Shown here one piece after another: positions 1 to 64,000 of a stretch of DNA of 64,000 bases. Under the pieces are notes generated by a model, which was not told where the DNA came from, ran no database searches, and saw nothing but the letters and a program-made list of their open reading frames with translations. The stretch lies in contig JASANH010000873.1 in the NCBI GenBank assembly GCA_030248295.1, forward strand, positions 62,001 to 126,000, written 5' to 3'. The first letter of the stretch is position 1. Each line of letters starts with the position of its first letter. The DNA comes from Mesodorylaimus sp. YZB2_4 (Eukaryota; Nematoda; Enoplea; Dorylaimida; Dorylaimidae). Both the position numbers and the translations under genes were made by a program.

Positions 1-1174
1 TGAGTCTAAAAACGGAGCAACGGCGCGAAGAGCTGTGAATCTTCTTAGGCTGGAAGCACGCTTCAATAAACAGGCATAAAAGGTATTTGGGCCGCGGTTG
101 TCAAACAGAGCTCGGCCAATAAACGACGCCGCCCGCTTAGTGGATTCTGATCCCTAAGCTGGTAATGAGGGGCCTGGCCAGACCGCTTCTCTGTTTTGGC
201 TCACAAAAGTGGCGTGCTTCCATAATCGACACCTCGCTCGAACGCTCTGTAGATCCTTTGCGGATGCGGATTTAGATTAAGGGAATGCGCTGGCCACTAT
301 CTGTTTATGGGAGAGGTGAATATCCAAATTAGTGGGCGGCATGTTTGATGGCAAGTACTGTATGACAAAGGACGAACCCACGGCATTTCGAGTGGTCACC
401 TTTGGCACATGGAATTTGGAATACGAAAGCCTTTCTGCGATTCCTGCGCTTGCACTCTACTCTTAGGCCAGAATTGATGATCTTGTATGCACGCCTACCA
501 GACGGGCTACTGGGTCGGTACAAAAGTAACTGTGAGGTAGAGCATGACTAGTCTGCTACTGCCACTCGACCTTGCTGTTACCTGGTGCGGAACTAGCTGG
601 TTGGCACACAGCATTGACAAGGAGACTGCCTTGAAACTCTGGTGCCAAGAATGCAATCTGGGAAGAAATGAATGAGCATGCGTGTACAAGATGCCAGTGT
701 GTCGCAACAGATTCGATGCCTACTCTTGTACTCGAACTTCGGTACATGGTTTCACTAGTTCGGTAATTTGAAACAAGGCCAACCACTTGTCGTTTATTAA
801 ACTGGTGACTGTGGTAATCTATGGGCACACAGTTAGAGTTTCAAACAGACATAAGAATTTGACGTAGTAATATTCAGATGACATTCTCGCAAAAGGCAGT
901 CCAAGGACTAACACAAAACATCACGCACGCTCGAACTTTTGTCGCCTTTTTCTTCACTACGCTGATTTCCATGTCCTTGGAGCGTAGGATGCAAATACAA
1001 TAGGGATAGGATGTGCCTGCCATAACTTACTTGCACTGGAAACTAGAAAGAAAGTCCGACTTACTACCCGTCACCCATGCAAATCATGGTCGTGTCAATT
1101 ATGAGTTGGTTAGTGCACGGCTTGTACAGTAGGTCGAAAGAAATGGTAAGACTTGGCCGACAAAGCATAAAAGT
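1..1174. other. No gene recognised
   Basis: Only short open frames with no family resemblance on either strand. I see no tRNA, rRNA or clear exon chain here. Confidence 0.5.
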
Positions 1175-1368
1175 GTAACCAGGCCTGGCAGGCGTAGAAG
1201 GGAGGCGGCCGACCGAAGTCGGCGGGACTAAAACTCCGACTGGAGCAGGATAGTCTTGCGACTATACCTACGGCTGAAACATCAACCCGAGGGGTTGACG
1301 TTTCTCAGCCAGGGGAGAGTATCGATTACTCTCTCCCACTCGCCATGGCCTACCAGGCGGGGGGTTAC
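1175..1368 (-). ncRNA. Candidate multibranched structured RNA (five hairpins in a closing stem)
   Basis: The ends pair: 1175-1180 with 1363-1368, then 1183-1188 with 1353-1358, then 1190-1193 with 1348-1351, with one mismatch and one internal loop. Inside are five hairpins in a row: 1208-1223 (6 bp, perfect), 1234-1245 (4 bp), 1250-1265 (6 bp, perfect), 1272-1310 (long, interrupted) and 1312-1336 (10 bp). Read on the minus strand, 1208-1223 is closed by C(UUCG)G and 1250-1265 by the GNRA loop GCAA, the two most stable RNA tetraloops; this is why I assign the minus strand. I do not recognise the family. It could be a free-standing RNA gene or the structured end of a retroelement. No second copy was seen in the window. 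Confidence 0.45.
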
Positions 1369-2365
1369 AAAAGTGATAGACCGCAAGGGATGCATGCTCC
1401 CCGCAAACAGTTTTAGCGACCTCCTCTAGAAAATTACTCCATTTGTTTCCCTTCGTCTCACAATCAGAATCGAAAGAGCAAATCTAGCGCAGAGGAGGAG
1501 AATGCGCTTGGCCTTGTCCCTTTCACCCCGATAACAACCACAATTTCTTCGAGTATGTTCACCTCAACCCTTTCGGCAATTTAGTGCTTCCTTGGCCCTC
1601 AGACCTCCTCAATTACAAAGTTTGGTTCAGGACTATTTGAAAATTGTTGGCTATATTTTCTCAACTAAGACGCGGGCCATATTCTTTAAAAACTTTTGCA
1701 CGAGGAATAGTACTTTCGAAAAGAATCTCACAGCATATTGTGGTTACACCACCTCAGTAACACACATAATAAAACCTGCAAGTTTTCAGTCCACCCAAAA
1801 TCCACTTTTTGAAGTAACCAATGAAGTTAGCGAAGAGCAAGTTACATCCAGAACGATTAATAAAAGTGTATCAGGCGCATGCATACCACACACAAAGTGC
1901 ATGCACAGAGCGCGGCACACCAACATGGTATTCGGCGGCGGCCCCAGGACCGGGACTTATTTAAGGTGGGCACAATCGCACATTTGCGCATTCCTTTGCC
2001 CCTAGTTCAAGCATTTTTTTCCACGTCGACTCCCAACTTAAGCCAAGAGCAAGTTTAAACAGACCACAGGTACAGTGCAAGGTACCATTTATGATACAGA
2101 GATGCTCTTGATCATGGTCGTTGTATAGCCAGCCATAACGTGTGCTTGGGAGTCACTCTCTGTGCAATGTCACACAACCTCTTTCCTGTTCTGTTTGAAA
2201 ATTTTATGCCCCCACTCAAATTAGTTGGTCGAAATCGAAAGTCATGTCTCCCCCGGAGATATATTCGAGGATATACTGTACTTGAGTTAAATTCGCGCCT
2301 TGTAGAAAAATTCGAAATGAGCATTTTATCTTACACTCATCAGTTCTGCATCGAAGCGTCACTCA
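1369..2365. other. No gene recognised
   Basis: An open frame of 137 codons at 1592-2005 (+) resembles no family known to me and has no supporting exon neighbours. Nothing else is seen. Confidence 0.45.
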
Positions 2366-2530
2366 TGTCGTGTCATGTCATGTCATGTCATGTCATGTCA
2401 TGTCATACTTTATCCATAGCCAAGCACTATACAGCGCACTCGAGGGCTTAGGAACGCAATAAACGACAATCATGTTGTACCGAGGTGGGAGTCGAACCCT
2501 TCCCGGTAAGTGCGGTGTATAATGCTGGCT
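2366..2530 (-). repeat. tRNA-derived SINE, family A, with pentanucleotide tail
   Basis: The minus strand carries a B-box-like GGTTCGACTCCCACC at about 2486-2500. At the other end is a pure TCATG/ATGAC pentanucleotide run (2366-2405). The stretch next to the run (tatccatagcc, cagcgcactcgag) recurs at 50630-50670 beside the same pentamer, so this is a dispersed family whose tail is (ATGAC)n on the minus strand. Confidence 0.6.
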
Positions 2531-3867
2531 TTTCTAACCTGCTGCTCAGTAAAATTGGGAGTCGGATCTTGGGATCCGGGTGTGCCTGGACTTTGAGACC
2601 CAGTCTGGAAAATCACGAATGATAGGCTGCGTTTTGATCTTTCCAAAGCAGTGTCTTCTCATGTAATGGGTGGTGTGGCGGGCACTAATCCAGGCGGCCA
2701 ATTCATTATAGTTAACAGTCAGCAATTAACAATTAGCATGACATCGCATAAAGTGAGGATACTGTAGGATCATCGAATTCTGGTGACTGTTTGATCAGGA
2801 TATTGCGTAGATGGTATCTGGCCCAGTATATACTAGCTCATCAAAGGGTCCTCAATGAAGCAACTCTGCAAGTACCCGGAGAGCTAAGTACACTGGGTTA
2901 AAACATTTCAAAATCTGTGCAAGGCGTCCTACCTGTGCTTGTGTGAGTCTATGCTACTAGCTGATGTAACACACTGCCGTTCTGGGTCTCGGTTTGATCC
3001 ATGGTCAGCGTAAGTGAATGGGTGAGTGGTTCATGAAAGAGCCTTCTAAATAGGTGCGTTGGTCAAGAACGGTGGCTGAGGTACCTAGAGTATCCAGACT
3101 GACCACTCCTTGACTCACTGTTTAGGGACGGAAACTCTGGAACTACTTGCCCTCAAGTGTTGCAAGATGTAAGAAGCTTTGACCATCATCATAAGTAATT
3201 TCAAAGCAGTGCATGCACACTGTTAGATGCAGGCGGATGCTAAAAAAATCTGTGATATGACATAAATATATAATTGAGCATTCAGTTTGAATTTACCACG
3301 CTTAAGAATAAGAGTCTGTACCTGAACATCACTAGTTGCCATGATTACTAGTGTGCGTCAGCAAAGCAAAATTGGGGTGTCGAACCACGTGAGTAGGTTG
3401 GTTTATTCATGCCAGTCAAATCCTTGTTTCGCGGTCGGAAGTATTGTGGTACGGAAGCGTAATCGATTCAGCAACATTTGCTAGCCCGGACGGCGTGGCT
3501 TTTTTTGTGGTTTTTGAAGGCATGCCGATAAAAATCATTTTGCGAAATTTCAGCCATCTGGAAGCGAGAGTGGATTGGAAAGCTTGCTTAAATTCGTCAT
3601 TGATCGCCATGCTACCAGCTTCCGAATTATTGAGAGACACGTTCGAACTTGGCCTATTCGAAATGCAAAGTTTAAATCTATTTCCGCTGGTTTTAAGACA
3701 CTAAATAAAAAAATCATAGTGGTCGCATCCTCCACTCTTTTCGTCTTTGGGAATTCAGTTTTTCTCCGATTTACAATCTCTTTTGCTTCTGTTCTGTCAT
3801 TAAGCGGCTAGTAACTGGTATACCTATCGAAGTGATACCAGCGATTCGCAAGAAGTCAACTTTCAAA
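2531..3867. other. No gene recognised; presumed upstream region of MAF1
   Basis: No conserved exon seen. A B-box-like GGTTTGATCC near 2990 hints at another decayed tRNA-derived repeat, too weak to call. The segment just before 3868 would hold the MAF1 promoter and 5' UTR, but no clear core promoter element is visible. Confidence 0.4.
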
Positions 3868-5441
3868 ATGAAGTTTTTGGAAAATAGCAAGTTGGAATAC
3901 TTCAGCTCGATCTTATCGACCGAAACCAGCGAATATCGTTTGGAAACACGGTAAGTTTCTGTGCTAGGTGTTATCATCGCTCATGATTTTTGGGCGGAAT
4001 GTTGTGTGAGTGAGTGAAATCCCAAATTCCCTTCATCTCAAATGCCTATCGCTCAGATTTTCTTGTTCTCCAGCTTACAGTAGTTACGTTGCCTGTCTAC
4101 TCGATCCGTTTCCGCACACACAGCTTAAAAATATGAGTCTTACCTGTATGCCGTCCCTTTTTTAGTTCGGGGCTCGGGAGTAGTTTGCTATTTTCGTATA
4201 ATCTGACCAAATGGCGAGATCTTTTATTTCCACAAATCACGTGGTCTCTTGACTATTGTTTGCTGAATGTGTCCTCGTTTTATCTTTATTCGTCAGTGTT
4301 TACTGCTTTGTGTTCTGTGTGCAGAGCCAGGTTTTTCTTCCTCGCCTTCGCGCTGTCGGTATTTTGGCGTGCAGTCGAACGTTACCACTGTTGTTTACCT
4401 TGTACGAGCGGGTGGTTGTTTTATGGGCGTCATAGCGGGTTTTTTGCCTCGCCTCTTTTGATACTGTACATGTTGTTTTTTGAATAGATTGACATGATGT
4501 TTGCTAATTCTGCCAGCGAGCTGTTCTAGGATGTTGTTGCGTCTTGAATTAGTCTTAACTAAACTTTTTCTCTCGTTTTAGCCTCGAAAGCTATTCATGC
4601 AAAATGGTGGGTCAAGACAAACGATTGTTCAAAGGATTTTTACAAGCGGAAGGGCCAGGCTCGACGGCCAAGGATCTTCAGGCGCTTTCGCCGCCCGTAG
4701 TTGAAGGGGCATGGATGATGTTCCCGAAAAATTTATCGCCGTCGAACAGCTCCGATCCAGAAATGGATATCGTGAGATATTTTCACCCGATGTTAAAACT
4801 GAATCGACGCACATTTTGTCTATACTTTCAGGATGTGGTGCCAATTTTATGCGACACTGTAAGCCGTGCAACTTTATTCAATCTCATTGCGACATTGAAT
4901 ACGAGTTTCCCAGATTATGATTTCACGGATGCAAAAGGCGAGAATTTCAGTAAAGTGCCGTCTTTGGATGTAAGTATACTTGTCAGACTTCAGGATACGC
5001 TTCATCAGGCGTGATCTAACTTGGTTTCAGTTCGTAACACCGTGTGTGGACAGCAAACTCGCGGCCGTCGTGGACTCGTACAATAAGATAAAGCATCAAA
5101 TGTGGGGCATTATGGACGAGGAAATCCAACTGAAAGAATGCATTATCTATACGTAAGTTCTGCTGCTATGCCCGCTATGGCGTGTATGCAAATCATGCAT
5201 TTGTCAGGTACCATCCGGACTATCACTCGGATCCGTACAGCGAAGACGGGTGCACTTGGTCGTTCAATTATTTTTTCTATAACAAAAAGCTGAAGCGCAT
5301 CTTATTCTTCACGTGCCGAGCTTTAAGGTTGGTTTATCCATTTGCTTGGATTCTTTTTTGTTATCGCGAATCTTGTTTAGCGTTCGCGCATTGAACTCAT
5401 CGGGCGACGACTATTCAAATGAATGGCGTATGGACGAGTAA
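3868..5441 (+). CDS. MAF1: MAF1, repressor of RNA polymerase III transcription
   Basis: Exons: 3868-3950, 4582-4771, 4832-4969, 5031-5152, 5208-5327, 5381-5441; about 237 aa, close to the usual ~250. MAF1 is the conserved nuclear repressor that binds RNA polymerase III and TFIIIB under stress and poor nutrition. The N-terminus [10 protein letters not shown], the box LESYSCKM across exons 1-2, [11 protein letters not shown], and the box [15 protein letters not shown] in exon 5 are all family signatures. The start is the ATG of MKFLENS, as in other animals. All splice phases join without stops. The segment 4772-4831 starts GTGAG, ends TTTCAG and is 60 bp with no stop, so it may be retained (257 aa) or removed; I prefer removal because the inserted residues are unlike the family. 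Archease follows on the same strand. Confidence 0.93.
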
Positions 5442-6185
5442 ACAAATCAACATTTTCTGCCATTCGTCAAGGCGAGTTACAACGACTTAATTTAAATCTC
5501 ATCTTGCGGACGAAATTTCGGGTTTTGCTCGTAGGTATTTAAAAATAATCAGGCGTATTTATTGGTTTTTTGAGTTCCAATTGGGTTTCGATAATGGACG
5601 TGTACGTGTTTGAGAATTTCGTCGTGAGCAATTACTATTCTCAGAATCAATGACGTCAAATCTGAGTTTGTGCTGTAGGTAGTTTCTGTTTCCTGTTCGT
5701 GGTAGTTAACCAGACTGTTCTTTCTCCAATTCCATCATTGCGATTTTATGTACTGTACAATTGCGTGCTTATTTTATGATAATCGGCCCTTTTTTTGTTC
5801 GCGGTTTCGCGCTTTATGAACGGATCATGTCATGAATTGAAGCGCGCTGCACGATTGTGTCGCGGGGCGGCGTTGTAGATTGCAAGTTTGTCCTGCATAA
5901 GTTGGTCGTGCTTGAGTTCAGCTACTTATGTACTTTTGATGCGTGTTGAGGGACTTAAACTTAGTGCAGGGCGTACAGTTTGGTCAGGACATGTGCATAC
6001 TGCGTTGTCATATGATCGTGCCGTGCATGTGGTGTAATATGTAGAGTGATTTCGTCTATGCCCCTTTCTTATCTCGCAGCGCGCGGCTGGTCCTCGTCTT
6101 TGGTGTAGCTGAGTACGACTGCACTTTGATCATCTGCACTATCGATCGTTGATCTTAATGTGAATAAATGTGTGCCCACATTTGG
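5442..6185 (+). other. Probable MAF1 3' UTR
   Basis: This stretch is T/G-rich on the + strand, unlike the intergenic DNA further on, and ends at an AATAAA (6163-6168). It is most simply the MAF1 3' untranslated region, leaving only about 100 bp before the archease start. Inference from composition and the poly(A) signal. Confidence 0.45.
6163..6168 (+). promoter_or_regulatory. AATAAA polyadenylation signal, probably MAF1
   Basis: Canonical hexamer at the end of the T/G-rich segment after the MAF1 stop and 125 bp before the next start codon. Confidence 0.45.
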
Positions 6186-6292
6186 AGGGAGTCTGTGGCG
6201 GAAGCGAGGCATCGCTACTTGTCTTACCAGGCTGTGCTCTCAGTCGATTGCAGGATGTCTGTCCGCTTTAGACTGCCCATTGTCCAAGCAGA

Positions 6293-7408
6293 ATGGCTGA
6301 AGGAGAGATACAACAGCAGCTGTCGGAGGACGCCTCGGACTGTCCGTCGATTCCTGCAGTCAAGTACGAATACTTGGACCACACAGCCGATGTACAGTTA
6401 CACGCCTGGGGCAACGATCTGCAAGAGGCATTCGAACAGGTGAGGGCATTGAACTGCGAACAGATAGGCTGGCTGGACATGCTTCGAGAGGCCGCACTAT
6501 TGCTAGCAGTGCCTTTTCTACCTCGCCAAAAACCCAGGGCAGGGCAGCCCAGGCCAGGTCTTCCGGATTCTAAGGAGGGGTAATTTGCAAATGGGCACAT
6601 TTTCCCCGACTCTGTGAATTCGACTCGTTTTGACGAAGAAGTAGTATTTCTAGCTGCTTGCGGAAATGGCACCTGCTGGATCCGTAGTTCACTCGCTTAT
6701 TGGAAATCTTAGGGGCGTAGGGTTTTTCCATGAGACCTCGGAGGGAGGGGGTTGCCGCCTACACGTAATGCCCATATAGGTGGGCCTGGTCCATGGCTCA
6801 AACATCACCTTGGCGGGAAAAGTCCCAGCTGCTAGCTCTGTGCACAGTCCATTGCCAGAGGAAGCCTGCTGTGCATACCAAAACAGGCCTACCAGAACGC
6901 AGCGTACCCGGTGTGCCACCGTCACTGAGAGACCCATCCAGCCACTTGCCCTGTGGTGTTTAGTGTGCCCAGCAACCTATACAGTAGATGCGCTCAAGAT
7001 TAAAGCGTGCTCGAGCCACAGCCTTGTTGAGGTCAATAGAGGCTATCTGCTGTGCTTCTTTGCCAGGTTTCCATGGCCATGTTTGGTTACATGACCGAGA
7101 TCGATAAAGTGGATATCCGATACAGCTACTACATCGAAGCCGATGGCGACGACATGATGTCCCTCCTATTCCATTACTTGGACGAATGGTTATTTGCCTT
7201 CAGTGCCGAGCCTTTCTTCATTCCTCGCGTTATCAAAATAATCTCATTCGACAGAGAAAATTTCAAGATTCAAGCACGCGGTTGGGGGGAGACATTCGAT
7301 CTGGCCAAGCATCCGCAAGGCGCCGATGTCAAAGCCATCACTTACTCCAATATGCAAATCCACGATCACGATCAAACCCACGCGGTGTACGTGATCGTCG
7401 ATATTTAG
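6293..7408 (+). CDS. ZBTB8OS: Archease, activator of the RtcB tRNA-splicing ligase
   Basis: Exons 6293-6439 and 7067-7408, one 627-bp phase-0 intron; 162 aa, close to the ~167 aa of other animals. Archease stimulates RtcB, which joins tRNA halves and XBP1 mRNA. Exon 1 holds the hallmark KYEYLDHTADVQLHAWG and exon 2 AMFGYMT, GDDMMSLLFHYLDEWLF, FFIPR and KHPQGADVKAITYS, ending in the VIVDI seen in animal archeases. The ATG at 6293 gives an acidic ~20-residue leader before the conserved core. It lies just after MAF1 on the same strand; co-transcription cannot be judged from sequence. Confidence 0.95.
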
Positions 7409-7424
7409 ATGCAATGCTAGTCCC

Positions 7425-7430
7425 AATAAA
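7425..7430 (+). promoter_or_regulatory. AATAAA polyadenylation signal of archease
   Basis: Canonical hexamer 17 bp after the archease stop codon, giving a very short 3' UTR. Confidence 0.65.
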
Positions 7431-8267
7431 GATCGCCTATCCAAGTATTTTATCATACATAATCAAACAGACACCTTCGTACTTTCTCAATGAAAAAAAC
7501 TAGAAACCATTACTCTAACGATAAGCTAATCTCGAAGCATCTCCAACACCTTCACACAACCTGAATCACGAATATAATAAGTACTAGCTCCCTTCTTTGG
7601 CTAGTTGCAAATAAGAACCAAACCTGACTCGATTAAAAATATCTTCGCCCACGAAAGAAACTAAAGCATTCGGCTTGTACGAGTAAATAGATCATTCAAT
7701 TAGTTAAACTTTCAGGAGTCATCCGTGCAAATACTGCTCGGCTGCGACAGAAATATAGGATCGTCGTTTCCCTCGTTATCCGTCATCTAAACGAAACAAT
7801 TTTCTACATGCCGCATACTTCTGTAAATTTTCAAGTTTTGCGCTTTCGTTCTTGTATTCGCAAAGCCTCTTCGATGAAAGGAAGTTCTTCGGCTATGGCA
7901 ATCTAACCTGTGCCAGCCATACTGTAGTACAAGAAACAGAAACAAAAAAATTATCTCCGAGTGGGAGTCGAACACGCACTGGTCACCTTCGACAGACATC
8001 TCCTCATAAAGGGGCCATGGGGGCTTACTGTTGGATGGCTAAAACATTACCAGGACCCATGCACGTGGGCTGAACCCTCGCCCACGTGCACCACCACTGG
8101 TGGTCTACCACTGAAATCTTTCATGGTCAAGCATGTTCTACCCCACAATAATGAAATTACAAAAGAATACCTTCTTTAAAAAAAATAAAAAAGTTTCCTC
8201 GCGAAAAAATCCAAATATAAGTTATACCCTCAGAATCCGAACCTCACCTACAGTATACTGCTCTCTA
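7431..8267. other. Intergenic between convergent archease and SAMHD1-like genes, with a perfect hairpin
   Basis: No exon seen. An 11-bp perfect inverted repeat (TGCACGTGGGC at 8060-8070 and its complement at 8080-8090, 9-nt loop) is present. A B-box-like GTGTTCGACTCCC on the minus strand at about 7965-7977 suggests a decayed tRNA-derived repeat. Confidence 0.45.
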
Positions 8268-11200
8268 TTACAAACTGTACATTACTGTATCTCCCATAAG
8301 GTAGGACCAGCGCACCATTTCCATTTTCTCAAAATCCCCCACTCCAATGCTTATTTGCGACCCAGATGACCTATTCCCATAGTTTACCTCGCCTGGTGGT
8401 TTGAAGTCATTAGCCCGACACCACGCATCGAAACATTTTTTGGCACATTCGATCAAGTCGACATCGTCTTCGCGGCAAAACACGCGAATGATCTTCTGAC
8501 GTGGCGGAGGTGCGTCGAATTGCAAATGCTAAAATCGATCTCGCACATTCTGCAAGCAGGTTTTCACATAAGCACTTTCAAGCCATACCTCCTTCGAGTA
8601 ACGAAATGGGGTCGACTTATCCTTTTCGAAGAACCAGACCTTCTCCACTGGATTAGTGTCCTTCATTCCACCATGGATGTCAGCCACCTGAAAAAGCCAT
8701 TCGCAACTTCGTCCAGCAAGCTCATGTCCACATCAGCAAACACAGGTAGGACTCACTCGAGGGTGAAGGGACAGAAAATTGCAAGATGCTTACCATAACT
8801 GCCAGGCTGGCTTCTAATCGTGTTGCATCGATATTTGGAAAGCTGTCGCAATACACAGCCAAATTCTCAGCGATTTCACTCGACAATTTCACGTTTATTC
8901 CCTAAACCCGATAGCCTTGTACAAATCAGTTCACTAGCATGCAAGTGCTTACCCCTTCGATGGTTTTATTCCTTTTCGGATCGCTCGTCTTCGTTTCACC
9001 GACTTTCGCGTAGAAATGTCTCTTCGCTATGCGCTCATAGAGTTCAAGCGCTGGTTTCAGTTCTTCGGCCGTGGACCTTTTAAAAACCGAGGTCACAGCA
9101 TCGTCGTCCACTTTCGTATACGCCTCCATATCATCAATGGTATGGCTAAGGTGAACCAGTACCCTGCAAGGGAAACGGCTGTGCACGGTGGTTTAGAGCC
9201 CAATATCAAACCTTGCATACCCGTTGGTCCCAGTCACAAATATGTGCTTGTCGGCGATCAACATAGCGTCAACAAGCCTAGAATTAATACTCAGTAGACC
9301 CAGCCGATACCTCTGCGACTACAAAACTTCCTTACATAATTTCTATCACTTTCACTGTCCTATGCTGATACGCGAACGAATGCAATTGAGCACGTGTTCT
9401 CGCCAAGTTGGTCAAATCCGGTTTCACCTGAAACAGGCGACAATTTTGTTTGATTAATATCTGTCTACTTTGTCAATTACTGGCCAGCTGTGGAGCTCTC
9501 CAATCATAAGCAACGTAACCCAGCCCACGGAGTCGGCAGTGTTTTCTCAGTGCCCAGGACTCCCAAGGAATTGTGGCGCATCAACCAGTCAGTTTGATGT
9601 TTCACTGGTCTTTTGACTGCACTACCGAGTTTTCTGGCTGATCGTGAGTTAATAAGGAGTGTCAATGGTCAGCCAGTCACGGCAAGACTGCACGAGGATT
9701 AGTGCAACCGGCTAACTGCTCCGTCATCCATGGGCACCTCCCAATGAGAGTATCACGGAACCAGCTTCATCACACAACAGCTTGCAGGGATTTTTCCAAG
9801 CCGACCTCCGTTGCTGTGGACTGAACCCGGAATTAGCGCATGCGCCTGCACCACCGAGGCCCAGACTCTGATCTTGACTGAAAAGAGACACAGGACACCA
9901 CTTACCTTATCGCGATAACATATGGTCAGACGTTTCCGCGGTCCTGCTGGCAAAACACGAATATTGTCACGAATTCGGGACAAGTTGGCGCTAGTCGGAA
10001 TCGACATATGCACACCGTCACGGCAAATATAATCCCATTTGTCCACGTCAAAACCATTGCTTTTGTTCGACACAATATCGTACAGGAAGGCTTTCTCGAA
10101 AGGACGACCTTTGTAAGGCCATTCTGCCTCGTTCTATAAATCAAGATTCAAAGATTTAGAGATACGCACGACACTGATGGCGCATAGTCCAGCATCTCCA
10201 GCGGACGCAGTCTAAATTAATAGGTCATAGGAGTTGATGCAGTTAAACTTCCGTCTGGCCTGGACACACTGGGCTAAATTAAGGTTAGTTCAGTGTGCTT
10301 ACTTCTGCTACCTGAATTCATTCCTGCAGGCATATGATTATGTGGCCCGTCACCACAGTGCAGTAAGTGTGTCAGGTTTAGTTTAGACTATTTCAAACCC
10401 ATCCCTTAAACTACTCATCGTCAGTCACCCTTCATCTCCAAACCTCATCTCATTCCCTCATTGTCAGCTTCAACTCTTCATACCTACTGACGATTCCGTA
10501 ACACTAGAGTATAATTTCATAATTTCCGAGCGGACACACATTTTCTCAACCATTTTCGTCACGCATTCTCTAGCTGCAGCTTGCTCCGCCTAATATCCTG
10601 CAGTATATGTGTATGCAATATCCTCCCCTGGCCCGATATCCTACCGTTACTGTATCGTCCACCACCATGACCTTCTTTTCTTTATGTCTAATCCATAAAG
10701 GTTGGCGATCACAAACATGTCCAAGAATGGTTCTGCGGTCATAACACACGACATACCTCCTCATCCACTGATAAGATGGCTTCTTCGATGAATTTGTAGT
10801 CCAGTTCGTCCAGCAGCAAATCCAAATATTCTTTCACTTCAGGATTAGCCTTCAGCAGGTACCGGAACATTAATATCGATGCTTCTTCGTGCTAAACAGT
10901 AAAATATTAGTCCAATGCGCCAACCAGGGTACTCTGGTCAGCGCCTTGAATGCCATATCAGCAACTGCTCATCAACCCAAATATAGCCTGTTGTAAGCCT
11001 ACGCGACTATTAGCCCCGCGGCTTACATATGTATTATAACACTGGGGGCCACTTCTGGGGATTCATATTCTGCTGCCGCCGTAATGCATCTCCTGTACAG
11101 TACCCCCTATATCCTACGCCAGTCCTGCCTCAATTCTTCCATTTCTGAACAACAGTATCCCAGAGCACACTTCTGAACATTAGCTGTATCCCATAAAGAA

Positions 11201-14046
11201 CATACACACAGCACAGCATGATTTAGTGCCTCAGCAAAGTCACTTGGGCATGTTCAGGTTGCTATGGAGGCACCTGTTTGGGAGGGGGAGATACACGAGG
11301 AAGCCCTAACGAGAACTTAAGCCACTTCTGGCATTTACCTTCCATTCACGTGCGTCTGGCCTGGCCAACGGAATAAACATCTGATCGAAGGTGTGCGAGA
11401 ATGGACCATGACCTGCAATAACCTACCATCAATGTCAACCTGTAACACGTCATCGAATTTCATACCCAGATCATGGCACAGTGCAGCGATTTCGACAACC
11501 AATATATCGCGATCTGTAATTCCCAATTCTGGCTGCTGAAATTTAAGTTCTCGCACTACTTCGCCAGCCCAATAACACGTCCTGGAATACCATGTGATTA
11601 GCTACAGTTGAGAAAACACGAAAAAACAAAGCACTACCCCAAAGAATGCTCGAAACGGGCGTGTTTGGCTGACGGATAAACATGATACGAGGCGCCGGTT
11701 TGCTTGATGTTGTGAAGACGATTGAACTGAGGGGTATTGATTATTTTAACGCACCTGAAGCAGGTCGATCGCACAAATTACCCATTACAGGCACCACACT
11801 ACTTACGCTTCGTTCAATTTGATCGAGTGCTGGCCCATTGTCGGATCGCTAAAACTGGTCATCTAAAATGCGAAAATCACAAAACAATTAGGCTCAACTC
11901 AGCAACGAAACCTCGATTCCACAAGTGAATATAGTATAAGGTCAACATCGCTGACGTCGTCTGCGGGAAGGGGGGTCTGATCTTCTTCCGGGGCGGGGGG
12001 TCGGCGACATGGCGGCCCATTTTGGTTTCTTGTAAAAATTGAATTTTTTAAATTTTTCCCGCGAAAATTTAAAGTTGGTTTGGGCCTTCCAAGGCAAAAC
12101 ATTCCGTCTTTTATACTATAAAAAAAAAATTTTTTCTTTGGGGGGGAATCAAAAATAGCAAAGGTACCTACACACCCTTGCCGGGCGGGACAGGAGGGTC
12201 TTCCCCATGTAAAAAATTTTCTTCTGCCAAAGATAGTAGGGGAGGGGGGTAAAAAACAGTATAGTTACCTCCACACCCTTGCCGGGCGGGACAAGGGGGG
12301 TCTAAAAAAAGAGAAGGGTCCCCCTTTTACAAAATTTTTAAAAACTTTGAAGGGGGGTCTTCGCCATGTAAGACAATTTTCTTCTGCCAAAAAAAGTGAA
12401 GGGGGGGTCAAACACATTAAAGGTGGAGGGCACAGACTGCGTGACCTGCACACCCTAGCTGGGCGGGACAGGGGGGTCTGAAAAATGAGAAGGGTCCCCC
12501 CTTAACAAAATTTTCCCAAAATTTTTTAGGGGGGTCTACACTACCTTGGATACCCGGTCAGCGATGTTGCATAAGGTTATGCACAACTCCAAAAGTCAAC
12601 TCCTACACGTGAGCTGGCTATGCGCATGATCGTTACCAAGTAAGTGTGACGCGCAAAATTCACAAGCACCTGTACTTCGTGGCACAGATAGTGTCCGAGG
12701 CCTGCAAAGGCATGAAATCGTGCACGCTGATTAATTTCCAGAGGGCAATGAACAAGGAACTCTAGATGCCAGAAAAGGACTGGCGGTACGGCACTGCGTT
12801 TGATGCAGTGGAACAGAAATTGAGCTGTTATTTCTTTGTTACAGCAGAGGAAAATGCAGTTTCTGCGCGAAATGCGCCCAGCGATAGGTCGGCATCCCGA
12901 CGTTTAGGCATCGGGATTCTGAATAAATCAGAAGGCAAAAGCACGTTAGGCTGGAAGGTGCTTCTGATTCATCGTTAGCAGCTCTTTGCGCAATTCTGGC
13001 ATGGCTTAAAAGCGATTTTCTCGAGAATCGGTTCATTTTGCTAGGCCTGTATCTACTGCTTATCTATTGATCGATTTTAGCATACGCGTAATGATTGAAA
13101 ATTGACCGACCCAGCCGAACCGACAAGCCAATCCGGCTTCACAGGATCAGAATTTTGAATTCCCGCCAAAATATCTTTCTCTGTGGGCTAAAATATCCTT
13201 TAATCCCTCCCCTCCTGATTGCGGTGTTCTCTTTACCATCAAAAGAAAGTACATCACGCCAGAAAACAAATCAGCCGCATCAATGCAACGTTGGGTTGGG
13301 TTGGAAGGATAGGGTCCGCGGGTCGGCTCGTTGGCCTCACATCCAGGTCACTCGGTGCTGAAGAAGTTTCAAAACGCTGTATAACTGAAAAGTCTGCTTT
13401 AGTGAAGACAATAGGCTCATACCCAAAAATAAAAATTCCGATCCCGATATCAGGATTGCCCGGATCCTGATCCCGACCTATCGCTATTACTATTTACTGA
13501 AAAAAGACGTAGTTGCCCACACGATTTTTTAAATATCGAGGTCGGAGCTCAGGGTAATTTCAAGAAATACAAATGAATCAGAGACGCGCCCCGAACGAGA
13601 ACAAAAGGTTCGCCAAAATTTATCACATTTTAGCTGATGGCCGGGGAAAAACTCAACTCTCGTCAAGGGTGGAATCATTGCGTGATTCCTGCGTGCAGAT
13701 GAGTCAATGATCAGAAGTTAGGCCATTTTTATTCTAATTCCCCCCTTTGGGAAAAGGACAGGGATGATCCCTGAAAAATATACTGTTTCTTTTTTTCACA
13801 GGCGATTATTCAGCTGCAGCTTGCACGATATCTGATGCGTGACCCAAGAGAAATCTGCAACGTCGAACGAATCAGGAGTAAATCTTGGTCATTATATAAT
13901 TTTGAAGACATTTTATCGATAGATCTGCCCGTTTCTAAATGCCAATTCCAAGACCCTTTACATACCTTCCTTCGATAACTCGTATCTTCGATTTCGGTTG
14001 ATCGCCGCTCCTCCTCGCCAATATCCATTTTCAATCGCTTCGACAT
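8268..14046 (-). CDS. SAMHD1: SAMHD1-like HD-domain dNTP triphosphohydrolase
   Basis: Exons, 5' to 3': 14046-13966 (tentative), 11862-11807, 11754-11638, 11581-11466, 11412-11339, 10891-10757, 10133-9906, 9427-9336, 9277-9221, 9163-8953, 8901-8794, 8687-8589, 8528-8268. SAMHD1 hydrolyses dNTPs to nucleosides and triphosphate and so sets the dNTP pool. The HD metal site is intact: H in RFEHSLG, HD in CHDLGHGPFSH, and D in DKWDYICRD. Other family blocks are [24 protein letters not shown] and the C-terminal IIRVFCRE. All internal phases join. There is no SAM domain. Exon 1 would add a basic MSKRLK start but lies 2.1 kb away; the next exon itself begins TTTTAG then ATG, so it could instead be the first coding exon. 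The last exon may end at 8388 if a GTAAAC donor is used. Confidence 0.9.
11960..12545. repeat. Degenerate G-rich tandem repeat in a SAMHD1-like intron
   Basis: Recurring blocks: cacacccttgccgggcggga (three forms), long G runs followed by TCT, and attttcttctgccaaa, spaced irregularly at about 100-150 bp. G-runs of this kind recur at 43590-43640 and 44083-44175. It lies in the large intron between the tentative first exon and the first certain exon. Confidence 0.6.
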
Positions 14047-14787
14047 TTGTTGAACTTAAACGAAAGAAAATAAAAAATGAAACTGGGGGCAACAAGCAAT
14101 TGGCCAAGCCAAGCCACAATCAATTGACTGCCTCGAAACCTTGGCGCTCACAGCGTATATTTCGAGGGGCTTATACAAAGGAATTATGAGACAGCGGTAA
14201 ATTTGAAAAAAGAAACACTTAAGCCCAACAATAAAGCTCAAGTGACGCACGCGCTACAATATTTGGAAACTTTAGAAAGAAGAAACTATACAAGGCGAAA
14301 ACTGTGAAAAAAACTGGCCCCGCACACGGCCGGCACCTCTTTCACCAATGTTCCACGAATTGCGCAATTCGAATGATTGATGGACGAAAGTGAACGAAAT
14401 CGCGGAGGACTGCAAAACGAAAGGAAACCTTTAAAAATTCCTCTTTGTTTTTTGTTTTTGCTTTGCTTAGTGCTTCGAAACAATTACTTACCCTTCGACT
14501 TTGACCGCGAAAATAGACCTAGAAAAACTGTTAGTTTTTCAAGCTGACCAAGTTATAGATCGGAAACAGAAAATGGCGGGAGTTTCAAAATTCGAAGCGG
14601 CTAGGAGTTGCAAGAAACTACACTATACTGTAGATAGGTACCCACCAACAAGAGAAATTACGAACTTGAGTCCGATGAGTGCAAAATTGAGCTACTTAAA
14701 GCGCGCAAAACAATTTAGGTCACCGAATTTGAATTGGGTGACAATGGTTTCGAAAAGATGAACAGAAGTTCAAACAGATTCAAAAAA

Positions 14788-14905
14788 TTTTTGTGGCCCG
14801 AAGGCCGCTTTTGCCTCTAGCTGGCCAGCAGTCAAGCGTCCCTGTGTGTGGTCCCACTAGGAGCACCTCCACACGAGGGCACCTGGAGTGGACACCGACT
14901 TCGGA
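14788..14905 (-). repeat. SINE family B, 3' part
   Basis: On the minus strand this matches the end of the family B copy at 58925-59345: GTGGAGGTGCTCCTA, a CTGCTGGCC block, then GGCAAAAGCGG and CTTCGG followed by an A/T-rich end. The tRNA-like head is missing. Confidence 0.65.
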
Positions 14906-15067
14906 ATGACGGGCGTCCCGTCCATGGCGCTGTCGCGCGGGTCAAAAGCGTATCCGCCATCATGACGCCCAAGTTTGAATCGCACTGTGCGTCATCATTA
15001 CATCACACCTATGCAAGTTCTTAGTTATTATTCTCGAGTTGGGCGCGACATCGACGAGTCAAATGGC

Positions 15068-15496
15068 CACGGAATTAGCGTTCGTTCGGGATCAGGATCG
15101 GGACTCGCTCAATCCCGGCCGGGATCGGGATTTTCAGACTGTTTTTTCACTTTTAATTCGCTATAGGTAACCTACAACCCACCCCAAGTAGCCAGCAAAA
15201 GAACAGCCAAAACTTTTTTGCGCAGTATTTATGATTGCATTGAAAATCATGCAAGCAGAAACGCATAGGATTAGTCATCAATTAGCAAATAAATCCTTTC
15301 CTTCCTCTTTACCAGTTGAATCGTCCGCCAAAGTTTCTCCAGCTCACCCTTCTAGAACAGTCCCTTCCCATTTCCCTTCTCTTCCCTTCCCCTTCGTCAC
15401 ACATCTCCACAACCACAACTTTCAATCCCGACCACTTCTTATCGGGATCGCGATCGGGTTCAGGAGGGGCGATCCCGAACGAACGCTACACGGAAT
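15068..15496. mobile_element. Complete hAT-type MITE (413 bp) with target duplication
   Basis: The element spans 15076-15488. Its ends are perfect 18-bp inverted repeats, TAGCGTTCGTTCGGGATC at 15076-15093 and the complement at 15471-15488. It is flanked by a perfect 8-bp direct repeat, CACGGAAT, at 15068-15075 and 15489-15496. An 8-bp duplication and termini fitting YARNG are hallmarks of hAT transposons. There is no transposase frame, so it is non-autonomous. Sub-terminal GATCGGGATC-like motifs occur on both sides. Confidence 0.9.
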
Positions 15497-18123
15497 CGAA
15501 TCAATTATCACCGGCCAATAACCTTCGACCTACGTGGTGACACGATCCTATCGACCGCCTGTTTCATCGCGCCACCAACAATCAATGACTCAATCGAATC
15601 AACGCACATTCCACCCGAATCAATCGAAGCAGTGAAAACGAAACGGTGGAAAAAGCTAGGTTAATACCTCAACCAGTTTTGAGCTATGTGGTCCAAGCAA
15701 TACTCCTCGCCTTATGAGAGCGACATCAATCAAGCATCCGCGCTCTAGTCTCGATGCGTCTCCAAAAGTTGACGATGTGGTCCACGAGCGGGAAGAGAAT
15801 CAACCGCGAGGCAACTGGCAATCAAAGCCACCCTGATCGATCGACTCAAACTGCAACAGTGAGTCTGCCAGGTGGATAATCAATCAATCGATCAATCGTC
15901 CACCTGTATCGAAATCCCCGATGATCAAGATAAGTAAATAAATAAGCAGCAGAGTGTCACCATCGCGAGCCAAAAAGGAAGCGGACCTGGTGGAAAGAGT
16001 GGCCACAGGCTGTGCAGGGTAGTGGTGTAAAGTGAGGGTGTAAAGGGGTGATTGACTATCCTAGAGAGCGCATGGTCGAGTGTCGTTTTCTGCGACTAGA
16101 TTCACAATCAATCAGTGTTTGGGTACAGAATGAAATACAGTACTTACTGCAGTAGCTATCGGCCTGCCCTGAGTGATACCCGCTGAATGTAGCGAACCCC
16201 TAGGTAAGATCAAAACTGGTATGCACCCCACTTTTTCCAGCTTCCCACAGTTGGTCAAATATTGATACCTTGTCGACATTTAGAGGCCGCTGACTACAAT
16301 CTCACGGTCAGCTACGACTGTCAGAAAATGCTTGCAAGGCTATAAAGGCTGCTTATACTCAAATATGAAGCGATCAAAAACATTCCTTGCATGCATTTTC
16401 TTCTCGGTTGATTTGTGGCTCATACCACGTTCGGAGAGAAAAAGATCTTGCTCCTTATAAGGAAATATGCAGATCTCGGTGGTCTGGGAATGCGAGGAGT
16501 TGAGGAAGAAGGCATAAACCGAGTCTAACAAGGTTTTTTGACCATGTTGCCACTAGCCGTACAGTAACTCTTCTTGTTACCTCACAGCGCAGGATTTCAA
16601 ACGGTCCGACTCAGATATCTATATAGCATTTCAAACAGGTCCGGTCTGTGTTTCTGTACAAAAGCACTCTTATCATGAGGCCTCCACACTACTGTCTGGG
16701 CCCTGACAGCAGGTGCCTCTGTCAATGATACAAAACAAAAATGATAAGGAAAGCAAAATTATGGAGCGCAAAATGAATGTTTTGAGTTAGGCTTACAAAT
16801 ACTCCCCCCCGCGGATAGAAGTGAGGATTTATGGCAGATATATCACTTGTACAGTATAGCCACCGTTTATACAGTCAACCTGTGGGTATTCCAAAGAGGC
16901 CGCTTACAAGTGCCCATGAATCCATGGTCAGCAACGAGCCAACAGGTAATCTTCCTCGAGGCCACGAAACTGGTGGCTCAAAGTTCGACTACCAAACCGT
17001 TGATCCCCAGAGAGCCTTGGCGGCATTTTATCTAAGTGTTCTAATTGGAAATTATTCGGTGCCTTTTCAAACTCTTACACAAATAAAAAAGTTCTTGACG
17101 CATCGTCAATCATAGCACACACAGGGCGAATTGCCCAAATGCAATTGATCCCCGGCGATCCACCCCTGGCCATGGAGTCGATAACTCGAATTGGAGCCAC
17201 TCATTCACACCCACTCACAAATACTGTACTTATCAGATCTGGCCAGGCGTCACCAGACAATCATCAATCATCGTTCAAAACAGCGCAGGGATCAGGAACT
17301 TCTCGAGAAGTAAACCCGTTGCAGAGTCCAATATTTCAGCCAACAATAACATGCAGTGTATTGGAAACGTTTTGGAACTAGGCCTACACGGACTAGAGCT
17401 GAAACTAGTCGTTGCTAAAGTCTGAACAGCTTTGCTTCAGGGCCACGTACCAATCCTGCCTGCAATTCGGTGAATCAGAAGGGTGAAGAAAGCCACTCAC
17501 AGTGAGTCGACAGGGTCTGAAAGATTTACCCACAACATTCTACTGTAGGCCCCTCTTTGAAAGCAAATGTTCCTGATGTCATGACGAGCTATTCCGGGCC
17601 AAGTATTAGTCAGAGGGACCGTCAAATAGATGAGCTAGATCAACTTGGTATTCGACTTGTGGGTGAGAACTGGTGGCGCAGTCGACCGCAACCACCTAGC
17701 ACACTACAGCAGATACGCCCTGTACATACTACTCCAGACTGGCAGATCTGAGAGAAACATTGACAGTGAATGAAGGCCACCATCATCAGGCTTACAACCA
17801 AGTGCCTCTGACGCCAACAAATGTGATTCGGAAGGCGAGGAGAAGACCGCCAAGAGCTAATCCTCTCATCAAATATGTACGTACTTCATAAAAGGGGCGG
17901 AGCAAAGCTCGAAGGTGAACATTATGCTGGTAGGCGCCTCCAATAGAGACTGCGCCACCTGGTGGCTTGTATCAGGCCGGGTCAGCTTGACTACTCGAAC
18001 AACAATCATGACCTCTTGTGGCGATTTTTGGACCACGGCTGGTTTGAATCGACTTGATGGAATTGAACTGACTCAGTCACTTGAAGAGCTTCCAGATTTA
18101 CAGTGCCTGCCAAGCCTGCGGTC
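15497..18123. other. Gene-free stretch
   Basis: Short open frames only, none with family features or a matching exon chain. Repeated AATCGAATC/ATCAATC-like motifs occur at 15560-15910. I see no RNA gene. Confidence 0.4.
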
Positions 18124-18187
18124 ATTTTGCAATGCGGCTATTGCCTGCACGTGAGCATGCGTGGTGGCAATAGCCGCATCGCAAAAT
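18124..18187. ncRNA. MicroRNA-precursor-like hairpin
   Basis: Arms 18124-18145 and 18166-18187 pair over 22 positions with a single mismatch around a 20-nt loop, 64 nt in all, the size of an animal pre-miRNA. The lower arm includes GCGGCTATTGCC. I recognise no known miRNA seed, and a small foldback element would look the same. Confidence 0.3.
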
Positions 18188-18514
18188 CACGCGCTTTACA
18201 TGGATTATTTGGTGGCAGCCGTACTCGCGAACTTGGTCTTGAATGAATGAAGGGTCTAAACACTGACTTCTTTAAAAAGCTAGAAATTGCTTTTGAGGGA
18301 AACGAGACTTCAATTGTACAGCGAGATGAAACGTCGAAAAACTTACTTTTGACCGTAGAAGGTGTATGGACTAACAACAAGAAAATGGCCTGCGCAGAAA
18401 GTGGACTCGCTTCAAAGGCAAAAAATCTCCTTTGAACCCACTCCATTCAGCAGCAGACTTACGATTAGCCGCGGCACGGAAGGAAAATCCATCATCTTCC
18501 CTGCCAATATGTCC

Positions 18515-18815
18515 TCGTGTAGCTTGCACGCCAAGTCGTGGGTGACTCACTCAGTACCATTTAGGTGCTCCGAGTCAAACGAGGAGTCTTGGCTGTCGAC
18601 ACCGACAGGGTTCACAGGCCACCCACCATCGTCCGAGGAAGGATTCCAGCCCAGGAAGCCTTCGTGTGGAGGTGCCCCAAGCGAAGGCAGAGAGGGAAGC
18701 TGCCGCGGCTGACCCCCCCCCCCCCCCCAACGGACTTGCTTCACTACTGGCCAGCTATAGGCAAAACTGGGGCTCCGCTCACGAGGGTGGCGCCCAAAAA
18801 TTTAAAAAACTTTGC
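18515..18815 (+). repeat. SINE family B, body without head
   Basis: Shares GTCGTGGGTGACTCAC, AGGTGCTCCGAGT, AACGAGGAG, GTCTTGGCTGTC and the 3' block CTGGCC...AGGCAAAA with the copy at 58925-59345. A C17-class homopolymer interrupts it at 18711-18728. The tRNA-like head is not seen. Confidence 0.7.
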
Positions 18816-21800
18816 GTGCTAAGCAGGAATGCGACAATGTGGTTCTGATTGCCTCTTCCAAATATGGTTTAGCTCGAAAGTCCTTTCCATCGAATACTGC
18901 ATATCCCCTGAACCTTGGTTGAAACTTGCGGTCGAGGCCTTACTTAAAAATTAATTTGGATTTACTGCCGAAACCGGTCATCAGATTTAGTTGATTCCAG
19001 TCCGCAGGATCTCTGAAGAGCTTCCTGGGAATAAATGGAAGATACTTACTTTTGGCTTTGTGGGTTGCAAGGAAACTGGTCAAAAAGGTGAGATCCACCT
19101 TAAAAATTGTATGTCTCCACTCGAATTTGTCTCCCGCTCAAATGAAATTTCCCTACCAAGAAAACTTTCGAGAAAACAAGGTAGTCCTCACCACCACCCT
19201 GTTTTGTTTTCTTCTAGGTATAGTGCAAAATAACTATGAATATAAAATGCTATAATCGCATACAGTACAATCAAAGCACGCCTCTCAATCTGAGGTACCC
19301 TATGGCCACAAATGTCCGACAACACTCCCGAATCTCCAGCTAACTGTCCTGCACCTACTCCCCCCCCCCCATCCCGAGGCGACTCCCCACTTATGTGTGC
19401 CTCGCACGGTCACACACGAACATGCAGACTAGCCCAAACTTGCTCCAAACATGCTGGGCATGCATCATCTGCTGACAGGCGCTCAGGTCGAGGCCACGCA
19501 TTCCTACCGTCGCATTCCTTGTTCGTACTATAACCCTTCGAATTACCGCTCTAGGTATATAGGTGCCTGCTGGAAAGGAGCACCCTATCAGCTGATTTCT
19601 CATCAACTACTTTGAAACCATGGATAGCGCTTGATAGTACGTCTAAGCACAGCAGTACAAAGATATTATTATTATAGCTAGGTGGGACAAACCCAGTTAT
19701 GCTACCGCTCTAATAGTCTTACTTCTCTCTAAACCAGTGATTACCGATCCCAGATTCCTCTCTCCACCAATGCCGATTTTCCAGATCCCACTGCCGAAGG
19801 ATCGACCATGTCCAGAGTATGCGAATCGAAGGAGTTCAGCTGGCCAGGCGAATCCCAGATTTCGCACTTCACGCGTTTCCAGGATGGTTCTATACGGTAC
19901 CACGCGGAACTTTATACCCACGCTGTATCACTCGAGTGTGATGAGTCCCTTCACCCTCGAGTGCGCATAAGAGTTTGGTGATTCGGTAAAAGATGAACAT
20001 GCGCATAGATCCATAACGGGTACTTGGATTCCACAAGGAACCATGCAGTCCACATTGAACCGCTCTGGAGGATTATTGAGGTATGGTATGATATGATAAA
20101 AATGAAGGATCTCATGGTAGGAGAATGAAGAGACTCATGCAAAGTGCGAAGGAAAAGTGCACCCAAAATGTTGCTGTGCTCGGGAAAATTGGTGGGGGGA
20201 TTCGGGTGACTGTCCTCTACCCACCAAATCCACCAAAATTTCTTCCCACAAATAACAATCCCTTTCCAGTATTTAATATGGAGAGCATATTTTTGAGCGC
20301 CATCCACTGTCCAACTGGGGCAGACCACTCTGATTGTGAGTACATTGGATTCAAATTGCTGAATTTTCTTCCGGAAGCAGTAAACATTTAGTGAGCATTG
20401 CAACATTTGTTGTCAGTGTAGATTGAATCGCGTCACAGCTAGTTGTAAGTTGGGCACCCAAATATCTAACGACGTCAGTGGTCTGATCACTGGTTCAAAC
20501 GGGAGACTATGACTAACATTGAAAATACGAGCTTGAGTCTTCTGCCTGTCCTAACCACTTGCTTACTTATTCCCATGGTCGCCTGACCCTCATCAGTGTG
20601 GCTTGTTTGCTATTTTTATCCATTTTGCCTGCAGGGTCAACGAGTATCTGGTGGCTTAGTGAACAGGAGGAATCGTTTGCTTGTGTATTTTATTCGATCA
20701 CGATTGTGCTCTGTGGCCACAGCATTGGATTCGGCAGGCTGATTTCATACAGATGATCGATGGTGGAACAACCCTGACTCTTAAATGGCCCAGTGTATTA
20801 GATGTCTGCCTGTCACACTGACCGGCGACTGTTCGACTGGGTGTATCAGTTTGTGAAAATGTGTCCCAGCACCAAACATGAACATAATGCTGGTGCACGA
20901 TGCCCTCAGTGAGTGTGGTCCTAGGGACTCACTTATCGTGGCTGATGACCAGATAACACGGCCTGTGAGGCGGGGAACCATAGAAAGCTTTTAGAAATGA
21001 CTTGTACAGACAGAATGGAGTAATCCAAGTCCAAAGCCATCCGAGGCAGAGGCTGGGGTAAACAAGATCAAAATGTTCTCCGCTGACTTCGGCTTTAGTG
21101 GTGCCACCATGTTCTGCTCGATTTTTCTGATCACGGCCACCATTCCCATGTTCCTTGTTTCCTAGTCTCATCGTCAGATAATTTAGCCTGGACAACGAGT
21201 TTTTGAGGGCGGCTTTCAGACCCCACCCGCACCTCACCCAAATGCAGTGCTTTCTCGTTCCACGCCCCATCACTATGGTCTTCTTTCGTTCCAGTCCAAA
21301 CCAACCGACACATACTTGCACATTCAAATTAGATAATACACACCACTGCCCTCCTATTAACAGCTGCATCATAAAAACAGGTAACGGAACAAGTCACGAT
21401 CAGATCATCTAACATCCCACACAACACTCCGCAAATGTACAAAGCAGTCCCAGAGGCCTCATCAGCACACCATGTACAAGCAATTCGCGTATGAGTATCC
21501 TCGCATTGAACTGTACATATTCCTAATACGGCTACAAAATGTACGAGAACAAAAGCTATCACAGCTGGGACAATGCACACTTGGAAACAATGTTATGATC
21601 CTGTCAAGGAATGGAGGAAGGTATCTGCATAATGGATCGCAGGCAGGCAAGGGCCCGGCGAAGACTTCGACGTTTCAAACCTCTTCACAAACGTGCCCAG
21701 TTTGGTAGTCATGGCCAAACATAGAAATGCCCTTACGAACACAACTGCGCGGGGCCGAATCTCGCCGTTTTACACGTCTTACCATACCACCAATGCATAA

Positions 21801-21852
21801 ACCCAATAAATTATGCCAACCTAGCTGCCGCTTCAATCGACCCACCGCCAGC
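18816..21852. other. Gene-free stretch, possible decayed retroelement
   Basis: No supported gene. Minus-strand frames at 19950-20560 contain a KTQARIFN-like string reminiscent of LINE reverse transcriptases but are full of stops; I do not call an element. A C-rich run lies at 19360-19372. Confidence 0.35.
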
Positions 21853-24800
21853 TCACCTCTCGCTGTTCGCTAGACGGTTGTTCTTTGTCGACAGGCTTTT
21901 GTTCTCGAAGTCTTTGACCGTTGGCGGAAGCTTCTTGAGATTTCCGCCAGCACATTGAAGCTGAAAAGAACCAATCGTTGCTTGGAGCACAACTTTGACA
22001 TACTAAGAGCCGATGCACTTACATTCTCGTCATACCACTGCTTCCATTTGTACATCGTGCTCTTATACTCTTGAAATTCTCGGCACCAATCTCGGTAGAC
22101 GGACTGGAAGGCTTGGATATTGTGCGGTTTTTGGCAGTTCACTAAAAGGAAACTAGCCTGAGTAACCCTTGCCACTATGGCATACTCGCAACCATACCGG
22201 TGTCAACTTGAATATTATACACAACGTTCACTTGACCCTGTTCCACACAGTCGTACCGACCTGAATCGCTGGCCGACACCTAAAATGAACTATTGATACT
22301 ATGATCACACGCACAAGTTCAGACATTGGGCACGTACGTTTGTGATGACTAAGCCATAGTCAACTGTAAGTAGCGGCCGACCAGAAGACGTGTCCAACGA
22401 CTGTCCATCTCTGAACCAATATGGCGATGGAGCACCAACTTTTCGACTAGTAGATGGAACGAGCGATGGACATTCCAGGTGCACAGAGTCCCCGGGATAA
22501 AGCAGGCGAGATACGCGTTTCTCCTTATGCACACACGCTGGTCGATTAGGTTGATCAGCCGACAGTCGTATCCAACTGTAAGGAAAATCGATTTCTACGA
22601 GCCTTTGCTAACAAAATTTCACGTTCTGTTCTTACCCAGCAGAATAGTGATGAGATTCGTGAGCTCGATCGCATTGCTGCCGCATTGAGTTCCAAGAACA
22701 ATACGGATCCGATGCGCAAGAGGTGCATAACTTGTATCGCGAGCATTGACCAACTTGAAGTTGAGTGACGCCCGAGTCCTGGGCCGCGTAGACGTATTCT
22801 TGCTGCAAACACACACCCTCAATCCTGGCCAGTACAACCATCTCTAGTCAACTCACCGGAAGAATTTGTAACGCTCGTATCGGCTCGGTATTCGATAGTT
22901 TGTACACAGCCACAATATTGCCTTTCGGAGATCCATCCACATCAAACCAATGAACGACCTTGTATATTTCTCCATTCGCTGGAAACAGAAACCACTCTTC
23001 AGCAGAAGTGACATCTCAAGTGTCCTTCGGGCTTACCGCTGCCAGCAAAAATCGTGTACAGCTGCTTCCCGCCCGCAGTCTTCAAAACGTCGACCAGCAC
23101 TTTTGACAAGATCGCATCTCTCTTGTAGAAGAGCGGTTCCGAAGCATCTCCATTCGAGCGCGGTATCGATTCAACGCTCTTATCCATAAGTGGATGTGAC
23201 TTGATAAAGTGCAATGCCGTATCCGATATTCGCTTGGTATCTTGCGTACACTGAAATAAACAAGAGGGTACTTTCTAAACTATGACCCACTCAAAAACCG
23301 CAAACCTGGCCGGGTCGTGGATGAGGCACTTGAGACGGTAAGACGGGCAGCCAGGCCGACGTGGAAGTGGTTTGCTCCTTGAACGTTCCTCGATCGAATA
23401 CCGCATTGATATCGCGTAAGCTGAACACACACACGGCGCTCCCATAAAAGCCGTGCAGACTGGTAGTGAACGAAGCGTAGAACAAGGCGTCATCGCCATT
23501 CGGTACTTTGAATACGTCTTCTGTAACCAAACCATATCAGTCCAGGTCAAACTAATCACAGTGGTCACTTACGAATTTCGTCGAAGTAAAACGGGAATTC
23601 TCCAGGCAACGAACAATTGAGACGAACTTTTAGAAATGTTGCCCACGTTTGCTTGAGCACATTCTGGCCTCCAACATCACCCTGAAATAATACCGCGCGA
23701 TTATACCTAGTCTAAACTAGCACCCAAAGCAAATCCCAGGCTTACACCAGACCACAAACCCGAACTTCCCCAACACTCACTTTGCATATCCGAGCCACTC
23801 GCGAATAGATGGCTTTACCGCAGTTGATATGTTCTACGGCGAATTCTCGGAAGAAGAAATAAACGTAATCGCCGATATCGAACGAGCCAACGAATTGCGG
23901 ATCTAAAAAATGGACAACCGTTGATTAACCAATGAAAACCAAGCACTAACATATTACCATTCAGCCATTTCGAGTCAGTATGCATTGTTCGCATAAAGGG
24001 AAACTGCTGTTCTCCCTTCGAGTCCGCCAAGGCTGGTCGATATATAATTCGACTAGTTTTCGTAAAGTCCGTGTCAGTGCCGGCATAAATTGACGGAATT
24101 CCACCAGGATTGCCATCGGCTGTAATTCAGACCAATCCAATTACCACACACAATTAACACAAGGACTAGAAAATAATCACTTACCAACCCACACTGCCGT
24201 TGCGTTGTCATTCGGATCCACGGGGCAAATGGCGTTGGCCAAGCTAACGCTTTCCCTTTGTTCTAATGTCGATGCCTGCAAGACGTAAGGGCATACCGCC
24301 TGTTCCCGGCACGCCACCTAATCTACACTTACGTCCAACTTGCTGAGTACTGGTGTCAGCGCATTGGTTCCGCACACGTACAGTACATTCCCTGGAAGTC
24401 TGGCAACCACTCGGACGTGGTTCTGACATTGAAATTCCTAGAATAACCAATCGATTGCACGACAGGCAACAGTTATAACCAATAACACTTACGTGGTCTC
24501 GACTTCGATAAGCGCACTTGCCCAATGCATCGCTGGCTGGTTGCAGATCCTTCTCCGTAAACTAAAACGGAGGACTCCCTCGAGGGTTCAATTCTTCACA
24601 TGATCCAAAACGCATTTCTCACATACACCTATCCTAAAGCAAGCCGCTTCCGCCAAGCGCGCATGAGATCACCCCTCCCTCGAATGAGTCACCAACTCGC
24701 GCCATATCCAGTTCTTAATCTATTAAATAAACTGTTCAATGATTTCCTTTCTCAAACTTCCCGAACCGACATAGACTTGTATTAAGTACATGCTCTCGTC

Positions 24801-25693
24801 CTTTCTTCTTGCCACACAACCCCTCATGCACACCCGGCTGCTTCGGTACAGCGTGTTCACAATTCGTCAAGGTTATTCTCACACTCGTACACGCTCGAAC
24901 GCGTCTTCTATTGACGACTCATTCAATGCACTCATGATTAACTTCCAAGTGTACAATTGCTACTTTCCTATTCCCCCGCTCGCCCCAATCCTATCCAATA
25001 GATTCCATCCGCGTAATCTGGAATGCCATTCGGCGGTCATCGACAAAACGAGTCAATAAAACTTGCTCCAATAGCCCTACCTCCTGGTTGGTGGTTTAGG
25101 ATGGCGGCGCGGAGCAAACGGAAACACGTCCCAGCCATCGCGCCACACCATCAGGCATAATTATGTCGCGTCCGAGTCGACGACAAACTCGTTCACCGCT
25201 CAAGGCAACTATCAAATGGCCAAAGTCACACCAGCCGCTGTCATTAATAACAAAATGAAAAGTTCATTGCCAAAAAAACCCGCAACTGGCGTCAATAGCC
25301 GAACAAAAGACAGCCGTGTGACCGCCCAGCCGAGCAACCATACATTCTTGACGCTCCAAGGCACCAATTTGTTCGTCTGCCAGACGTTCATTTTTTTAAT
25401 GGCTCCCAATTTCTGTCGCGTTTTTAAACATTACCCCAATCTGTTCCAGTCTCACCAGTGCACTAAATCAGACACAGCCCGAAAAGAGGATAGACTTACG
25501 AATGCTTTGTTTGACGTATCATTGATATTATACATCCAAAGCCTGTACAGGGAATTCCTAAAATCCAAGATAGCTTAGTAACCCAAACCCCGTGCCAATT
25601 AGCAGTCTTACATAGCACCAACGTATAGCGAACTAGACGATTCGTCCACTTGCAGGAATCGGTAATAAAGCCGTCCCTTCGAAAAGGAAGTTT
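21853..25693 (-). CDS. SEMA2A: Semaphorin, class 2 type (secreted; sema-PSI-Ig), 5' end not found
   Basis: Exons: 25693-25612, 25557-25500, 24561-24493, 24437-24333, 24275-24185, 24119-23958, 23902-23781, 23681-23573, 23520-23306, 23250-23037, 22978-22857, 22802-22636, 22575-22338, 22279-22198, 22141-22023, 21960-21853. Secreted semaphorins guide axons and cells through plexins. The sema domain runs from YYRFLQVDE and LYVGAM through [28 protein letters not shown] and SRVARICK to HPRPGQ. A PSI knot follows ([19 protein letters not shown]), then an Ig domain ([10 protein letters not shown] to SDSGRYDC). The tail [11 protein letters not shown]...EFQEYKSTM is that of class 2 proteins, and there is no transmembrane segment. 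All sixteen exons keep frame. The signal peptide exon is missing; it should lie upstream of 25693, perhaps far into 25.7-33.6 kb. Confidence 0.92.
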
Positions 25694-28600
25694 CTGAAAA
25701 GGAGATAACCACGTTACAATCAACAGCCGAGGTAAGAGTGTCTGAGGGGAGACACCTGCTCTCTCAGATCCAACGCTCAGCTATTCTGCCCTGATACACA
25801 ACAGGGCCTTCATTGCCTCAACCTGACCCTGTCCTAAATCTCGCGATGGTTCCTGTATCATCTGCTTGATCTTTGCGGTTCAACTCACTCAGCATTCCGA
25901 GACAAAACATTTGTGAATAGATACCCTCGCATGACCGATTCCTAGCCTTTTCAATGACTGCCTAACTCGATTATATTCGTTCCAAGAAACACCCGTTTCT
26001 ACGGCCTCCAATAAAAGCCATGAGTTGGCGTGCGTAATTGGTCCCCTCTGGGCCGAGCAAAAAAGCGTCAAGCCCTCCGCCCGCAAATTATAGTCAACAG
26101 AAAAATTGGTCTCTTCATTGTTACAACGCGTCAATAAAAGGCAAAATGCTTGCTTAGTGTCAGTCAAATAAGACGCATCTGCCAGCCCACTGAATCACGC
26201 ACACCATGACATTAGCGCGAAATGGCCGGGTGAGATTGACCAAGAATCAATGACGGACGGAAGCCGACCACCAGTCATCAACAAGGCGATAAAATAAAGA
26301 AGACCGGTGACGATGATCACGCATGGACGACACCCAACAAAGACGGGCTCTTAATGCTGATTCGACCCCTACCCATTTATGCTTATCATCCCCCCTTAAT
26401 CGCACACGTGGTAAACGCCCAGAAAATTATCGGCTTTCCTACTTAGCGCCCGTATTGGCATCAAGTGGCAATCGAGGACGCGTTTGACAACGCTCCACTG
26501 CACATCTCATCCGTCCGTCACCTGTTGCTTCGAGTAGCCCGCACCTCCCCTAAACAGCCACTCCATACCCAACGCCACATACCTGATTCAGTTAAAACGA
26601 AAACGGGAGGTGCTGGTCCTTCGCTGACAATGCATTTGGCCAATATCGAACAGAATACGAAACTGAGAACACCACGCTGACAACACGCTTCCCAAATACC
26701 CATTCTTGTAATCAACGATGATCCTTATTCAAAAAATCACTCGATTCGGTCGCTTTCTTAGCATTGACGGAGAAAGCGAAAAACTAAAAGAACTCCACTC
26801 CAAGCCGACCCAAAATTAGCATCAAGCCTGTAAAAAATGAAAGAAAAATGAGAATAAGACAAGAGCGCATAGCCAGCAACTGCTTTCAGCTTCAACAGCC
26901 GCGCATTGGGCATGTTATAAATGAGCATTGTCCAAAGCGTTCGCGCCAAACAGGTGATATGGGAACTAAACTAGCTAGGCCCCACAATTCGTCAATCGGC
27001 CAACTAAGAAATGCCATTATCGTTAGGTATAACTGGAAAATAGCCCCCGATACCCCGTCCACTCAAACTAGCATAACATTCGTGGTGGCTACCTTTCGGC
27101 ATTATCAATTCAAACTCGAAAACTAAAGCAACTCAGCACATTCGCTTACGCTCAAAATCTGCGTCATCTCGCCGTGGCCCTTATCTTTCTTAAAACCATC
27201 AAAGCACCAGGCGCAGCAGACTTATGAACCTTGCAGCACCACCGTCCAAATGGCGCCATCAATTTGTCCAGCTTCTCGCCTAGCCGAACTCTGCTGAGTG
27301 CCTGAATAAACCGCAAGAGATAAAAATCTGACAAATTAGGTGCCTAGAAAAAGGCGGAAGTTATTTTTGAACCATTCTCAGGTAGCAGCAGAACATTTCA
27401 AATGTCTGAGGAGACTCCATGCCTTTCTGAGAGTTAGACTGGCCTAATCCCAGCCCCAAGAACTGACGAACGATATCGTATCCGATATCAAACCAGCCTC
27501 AGTACGCATTCTAGCCATACAAAAATCTGACCAATTAGACAACTGACGGAGTATAGCGACCACATGCACAGAGTAACCGAGAAAAATGAACACCGGAAGT
27601 ACGGTCGGTCGCCATCGATGATCAGTATCTCGTGCTAGCAAAATATTTCCATCAATCACCATTTACGGATGACCCTGTTTTATCATCCGATCCGTCGCCC
27701 CGAGGTCTCCCGAGAACGCCACAAGGAAAAATGATTAACTACCAGGCGTGACGGTGCAAGGAGCCCGACTTGCCAAGGTGCTACTACCATAACGGTATTT
27801 ATCACCCGCATCGAGTAGCTCGACATAAATAGGCCTCCGAACAAGTCCTATATTATAGGCGATAGGACGAGTCAAAAGTGTTTTCGACGCTTGACCGAGA
27901 CTGATGGCCAACCAAGGCGACGTCGCGACGCGAACGACCAGCCCTAATGCCCCTACCACCAGGCCAGGCTCGCACAACGGCTGCCTCCAAATTACGCTAA
28001 TGATGCAGTGATTTGCAAAAAATCAATCCCACCCGAACCCGCCTCCTTTCATTCGGCACACTAAGCCTTTGGCTTAATTGAGTTCTCGCACCCCAGCTAA
28101 CCATGAAATGTCGCACCAGCTACGGCCAACACTCCACATAAGCCTCCCAAGAAAGGCCACACTAGGCCCATCTCCGCCAAGACTGCCACCTACGAGCAAC
28201 GAGCAACTTTTGGAACACTTTCGCTAACGAACTACGACACTCGAGTTCGGTCGACTCGATGCATGCACAAAACGAATTGCCCGAAAAGTAGACCAAATGG
28301 TACCACTTAGCAATGCCAGAAGCGGCCATCAGCGTCCACTAGCAGCTTACACCAACACACTCCTCCCAGTCACCAGCACGCGCACTAGTCCAACAGAAAA
28401 CAGAATTCCCAAAAACTACCTGCCCAAACTATGCGAATCGACTCGTCCATCGGCTCGAACTTTTCAAAGCACAAAATTCGCTTCCTCCTCGACACGTCAA
28501 ACAACGAAAAGCGAAAGGCAGCCAAAAAGGAAACAGTCAGTAAAATAAAATGGACTTTCTAGGCTCCGCAACAGACAAAAGCCGCTCGACTTTTCTTCCT

Positions 28601-31600
28601 TGGCCACCGTCTAATAGGACGAGCCGTTAGCTTTCGCACCCTGGCCGCTTGTTGTTGTTGCGCCAGTGCCGTAACCCCGCAAAACCCTCTAAATAGCATC
28701 CTATTCCCATTTCCGATCTCCTGACCACTCACCGCAAACAGTCCTTCCAAACCGGCCGAATTAGCCGTCCTCGACTCGGGGCGCGTGCACGACCGACAGA
28801 CGTCGTCTGGACACTATAACGACCCTGATACAGTTTTCGGTCACACACAATGTGTACTGTACGGAGCAGTCTAGTCGGCAGCCGGTTGCGCCACTATAAT
28901 ACCAACAACGAGCATAGCCTCGCCAATCCCAAATCAAGACACGTTGATGGCGGAATTGACGTGCGCACTGCTCAAACTCACGGCATATTCCCGGAAATAG
29001 GTCGACGGTCACTCGCCAACCACATGCTCAAGGTCGAAAGAGCGCATTGCTGAGCCTAGGCATGGCCATCAATTAAAACACATCGCCAGGCAATTTCCAC
29101 TCCATAAACTCCCTGTTAGCCCGTCAATTCGGACAAGCCATTTTCGGAGTCCGCCAATAGTTAGTCAATAAGCCAGTCTCTCTTCACTTACACCAATTCC
29201 CAAATTTATGTTATTGCTTACTGGCCTATGCGAGCGGAGAGCCGCTTCCTTCTATCAAAGCTAATGGCCCGACCAAAACCAACCTAAGAGCCGTTGGTCG
29301 AACACTCGCCCCAAAGATCAATTCGTCCTGGCCAGCTAGAAGCCAGTTTCGTGTTTTCTTCAATGCAACAACAAGCCGACGCCCCTTCGAAACAACTGCC
29401 CCCAACCAAAGGCCGTCGACGTGGACTTGACAACAGCAGCTGTTCCCGCGTAACACATCGCAACAAGCTGTAGACACCATCCACTCAGCTACATGCTCCT
29501 CGGCCCTCGGCACCAGACAATAACAAAGTCAACTTCTTCCATTCGATTCCCAAACTTCGATCCACATGCCTTGTACGGCCAAACGACCATCGGGCTCTTC
29601 TTACACAAAGGATCCGTCCGAGTTCTTCTTGAATGAAGCGCGACAGGTGTAATTTGCTCGGACATACGGTAGATACAACAAAAATCTAGTCCGCATCGAA
29701 CCTACCATCTTCTTTTTTCGACTCCAACCACTATATCAAAACGTGGATGGGCAGATTTCTTCCACGCGAGTACACCATATTTCTTAACCAGCACCAACAA
29801 AGGAAGTCCAGTGAACGCCCTCGACCGTTTGTCTGCGTTGTCCGTTTCTCGCCTGCTTCCCAAAAAAGGAAACCGGCAGCCCGCCAATTCATCAGGCCGG
29901 GTATGGAACTTGTCGTCGCATCTGCCACCACCATCGTTCTGTTCGACCCCGTTTTTTGCCGGCCTCCTCGTCCATCGACTCGTTGCTCGCTTCAGCTGTC
30001 CACTAGATACCAGACCAATAAAGGCAACGCGCCTCCAATTATAAACCACCTCCGCCGCCGGCCAAAGAACAATGAACGCATGATAATGAACCGCGAAAAA
30101 CACGCCGGCGGGAGGCATACATTCACGCTACGATTAGACCCTGGCTCGCGGCAATGCACGACTATCGACCTCAAACATAAATCACACTCGGTTCAATAAC
30201 GCCCACCACGGCATTCAATTCGTACATCGAGCTCATAAAAAATACCAACAACCCCGATCGACGCCCATTGTCCAACCAGTGATCTACGACCTGCACAACA
30301 TATGCTCCCACCACAAGCAGCAAGATATGCTTAAGCCCAAACATGGGCGTGGCTGGTGAGACCGAACTCAGCGGGCAACCATAATACTGGCACAGTTGAC
30401 CGACCAACACACCGCGGGAGACTGTAAACGCCCCACAAAATTCACAGCACCAATCAAAGTCCAAAATGCACACGATCGCTGCAATCAATCTTCCTCATTG
30501 TTCACGTGCTCAAATTGAATTTCCCCTTCGTAAAACATAAAAAAGGCGGTCGTAAAACCAATGCACGATCCGCATTATCGGTTACGCTCCTAGGCGACCC
30601 GAACTTGCAGGATGATCCTATCAACACCGCAATCGCCCATATTCATATTTGACCAATCATAATTCCAATTGGCACTCAACTTCAACAATTCCCATCCATC
30701 AACAAAACACCTCCCGACAAAAGAGCTCCTCAAAAAAACCGTCTCGAGCAGAATGCTTTTCGGTCGACGCCAACTCGCTCTACCTCGCCACCTGTGTACC
30801 AATGAGATTTAGCAGAAAGAAAATCCTCAAGCACGCCGAGACACACAGCACAGTTCGTATCATGCCTCCTACCGAACTGACGTCCAACAAAACAGGCCTT
30901 CCCTAATTCCTCCTTCGAATCGTGGCCGAGTCGATCAAACAAGCCTTCTTTCGACCAAGAAAAGACAAGGTGAGGAAAAAAGGGCTATCCTAGACCTGTG
31001 CACCCTCCTCTCTCCCCCACCCTAACCGTCTAATAACGATTCGTCGTTGGCCACCATCGAGCCGGATGCAAAGAGAATACGAAAAAATATAAATGAATGA
31101 AACATGAGGCGGACTTGGACACGTTAGCAACACACTCAGTTTGATTAAAAAACACAACCTACCGCCTATGATTCTCTCTTTTTCCGCAAAACATCTACGA
31201 GTGCCATCAATATATCACTCCACATCAACTAGGCGCAGTTCGAAAAAGTTTAGCATTTCTTCTAAGCACGTGAAAGGCTGCTTTTATCGTCCAATTTTTT
31301 CCATCAACCCGCCTTAAAAAGCCATCACTTGAAGGACCATATTTGGTCATTCCATCAAAAACACGTCTTGACCGCCTCGATTATAACATGTACTAAATAT
31401 AGCTCAAATTGTCCAAAAGCAATCATGCCAACTAGCCAAGCCGCGTCATTTTCTCCCCTTTTCTCGGCTCATACTTTCCTTCGACTTCATCCGTTTTTAA
31501 TGGATACCAGCCGGGCTTAGGGCGGAAATTGTTCCTCAGAACCTCGACTGCCTAAACTAGGCACGTCTAACAGAAAATAGGCTCAAGCATAAACTATGCG

Positions 31601-34600
31601 CTATAGCCTCCAATGCCATGCGCGCCCCCACCCCACTTCTACTTTCCATTCAAAACGATCAATCGAGCGGAGGCGAAAAATAAGTTACACATTATCCGCC
31701 AACCACAACTCTCCGTCCAAGCCAACCTTATATGGAATGCACAAAAGAACGGATACGCCAGCCAGTAGATGCAAAAACCACTAATTTTTTCTCATTCCAT
31801 AATAGTCTCCTCGCACGCTAGCCGTATCAAAATTGCACATCTTTCGCCACCCAGTAGTCTAAGCAATACCAAATTATGAAACATTCTTCACAACACACCA
31901 AACCATCACCGAGAAAATTATTGACTAGACAGTACTAGTCTCCTCGCCTCCCCTCACATCGTTGGGCCAAGGTCGAAGTAGACCGACTGGTAGGTAAAAC
32001 GTTTCGTCGTAGAAAAACCAAGTAATAGTCTCTGTTTCTCTTGTCTGCAACCACACCATAAGATACACGGCAAGGACGACCCGAGAAAAAGCCACCATTC
32101 GATCATCGGGTGTCCCTTTTCGCATTCTATCCATACTAGACCACCTGCCTGAGAGAGTTCATGATGAATGACTGGAGAATCCTTTAAAACTTGCCTTCAA
32201 ACAAGCCTCGAGTGTAAAACAAAATGCCCTGTGCCATGATCGAGTCAAACATTACACTCTTACGAAAAAAGCACAAACCCTTAACAAAATGTAATTTGAC
32301 TCAAGCAACTACGTCAGTTCCAAATCAAACTGTCAAGAAACGATTGAAGAGAAAATGAGAATCTTAGCCTCTCGAGACACCAAAAAAAGAAACTCGAGCT
32401 CAGTAAATTATTGCAAGGAGAGGGTGTCTGGGATGCACTCCAGTCTATAACTAGTGCACAAAGGCTGTCAGTGTTAGACGAGTGCAAACTACAAAATAAG
32501 CCTTAGATATTATTAGTCAGCCGCTAAGCCGTGCTCGAGGCAACCAAAGCGTACATGCATCGAAAAACGGAAGTAGCCAATGCAGGCCGCTAAAAGCACG
32601 ACCACCGGCTAGCGATAATGATTTGGCAGACCAGTGTAGCCAAATGAAAAAGAAAAGCAAATCAATGGTGCCTATGAATATGGCCGAATCGACACGAGCC
32701 AAGCCCCGACACTGGCTGCAGAAATGATTGACACGGTGGGCGCACGTCACACACAGAATTACATAAAAAATCGAGAGCGACGAGTCGTCTCTGAGAAGGG
32801 CAATAATTGGAAAGCGGTGTTGCCTTTCATCTGAACAGCTTCTATTTCGAGAAAACCTAACCGCCCGCAAATGACAACCCCCGCAAAGGACTAGACAGAA
32901 CGGATGGCGGTACAAGAAAAAATGTAATAAGCAGGGAATAGTATACATAAAACAAGCCATCCCATCTGACCATCTCAATTTTACAGCTAGGCCCGTGTAA
33001 ACTGCCAAGCAATTCGATCAGCTGACAAGACTAGCACATTTCAACGGAAGCTGGCAATCCTATCTTCTTATCATATCCGCCATTTTGAACACGATTAAGG
33101 CAGTCGGAGCGGAATGGTTGAAGACGCATACTTGAACCCGTAACTGCCACCACCAAGCATCCCTGCCCGCACGGCACTAGAACGAATTGTTCGAAGACAG
33201 CTGGAATATAAAATAGCCACGGACGGTGCGGTGCTAGCAAGCGGACCAAGTGGAAGAGAGTAAACTCCCGGGAAAAGCCAGTTCACTACTCAAATCTATT
33301 TATCTGATAATAATCAACGAATATGCTAGCCGTGGCTTGGCATCCTATTGATTTCCCTTCCCCGCCATCCTCTTTCTCCACTGCGGTGACCGAATGTCGT
33401 TATCGCTCGCCAGTATTAAATGTCACATGCAGACGAAGCGGATACCAAGTAGCCATTGGTCGAGGCGGCCGCTGACCAGCACGGTGGGTAATAAGGAATC
33501 AAAGTCCAGTTGTCAATAAAGCAAATTCCAAACACAACTAGCCACGCATCATCTCTACTTACCGTGTAAATATGTGCTTCGTCCTTCAAAGAGGCGCCGC
33601 ATTTACGAGTCGAACCGGTTTCCAGCACACGATACCACTCGAACGTTCCGATCTCCGGCCGTCACACAAATGATATAATCTGAAATCAGATAAACAAAAC
33701 CTCATCAAACTTTGTGTCCGTGTGCAAACACAATGCAAAACTAGTTGTTCTATTTCACTCGAAAATCCCACCCAAGACTTCATCTTACCTCCGCAAAACA
33801 GAAGTGTATCCGTACTCTCTCGAAAATCTATTATCAGAGATTCTGGTTCTGTCAAGACCTCTGCGAATCGCCTCGACTCCATCTTCATTTCAGAACTAAA
33901 ACAGGGAAAACGTATGCTTAATACAACCAGGACTGACAATGAGAAGGAATCAATAGCCACATAAAAATTTTGCCGTCCGCTCATGTGGAGAATGGATGAG
34001 ATAAGAATTCGTTATTCCGAGGTCTGCAGTAGCAGCAGTCACATCTTATAAGCATTTGCCTGTGGCCTACGGTCGTTCACAACTGCCATATGCAAATTGT
34101 GCCATGTGTACCAGCTGAAAGGACTGGTGGACATGCCACTGAAGTTTGGACTCACAGATGCAGATGGGCAAATCAAAAACTACATTGACCGCAAAGTTCA
34201 CATTCCTATCCTTGAGAGACTGTCAAAATCAGAGCACTGGAGCATCCGCGAGAAGCACAGGCTGGAATCTTCCAAAACTTAGGATTCGACATTTTAGACC
34301 ATCACAGAGATCTTTGGCTCAGATAACAAACCATTATTACCCAGAAGGCAAACTTAGCCTACAAACTAGAGATAGAAAGTGCTACCAAGGAAATCAGATG
34401 AATTGCCCAAAGGTAGCCATCACCGCCCGAAAAAATTATATAATCGCATTTTTGGCTTCCAGTTTCCTCAAACATCTTCCGTATTCAAGATCATTATTGT
34501 AGCAGCCAACTCTTTCATCTAATCATTGGACCGAAACTCATCTCGTTTCCTTGAGTTAAAGGAATTTGAGTAAAAAAAAGAAGTAGCGTAATCTCCGCCT

Positions 34601-34872
34601 CGCCCGTTTGACGTTTTGTATTTATCCGCGCTTTAGCAGACAATATGTCCTCCCGACTACATAAGTGCCTGCCCAAATGTGCGCCCCAATTTGGGTTTCT
34701 TACTGTAGCACGAAAAAGACGAAACGAGAATCAAGTTAGTGGATTTTCTGATTTTCCCTTTCTGAAAACTGGCCGTAGCTGTGCATCTTTTTCGACATTC
34801 TCGTTACCTCATATTGCTTTCTTTACCATCATCCATCAGAATAAGAATTTATTCGGCTCCCAAAGGATAGAA
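25694..34872. other. Long gene-free stretch with C/A-rich + strand; probable semaphorin 5' intron
   Basis: From about 24.6 to 33.5 kb the + strand has clearly more C than G and more A than T (line 28321-28380, for example). That means G/T-rich on the minus strand, as in the sense strand of introns here. The open frames are unlike any family and are probably produced by this bias. From about 34 kb the bias is gone. A + strand frame at 34097-34279 (61 codons) is not recognisable. Confidence 0.4.
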
Positions 34873-35799
34873 ATGCCCTTATATCAATTAGCATTGATCG
34901 TTCGGCCTTTGGCGAAGGTGGGCTTTTCGGTTTTTGAATGATAGAGCGACTGGCCCTTACAGCATACAAGCTGCAGAAGGGAATTATGAAATTTCACTGT
35001 CCAAAATTACGAATCCTTATACACTGTAGGGTTGGGCGACGTTGCGACTTGGAAAATTTTTGGGTGCTCCTAAACTACACAAGTATACTGAACTTGTTTG
35101 GTTGAGGATGGGGCCTTGGGTCTTGTGTGGATTTTCCTGCTTGTACCGTAAGTAGGCCTATTGTGCAAAGCTTACGGTTAGAACAAATTTAAATTCTAAA
35201 TGTCGCCAAATTTGTTAACGCGTACAGTCACACGTTTTTTAATTCAGCGTTTGTACCAACCTATTTTGTGCCTATGCGTAATTTTTGTATTTCAGGTCGA
35301 TTTGGTCGCAGCACTGAAAACGTGTTGTGCTCGACTCATGGAGGATGGCGCCGTTATAACTAACATTGAAAGTCTCGGCTATCGCGATCTTCCGTACAAA
35401 ATGAGCAAACTCGGTCAATCGAAGCACATCACTGGAAAGTAAGCGTGCCCTGTTTTGGCTGTACTTATTTTGATATCCCCAATTAAAACTTCTCTCCTTT
35501 TTAGTTACGTAACATTGGACCTGTATGCTCCAGAAACAACAATGAAAGGTTTCGTGCCATTTTTGAAGCAGAACACTGACTTGCTTCACTGTTTTCGTCA
35601 CAAGATCGTGCCCAATCCACCGGCTCAAGAATGCTCTTTGCACGAGGAACTGAAACCGCCACCTTATCGCAAATCGGTGCAAGAACTAAGGGCCAACAAA
35701 CGTATGGACCGATTGACTCGATGGATAGCCGTCCTCAATGCTCGAAATCAAGCCAAGAAAGAACCGCAGTCTTACTTCGTTGCGCCTTTCCGTGAGTGA
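34873..35799 (+). CDS. MRPS6: Mitochondrial small-subunit ribosomal protein bS6m
   Basis: Exons 34873-34917, 35296-35438, 35505-35799; 160 aa. It is a component of the mitochondrial ribosome small subunit, paired with bS18m in the platform. The N-terminus MPLYQLALIVRPL matches the MPxYELAL start of the family; GAVITNIESLGYRDLPYKM and YVTLDLYAP are the core strands. The usual animal protein is about 125 aa, so the C-terminal ~35-residue basic/polar extension after KIVPNPPAQEC is longer than normal. The first donor is GTGGGC, unusual but GT. There is no strong poly(A) signal just downstream. Confidence 0.92.
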
Positions 35800-36343
35800 T
35801 GCTATGTAAATTATTGCCTGCTCCATGTCCGTTTTCTTAGTTCACCTCCCGTCATTAACAAAACTACTGTTCCATCTCTGATGACACCTAAATAATCTAC
35901 ACATCCATATCACCAAAACCAATCACGACATCCAATGCCCAACAATGAAAAAGTGCAAATGCAACACAACCAAGTAAAGGCAATACAAATCGACAAGTGT
36001 ATTGCCCACGAGTGCAAGATTATGCTATCGCTATCGCAGTGACCACTCCTTCAACATCCTAGTCACTCTCTACAGTAGTTCGACCGGATTGGAGCCCAGC
36101 TCAAAATGTGCACACTAGAACGAACAAAAGATTAGTGCCCAGCACGCCCAAAAAAGCATCTAAAACTGAAACCAAAAGGATTATGCATCATATAATGCAA
36201 TCTAAGCTCGCGCTGCATCGACTATACCTACATTAGTAAAAACCTAAAACACCATTGTTCCTGGGTTGAAATGCAAAGCCATCGTAAATGCAAAGCAACA
36301 AAAAGCAAATACCGAACAAAATGGCATCCATTGACGGGAGCAA
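35800..36343. other. Short intergenic between convergent MRPS6 and ENPP-like genes
   Basis: Holds both 3' ends. A-rich on the + strand. No RNA gene or repeat seen. Confidence 0.45.
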
Positions 36344-38491
36344 TTAAGCCTTGATTGCACCGTCATCGTCCAGCTCCAAGATGACCAGCTCACTGTCGTA
36401 CTTGTGCATGATAGGCGTCTTCTCACCGGGCCCTGTGGCTTCGATTGTTCGTGGTCTGCTGCTCGACTGAGGTGCTCGATTGGACGTGCATTCGCCTTTT
36501 CTAATGCACAGCCACGAACCGATTACGGTACCGATCACCAGAATGACCAGCAAGATAATGATGGCTGAAAAAGGATTGCTAACTTACGAGTGCGTAGCCA
36601 CTGCAACCACCATGTGTAGGCCTGTGGGAGAAACCGCTGGGCTTATTTGGGTTACCTAATATCTTAGAAGGGGTGGGTGAACATAATTTTGGTAAAGCGT
36701 ATGAGAAATACAAGCTGCCACAAGAAATTCCAAGTAAAAATTGGGCGGAAAAGCATATATTTGCATCTTCCTGAACATCCTGGCTCTACCCATCAGTACG
36801 GCCTGCTCACCTGTCCAAGATATCTGATGCGTCTCACTGTCAGTCCAATGCTCGAGATAGGCTGGCTGGACGAAGTATTGGAACTGTTTCGCCGATCCAT
36901 TATTGGCTGCAGGGACAATATTCAGCAATACGCACAGCAGTTGGTAGACGTCTACGGTGCTCACTGACGATGGGACGGTTGAATTGGGCAAAAACGCTGG
37001 TCCAAAACCGATAAATGTTCCTCGCATATCACTCACGACATTGTCATACCCGTATTGACCACTGATTTGTGGGCCTAAAAGATAAAAGCACACCATACAT
37101 GGATTGGGTGGTCAGGCGGCAGGATCACCCAGTGGCTGGGATAATTGTCGAAGTGACCCCAAAATGCACGATTCAAACCAGGTTCAGCTATGGACAGAAG
37201 GCGCTGTTCTAGATCTCCCCGCCGCAGAGGCTAAAGTCCCTGCAAGTACTGCTAATAGTCTGCCAAAGCTATCTCCCAGTAGCCACCCTTCACCGCTCAC
37301 CAATTTCGTCAGCACTCAGGATGTAACCCGGCTCGGCCACAACAACCACGGACGGAATGCGATGACTTCTTTGGTAATTCCATTCTTTCGGCACCTTTTC
37401 TTTCGTGAAGACTTTCAAATTTGGGAATTTTTCGAAGTAGTTGACCGTGTCATTTTCACTGCCTAAAATAAACTGTTGTAAGAACTCCTCCAGACGAGCA
37501 GGTGTAGTGCTGGGCAATGTGTCAATCCCATTCCACCTAGACCCACGCCCAGCAATGCTAGGACCGGGATTAGATGCCTGATTGCCGTTAACTCCGACCG
37601 TAAACCCGTCGACAGAGCGCATCCCCATCCCCCAACATCAACCAGCTTACCTTCGAATGGCTCAACCAACCACATGGTTGGTGTTCGACTGCGAACATAC
37701 GGATTCTGAGGCGGATTAACCGGAAGGACTGGTGCACTTTGCAAAATCTTTGTGATGCCTTGTCCGCTGACAATAACCAAATTGATTCGATCGATAAACT
37801 TTTCGTCTTCTAACTTTTTGACGAGATAAGCTATGTCGGCATCGAAGCGAATCAAAGCCTCGTCCATAGAACCCGAATCTGGTCCATCCGTTCTACCAAT
37901 TTCGTCGATATCGGGCGAAGATACCAAGACTAGTTTGGCTCCATTTCGCAACCATTCGATGGCCTTATCGATACGATCATGCCAAATCGTGTTCTGCTTG
38001 AACGAAACGAACTTACTGACCCCGCCGTGTTCACAGCCAGGCCACATATAACATCCCACCATACCACCAGACCGTTTCTCCAAAGTTTTCCAGATCGCTT
38101 CGCCGCCAAACACCCAATCATCTGCGGGATCGTGCAATTTTAGATTGGCCGTAAGATTCAGACCAGGATCATGAATCACATCCGATACGACACCGTGACT
38201 TTCAGCGAATAATCCAGTTACCAAAGTGTGTTGACTAGGAAAGGTAGTGGTTGGAAATGAGCTCTGAATACCTTCATTAGCGAATGCGCCTTTTTCGACC
38301 AACTCCCACAATCGAGACGGAATGTTCGCATCTGTCGTCCTCAATTTGACGATCCGATCCACAAAATTCCATCTGAACGAATTGACAGAAATCACCAGAA
38401 CTGGCACGTTCGAGTTGCCATGCTCTTCTCCACAAGAAGAAAAGGGAAGAAAGAAAAAGGGGACCAACCACAGCAGCATAGTGACGAGCAT
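36344..38491 (-). CDS. ENPP4/5-like type I membrane protein, probable pseudoenzyme
   Basis: Exons 38491-37651, 37462-37301, 37074-36811, 36564-36344; 495 aa. ENPPs are zinc ecto-phosphodiesterases of the alkaline phosphatase superfamily; ENPP4/5 have a signal peptide and a C-terminal anchor, as here (LLWLVPFFFLPFSS at the N-terminus, IIILLVILVIGTVIG before a ~50-residue tail). The fold is recognisable from TTTFPSQHTLVTGLFAESHG (nucleophile Thr kept), MWPG, GPDSG and GYDN. The metal site is not kept: the first Asp (family SFDGFR) reads SVNSFR; family SDHG reads SGQG; family GHxxGP reads GRTDGP; and the late His before GYDN is Tyr. It therefore probably binds substrate or partners without catalysis. 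It has a full-length frame and sound splice phases, so it is not a dead gene. Confidence 0.85.
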
Positions 38492-39143
38492 AGAGGAGTT
38501 GGGCTATTCTTCGGAATGCGGAAAAAAAGTGGACGGCAAGTCTAGCGAGCTAAGGTACGTTTTTTACAACTAGCAAATTATTATTACGAAACCTAAAAAC
38601 AGCAAACATTCTTTCCCGATCCCGTTTCCGCTTTTCGCTCTTGCGCACAGCCGTTTCTCGTCAGCTGCTTATAACAGTAAGCGCTAAATCAAATTGTAGC
38701 AACGAAGGAACCTGGAATATCCTCAGCCTAATTGGTGAGCAAAGAAGCCCCGGAGCTTTTTCAGCTATTGCTGTTTTCGCCAGACGATTCCAGACCAGGC
38801 GACGACATGACTTGGGGAGAGGGTTGGTATACAGTACATGTTGTCAGTCTTCTGCGTTAGGCGGGACTTTCCTCGCTTGGCTTCCCTCTCTCGGTGGTAC
38901 TGGGCCTGCAAGGAAAGCGAGGGTTATGGTTTACAAACCGACCTCCGTCGTCTCTCCACCAAGCAGCACAGTTGCACGAAGGCGGAACCTGCAAGTATGT
39001 ACCCAGGAGAGGGGCTCGCTCAGTACCCCTACTTCATGAGCAATTAAGTGTGCAACACTTTGGCATCAATTTCAGAACTCTAGTCACAGCAGAAGGCAGA
39101 ATTTAAAGCTGCTTTACAGGGGTAAAGATGACGGAACTTACCA
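38492..39143. other. Upstream region of the ENPP-like gene
   Basis: Nothing recognisable; short frames only. Confidence 0.4.
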
Positions 39144-39480
39144 TCCAGCATTGATCGATCCGACCCTAGGCCTGTATCCTGATCCAATCAGCTTTAAAAA
39201 ATATATATAATCGTGGATGACGTCTTTGACACCGCGCCCTCACCAACCTGCTGTTTTGTCTTTTTCACTGTACATCAGACCACTAACCATGATTCAAAAG
39301 AAACGAATGGGACTTCCTCATTACAGTATGCCACACATTATCATTTCTTATTACTAGGCCTGCATGCCAGTGCTGGTCAAACTCGATAGCACATAACATA
39401 CACTTCCATACAGTAAACCGATCTATCCACCCCCCCCGTCACTTATACACTTATATCCCATTCCCACTTCGAGATCAGAC
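39144..39480 (+). mobile_element. MITE of the CAGCATCGACCGATC family, right end unclear
   Basis: Begins TCCAGCATTGATCGATCC, then ACCCTAGGCCTGTATCCTGAT, which recurs in reverse orientation at 52410-52440. The internal CCTCACCAACCTGC and CATTACAGT blocks recur in the copy at 51522-51867. The right terminus could not be placed. Confidence 0.55.
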
Positions 39481-40639
39481 CAACTGTCTAGCATATGCAA
39501 TTTTGGTGTTATTGTATCGCCAATATGCCAGTATTCATCAACCAACTCGCCTATTTTTTCGCAGCCTCGCGTCAATGCATCAATGTCGCAGTCAGAAGTC
39601 TTGCCAGTCCCATCAAATTTCGGATATCATCAAGTGTGGGAAGCAGCAGAACTTCTTTCTTGCATTCGGGCCAGTGTGATACTCCTCCCAGCTATGGGTG
39701 GACGTACCTACACGCGTACGTTGTTCGAATCACCCCTGCGCGGTCCCTACCGAAACGGACACCAATAACGATAACCCTTCATTGGGCCGACGGGCGGACA
39801 CCTCCACAAGTCTGACGATGAGACCAGCCAAGTGACGAGCACGGAAATAGGGAGAGGCGGTCAGGAGATACCCAACCGCTCGTGACGAGATACATAGACG
39901 GACTGAAGGCAGTCCATGCGGCCACGGAGGCCAGAAGGGCACCTGGCGACCAGTCCTAGAACGAGTCTAGATTAGATCAAGGCTCGCTCTCCTTGCTCCA
40001 TGACAAGAGAGGACGAGCGTAGGAAGTGTTCACTAGTTGCACCAGGCGACTGGCATTCACAGCTTGACCTGCCCCCTTCCTGTCTCACTAGTGGTGAGAA
40101 CTTTGGGACCTTTTCCATCGATAGCTTATGACGTTTTACCAATACAACGCCCCTTAGAAGGCCCAGCGATCGATGTCGAGCCGTTCGAGCACGCATCGAA
40201 CATATCTGACGCAGACGTACAGCCCGAGGGTCTTTTGATTTGTGGTCAGTGCCTCAACAGCTTGTTAGATTTCTTCTTCGACAGCCTCCTTCAATGAATC
40301 ATGGGCGGAACGTAAAACATCTTCACGCTTCATGGACACCCCTTGAAAAGTAGGGTATGCCTATTGATGATGTTTATGCTCTTCTGTTTCAGACTCGTCC
40401 ACGATCCCAGTGATGCCAGTTTTCCCAATGGTCGCATCGAACCACTTCCGCTGGGAGCTGATCGAACAAGCCTGATTTCGAAATGATGCATATTGGTCAC
40501 GCACGAAAAACGAAAAATCGCTGGTGGGGCACGAAAAATCGTTAATGCCGTTTCCGATTTCGGATTGAATGACGGAAACCAGTTCATGTTCATGTTTTAC
40601 CACATCACCAAACGCTTTTGCGCACTCGAGGGTGGAGGG
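39481..40639. other. No gene recognised
   Basis: Several short minus-strand frames (40330-40645) may be decayed parts of the transposon-derived reading frame at 40953-41475, but no motif links them. Confidence 0.35.
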
Positions 40640-40750
40640 ACACATTTTACACGAAATGATTTACCGGCCCGCGAGTCGAACACTCGCCCGTAACTGCGCA
40701 CCTGGCGTGAGAGGCAAACGCCTAACCCACCAGGCCACGAGGCCCACCAG
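40640..40750 (-). repeat. tRNA-derived SINE head, family A
   Basis: On the minus strand: box-A-like TGGCCTGGTGGGTTAGG, then GCGTTTGCCTCTCACGCC, then a B-box GTGTTCGACTC. The same head (GGCCTAGCGGTAGGCGTCTG form) is at 50740-50780. The pairing around a nine-base anticodon loop and the lack of a clean acceptor stem argue for a SINE rather than a tRNA gene. Confidence 0.6.
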
Positions 40751-40952
40751 TTTTGACTGCACCTCGATCGTCTCGATGGACTTCGTGCCTATTCCAAGCA
40801 ATAAGTGCAATACTAAAGGAGCTTTTTGATCAACGTCGATATCACATACGGGCATATGGGATACTGTTCCATCCCTCCCCCAGCTCAAACGCCCGAAGGT
40901 GCTGCAGCTGATCGATATGCATGAAGCTCCTCCTGTCTTGGTATCGAGCAAA

Positions 40953-41475
40953 TTACGCACGGGTTTCTGAATGAGTAGATATGGACCACTTGCGACCCCA
41001 GTAGTGCTTTCGTGATGGCACCACAAGCCAGGTTTGGTTAGGAAACAGAAGCATGTACGGCTCCATGTGTCTGAGGAAATACGATTGAAACATGAGGTCT
41101 CCGTACAGGAAGACCCCGATCGGTCGCCATCCAATATTGCCGTCGATATGTTCGTAGGGAAGCTTCAACTGCAGCAAGGCACCCCACTCGTCGCGACATC
41201 TGTCGAGGACGCGTCTGATCGTGAGCTTTTCGTGGCTCTCGTCACCGCCGTAAATTGCCAGAATAGGCAAATAAGAAACGCTTGCCGGATTTTCGAAATT
41301 CAGGTAAGATAACACGATTTTCGTGCTTCCTTGCCCCTTTGTCGCCTCCAAACGCAATCCATATCTCGTCTTTGAATTCGTATCTTCGTTTAATCGCTAA
41401 CTGGCTGCTGTCTTTTCCCAGGTCTCCATGACGAACGACACGAGGATGGTGGCACGGTATCCAAGGGTCGACCAT
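40953..41475 (-). pseudogene. Decayed transposon-associated reading frame, frameshifted
   Basis: Two minus-strand frames overlap and continue one another: DEIWIAFGGDKG ends near 41330, and STKIVLSYLNFENP, YGGDESHEKLT and FLYGDLMFQSYFLRHM follow in the next frame. The order W-x-FGGDKG, then Y-x-GD-S, then FL-x-GD-x-x-F is one I recall from multicopy reading frames in many invertebrate genomes thought to belong to transposons; I cannot name the superfamily. The break lies in a G-rich GGGGCAAGG stretch. No terminal repeats were found. Confidence 0.45.
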
Positions 41476-43098
41476 ACCCTACTTACCAAAACTCCCTCTC
41501 AGCAGCTTTAGAAAATTGGAAACTTTTTTGAGAATCTTTTATCGATTTTGGAAGAATCAACTCCCTTTGTATCAAGCTACGTTTTGAACTTCTTACCGTG
41601 AACGTTGTTGTTATTGTCGGTTTGTAAATAATGACAGCATTGAGCGATCAAAGTCTTTCTTCATAGCCTTCTCTACTCCGCAGCTAGCGTTCGACCAGAG
41701 GTGATTTTTTTCGTTTGGGGCGGGGGACGGCTTTCGGGGTTTTTCGGGGCAACGCCGGCGGGGACGGGGATGAGAAGAAGCTTTCGGAGTGTTAAAGTCT
41801 GCTTATTTGTTCACTTCTTGACATGTTCTAAAAATTTCAAGTTTACCCTGCTTTTTTACCAGAGCCTCTTCACATACACCGTAAATCTATTGCGGATTAG
41901 CAGCGGCAAGAACACTATCAGTGAGAAACCTGGCGAAGCTATTACATGTCGATCTTATCTTGCGCCTCAGAATTATCAGTCACGTCAAGGTTTTCATTAC
42001 AAATTTTGCACCCTAAAAATTTCTCGCCAACTTTGTCAAAATAGGATGACGCATCGGACATTTTTCTATTCCGAGGAAAAGTACAGCATCGACAGACAGC
42101 TAGCCCCAGCCTGACTACAAGTATCCCACTAGCACATGTGCGCATTGCACAATGCCTCGTCACACCAGGCAGGCAGCATAGTAACCATCTCACAATATCG
42201 CGCAAAATGCTGACGCTATGTTTAGTGGGCCTTTTCGACTGTCGAAGGCGGGGTCGGGATCAGGGTCGGGGCCCTGGTCAAACACTACCGCAGACTACCA
42301 GAAATCCTCTTATTCCGACATTGGTATGTGCTCAGAGACATGTACGATGGGAGTTCAAAAAGTTCGTAGCCTGACCGCATTTTAATTGAAACTGTACAAT
42401 GCCATGCTTTTTCATTATCGACCAAACATCCCCTGAGACAAATGCGCTTGTTTATACTCCTGGGTGTCCGTAAACGTAACGGGTACGAGTAGGGAAATTT
42501 ACGGATAGGGGCACGCACCTGTGGGGTGCACGTTTCGGCTCCACCTACGTACACTCAAATTTTGACGGATACGTGTACGACGACGTGGACGTATTCGAAA
42601 AAACGACAGTATGCCTGCCCGTTAAATCAGCCTGAATGTGCGCAAACGGGTATGCGAATTCGAAATTTAGTTTAGTTTTCAGCTCAAATACTCAATAGTG
42701 ATTAGATTTTTGTCATCAAAACTTTTTGTTGCTCAAAAAACCTTGCATTGTAGAATTCAGATTCAGAAGTGGCCAGGTCGAAATCGGGTGTTACGCGAGT
42801 ATTTTGTCACCGAAACCGGTTCAGTTTCTTGGCAGATGTCAAAAATTTGAGTTTGAGTGAGAATTTAGTTATCTTTAGCTTTAGCCTCTTTAGTGTATCT
42901 GTTGATTGATTGATTGGTCGATTGATTTAGTGTACCCGTTACGCTTACGGGTAGCCAAACGGATAGAGTATAAATCACGCTTAATGCGCGTGCTTCGGTG
43001 CACCGCGTGCATACCCGTAAAAAGAATTATTACTCACACCCCTCAAAAAACGCTTCAGTCGCTGGTTTCACTTCCTCATCACTCGAAAATCTGTACCC
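41476..43098. other. Repeat-rich, no gene; possible mariner end at 42340-42460
   Basis: G-rich segment at 41715-41775. At about 42350 the text GGGAGTTCAAAAAGTTCGTAG followed by CCATGC and CGACCAAACATCCC looks like a mariner terminal region, possibly from the same insertion as the transposase fragment downstream. No intact gene. Confidence 0.35.
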
Positions 43099-43580
43099 TC
43101 AAACTGTTTTTGGAGTTTCCGAGTAGGTAGTAATCGCTGGGTGCCAGGCCCTGACTGTATGGTGCATGATCAATTTGTTAAAAAATCCCCGTTCATCGAT
43201 GGCAGCCTGAGCAACACGTGCTTTGTGAACTGGCTCGTCGTCAATCAGCAGCAGCACCTTCTCTTTGATCATCCCGCGCCGTTTCGATTTGATCGCTTCA
43301 AGCAATCGGCGGATAACATCAGCAAAATATTGCCCAGTGATTGTGGTCTTGACTGGCATATAATCAATCACTAACATTCCACTGCAATCCCTAAAAGTTG
43401 TTGCCATGACCTCGCCCAATGACTGCTGAACGCAAAATTTTTTGGCGGATGTGCACCCTTTGGCAGCCACTGGATCGATTCGTGTTTTGACTCAGATCAA
43501 AGTGATGAGTCCAGGCTTCATCACCCATAACCGTTCTTTCATAAAAATCATCTGGATTAGCCCAGCATCCGAAACCTAGC
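43099..43580 (-). pseudogene. Broken mariner transposase
   Basis: Minus-strand homology in two frames: FYERTVMGDEAWTHHFD upstream, then, after a shift near 43480, QQSLGEVMATTFRDCSGM, ITGQYFADVIRRLLEAIK, LLLIDDEPVHKARVAQAA. These are the mariner catalytic core, with first Asp (MGDEAW) and second Asp (LIDDEP) present. The piece ends soon after and the third catalytic Asp region is not found. The frameshift and truncation mean it is inactive. Confidence 0.85.
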
Positions 43581-44513
43581 GCTCGGCCAGAGGGGGGGTC
43601 TAAAATTGTTTGGGGCCTTAAAAGGGGGGGTCCAGGAAGCAAAAACACAAATTTTTTACCAATGGGTTACAAACTTGTTTCATTAATAAGGTTCACACAC
43701 GGCGCGGTGCGTAAGATGATTTTTCCAAGCCCGAGGCAAATATTGAAATTTTCTTAATTTCCCAGTTCGAAACCTCGAAATGCAACCTTTACGTTTTCCC
43801 TGGAAGATTATTTTTTCCCCGATTTTTACATGGTTTCTAGACAAAAATCAAAATTATCCTCTGAATTTTAACCCTGGAACCCTGGAATGCAATTTTTTTA
43901 GTTTTTGCTGATTTTGACTCAAAGATTCTCACCGAACTGTCACACAAAATATAAAAGTAGGTACGCGCAAGATCCACGACTTTGAAAACTTAGGCTCGAA
44001 AACTTATCTTCGTAACTTAAGCTCGTCTTTTATCGCTAAGTGCAATTTTGGTAATGTCAAAAACACAGATACAAACATCTAGCCGTCGGGGGGGGGGGGG
44101 GGGCTAGAACCTTAATTTCAAGGTATTCTAGAAGACTGTACCCTTCCAAATTTTTGACCCCCCTCCCCCCGACGCCCTAAAATGCTTAATTATTTCCCGC
44201 CACGCCTGGCGCACAGGTTGCGTGGATGCCAGCGCCACTTAGCGGAGGATGCACCTCCTAACGTGGGTCACTGTGAGAACTTGGCTGGCTAGCTGTGTGT
44301 GCTGACTCTGACATTCCCATTCACAATATCTTTTGAGCAAAATGCAGCGCTACACTCGAAGGATGACCTCCAAGCTATCCTCTAGCACGCAAGACCCAAC
44401 CGTCGTTCACACACACCTATGCACAAGGAAATACACATTGCAATGTTCAAGATGGCAGCGATGAGCACTGGCTAACAAGCAAGGACTCGTGGTCACAGCA
44501 ATCGCAATCACTC
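43581..44513. other. A/T-rich and G-run DNA between mariner remnant and CABIT gene
   Basis: Contains G runs with TCT at 43590-43640, like the repeat at 11960-12545, and the poly-G inverted repeat at 44083-44175. No exon seen. Confidence 0.4.
44083..44175. repeat. Poly-G/poly-C inverted repeat
   Basis: CGTCGGGGG... (about 18 G) at 44083-44103 faces ...CCCCCTCCCCCCGACG at 44157-44173, enclosing about 55 bp. It could form a hairpin, and the G tract a quadruplex. Confidence 0.55.
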
Positions 44514-46886
44514 CTACACCCTGTACGCTGATTGATAATGATAACGAGGCGTGTATCGCTGGTGATACACTGGTCGGGCCACCACCGCGTTTCCACCGTA
44601 TGGCTGAGACTGAGGATAATAGGACGACTGCTGGGGAGGAGCAACAGCCGCCTTCACAGATTGGCTGCCAACTGCTTGGGAATGATAAGAAGCGGGCGGA
44701 GGTGGTGGTGGTGGCGGTGGATCATCCAGCATTGTCAAGTTGACGAAGGACCTGTAAGCGTGCTGGTATGGGTCTCCGGATGGCGTCTGTCCGAACGACC
44801 TGGGGGCAACGAACAGGTCGTGAGTGCTTGTCGGCTGGGGCGGCGAGAAGAGGCCAGCCGAGTCTGGTATGACCATGGACATTGGTCGAGGCTTGCTTTG
44901 GACCCGACGCGCATACTGATGAGGTAAGGCGGCTCCCGATGGCGTAGTCTTCCGTAGGGGCGGGTTATGGTGCTGCTGGTAGTGATGGCGAGGGGTCACG
45001 TGGGCTCGATCCCAGTCGTGACCATTCATCTGATGCGCCGAAGATCCGTTTTGATGGAAGTTGGCCTTGCTGGAATAAGGCGAGGCGAAGTACTCGTCAC
45101 TGGCACCAGAAATCTTTTCAGTTGATTTGCTCAACCTCCGTAATCGATCGAGGGCATTCTTTCCATAAATCACGTCGTCCAGTCTCTTCTCGGGCACCAT
45201 CGGCGCCCCGTTCTGGATCATGGTGCTGACGGGCCTGGTCGTGCTGCACGGACTGCCGTTGTTATGCGAGCCATTCCTGGCTCTCAGCTCGACCACGAAT
45301 TGGGTTGGCGGGCTCTTGGCTCTGGGTTCGGGCGGCACGGGGGACAAGGACGGCTTCCTTTCATTCGTGTCACCATGCGAGATACGGACCCTGGTCGGCA
45401 CTGCTGGCAGAGCTGCGGGAGGTGGAGAAGAGGGTGATCGGATCCTCGGACGCTGAGATTCGGATGGCGACTGGCAAAGTTTCGGTTCGGGACTGGAGAA
45501 GGAATTGGTAGACTTTCTGGACGGTATGGTCTCGACGGGGGGCGGGGGCGGTCTGTAATTGTTGTGTTTGGATCTCGAATGGTGGACGGGTTGCGGATCG
45601 CAAGTGCTGGGCAGGGGGGCTAGACCGCGGATATAATCGTAGAGTTGGTCGATTTCATCATCGCATATGGAAGCGGTTGAGGATTGATGGTGCTCATTTC
45701 CGTTAATTTCCGTTCTCTCCTCGCCGCCCATATTTTTATTGTCATTGCAAAGATCATTTTTCGAGCCATTGACCGTTGGGCCCATTTCGTTGTACTCGCC
45801 GTTCCCGTCTAGGCTGGAATGATGATAGTGTTGTTGATCGTAGACTAGTTGATGGTCGTTACAAATAGATATACGATCGAAGAATGTGGACAGCACGTCG
45901 TCGCAAGCCAGGCATAACTCTTTAAACTCGTGATGGGTGAGGACTTGAGGGTGATTGAGAGCGGGGGCCAATTTTAAATGGGCGTTCAATGGGACGGACA
46001 AGAATTGACCATCCGGTTTGTGCACAGCGAAAGCGAACACCGCCTCCTCCTGAAATGTACTCAATAAACGAACCACCAGCTGACCACTACCACCCCCGAA
46101 TAATTTCGATACTTCCGACGGAAGTGTGCCGTTGTGATGATGGTTGTGGGTCACATGCGGCTGGTGCACCAGTTTCACAGTGAGGGGCAGTCGCTTGGTC
46201 ATCAGATTCTGAATGGTATGCACGCCAGCTATGGCGTCCTTACTTCTAGCAATGGGACTGAATTTGGCCTTCTGACTCATTTTCAAATAGACAGAACGGC
46301 CTTGCTCGTCAAAACAACGCAAAAAGGAAATCCGTTTGAAATTAAATTGTCCAACCAGAGTCAGCACTTCGCCTTCGAGGATGGCTCGACTTCGATAGAG
46401 CGAACGCAATTCGCCGTCGGCATCAGGCACGATGCCTTTGCAATTTTGTCTGACTAAGCAGAGTTCGGGAAACTTTTGAAATAACTCCTGCACCGATTCC
46501 AAACATCGCACCGGGCGCCCGTCCTCGGACAAAATCTCAAAGTATCCTTTGAAAGATTCAGGAATGGCTACTTTGTGTTCGGTCAATGTTTGCCCCTTGC
46601 CCTCCTTCACCTTGACCACTTGAGCCAGCACTTTGCGCAAACGATGTTTCGAATGTACCAACAAGTAGGGCTTTAAATTGGGATTAGCCACATTCGGTGC
46701 CCCGATGCTCAAATGTTGCCCTTTTGTTACCAAGGCCAAATGTGGCAATGAACAACGTTGCACGAGATCGGACAAGAATAAATCGTTTTCTACAGCCCAT
46801 TTCACAGTCGTCAATAGTAAACCCGGTGAGCCGGCACCCACTCCGTTGCTCGAATTCAAACCGCCGCTAATCGCCGTGCTGGCCAT
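44514..46886 (-). CDS. CABIT-domain protein, Serrano/GAREM-like, intronless
   Basis: One open frame of 790 aa. CABIT proteins (Themis, GAREM, fly Serrano) are cytoplasmic signalling adaptors. The domain fills about residues 35-260: LVTKGQHLSIGAPNVANPNL, KPYLLVHSKH, AIPESFKGYFEILSEDGR, SVYLKMSQKAKFSPIAR and GVHTIQNLMTKRLPLTVKLV, closest in my memory to Serrano. The remainder is low complexity: His-rich near 255, proline-rich at 440-540 and 725-740, with PxxP stretches that could bind SH3 domains. The start ATG precedes the domain by a typical short Gly/Ser leader. Unlike its neighbours it has no intron in 2.4 kb. Upstream DNA to ~49 kb is C/A-rich on the + strand, which may be a 5' UTR intron. 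Confidence 0.85.
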   Translation of the reverse strand: MASTAISGGLNSSNGVGAGSPGLLLTTVKWAVENDLFLSDLVQRCSLPHLALVTKGQHLSIGAPNVANPNLKPYLLVHSKHRLRKVLAQVVKVKEGKGQTLTEHKVAIPESFKGYFEILSEDGRPVRCLESVQELFQKFPELCLVRQNCKGIVPDADGELRSLYRSRAILEGEVLTLVGQFNFKRISFLRCFDEQGRSVYLKMSQKAKFSPIARSKDAIAGVHTIQNLMTKRLPLTVKLVHQPHVTHNHHHNGTLPSEVSKLFGGGSGQLVVRLLSTFQEEAVFAFAVHKPDGQFLSVPLNAHLKLAPALNHPQVLTHHEFKELCLACDDVLSTFFDRISICNDHQLVYDQQHYHHSSLDGNGEYNEMGPTVNGSKNDLCNDNKNMGGEERTEINGNEHHQSSTASICDDEIDQLYDYIRGLAPLPSTCDPQPVHHSRSKHNNYRPPPPPVETIPSRKSTNSFSSPEPKLCQSPSESQRPRIRSPSSPPPAALPAVPTRVRISHGDTNERKPSLSPVPPEPRAKSPPTQFVVELRARNGSHNNGSPCSTTRPVSTMIQNGAPMVPEKRLDDVIYGKNALDRLRRLSKSTEKISGASDEYFASPYSSKANFHQNGSSAHQMNGHDWDRAHVTPRHHYQQHHNPPLRKTTPSGAALPHQYARRVQSKPRPMSMVIPDSAGLFSPPQPTSTHDLFVAPRSFGQTPSGDPYQHAYRSFVNLTMLDDPPPPPPPPPASYHSQAVGSQSVKAAVAPPQQSSYYPQSQPYGGNAVVARPVYHQRYTPRYHYQSAYRV

Positions 46887-49685
46887 TCGTAGAACAAAGA
46901 GTAGTTTGAAAATGCGTCAAGTTCGCAAGACAAGTAAAGAATTGAAAAAACTCGACGACGAGAAAGGCATAGAGTTGGGCTACGTCTCTTCTAGGAGGGA
47001 GAAGAGGTGACGAGTGTAGAGAAATAGGATGAAGATAAAAGATGGCAATCGGGTCTCGCGGGGGCCACTACAACTCGTAACATAACCTGCGGCCACCCAC
47101 AGCACTTCGACGATCGTCAAATTACTAAATCATTGGCCGCTATTTTTCATCGTCCTAATCCTCGAACTCGTCGAGTGACCCGGAAAAATTGTCAAAGTTG
47201 CTAGCCAGTTTTGAAAATCGTCGCGAGTTTTTCTTTTCTTCTTTTTCGTATCTGGAACAAGTAATAAGAAAATGGTCATTAAAAAAAGTGCAGCATGGTC
47301 CGAAGGAGGCTCGAGGGTCTTTTCAGCCAGCGCCCTTTAGTAAACAGCCCCGACCCTCAGTTCCAATTATCCTCCGCGACTCAACCGAGAACCGCAGTCA
47401 AAAAGCCGGACATGCACACAGCACACACGCTAATGGCCGAAGCAGCCGACCAGAACCACGTCCGCACGAGCCACTGGCCGAGTCCGGCTCAGTGTCAAAT
47501 ATAGTAACCATAGACGGCCTGGCCCAACATGGCAACCCAGAAGAGAGTCAAGCGGTGAGCGATTTTGGGGGTTGGGAGAATGAGAAAGGGAGAAAATAGC
47601 CTGGCCGCCGTTACTATATGCGGACAGGGATAAGGATAGCCGAGGCGAGACAGAACTATGTCGCATTCCCTCCCCCGTGATCACTGGACGGACAGGTCCG
47701 AGTCGTCTTTTCACCTTGTCGAACACAGTCGGCCTACACGCTCTCCCTATGTCGACAAGTAGAATCTGCGCGCAAGATTTTTTCACCGCCCCAACTGGAC
47801 AGTACTCGTCAAAGTACCTACTACTAGGTTGATTAGGTGGTTGAAATCTAACGGAGGAATGATGACAACTACGACGCTGGCCTCCCAACTTTTCAAATAA
47901 CCAGCTGAGAATAAAGGAACCGGTTCACTGTATGCGCAAGTACAAAAATAGACTGGTCGCGACGATCTGCCCGACTCAACGTCGATTTGACGACTCAAGA
48001 ATCCAAGGAGAATGCAGATATACGGGCGCTTATCGTTTCGATACTCGCCCTCCTACATTCGACCTCTAAATAGTCGACACGCCCCCCCCCCTCCGTACAG
48101 TAAATACCGTACGCTACACGCCGTGGCACGACTCGTCTCGAGCACTTTCGGAAACCGACCACATCGACCCATTCTGTCCACTCCCTAAGCTCTAACTTTT
48201 CAAACTTGCTCCAGCCAGTTTTTCTAAACTGCCTCAATTCGATCGAGCCCTAAACGCTAAGTAGGAATTAACGCGCGCATGGCACAATTACAAGGCCCCT
48301 TTGAAAGGACCAACAAAAAGCGGCATGCTGACCAGAAAGCAGCTGGCCATTCTTGACTCGTTCATTCGAAGAATTCTCGTTATAACTTTGAAAAAATGTC
48401 TATGCCTGGGAGGACTGGTTTGGGAAGCCCAAGGAAGGACACGGTGCCAATAACCTTGGACAGACGGTAGACGATTGATGTACGTCCTTGCAGGCACTCC
48501 CTTGACGAATACGAAATGAAAAAGATGCCCCGAATCGACTCGATCGTCCAGGGACAACAAACGGTCCCCGGTTGGTTGCTCGTCGTTGAACCGCGACAAA
48601 GGCGTTGTTTACGAGAATATCGAAAAACCATACCCATCGCCTCTTTCTCGACGAACAGCTGCCGCCTCGCTCATCCACACTCGTATTATTATTGGATCGA
48701 AAAACGAGGCCACTATCTCAACCCGAGCGTACAAGCGAGCACCAGGCCGGCCCCTTTGTCCACGTCTTTAGTGGACTGACCATAAATGGAAAGTGTGTCA
48801 GATGCAATCCAAGATCGACTCTTACTCCCAATAAGGCATTATGAGTAAATGTGATGGAGAACGGATTAGCTCTCTTCGATCGGCCAATGAGATGAGGAGC
48901 CAGGCCAGACGAGATCTTCGACGAAGCCAATTACCACCGCACCCATGACCCATATGATAAGTGAACCCGTCTCGGCTAGTGCCCCTCTAATCAAAGGCGT
49001 CAAACCTTGCACAAGTGCATACTCGACCCAAGGCGCCAACACATCAAACTTTCGTCGCCATTTGACCGCGCGTGCAGTGCCGACACGAACTCGTTGACGC
49101 CTTTCCAAGTTGTGACGAGGAAAAACGAAAACCGCCGACTCTTCCTTCCATTCAAAGCCAACACGTCAAGCAAGCCGTTTGCCAACCGCGGTGGTCGCCG
49201 CCAGTCTCAGCTGACCACTACTCCATAAGTCGCAACAAGGCCACTCAAAATCAGCCCCTATAAACCCTGTCATCATCCTGAGGCACCTATGACTCAGTCG
49301 TCAGACGCCAGTACTGTACGTTCGTGTAACCAGCCCGCCACATTTCTCTTCCTTTCGCAACCAGTCTAATCTTTTTGCCAGCAGCACTGTCTACTGACTA
49401 GACTTGACTCATCCCCCACGGTTTTCACCATGGTGCCCACAATCTAACGAACCAATCAAACATTCTACAAACTTAAAACTGCACCGCTCGAGCCACCCCA
49501 AACAGTGCGCTGTGATTCCCCGTCGACTACTCTAGTCCCTTGGTCACACACAAAAATGAGTTCAGCGTACAACTTATTTTTCCATGGTCATCAACTTACG
49601 CGTATTCGAAAACGAGCCAAACACTACTTCAGCTCAAATCAAGTGGCACAATCGGATCATATAAAAACCTTGTCATAAAGTCATT
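46887..49685. other. Between AAMP 3' end and CABIT gene; no gene
   Basis: The + strand is C/A-rich as in 25.7-33.5 kb, which I read as a minus-strand transcribed leader or intron of the CABIT gene. A C11 tract lies at 48081-48091. No RNA gene or mobile element identified. Confidence 0.35.
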
Positions 49686-52600
49686 TCATCGCTGAACCTC
49701 CAGTGGGAATAGCTTGCACGTATGGTCGGCCGACGACGAAACCAGTATCTTGCCATCCCTGCAAGAAAACCAACGTTTACTCAACAGGTCAAATCCAATG
49801 CCAGAATTCCACAAGCCTCTAGGCCCATAAAGGAGCGGTAGTGATTGCAATGCACCATGCAAAGGAGGTAGTGGAGTGGTGTAGGAACAGGTGTCTACTC
49901 TCGAGGGTCCTCACTAGCAGCTGCCTAAACAAATAAATGAAAACAGCCCACTTACGGGGAAAGACTGAAATCGAGGATTGCCCCTTTATGACCTGTCCAC
50001 TGCGACACTGTCTCTCCGTTCCTGGCATCGTACACACGCAACACGCCACCGAGATCCGCCACCAAAACGCAATGATCCAACCAAACGGCTTTTACAACCC
50101 CTTCCTAAAACAGACAGAATGAACACCCTACACTTGAATCAAGCCCCAACCACCTTACCTGTTTTGGAAATGCCTGGCGGACGACGTGCGTGTTCAAATC
50201 CCACACGTTCATATCGCCGGTCACGCAACCAGTGAACAAGATCGGAGCAATTTTCGAGAATGCAACTGCTTCCACAGAAATCGGTTCTTCATCCTCTTCC
50301 ATCTCCTCACTGCCATCGCCTGCGTCCGCTCGCTGAGTTCTTCTTTCGCTTTTTGCACACACGAAGGTTGTAATTATCTGCAAGTCCAGAATGTAAGACG
50401 AATCGGTTACGCAGCACAGAATTCAGAAAACGCACCTTCCCACTCGTGCCATGAATCAAATTCACAGTACCATCCTCAGAGCCCGATGCCGCCAATGCAT
50501 TGTCTGCACTGACATGGATACACGTCACTGGGCCTTTGTGAACAGAAGCACCTACAATGCAAGGAAACGATATACATTACCCCCAGTCGGTAGCATATTC
50601 CTCACTTCCTTTGCCACATGTCATGTCATACATTATCCATAGCCGAGCACCATACAGCGCACTCGAGAGCTAAGGAACACATAACTGCCAAACATTTTTT
50701 ACCCAGGCGGGAGTGAGAGCCTTCCCTGTATGTAAATGCGCACCCAGCGTGAGAGGCAGACGCCTACCGCTAGGCCACGACTCGCGCCTAGGGGTTAGAG
50801 CTCTCCTGCACAGCACTCGTGTTCTTACCTTCCACAGTCGTATACGCAGATGTCTTCAAATCCCATATCCTGACGCCACCATCAGCATACCCCGCGCACA
50901 GTCGCTTTCCTAAAATATTGATCGTGACAAGCACGGCACAGTCGCCGATTTCACGCGTCAAGCCCCAAACTTACCATCTGGGAAAAGTTCGCCAGCAGTG
51001 CACGGATGACCATACCCGGCATACACTTTGCAATCGCCATTGGGGACCAAATACATCCAGGCCGAACCGTCCTCAGCACCGCAGAAAATGATATCCGCTG
51101 CGTGATGCCATTGAAGCCACTAAATCAAAGCCACTGTGCCAGTACATTGGTCTAATCCAGGATAATCCGCTTAATCCCTCCAGCAGTCACATCTGTAGTG
51201 CGTGTTTGACATGTGGAGAGGGCCAGCATCGACCGAACCACCGACCCGGCTGAACCGACCCGCCGATCCGGGCGAGGGGAACCACCCAAGGGCAAAACCC
51301 AAAACAACCCCACCCTCCCCCCCCACCAAAACCCCCCAAAAACAACCCCCCCCCCCCCACCCCAAAAAAACAAAAAAAACACCCAAAAAAAAACCCCCCC
51401 CCCCCCCCCGGAGAGGGTAGTGCATCTGGCTGCCTTGACTGTAGGGCTATCCCGCCTATTACATATGTACATATCTGTTGTCTTAAGGAAGAGATACCTA
51501 CATCTTTTCTATTGCTGCAAAGCCAGCATCGACCGATCAAACCCTTGGCCCGGATCCCGATCTGATCCGACCGACACACTTCAAAAAATAGAGGATAGAT
51601 GGGGTGGGCATAACGTGTTTGGCACTGCGTCCTCACCAACCTGCCATGGTTGCTCGCTCTAATTCTCTGTTAGACCACTCCAAACGACGTAGGAGAACTC
51701 ACGATAAGCAGCACCTAAAGCATGATTAAATATTGATTTGAGAGAAAAAACGGGATTTTCTCGTTACAGTTTGTCACACTTGATCATTTCCCAGCAGATA
51801 AAGCGCGAAAAATATCAGTTGCTGATCCGGCCGATCAAGCAGTTGGATCGGATCGGTCGATGCTGGCTGCAAAGTGGCCTCGGAATGGCTTATTCTAACT
51901 ATTTCTGCATTATCGATGCGTTCATATGAAATTGCCGCGCACCAAGTGCACACCCAGCAATCTTTTCGAGAAGTGCCCTATCAACGAGTGGTCCATAAAG
52001 GAGAATTCCTGGGACAATTTTGAGAATCGACTGCATCGCGGCATCGATAATGACATTCAGGATGGGATCCAGCATCGACCAATCCACCGATCCGCCGATC
52101 CGACGGGTGAATCGGTTCCCGATCAGATCCGACTGCTAGATCAGCCGGATAACTACGTAAAATTTTTCGGGCTTAATCCGCTGGAAAATGAAAAAGGTGT
52201 GGGATACTATAATGAGAAAACCCCGTTGTTTCTCTCACATCATCATTTAAAATCCCGCTTTAGGCGCTGGTTATCTCTCCTGTGTCCGTTGGAGTGGAGT
52301 GACAGAGAGTGACAGCTACGAAACAGAGCAGGCCGGTGAGGAATCAGTGCCAAATACGTTATCCCCATCAATCTTTTATTTTGTGAAGCGGATCGGCCAG
52401 ATCAGATGGTGATCAGGATACAGGCCTAGGGTCGGATCGGTCGATGAAGCATCTATTCATATGCTCAAGTACTTACAGACAAATCGCCCACTTGGAAGTG
52501 CGCAATGGGCGTGAAATCTTGCATTCGCCAAACCTGCACTAAGCCAGCCATGTCAGCCGTCGCCAACATACTTTTCCTTGCATTGAATCGGACATAAGTT

Positions 52601-53636
52601 ACAGAATCAGAGTGACCTAAAAAGTCAAGGCCACCAGTGACGACGAAAGAACGAAAGCATCAGCAAAGGGCTGTTACCTGTGCACTCAAACACTAGACTT
52701 CCATTCTCCACATTCCATACATAGGCACGATCGTCCTCACCGCCACTCGCGGCATACGGTGGGCTGACGTCGACACTAAACACGTCACCTAAAATGGGAC
52801 AGACGTTACTGCAGCACTGCTGAAAAAACAGTACATACAGCAGTGCCTTATACTGAACCAGCAGCACCGTGCAACAGGTGGGCTGCCTTGACTGGCCATC
52901 ACACACTGTACTGTAGTAGAACCCCGTGGGTTGACGCTTCACACTCCTGCGACTGATCGTGAGATCGAGGCCAGCATACAGTGTTTTTGAGGGCATACTG
53001 TAGAGGCTCGACTAGCAATCGATACTGTGAACATAGCCGGCAGTTGGGGGCGTCACCCGTTAGGGCGATGTTTCAGTCATGGACTAGGTCGAAAGACTTT
53101 GGTAGGCTGCCCTGAGTTTTAGGGGGGGGGGGGGGGCGCAAAAGCTTTTAGCCAGTGGAGTTTTGGCGTTGCGCAAAAGCTCCACTGGCCGCCCCCTCCG
53201 GTAAGTAATACGGACCTTGTCGTATCCGCTCCTGAAAAGGCTCATACAAATCCTGCAACGCTACCACGAGATACCAACCAACTTAAAAAGTGCAGCCGGC
53301 GCGCATTAGTTACGCATTCACACAGACGAGGACAGAGCTTATTATCAGACCAGCTACCTGACCCATTCCCCTTACCTGTGTGCTTAGAAAACGTCAGCAT
53401 TGAATTGTCAACCACTTCCGATGCAGCCGAGACCTCGCCATCCATCACATCTTCCACCGCCTCACCATCACTTTCGCCTTCACCACTGTCCTCGCTGGGT
53501 GCATTTCCTAAAGATCTCACCCGTTTACTCCTGCTAGCACTCATCTCGTGCCAACCCTACCATTGGCCTCATTCTCGGGCAGCTCGATGACCTCCAATGC
53601 GTCGTCCGGTGACACAAAATCTTCCTCGCTAGCCAT
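49686..53636 (-). CDS. AAMP: AAMP-like WD40-repeat protein
   Basis: Exons: 53636-53561, 53507-53376, 52788-52678, 52616-52477, 51119-50975, 50909-50829, 50551-50436, 50377-50159, 50104-49956, 49758-49686; 413 aa against ~434 in vertebrates. AAMP is a cytosolic WD40 propeller; its yeast relative Sqt1 is a ribosomal protein uL16 chaperone. An acidic N-terminus (about residues 1-65) precedes WD blades: GGEDDRAYVWNVENG, RKSMLATADMAGLVQVW, WLQWHHAADIIFCGAEDG, GYADGGVRIWDL, ASGSEDGTVNLI, TGCVTGDMNVWDL and a last ILVSSSADHTCKLF. All ten exons join in frame. Its start is only 223 bp downstream of the SBP2 stop on the same strand. The large intron 52476-51120 is filled by MITEs. Confidence 0.93.
50615..50795 (-). 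repeat. tRNA-derived SINE, family A, in an AAMP intron
   Basis: Minus strand: tRNA-like head GGCCTAGCGGTAGGCGTCTG near 50760-50780, then GCCTCTCACGCTGGGTGCGC, a degenerate B box, the block shared with 2410-2440, and a short ATGAC pentamer tail at 50618-50630. Confidence 0.65.
51290..51412. repeat. A/C homopolymer-run tract
   Basis: Almost only A and C on the + strand, in alternating runs of up to 17 C and 9 A, so G/T-rich with quadruplex potential on the minus strand. Just before it, 51224-51241 carries a MITE-like start GCCAGCATCGACCGA. GGAGAGG occurs immediately on each side (near 51216 and 51410). Confidence 0.55.
51516..51873. mobile_element. MITE (346 bp), CAGCATCGACCGATC family, with 6-bp flanking repeat
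   Basis: Element 51522-51867. Ends are perfect 17-bp inverted repeats GCCAGCATCGACCGATC. TGCAAA flanks both sides (51516-51521 and 51868-51873). No coding capacity. Relatives lie at 39144, 52068-52450 and 57830-58086. The superfamily is not clear to me. Confidence 0.8.
52068..52450. mobile_element. Second MITE of the same family in the AAMP intron
   Basis: Left end TCCAGCATCGACCAATCC, right end (complement) GCTTCATCGACCGATCC. Sub-terminal GATCCGAC/GATCGG motifs are repeated. The right part matches 39144-39200 in reverse. No clear flanking duplication. Confidence 0.6.
53151..53189. repeat. Near-perfect 39-nt hairpin in an AAMP intron
   Basis: GCCAGTGGAG at 53151-53160 pairs with 53180-53189, and the interior continues TTTT/AAAA and GCG pairing. 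A G16 run sits immediately upstream (53122-53136). Confidence 0.5.
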
Positions 53637-53859
53637 TCTAAGCAGGAACCACAGTCATCGTCAGAGTAATCATATTGTCACAAATCACAGAAATTCAACT
53701 GGCAATAATTGCCAGGGTCCAAAAAACCATTCACTTCCTCACCCAACTGTTTACTAATCACTGGCCCATACCCGCCCAAATCAAGCAATACTCCAACTAT
53801 GGTATCACAGATCAACTGCGAGCTCATATCTCTTTACAAGCCTCAGTACGAAAGATCTT
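53637..53859. other. Short spacer between SBP2 stop and AAMP start
   Basis: 223 bp on the same transcribed strand. No AATAAA is seen on the minus strand. The compact spacing would allow co-transcription, but sequence alone cannot show it. Confidence 0.35.
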
Positions 53860-56800
53860 CTAATTTTCTGAAACTTGGGGATTCGACTTATTCGATTCCT
53901 CGAACGTCCGTTTTGCTCGCTCGATACATTCCACCAAAGTCTTGTATTGCTCCTGAAAAACCGAATCACAGCCGTATGCACTAAAAATAGGAGACAAAAC
54001 CTTACCTCGGCTCCTTGATAATTCAGAATTCCCGCGCAAGAAATGGGCGCGTGCTTGTGCGACACATAACCGAGTTTGGTTTTCGTCAAAGCAAAAACAT
54101 ATGGCACGCTTTGTTCCCGGCACATGTTCAGTATATCGCTCATCATTTGGTCCAATCCTCCTGCAACGATAACACGGTTAATCAGAAGAAAACGTACATG
54201 CACTAGCTAGCGTGCGAGGGGGTACATCAGTGGCGCATGCTATCATAATGGTTTCAAACATTGTTTTTACCCCGCCCCCCCTTCTCCCCATGTGCCTACG
54301 GATTTGGTCACTAAGATACCTACTTGGTTACATGACAAAACACAGCCAAAGAAAGACCGCGGCGAGATAAGACCGAAAGACAAAATGACCGCTGATAATA
54401 CCGCGTGAAAAAAAGACCGAAAATAACCAAAGATCAGATAGGGCATTCATGAAGCTAGTTTTTCGAGCTGAGTGTGAAATGCCTTTTGACTGTTATCGAG
54501 AGCCAGAAATACAACGATTTGTTGCTACACCGTGGATACCGGTTCATCAAGGAGAAAGAAAAAAAGATTGTCTGGAAATGTACATTTCTTAAGAAAGCCA
54601 AGTGCCCTGCTCGAATGCTGCTTCTCAAGAATCAACGCGCAGCAGTAGGTAACTGTTGGATTATCAGATGCAGTTAAAGGCGCACTGCCGCCAGTGTCGT
54701 CGCTGAAACGTGCAGTACAAAGAACGCGGCATCATGGAGCTCTGCCGGATCCGCGGTCGCTGGACTGGAGGGCCTAATCATTCCTCATGAGTACCAGCTG
54801 ACAGAAGCTGGACAGCCATTCGTGGGTGATATCGCTGTCTTTTGTATGAGATAAGAGTCGAAATAGGACATACAGCCTGCCGCATATTGGATCACCCGCG
54901 AAATTTGGATACTATATCTATAATATGGGCCATAAGCCAGAAAGACCAAAACCGTATAGTGTTCATATTGTTTCATTTGGTTTCGGTTCTAGCTAATCGG
55001 TTAGGTTCGGTTCGGTTCTCGGTTCTTTCGGTTTAGAATCTAAACCTTTCGGTTCGGTTCAATTTTTCGGTTCGAGAGCACTGAGTTTTTCCAGTGCAAT
55101 TTAGCCTCAGCTTAGACCATTATCTGTGATATTTTACCTCCACAAAACATGCTGCATAGCAAATCGCCATCATAGAAAATTCAAGCAAGCCACATTTCAC
55201 GCTGAATAATTATATGAATTCTGATCAATCAGTATGTTCGCGCGCAAGCACACCTTTATTGCCACCAGGCTGGGGTTTGAATCGAGCAAGCTAAGTGTTA
55301 CCAGGTCTGCAAAGCAATAATGGCCCAGATGCAGGTTCGGGTTGCCCTAAAACTCAACTTCCCAAAAATGGAAAGAAGGCCCTTTGCAAAAAACCGCTTC
55401 CCAGACACCTAACAATATTCTAAGCGAGCCATTATGGCGCATTTAAATGCCATATCAGTATTTAAAGGCGCCAAAAACTTCCAATGCTTCAGCGAGATCC
55501 AACCAGCTTCTCATCATTGAAAACACTCTTTGAATCAACGGCATTGTCGAGAGAGCTAACGACAGGCCGTAAGACAAGCCAGTATATAAAGATGCCCTAA
55601 AAATTCCTTGGAAATCTCTGATTGCCCTAGAAGTGTCCTGCCTGAAAAAGTGCCCTGACAGGTTACAATTTCCCCAGATTTTGGCGATTGCCCTGCACCT
55701 GGCGGCAACATTGAGCCCAGCGATCCGCTGCCTGTGTGCTGCTAGCGTGGGGGAAAAGGCTTGCGTATCCGTTGCTCCAGGGTTGCGCGACACCCAGCTG
55801 CTTGGTGCGCCATGGAGCCGAAACAATTTCGATTCGGTGCACCGCACCGAAATTTCGGCTCCACCTCTTTCCCGAGCCGAACCGAGAACCGAGCCGATGG
55901 AACCGAACCGTTCCGCCCGTAATTCATATTCCCTTCCTTACAGAAACTATAAGATATGAAGTTCCACAGTCGACACTCTGACAACTTCTATCGCCACTTT
56001 TGTCACAGCCGCATATCCCCAGGTTCGACTCTTTTCAAATCCTATATTTCCCTGCGCAGCAAGCGAAGATTCACAGAACACAATTTCAAGTGCACTCTAT
56101 ACTTAGGTATTGATAATGCAGAAGCTCTACATCGATGTAGAGCTGCTTGCGGCATATCTATCGGGGCTGATTATACGGTCAAAGTAGGGAATCAGTTAAT
56201 CTGACACTGTCTGAGCAATGATGGCATTGTCTGACTAACTCTACCATAACATTATTTCGGGGGGGGGGGGGGGCTGTACGCTATGCAACCTAGCTTACCT
56301 TCTCCACTAGCAGATTCGATATTTGGAGCAAACACGACGCATTTGATTTTTTCAACTTTCAACAATTTATTGACTTCTCGCAAGCCATAGACAAGTCGTT
56401 TTTTCATGCGAGCCTGAAACAAACAGCAATGCTAAAAGTCACGGTTTCGAGGCCAGAAAGTAACACGCTTCTGCGCCATAGGCCACTATCTAGAATCGAC
56501 AGGATGCAGAGCAAGCTAATGATGTTTCGTCAGCAGCAAGATCTGTCCCAGTAACAAGTCGTGTCTACGAAACAACCTTGCAGTTACCTTGTCCGGATTA
56601 GAGGCGTATAACCTGTCCTGGAATCGGCCCAGTTGAGTAATCACCGCAATCACACGCTCATTAAGTTCATCCGATAAAGTATTATCCAAAAATCTCAAAT
56701 TGACAAAAACCAACATAGTTGAATTAAAAACGAAAGCTGCATAATTCATACTTTGACATCGACCGCACTCGCGCAGGAGGCTTTGTGGCAACAGTCTCCT

Positions 56801-58556
56801 CGCTGTTTCCTGAAAATAAGCAGCCTAATGACACAATGGAAGCATTTCTATGTTAGAACAGGAGCACTACGCTCATGACCTGGAAATATTGCTAATATCG
56901 CGAACCCAAGTTTGCCTACCCGTAACAACGACTGGAACTTCTTTGTCATCCTCAGCATCCTTTGGTGTGTCCTCTTGCTCTGGAGCTTCTTGCTCGGCTC
57001 GATCCTCCCGATATTGCTTCCTTTCGTTCAGAATGGTCTAACAGGTTTTAAATACAGTAAATGTCAAAAATAGGCTAAAATCGCAATTTGGCAATTACCT
57101 TTTTCATGCGAGTGTACTTCTTTTTCGGATTCTCACGCTGTTTTCCTTTGTGTAAAACTGGTACACTGGAATCTAAAATATTTCCACGAGGAACTGTGGC
57201 ACTTGCCGCAGCTTGCTTTTCGGTCTGACGATGAGAACAATGCCATCTTAGAAAGATTAAAATTATAAAATAAAATGAGCGTTCTACTTTGGGGGTGACG
57301 TCTTTTTGAGCGGTCACACGAGGTTTTGGATTTTTAGCAACACTGCGTCCATTCGACGCACTTGGTCCTTGATCTTTATTTTTTCCTTGATCAGATGTCA
57401 ACTAAAAAAAGAAGAAACAGGTCAAGGCTGCAACAAACTTCATCATGAGTCGATACCTGCAGAAACAGGAACTCGCCTAACGGAACCGATTTAGTTGGTT
57501 TGTTTTTCCGTGTTGGAGGATTCGCTGGCTGGTTTTGCTTCACATTTGATCGCTCTTCACCTTAAAAAACAGAAGATTATAACTGATAATTAAACTGGAC
57601 CAAGCACGCAATTTTATTACCTCTAGCTGATGATACCGGTTCATCATCAGACGCAGGTGCAATTGGAGCAGGGCGAGTCGCTTTTTGGAGCACCTATAAG
57701 ACAGGTAAGCCGGGTTTCAGAGATATCTTCTCAACCAGTACATAAGAAGTCAATCAGAGCGATAAATAAGTTTATTTCGGAAAGATTAAGAAGGAGATTT
57801 ATCTCCCAGGATAGATCTACCCAGCCTTAAGCTCGGATCCCGATCCCAATCCAACGCGATTTGAAAAAGTTTAATAGAGATAAAATAAACGCCCTTCTCT
57901 GCTCTGCTTCCTGCTCATCGCAATCACCACCAGTCAACTCTAAAGGGACACAGGAGCACTAACAAGCACCTCCAGTATACACAGTACCGACTTGCAAGAC
58001 AAAATAGTACCTGCTAATCATGATAGCGCCAGCAGAGAAACCCAGAAAATTATGACTGCCGATCCGCCTGATCGGTCGATGCTGTCCTGCGCGTTCGCAC
58101 GCTACGGCGTAGTAGCACGCGTAACGTCCTTATGTGTATGCTCATGAGGACATAACGCCATCCCCAGAAATTTAATAGGTAAATGGGCCCAAGGTCAGCA
58201 GAGTTTCCGTTTTGTTAATCTAAATTACGGAGGCTGTTGAATCCAGGACGCAGAAAACCACACAAATCTGGCAGGTGCGCTCCCGCCCAAATAGCTACGA
58301 CGGGCTATATCGGCTAAATTTTTAAAGGAATAAGACACAAGTCGCTTACCAGCTTAGGCCTAGGATTTTTCAGGGCGGCACTATACGATAACGGTGGAAT
58401 GGATCCATTTTCACGAAGGGATTGTGACGACGGTTGATCAGTCGAAGTACGACCATCAGCCGCTGCTGGTAATGAAGAAGGGAAAAATGCAGGCGCATTC
58501 ACGTTCCATTTAGGTTGACCTCGTCCGGCAGTTAATGGCATTTCTGTATCGACCAT
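53860..58556 (-). CDS. SECISBP2: SECIS-binding protein 2 (selenocysteine incorporation factor)
   Basis: Exons: 58556-58350, 57693-57621, 57560-57457, 57401-57288, 57224-57099, 57037-56920, 56809-56752, 56693-56588, 56413-56299, 54160-54006, 53952-53860; 422 aa. SBP2 binds SECIS hairpins in selenoprotein mRNAs and recruits the selenocysteine elongation factor. The SECIS-interaction segment is clear (ILDSSVPVLHKGKQREN, near residue 180), followed by the bipartite RNA-binding region: RFQDRLYASNPDKARMKKRL, VYGLREVNKLLK, and an L7Ae core with CVVFAPNIESASGEGGLD, VPYVFALTKTKLGYVSHK and PISCAGILNYQGAE. It is much shorter than vertebrate SBP2 (~850 aa), keeping only the functional C-terminal half; the start is the first ATG of the first exon seen, so an additional 5' exon is possible. 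The 2.1-kb intron 56298-54161 holds transposon remains. Confidence 0.92.
54474..54677 (+). pseudogene. FLYWCH zinc-finger fragment in an SBP2 intron
   Basis: A 67-codon frame with SQKYNDLLLHRGYRF, then IVWKCTFLKKAKCPARM, the spacing of FLYWCH fingers (GYxF, W-x-C, KCxAR). The final His-x-His is missing. FLYWCH domains commonly sit at the front of MULE-type transposases, so this is probably a transposon remnant. It is antisense to the host gene. Confidence 0.5.
54990..55920. mobile_element. Possible foldback element with CGGTTCGGTTC-type ends
   Basis: Left 54990-55075 is rich in GGTTCGGTTC; right 55865-55915 is its complement (GAACCGAACCG). Internal inverted repeats occur at 55047-55063 (GGTTTAGAATCTAAACC) and about 55811-55862 (TGGAGCCGAAA facing its complement). 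No coding frame and no target duplication identified. Confidence 0.4.
56123..56144. repeat. 22-bp perfect palindrome in an SBP2 intron
   Basis: AGCTCTACATC followed by its exact complement, with no spacer. It may be a fortuitous site or the centre of a decayed inverted repeat. Confidence 0.5.
57830..58086. mobile_element. MITE relative in an SBP2 intron
   Basis: Left GGATCCCGATCCCAATCC, right GATCGGTCGATGCTG, matching the right terminus of the copy at 51522-51867. The left terminus is degraded. Confidence 0.45.
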
Positions 58557-58924
58557 AATTGGCAATGGTCAGAAAATGCCTAGGACCACAGTCCAATGAA
58601 AGTCTCCCTAAATCCAGAGATTTTAAAATTTTAGCTGTTGCGTAATGGATTACTGTAACTTATGCTCGTCACTCCAGCGCAGGCACACTGCTTTTCACTA
58701 CGAAACGCGGGAAATTTGAATATATCAAGTCAAATAGCCACCATCAGGAGCCAGAGACAAAAACGTGTACACATGCATTTGTCCTAGAGTAATTCATGTG
58801 ATGCCAGGTACAATGAGGTGGCCATCAATTGTTTAGCCCATTTTACGCCAATCAATCATTTTATTCGCTCTGATTATTTTAGGATCGAAGCTAAGGGCAT
58901 GAAACCTTGTCCTTGTACATTTAC
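58557..58924. other. Upstream of SBP2; no gene
   Basis: Nothing recognisable; the presumed SBP2 promoter lies here. Confidence 0.4.
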
Positions 58925-59345
58925 ATGATAGCGGCCGCGGTGATGCAGCGATGCGGTATTCGTATTGCTTGGGAGCGAGTGACTGGACTCGTCCCGGGTT
59001 CGATCCCCGGTGACGGAGGTCGGTTTGCGAACCATGAACCCTCGCTGACTTTGCTCGCCAGGTCGTGGGTGACTCACCCGGCGCCGCTGAGGTGCTCCGA
59101 GTGGAGACGGAAGCCAAACGAGGAGACAGTCTTGGCTGTCCAGCAGACAGGGTTCAAAGCCAGCCCCCATCGTCCGAGGAGTCGATGTCCAGTCCAGGAT
59201 GCCCCCGCGTGGAGGTGCTCCTACTGTAGAGGAGACACGCAGAGGGAAGCTGCTGTGTGTGCTGGTCCCCGCACAGTCTTGCTTATAAGGTTTGACTGCT
59301 GGCCGGCTTTAGGCAAAAGCGGGCTTCGGCCCACCAAAATTAATG
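58925..59345 (+). repeat. tRNA-derived SINE, family B, full length
   Basis: The head has an A-box-like TGATGCAGCGATGCGG and a perfect B box GGGTTCGATCCCC at 58997-59009. The body contains GTCGTGGGTGACTCAC and AGGTGCTCCGAGT, and the 3' block ends GGCAAAAGCGGGCTTCGG. The body is shared with 18515-18815 and 14788-14905. Confidence 0.8.
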
Positions 59346-59656
59346 TCATTATCAGTGCATGACTTACTCTAGGTCATGCACGTGCATACATTTTGTGTGT
59401 CTGGTTTAGCTTACCCACGCGTGTATAATGGCTCAAGGGTAGGACGTCTTCGTGTTTCATTGCTCGTATATCTCCAAACCTCTCAAAATGTTGAGCGCAA
59501 CGGTTGTACATCGCCCTACCAGCTGCAGCTATAACCGTGGACGCTCAAGAGTGTTGAGGAGCTGCACTGTGGGCCGGCAACACATGGTTGGAGCCAGGGA
59601 CTGATGCCAGATTATGTGTTGCCAGAACGTGGTCGCCGTAGCGTGTTATGCCGTCG
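59346..59656. other. No gene; flank of the transposon
   Basis: Nothing recognisable in this stretch. Confidence 0.4.
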
Positions 59657-59997
59657 TGGCATAGTAGTATAGGAGCGATTGGATCACCGTTACTCCTCCA
59701 GGTTACCCAGGGTGGAGGAGGTCAAGACAGCCCGCCCTTAGCCACCGTCCATTCCAGGCTCACGGGTCATTACTGACCCAGCCAATGACCATATCGGCGG
59801 TACTCACTGCCCATACCCAGTATCATCCATGTGATTACATGATTGACACATGTCAAATTCAAATCCAGCTTAAGTGACGCTTCTATGAAGCGGCGAGGTT
59901 TTTTGAATTTCCCGCCTTCACGTATAAAGGGCCTGTTATGTCTGCTATGTTGCGCCAATTTGAAAGTGACAACAACATGTCTTCGAAACCTACAGCG

Positions 59998-60530
59998 GAG
60001 CAGCTCGGAGCTGCTCATTTTGTGGCAGGAGCAGCTCCTCCTTGGTGGGGAGCAGCTCGGAGCTGCTCATTTTGTGGCAGGAGCAGCTCCTCCTTGGTGG
60101 GGAGCAGCTCGGAGCTGCTCATTTTGTGGCAGGAGCAGCTCCTCCTTGGTGGGGAGCAGCTCGGAGCTGCTCATTTTGTGGCAGGAGCAGCTCCTCCTTG
60201 GTGGGGAGCAGCTCGGAGCTGCTCATTTTGTTGCAGGAGCAGCTCCTTCTTGGTGGAGAGCAGCTCGGAGCTGCTCATTTTGTGGCAGGAGCAGCTCCTC
60301 CTTGGTGGGGAGCAGCTCGGAGCTGCTCATTTTGTGGCAGGAGCAGCTCCTCCTTAGTGGGGATCAGCTCGGAGCTGCTCATTTTGTGGCAGGAGCAGCT
60401 CCTCCTTGGTGGGGAGCAGCTCGGAGCTGCTCATTTTGTTGCAGGAGCAGCTCCTCCTTGGTGGAGAGCTGCTCAGAGTTGCTCATTTTGTTGCAGGAGC
60501 AGCTCCTCCTTGGTGGGGAGCGCAGCACTT
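59998..60530 (+). repeat. Left-arm tandem array, 10 copies of 52 bp
   Basis: Each unit contains GAGCAGCTCGGAGCTGCTC (a perfect palindrome around one base), then ATTTTGT, then GAGCAGCTC again. Because 52 is not a multiple of 3 and no frame has a stop, open frames run through the array and rotate through three repeated peptides; these are not genes. Confidence 0.9.
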
Positions 60531-60697
60531 TGGTAGCAGGAGTAGCTCCTACTTTGTGGGGACCTTTCCATTTTATGAGGTGAGCGGCAAATGTGAGAGC
60601 ATACACCATGCCAGTTTCCTACAAATCCAGTCAGGGCGTTCACTTTTTACCTTAGGCGGCTTTACTTCATGGTCCATGTTGCACTTATAAGCCTACA

Positions 60698-60906
60698 ACC
60701 CCGCTCATATTAGCGGGGGAGCTGCTCATGTTAGCGGGGAGCTGCTCATGGTAGCGGGGAGCTGCTCATGTTAGCGGGGGAGCAGCTCATGTTAGCGGGG
60801 AGCAGCTCATGGTAGCGGGGGAGCTTCTCATGTTAGCGGGGGAGCAGCTCATGTTAGCGGGGAGCAGCTCATGTTAGCGGGGAGCAGCTCATGTTAGCGG
60901 TGGAGC
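60698..60906 (+). repeat. Left-arm inner array, about 10 copies of ~20 bp
   Basis: Units of the type GAGCAGCTCATGTTAGCGGG, with GAGCTGCTC in the first copies, so the 9-mer is shared with the 52-bp units. Confidence 0.85.
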
Positions 60907-61034
60907 AATCACTGCCCTGATGCCTTCATATATTCTTCCTCATATGAATGTGAAGAGAGGGCTAACTGCCAAGTGACGATAAAAGGCAACAGTTTTGTTG
61001 CATCTGCCAGTTTCATATTTTTTCGAGTTGGCGA

Positions 61035-61675
61035 ATGGTTCGGTTTGGATTACTCTCGAAAATGGTCAACGATAACGATAGCTCGTCTGGCGAGAATGGC
61101 GACGATGAATGCACAAAATGTGACAAGACATTTTGTTCGAAATATTCATTGAGGCGTCACATGAAATCTGTTCATGGAAAGCGAGCGCGGACCAGTACTG
61201 TTGATGGTAGCAAGGATGGTGGTAGCGAAGAAGCGGATGGCGGCGGAGACAATGACGATGACGATGAAATAGAACCATCCAATAAAATTTGGCGGACATT
61301 CTTGAAACGGATCTTGCGTAATTGGAGGGAAGATGATGATTTTCAAACGCCAGAAACGGAAGATGATTTTCTAAACCTCAAAGATCAAGTCCGAGAGGAG
61401 TTGTACAGTCAAACGGTCAAACTTTTAACGACTACAATGCACTGGTCGATTCTCCAATATATAAAAAGATTCGAGTCACTGAAGATCGCCTATTACAATT
61501 GATGGATGACGAAGATAGTGATGATCAGCAAGAAGCCTTCCAAACGGCCTTCGATCAGAGGAAAACATTGCTATTGAATTTTTTGAATGACAACCTAGAT
61601 GTAGTTGAAAATTATGCGGAAACATCAGACAGTGGAGAGGAAGATGGAGAAGAAGAAGAAGAGGACAGTGATTAA
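61035..61675 (+). CDS. Transposon-borne C2H2 zinc-finger protein with acidic regions
   Basis: The first frame, 61035-61502, encodes an acidic leader, one C2H2 finger (CTKCDKTFCSKYSLRRHMKS then VH; C-x2-C-x12-H-x4-H, about residues 30-52), a long Asp/Glu stretch, then a predicted helical part with WRTFLKRIL. A second frame continues without stops to 61675, ending in a Glu/Asp tail. The switch near 61430-61500 is either a frameshift or a small intron that I could not place. An AATAAA follows. It is the only gene in the element. It may bind the repeated sites in the arms; that is inference. Similar one-finger acidic proteins are common around Polinton-type elements in my recollection, not verified here. 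Confidence 0.65.
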
Positions 61676-61759
61676 TCCACCCAACTGATTTTATAAAACT
61701 ACTGTGCACAAACATTAATACCTTGATATTCAATCATGATCAATATTTATGTTTCTTTT

Positions 61760-61765
61760 AATAAA
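61760..61765 (+). promoter_or_regulatory. AATAAA polyadenylation signal of the zinc-finger gene
   Basis: Canonical hexamer 85 bp after the second-frame stop and just before the right-arm array. Confidence 0.6.
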
Positions 61766-61782
61766 TAGCTACTCACCTGCTA

Positions 61783-61858
61783 ACATGAGCTGCTCCCCCG
61801 CTAACATGAGCAGCTCCCCGCTACCATGAGCAGCTCCCCCGCTAACATGAGCGGGGTT
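61783..61858 (-). repeat. Right-arm inner array, about 4 copies of ~20 bp
   Basis: Inverted counterpart of 60698-60906, with fewer copies. Array length therefore differs between arms although the unique parts match. Confidence 0.85.
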
Positions 61859-62036
61859 GTAGGCTTATAAGTGCAACATGGACCATGAAGTAAAGCCGCC
61901 TAAGGTAAAAAGTGAACGCCCTGACTGGATTTGTAGGAAACTGGCATGGTGTATGCTCTCACATTTGCCGCTCACCTCATAAAATGGAAAGGTCCCCACA
62001 AAGTAGGAGCTATTCCTGCTACCAAAGTGCTGCGCT

Positions 62037-62402
62037 CCCCACCAAGGAGGAGCTGCTCCTGCAACAAAATGAGCAACTCTGAGCAGCTCTCCACCAAGGA
62101 GGAGCTGCTCCTGCCACAAAATGAGCAGCTCCGAGCTGCTCCCCACCAAGGAGGAGCTGCTCCTGCCACAAAATGAGCAGCTCCGAGCTGCTCCCCACCA
62201 AGGAGGAGCTGCTCCTGCCACAAAATGAGCAGCTCCGAGCTGCTCCCCACCAAGGAGGAGCTGCTCCTGCCACAAAATGAGCAGCTCCGAGCTGCTCCCC
62301 ACCAAGGAGGAGCTGCTCCTGCCACAAAATGAGCAGCTCCGAGCTGCTCCCCACCAAGGAGGAGCTGCTCCTGCCACAAAATGAGCAGCTCCGAGCTGCT
62401 CC
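62037..62402 (-). repeat. Right-arm tandem array, 7 copies of 52 bp
   Basis: Inverted counterpart of the left array, with seven units instead of ten. Units are nearly identical to those on the left, including variant units next to the inner unique segment. Confidence 0.9.
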
Positions 62403-62742
62403 GCTGTAGGTTTCGAAGACATGTTGTTGTCACTTTCAAATTGGCGCAACATAGCAGACATAACAGGCCCTTTATACGTGAAGGCGGGAAATTCAAAAAA
62501 CCTCGCCGCTTCATAGAAGCGTCACTTAAGCTGGATTTGAATTTGACATGTGTCAATCATGTAATCACATGGATGATACTGGGTATGGGCAGTGAGTACC
62601 GCCGATATGGTCATTGGCTGGGTCAGTAATGACCCGTGAGCCTGGAATGGACGGTGGCTAAGGGCGGGCTGTCTTGACCTCCTCCACCCTGGGTAACCTG
62701 GAGGAGTAACGGTGATCCAATCGCTCCTATACTACTTGGCAT

Positions 62743-63020
62743 TCACGTATAAAACCCAGCTCACGTTCAATCTTCATTCCATAAAGAAATTGAAGCGAAG
62801 CGCGCAACAGGATTTCCGCATCCATCGATCCCTGCCCACGTGCTACTCTTATCATCAAACAAAACCAGCCCCCGCGCGACGCAGTTTAGCAAAGAGTGGT
62901 GCCCGTGCGTCGTTCCAGTTGCCGTCTCGTGCAGGCCGGGTGGCACTACCTCTTCAGGAGCGCTGTGCGGAGCACTTTGCAGATTGTTGGCTCATTTCGC
63001 TTCCAGTTTGGTCATTTACG
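62743..63020. other. Presumed promoter/5' UTR of the DDAH-like gene
   Basis: No distinct motif seen. The upstream frame is open to the first ATG of the gene, so a longer N-terminus cannot be excluded. Confidence 0.4.
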
Positions 63021-64000
63021 ATGGCAACCCTATTTCGCAATGCTGTGGCCATGTGCGCTCCCCAGTTCTACAAAGTGGCTTATAAGATCAACCCCTGGAT
63101 GGGTGGCACGGTCGATACGCAGTTGGCTCACGCTCAAGTAAGTTCGATGATAGATATCAAAGTTTGAATATTTTGGACATGAACAATTGAAGTGGAACAA
63201 TTTGAAAGAAGCCATCGAAAAGTGCGGAGTATCTGTAAAGAGGATGCAGCAGGACAGCAGTGTGCCCGATATGGTCTTCTGTTGCAATTCTGGTCTAGTA
63301 TATCGTAACAAGGTAATTGTGGCTATTTGGTCGATAAGTGGTTTCGCAAATCGAATTTCCCACTTTCAGGTCTATTTGGCTCACTTTCGACATCCCGAAC
63401 GCCAACCGGAACGAAAATTTTACGAATCGTGGTTTAGAGAGCAGGGATTCGAAATCGTCGGCGATACACAATATTTTTTCGAAGGCGGTGGCGACGCCAC
63501 GTTCACGAATCCCAATACCCTGTTCGCTGGGTACGGATTTCGCACACAAAAGGAAGTGAGCAACAAACGCGTTTTTCTATTTTTGCAAACATGAAACGGA
63601 TCCAGGGTCAAGATGAGCTGATGCTAGATCGGTCGAGTCTTTAAGCTTGTTGACGATCTTGGTTCACCAAGCGGCATGGAAGCGTCGAGTGATCAGCTTA
63701 TTAGCTACCTGGCGCACCCAGTGATGGTACATATTCTTGGGTACCAACTAAGCAGGCAGGTCCACCCCCACCTCCAGCTGGACCCTGGAGCTGAACTCAT
63801 TGGTCCCAAACCCGTATTGTTTCAGGTCTATGACAAGATCCAAGAACATATGAGCGACGTCAATGTCGTTCTGTGCGAGCTGGTTCACGACCGTTATTAC
63901 CACTTGGACACGTGCTTCTGCTACTTGGGTGATAACTTGGGTCTGTGGAATCCCAATGCCTTCTCACCCGAGACCCGCGTGAGAATGCAGCACGAATTGG
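63021..64000 (+). CDS. DDAH-like guanidino-group hydrolase (amidinotransferase fold), 3' cut by window
   Basis: Exons 63021-63137, 63193-63312, 63370-63555, 63826-64000 and beyond. Family blocks: YKINPWMGGTVD, PDMVFCCNSGLV, AHFRHPERQPE, FFEGGGDATF (the Asp of the active-site pocket), AGYGFRTQKE, ELVHDRYYHLDTCFC (catalytic His) and NPNAFSPETR. This is the DDAH-like group of the guanidine-modifying superfamily, which hydrolyses arginine-type substrates to citrulline and an amine. The catalytic Cys should lie past the window end. It differs from vertebrate DDAH1/2 and is closer, as I recall, to bacterial COG1834 proteins. The third intron (270 bp) is stop-free in places, but its residues do not belong to the family. 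Confidence 0.85.

What the first reader, a model, noticed from the sequence alone, without database searches (positions are those of the whole stretch)
59657..62742. Mini-Polinton carrying only a zinc-finger gene and reiterated palindromic sites
Seen: 6-bp duplication TGGCAT, ends 5'-AG, nested inverted repeats, and one C2H2 gene. Known: Polintons/Mavericks make 6-bp dupl­ications and have 5'-AG termini. Inference: a non-autonomous derivative that has discarded polymerase, integrase and capsid genes but kept or captured a DNA-binding protein. A small element that carries its own site-binding factor rather than a transposase would be an unusual strategy and might be an undescribed group.
Basis: partly seen in the sequence, partly recalled or inferred. 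Interest (0 to 1): 0.85.

Follow-up and report, generated by a model that had tools for sequence, protein, structure and literature searches.

The report
Small Polinton rider with zinc-finger gene
A 3-kb piece of mobile DNA has the ends of a large virus-like transposon (a Polinton) but none of its enzymes; it carries one zinc-finger gene and dozens of evenly spaced copies of a short palindrome, and looks like a satellite that borrows its big relatives' machinery and end sequences.

Summary
A 3,074-bp element (59663-62736) sits between perfect 6-bp duplications (TGGCAT). It starts AGTAGT, ends ACTACT, and has long nested inverted repeats around one C2H2 gene. It belongs to a recently active family: the gene matches about 40 contigs of this 145-Mb genome. 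The 8 non-autonomous elements whose two ends were read, and one 15-kb relative (C225), all have perfect 6-bp duplications (9 of 9). C225 and three one-ended relatives carry Polinton-type genes, and the end motif is the published Maverick (AGT)2//(ACT)2. So the Polinton reading holds: a non-autonomous relative, not a Polinton itself.

New here: (1) a palindrome GAGCWGCTC, 34-103 times per zinc-finger element, absent from the rest of the window and from the Polinton loci read, spaced mostly in whole helical turns; (2) the gene is unbroken in 18 of 24 full-length copies, with weak signs of selection; (3) end sequences differ between copies with near-identical interiors, yet match at both ends of each copy and do not group apart from other Polinton-type ends, as if rewritten from Polintons. 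Binding of the protein to the palindromes is unproven. Best reading: a Polinton satellite with its own array-binding protein.

The parts
59657..59662 (.). left copy of the 6-bp target duplication TGGCAT
59663..62736 (.). whole non-autonomous element, 3,074 bp, AGTAGT...ACTACT
59663..59975 (+). left terminal 313 bp shared with full-length Polintons
62424..62736 (-). right terminal 313 bp shared with full-length Polintons
59997..60521 (+). left 52-bp array; a full unit holds three GAGCWGCTC palindromes at steps of 10, 21 and 21 bp
62034..62402 (-). right 52-bp array, inverted
60545..60700 (+). non-repeated inner arm segment, identical in both arms of the window copy and 99.4-100% in four sister copies
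60703..60907 (+). 20/21-bp array: same palindrome, unrelated spacer
61772..61852 (-). 20/21-bp array, inverted
61062..61675 (+). zinc-finger gene (204 aa in open copies): one C2H2 finger, acidic stretch, helical-looking part (by eye), acidic tail; frame interrupted once in this copy
61760..61765 (+). AATAAA, possible polyadenylation signal after the gene
   Evidence: read; not tested
62737..62742 (.). right copy of the 6-bp target duplication TGGCAT

Best explanation
It is a non-autonomous satellite of Polintons (Mavericks). Shown: the shared terminal ~313 bp, the (AGT)2//(ACT)2 ends, the 6-bp duplications, no recognisable enzyme gene, many near-identical copies, and relatives with the same ends and Polinton-type genes in the same genome. 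Inferred: Polinton polymerase and integrase act on its ends in trans; copying by protein-primed strand displacement keeps both ends of a copy alike and lets a copy pick up end sequence from whichever Polinton replicates beside it. Inferred with less support: the zinc-finger protein, probably as a dimer or oligomer, binds the GAGCWGCTC palindromes, which mostly lie on one face of the helix. The protein-loaded arrays would pair the two arms or concentrate replication or integration on this element, giving an element without an enzyme an advantage in cis.
For: Same ends and 6-bp duplications in 9 of 9 elements with both ends read. C225 relative: 15 kb, CCGATT duplication, ORFs in two converging modules, ATPase with Walker A/B (AAA_22 E 4.4e-5, under the cut-off), weak PolB (E 0.033) and rve (E 0.21) matches, both under the cut-off. 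Relatives of its integrase piece (36-37% identical) overlap places that Pfam rve scores over its cut-off (C268, C682, C851, C476). Relatives of its capsid-like and integrase pieces lie beside over-cut-off PolB in C713; C604 is similar but its PolB is just under the cut-off. C418, C655 and C921 repeat the order end - integrase 2.6 kb inward, with the capsid-like match 4.2-4.5 kb inward in C418 and C921. End motif and 6-bp duplication as published. End rewriting: zinc-finger-type ends as one clade rejected, p-AU 6e-5; C101's ends are 1.3% from Polinton C655 but 3% or more from any other zinc-finger-type end; in five young copies interiors are 98.9-100% identical to the window while the outer 110 bp differ by 2-15%; yet left and right ends within the seven zinc-finger copies agree at 97.5-100% (first 320 bp; 5 of 7 at 99.4% or more). 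Palindromes 34-103 per zinc-finger element, 0 in C225 and the other Polinton loci read; 408 of 438 gaps within 10% of a whole number of turns. Gene: 18 of 24 full-length copies without a stop or frame break; in 15 open copies N/S is 0.57 of neutral (p 0.018) against 0.91 in 6 broken ones.
Against: Protein-DNA binding not shown. Palindrome positions are not more conserved than spacers (0.945 v 0.925, p 0.57). The spacing counts are not independent, because arrays grow by duplication. Selection on the gene is weak and the open/broken split was made after looking: all 23 copies together p 0.084, variants shared by two or more copies p 0.074. C225's PolB is found only in separate ORF pieces, its domain matches are under Pfam's cut-offs, and its capsid-like protein matches nothing in Pfam or the PDB; an active helper was not identified. 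One pair (C57-C150) goes against end rewriting: ends 1.2%, gene 2.1% apart. Ordinary gene conversion could also rewrite ends.
Confidence: 0.6

Rival explanations
1. An ordinary non-autonomous Polinton with a passenger gene: Polinton enzymes move it because it has the right ends; the arrays are foldback-type repeat expansion and the zinc-finger gene is a hitch-hiker with no role in mobility.
For: Palindrome and spacer bases equally conserved; selection signal weak; long internally repetitive inverted ends are known from Galileo, which resembles Foldback (PMC3573991 abstract). A second non-autonomous element without the gene and without arrays (C59, 3,008 bp, duplication GCCGTG) has the same kind of ends.
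Against: All 8 contigs shown in the cut-off list of doubled palindromes also have a zinc-finger match nearby, a degraded one in C46; one palindrome core in two arrays with unrelated spacers, both in helical steps; gene unbroken in 18 of 24 full-length copies.
Confidence: 0.3
2. A transposon of another superfamily with 6-bp duplications or long repetitive ends (Foldback/Galileo-like, GingerRoot, Mutator-like).
For: Long internally repetitive inverted ends resemble Foldback/Galileo; GingerRoot also makes 6-bp duplications.
Against: GingerRoot ends are mostly TA..TA; here (AGT)2//(ACT)2, the Maverick motif, and the full-length relative with the same ends carries Polinton-type genes.
Confidence: 0.04
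3. The zinc-finger protein is a repressor or decoy aimed at Polintons or the host, for instance silencing promoters in the shared ends, and the arrays titrate it.
For: Element-encoded DNA-binding proteins often regulate their own expression (general knowledge); a TATA-like stretch lies in the shared 313-bp end (read, untested).
Against: The palindrome is absent from the Polinton loci read (0 in L038-L044), so Polinton ends are not an obvious target.
Confidence: 0.06

Closest known systems
Polinton/Maverick elements (vertebrate set, PMC8097293, passages read)
   Same: (AGT)2//(ACT)2 ends, 6-bp duplications, terminal inverted repeats (46-1,447 bp there); same-ended 15-kb relative with converging modules
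   Different: 3 kb, no polymerase, integrase, ATPase or capsid gene; carries palindrome arrays and a C2H2 gene; 'zinc' does not occur in that paper's main text
Galileo / Foldback-like elements (PMC3573991 and PMC3688188, abstracts read)
   Same: long internally repetitive inverted ends; a THAP DNA-binding domain with multiple sites in the tandem repeats; exchange of sequences among copies, mainly in the ends
   Different: there the DNA-binding domain is part of the transposase (P superfamily); here it is alone, with different ends and a Polinton partner
CACTA/Spm elements with TnpA and subterminal repeats (recalled)
   Same: a separate element-encoded protein that binds repeated subterminal sites and brings ends together
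   Different: different ends and duplication length; Spm also encodes its transposase
EBNA1 and the family of repeats of EBV, as an analogy only (recalled)
   Same: array of palindromic sites bound by a protein encoded on the same DNA
   Different: no relationship; function here unknown
GAGA factor, a single C2H2 finger that binds GAGAG (recalled; one search gave listings only)
   Same: one finger with LRRH in the helix (finger letters of GAGA factor recalled), and a GAG core in the site
   Different: no homology shown; the comparison is by eye

Membership tests
Polinton/Maverick | 6-bp target-site duplication | tested here: met
   9 of 9 elements with both ends read; reference
Polinton/Maverick | AG-type ends, (AGT)2//(ACT)2 or (AG)3//(CT)3 | tested here: met
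   AGTAGT...ACTACT (reference)
Polinton/Maverick | long terminal inverted repeats | tested here: met
   701 nt at 99%
Polinton/Maverick | protein-primed PolB and retroviral-type integrase encoded | tested here: not met
   only one gene recognised, C2H2; hence filed as a non-autonomous relative, not as a Polinton
Polinton/Maverick | about 15-20 kb, capsid genes and ATPase | tested here: not met
   3,074 bp
non-autonomous derivative of Polinton | ends and duplication shared with a gene-bearing partner in the same genome | tested here: met
   C225 with both ends and duplication; C418, C655, C921 with one end each
non-autonomous derivative of Polinton | interior derived from the partner by deletion | tested here: not met
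   no interior homology to L038-L044; only a 27-bp array-unit match in L037. Not required of every non-autonomous element
non-autonomous derivative of Polinton | moved in trans by the partner | not testable with these tools
   inferred from shared ends and mosaic ends
Galileo/Foldback | P-type transposase in a full-length relative | tested here: not met
   the same-ended full-length relative carries Polinton-type genes
GingerRoot/IS3EU | TA..TA or TG..CA ends with 6-bp duplication (GingerRoot values) | tested here: not met
   ends AG..CT (reference)
virus satellite | packaged in a helper's capsid | not testable with these tools
   none

The most novel reading that the evidence does not exclude
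A satellite class of Polintons that carries no replication, integration or capsid gene but encodes a dedicated single-finger protein which assembles on helically phased palindrome arrays of its own DNA. It uses that nucleoprotein structure to compete for helper machinery in cis, and it renews its ends by template switching onto helper Polintons during protein-primed replication. This would be a genome-resident analogue of virus satellites.
Probability: 0.3. Interest if true: 0.78.

Novelty: new variant of a known kind. Interest (0 to 1): 0.58.

Why it matters
Enzyme-less Polinton relatives with their own gene and binding-site arrays did not turn up in seven searches of open-access papers (four of the result lists were cut, and most papers were seen as listings only). 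If the protein binds the arrays, this is a non-autonomous transposon that invests in a DNA-binding protein instead of an enzyme. The end pattern (alike within a copy, mosaic between copies, shared with Polinton-type ends) may be a genomic footprint of how Polinton ends are copied, and it makes strand switching testable from genome data alone.

Tried and rejected
Interior of the element as a deleted Polinton: rejected, no interior homology to L038-L044; the one match outside the ends is 27 bp of an array unit in L037. Zinc-finger gene from a Polinton: the Polinton loci read carry no palindrome, the protein has no match in L037-L044 better than E 7.1, and no zinc-finger match falls on C225, C418, C655 or C921. 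Relatives in IMG/VR: none; the C225 ATPase also found none there, so that collection says little about such Polintons. Palindromes better conserved than spacers: not so. 'Old fossil' copies as an outgroup for a selection test: failed; those four copies (L082-L085) are 96-99% identical in aligned bases, and three of them have 13-30 small deletions, so they look like unpolished reads rather than fossils. By the same token the single frame interruption in the window copy could be a sequencing error. Direct comparison of C225 pieces with the 20 loci of the Pfam PolB search gave only similarity in the end sequence, with one locus; the link came through. The capsid-like protein of C225 matched nothing in solved structures or Pfam. 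No match to solved structures for the zinc-finger protein better than E 0.026; beyond the finger only weak ones, e.g. E 0.68 for residues 114-190. The host was not identified.

Full report
What is there. The element occupies 59663-62736 (3,074 bp) between perfect copies of TGGCAT. Its arms are inverted copies of 701 nt (99% complementary), with a second, shifted register of 607 nt (98%) that lies in the arrays. Each arm runs: 313 bp of Polinton-like end; a 52-bp array (10.1 units left, 7.1 right); a non-repeated segment; a 20/21-bp array. The centre holds one gene with a single C2H2 finger (PF00096 E 3.2e-6 in the window copy, 5e-6 in copy L031), followed by an acidic and, by eye, helical region. 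No other Pfam domain passed its cut-off; solved structures gave only weak matches, best E 0.026 to single zinc fingers.

It is a family. The window is G000:C8:62001-126000 in an unnamed assembly of 145 Mb. The terminal 335 bp gave 44 matches (40 of 89 candidates scored, so a lower bound). The zinc-finger protein gave 59 matches at E up to 0.1, on about 40 contigs by my count, leaving out the last four, which are weak finger-only matches. Of 24 full-length copies (22 matches over residues 1-204, plus C8 and C124, which match in two frames) 18 have no stop or frame break (counted). Seven copies with both ends and the gene were read (window, L031-L036), and an eighth element without the gene (L037). 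All 8 have perfect 6-bp duplications: TGGCAT, CTGCAC, GCCGGC, GACCTG, TATACA, TCCCAC, TGCGTC, GCCGTG. The remaining ends were not paired, either because the partner was not found or because the stretch was not fetched; C313, C921, C831 and C1066 were read but could not be paired. They are not in this count.

It belongs with Polintons. C225:61308-76302 has the same ends (87.6 and 91.4% to the window's 313 bp) and a CCGATT duplication. Its ORFs include an ATPase with Walker A and B (AAA_22 E 4.4e-5, under the curated cut-off), a piece weakly matching PolB (E 0.033) and one weakly matching rve (E 0.21), both under the cut-off. Capsid-like ORFs were recognised by recall only; the large one matches nothing in Pfam or in solved structures. 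Taken alone these are weak, but the family evidence is firmer. Relatives of its integrase piece, 36-37% identical, overlap places where Pfam rve scores over its cut-off (C268, C682, C851, C476). Relatives of its capsid-like and integrase pieces (36-40% identical) lie beside PolB in opposite orientation in C713 (PolB over cut-off) and C604 (PolB just under). Three more contigs repeat the order end - integrase at 2.6 kb (C418, C655, C921), two of them with a capsid-like match at 4.2-4.5 kb (C418, C921). Published vertebrate Mavericks have (AGT)2//(ACT)2 ends, 6-bp duplications and inverted repeats of 46-1,447 bp (PMC8097293, passages), and 6 bp is given as the Polinton value (PMC10045372, passages).

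What is special. GAGCWGCTC occurs 59, 103, 70, 55, 53, 34 and 92 times in the seven zinc-finger elements, once in the element without the gene (inside a 27-bp scrap of an array unit), 0 times in the rest of the window and 0 in 27 other loci read, Polinton loci among them (L038-L064). The doubled form is found 431 times in the genome; the reversed control 0 times. The 52-bp and 20/21-bp arrays share the palindrome but have unrelated spacers. Start-to-start gaps are mostly 10, 20/21, 31, 42 and 52 bp: 408 of 438 gaps of 9-130 bp (93%) and 71% of 59 different spacers lie within 10% of a whole number of 10.5-bp turns, 20% expected; the best of the periods tried are 10.2-10.5 bp. Some gaps do not fit (25, 27, 29, 38, 13 bp). 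Gaps are not independent, because arrays grow by duplication; the independent part is that a few unrelated spacer kinds all fit. Against a binding-site reading, palindrome positions are no better conserved than spacer positions among 37 different 52-bp units (0.945 v 0.925, p 0.57).

Is the gene used? Against L031, 22 other copies (two of them fragments) carry 111 different base variants: 37 silent, 67 replacing, 7 stops. Variants seen once are near neutral (0.87), those shared by two or more copies lower (0.40; 15 variants, p 0.065). In a second count without stops, 15 open copies (L031 included) give 0.57 of the neutral ratio (p 0.018), 6 broken copies 0.91 (p 0.45), all 23 copies 0.74 (p 0.084) and shared variants 0.42 (p 0.074; in the open set alone 7 variants, 0.30, p 0.11). 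The split was made after looking. One stop variant fell in the open set, where two changes share a codon. This is suggestive only.

Ends are rewritten. Among the five youngest copies (C8, C43, C173, C101, C124) the gene differs by 0.3-0.7%, but the terminal ~335 bp by 1.5-6.4% (10 pairs; indels not counted). The non-coding flanks of the gene and the inner arm segment are 98.9-100% identical to the window in these copies, while the outer 110 bp match at 98 (C43), 94 (C101, over 82 bp only), 89 (C124, inner set) and 85% (C173). Within each of the seven copies the two ends agree over 320 bp at 97.5-100%, five of seven at 99.4% or more. In a tree of 31 ends, holding the 15 zinc-finger-type ends together is rejected (p-AU 6e-5). 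The 15 are both ends of the seven copies (for C124 the inner set) plus C277, whose interior was not read; the 16 others include both ends of C225 and of C59, and ends whose interiors were mostly not read. A single tree is only an approximation if ends recombine. C101's ends are nearest to Polinton C655 (1.3%). C124 carries a second, outer set of end sequence at both ends. The pair C57-C150 does not follow the pattern (ends 1.2%, gene 2.1%). Two matching ends that change together are what protein-primed copying with end repair by annealed strands would give (recalled from adenovirus work); PMC8097293 ties the repeated end motif to jumping-back in such replication (passage). Gene conversion is the rival.

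How it most likely works. Shown: ends, duplications, copy number, lack of recognisable enzymes, co-resident same-ended Polintons, mosaic ends. Inferred: movement and copying in trans by Polinton proteins. Less sure: the zinc-finger protein loads onto the arrays and gives the element an advantage in cis, as Galileo's THAP domain has many sites in its repetitive ends (PMC3688188, abstract), except that here the DNA-binding protein is free of any transposase.

Literature. Seven searches for non-autonomous, mini, satellite, foldback or zinc-finger Polintons or Mavericks and one for TnpA-type systems (no paper) listed no paper whose title or abstract start describes such an element; the lists were cut at 20 of 31, 20 of 27, 15 of 30 and 15 of 24 papers. 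Passages of PMC6431247, PMC2836005, PMC5718144 and PMC4046053 were read as well and mention none. Repbase could not be searched and may hold non-autonomous Polintons.

Changes made on checking: three figures corrected (interior identity, deletion counts, number of searches), the within-copy end identity and the missing Pfam run added.

Noticed in passing
L034 (C124:245400-249400), 282-399 and 3508-3625: This copy has doubled ends: a second outer ~117-bp end segment on both sides, inside one TATACA duplication; possibly a record of end addition during replication.
   Followed up: partly
L037 (C59:374400-378200), 364-3371: A second kind of non-autonomous element with the same ends and a GCCGTG duplication, without zinc-finger gene or arrays (one 27-bp array scrap), sharing short interior pieces with the C225 Polinton.
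   Followed up: partly
L040-L041 (C313:1-18000): Eleven matches to the terminal 335 bp in 18 kb, several next to similar flanking sequence: nested or tandem insertions.
   Followed up: no
L082, L083, L085 (C221, C55, C46): Zinc-finger copies 98-99% identical in aligned bases but with 13-30 small deletions each, not concentrated in single-base runs: probably unpolished long-read stretches of the assembly.
   Followed up: partly
G000 contigs C76, C78, C92, C111, C128, C174, C192, C538: An rve integrase in a very long open frame (1,182-2,917 aa) lies about 400-1,000 bases from the contig start, on the minus strand, in all eight: one retroelement sitting at contig ends.
   Followed up: no
window near 59000: TCGATCCCCGG, reminiscent of a tRNA-derived repeat, upstream of the element; ARAGORN finds no tRNA in the window.
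   Followed up: no
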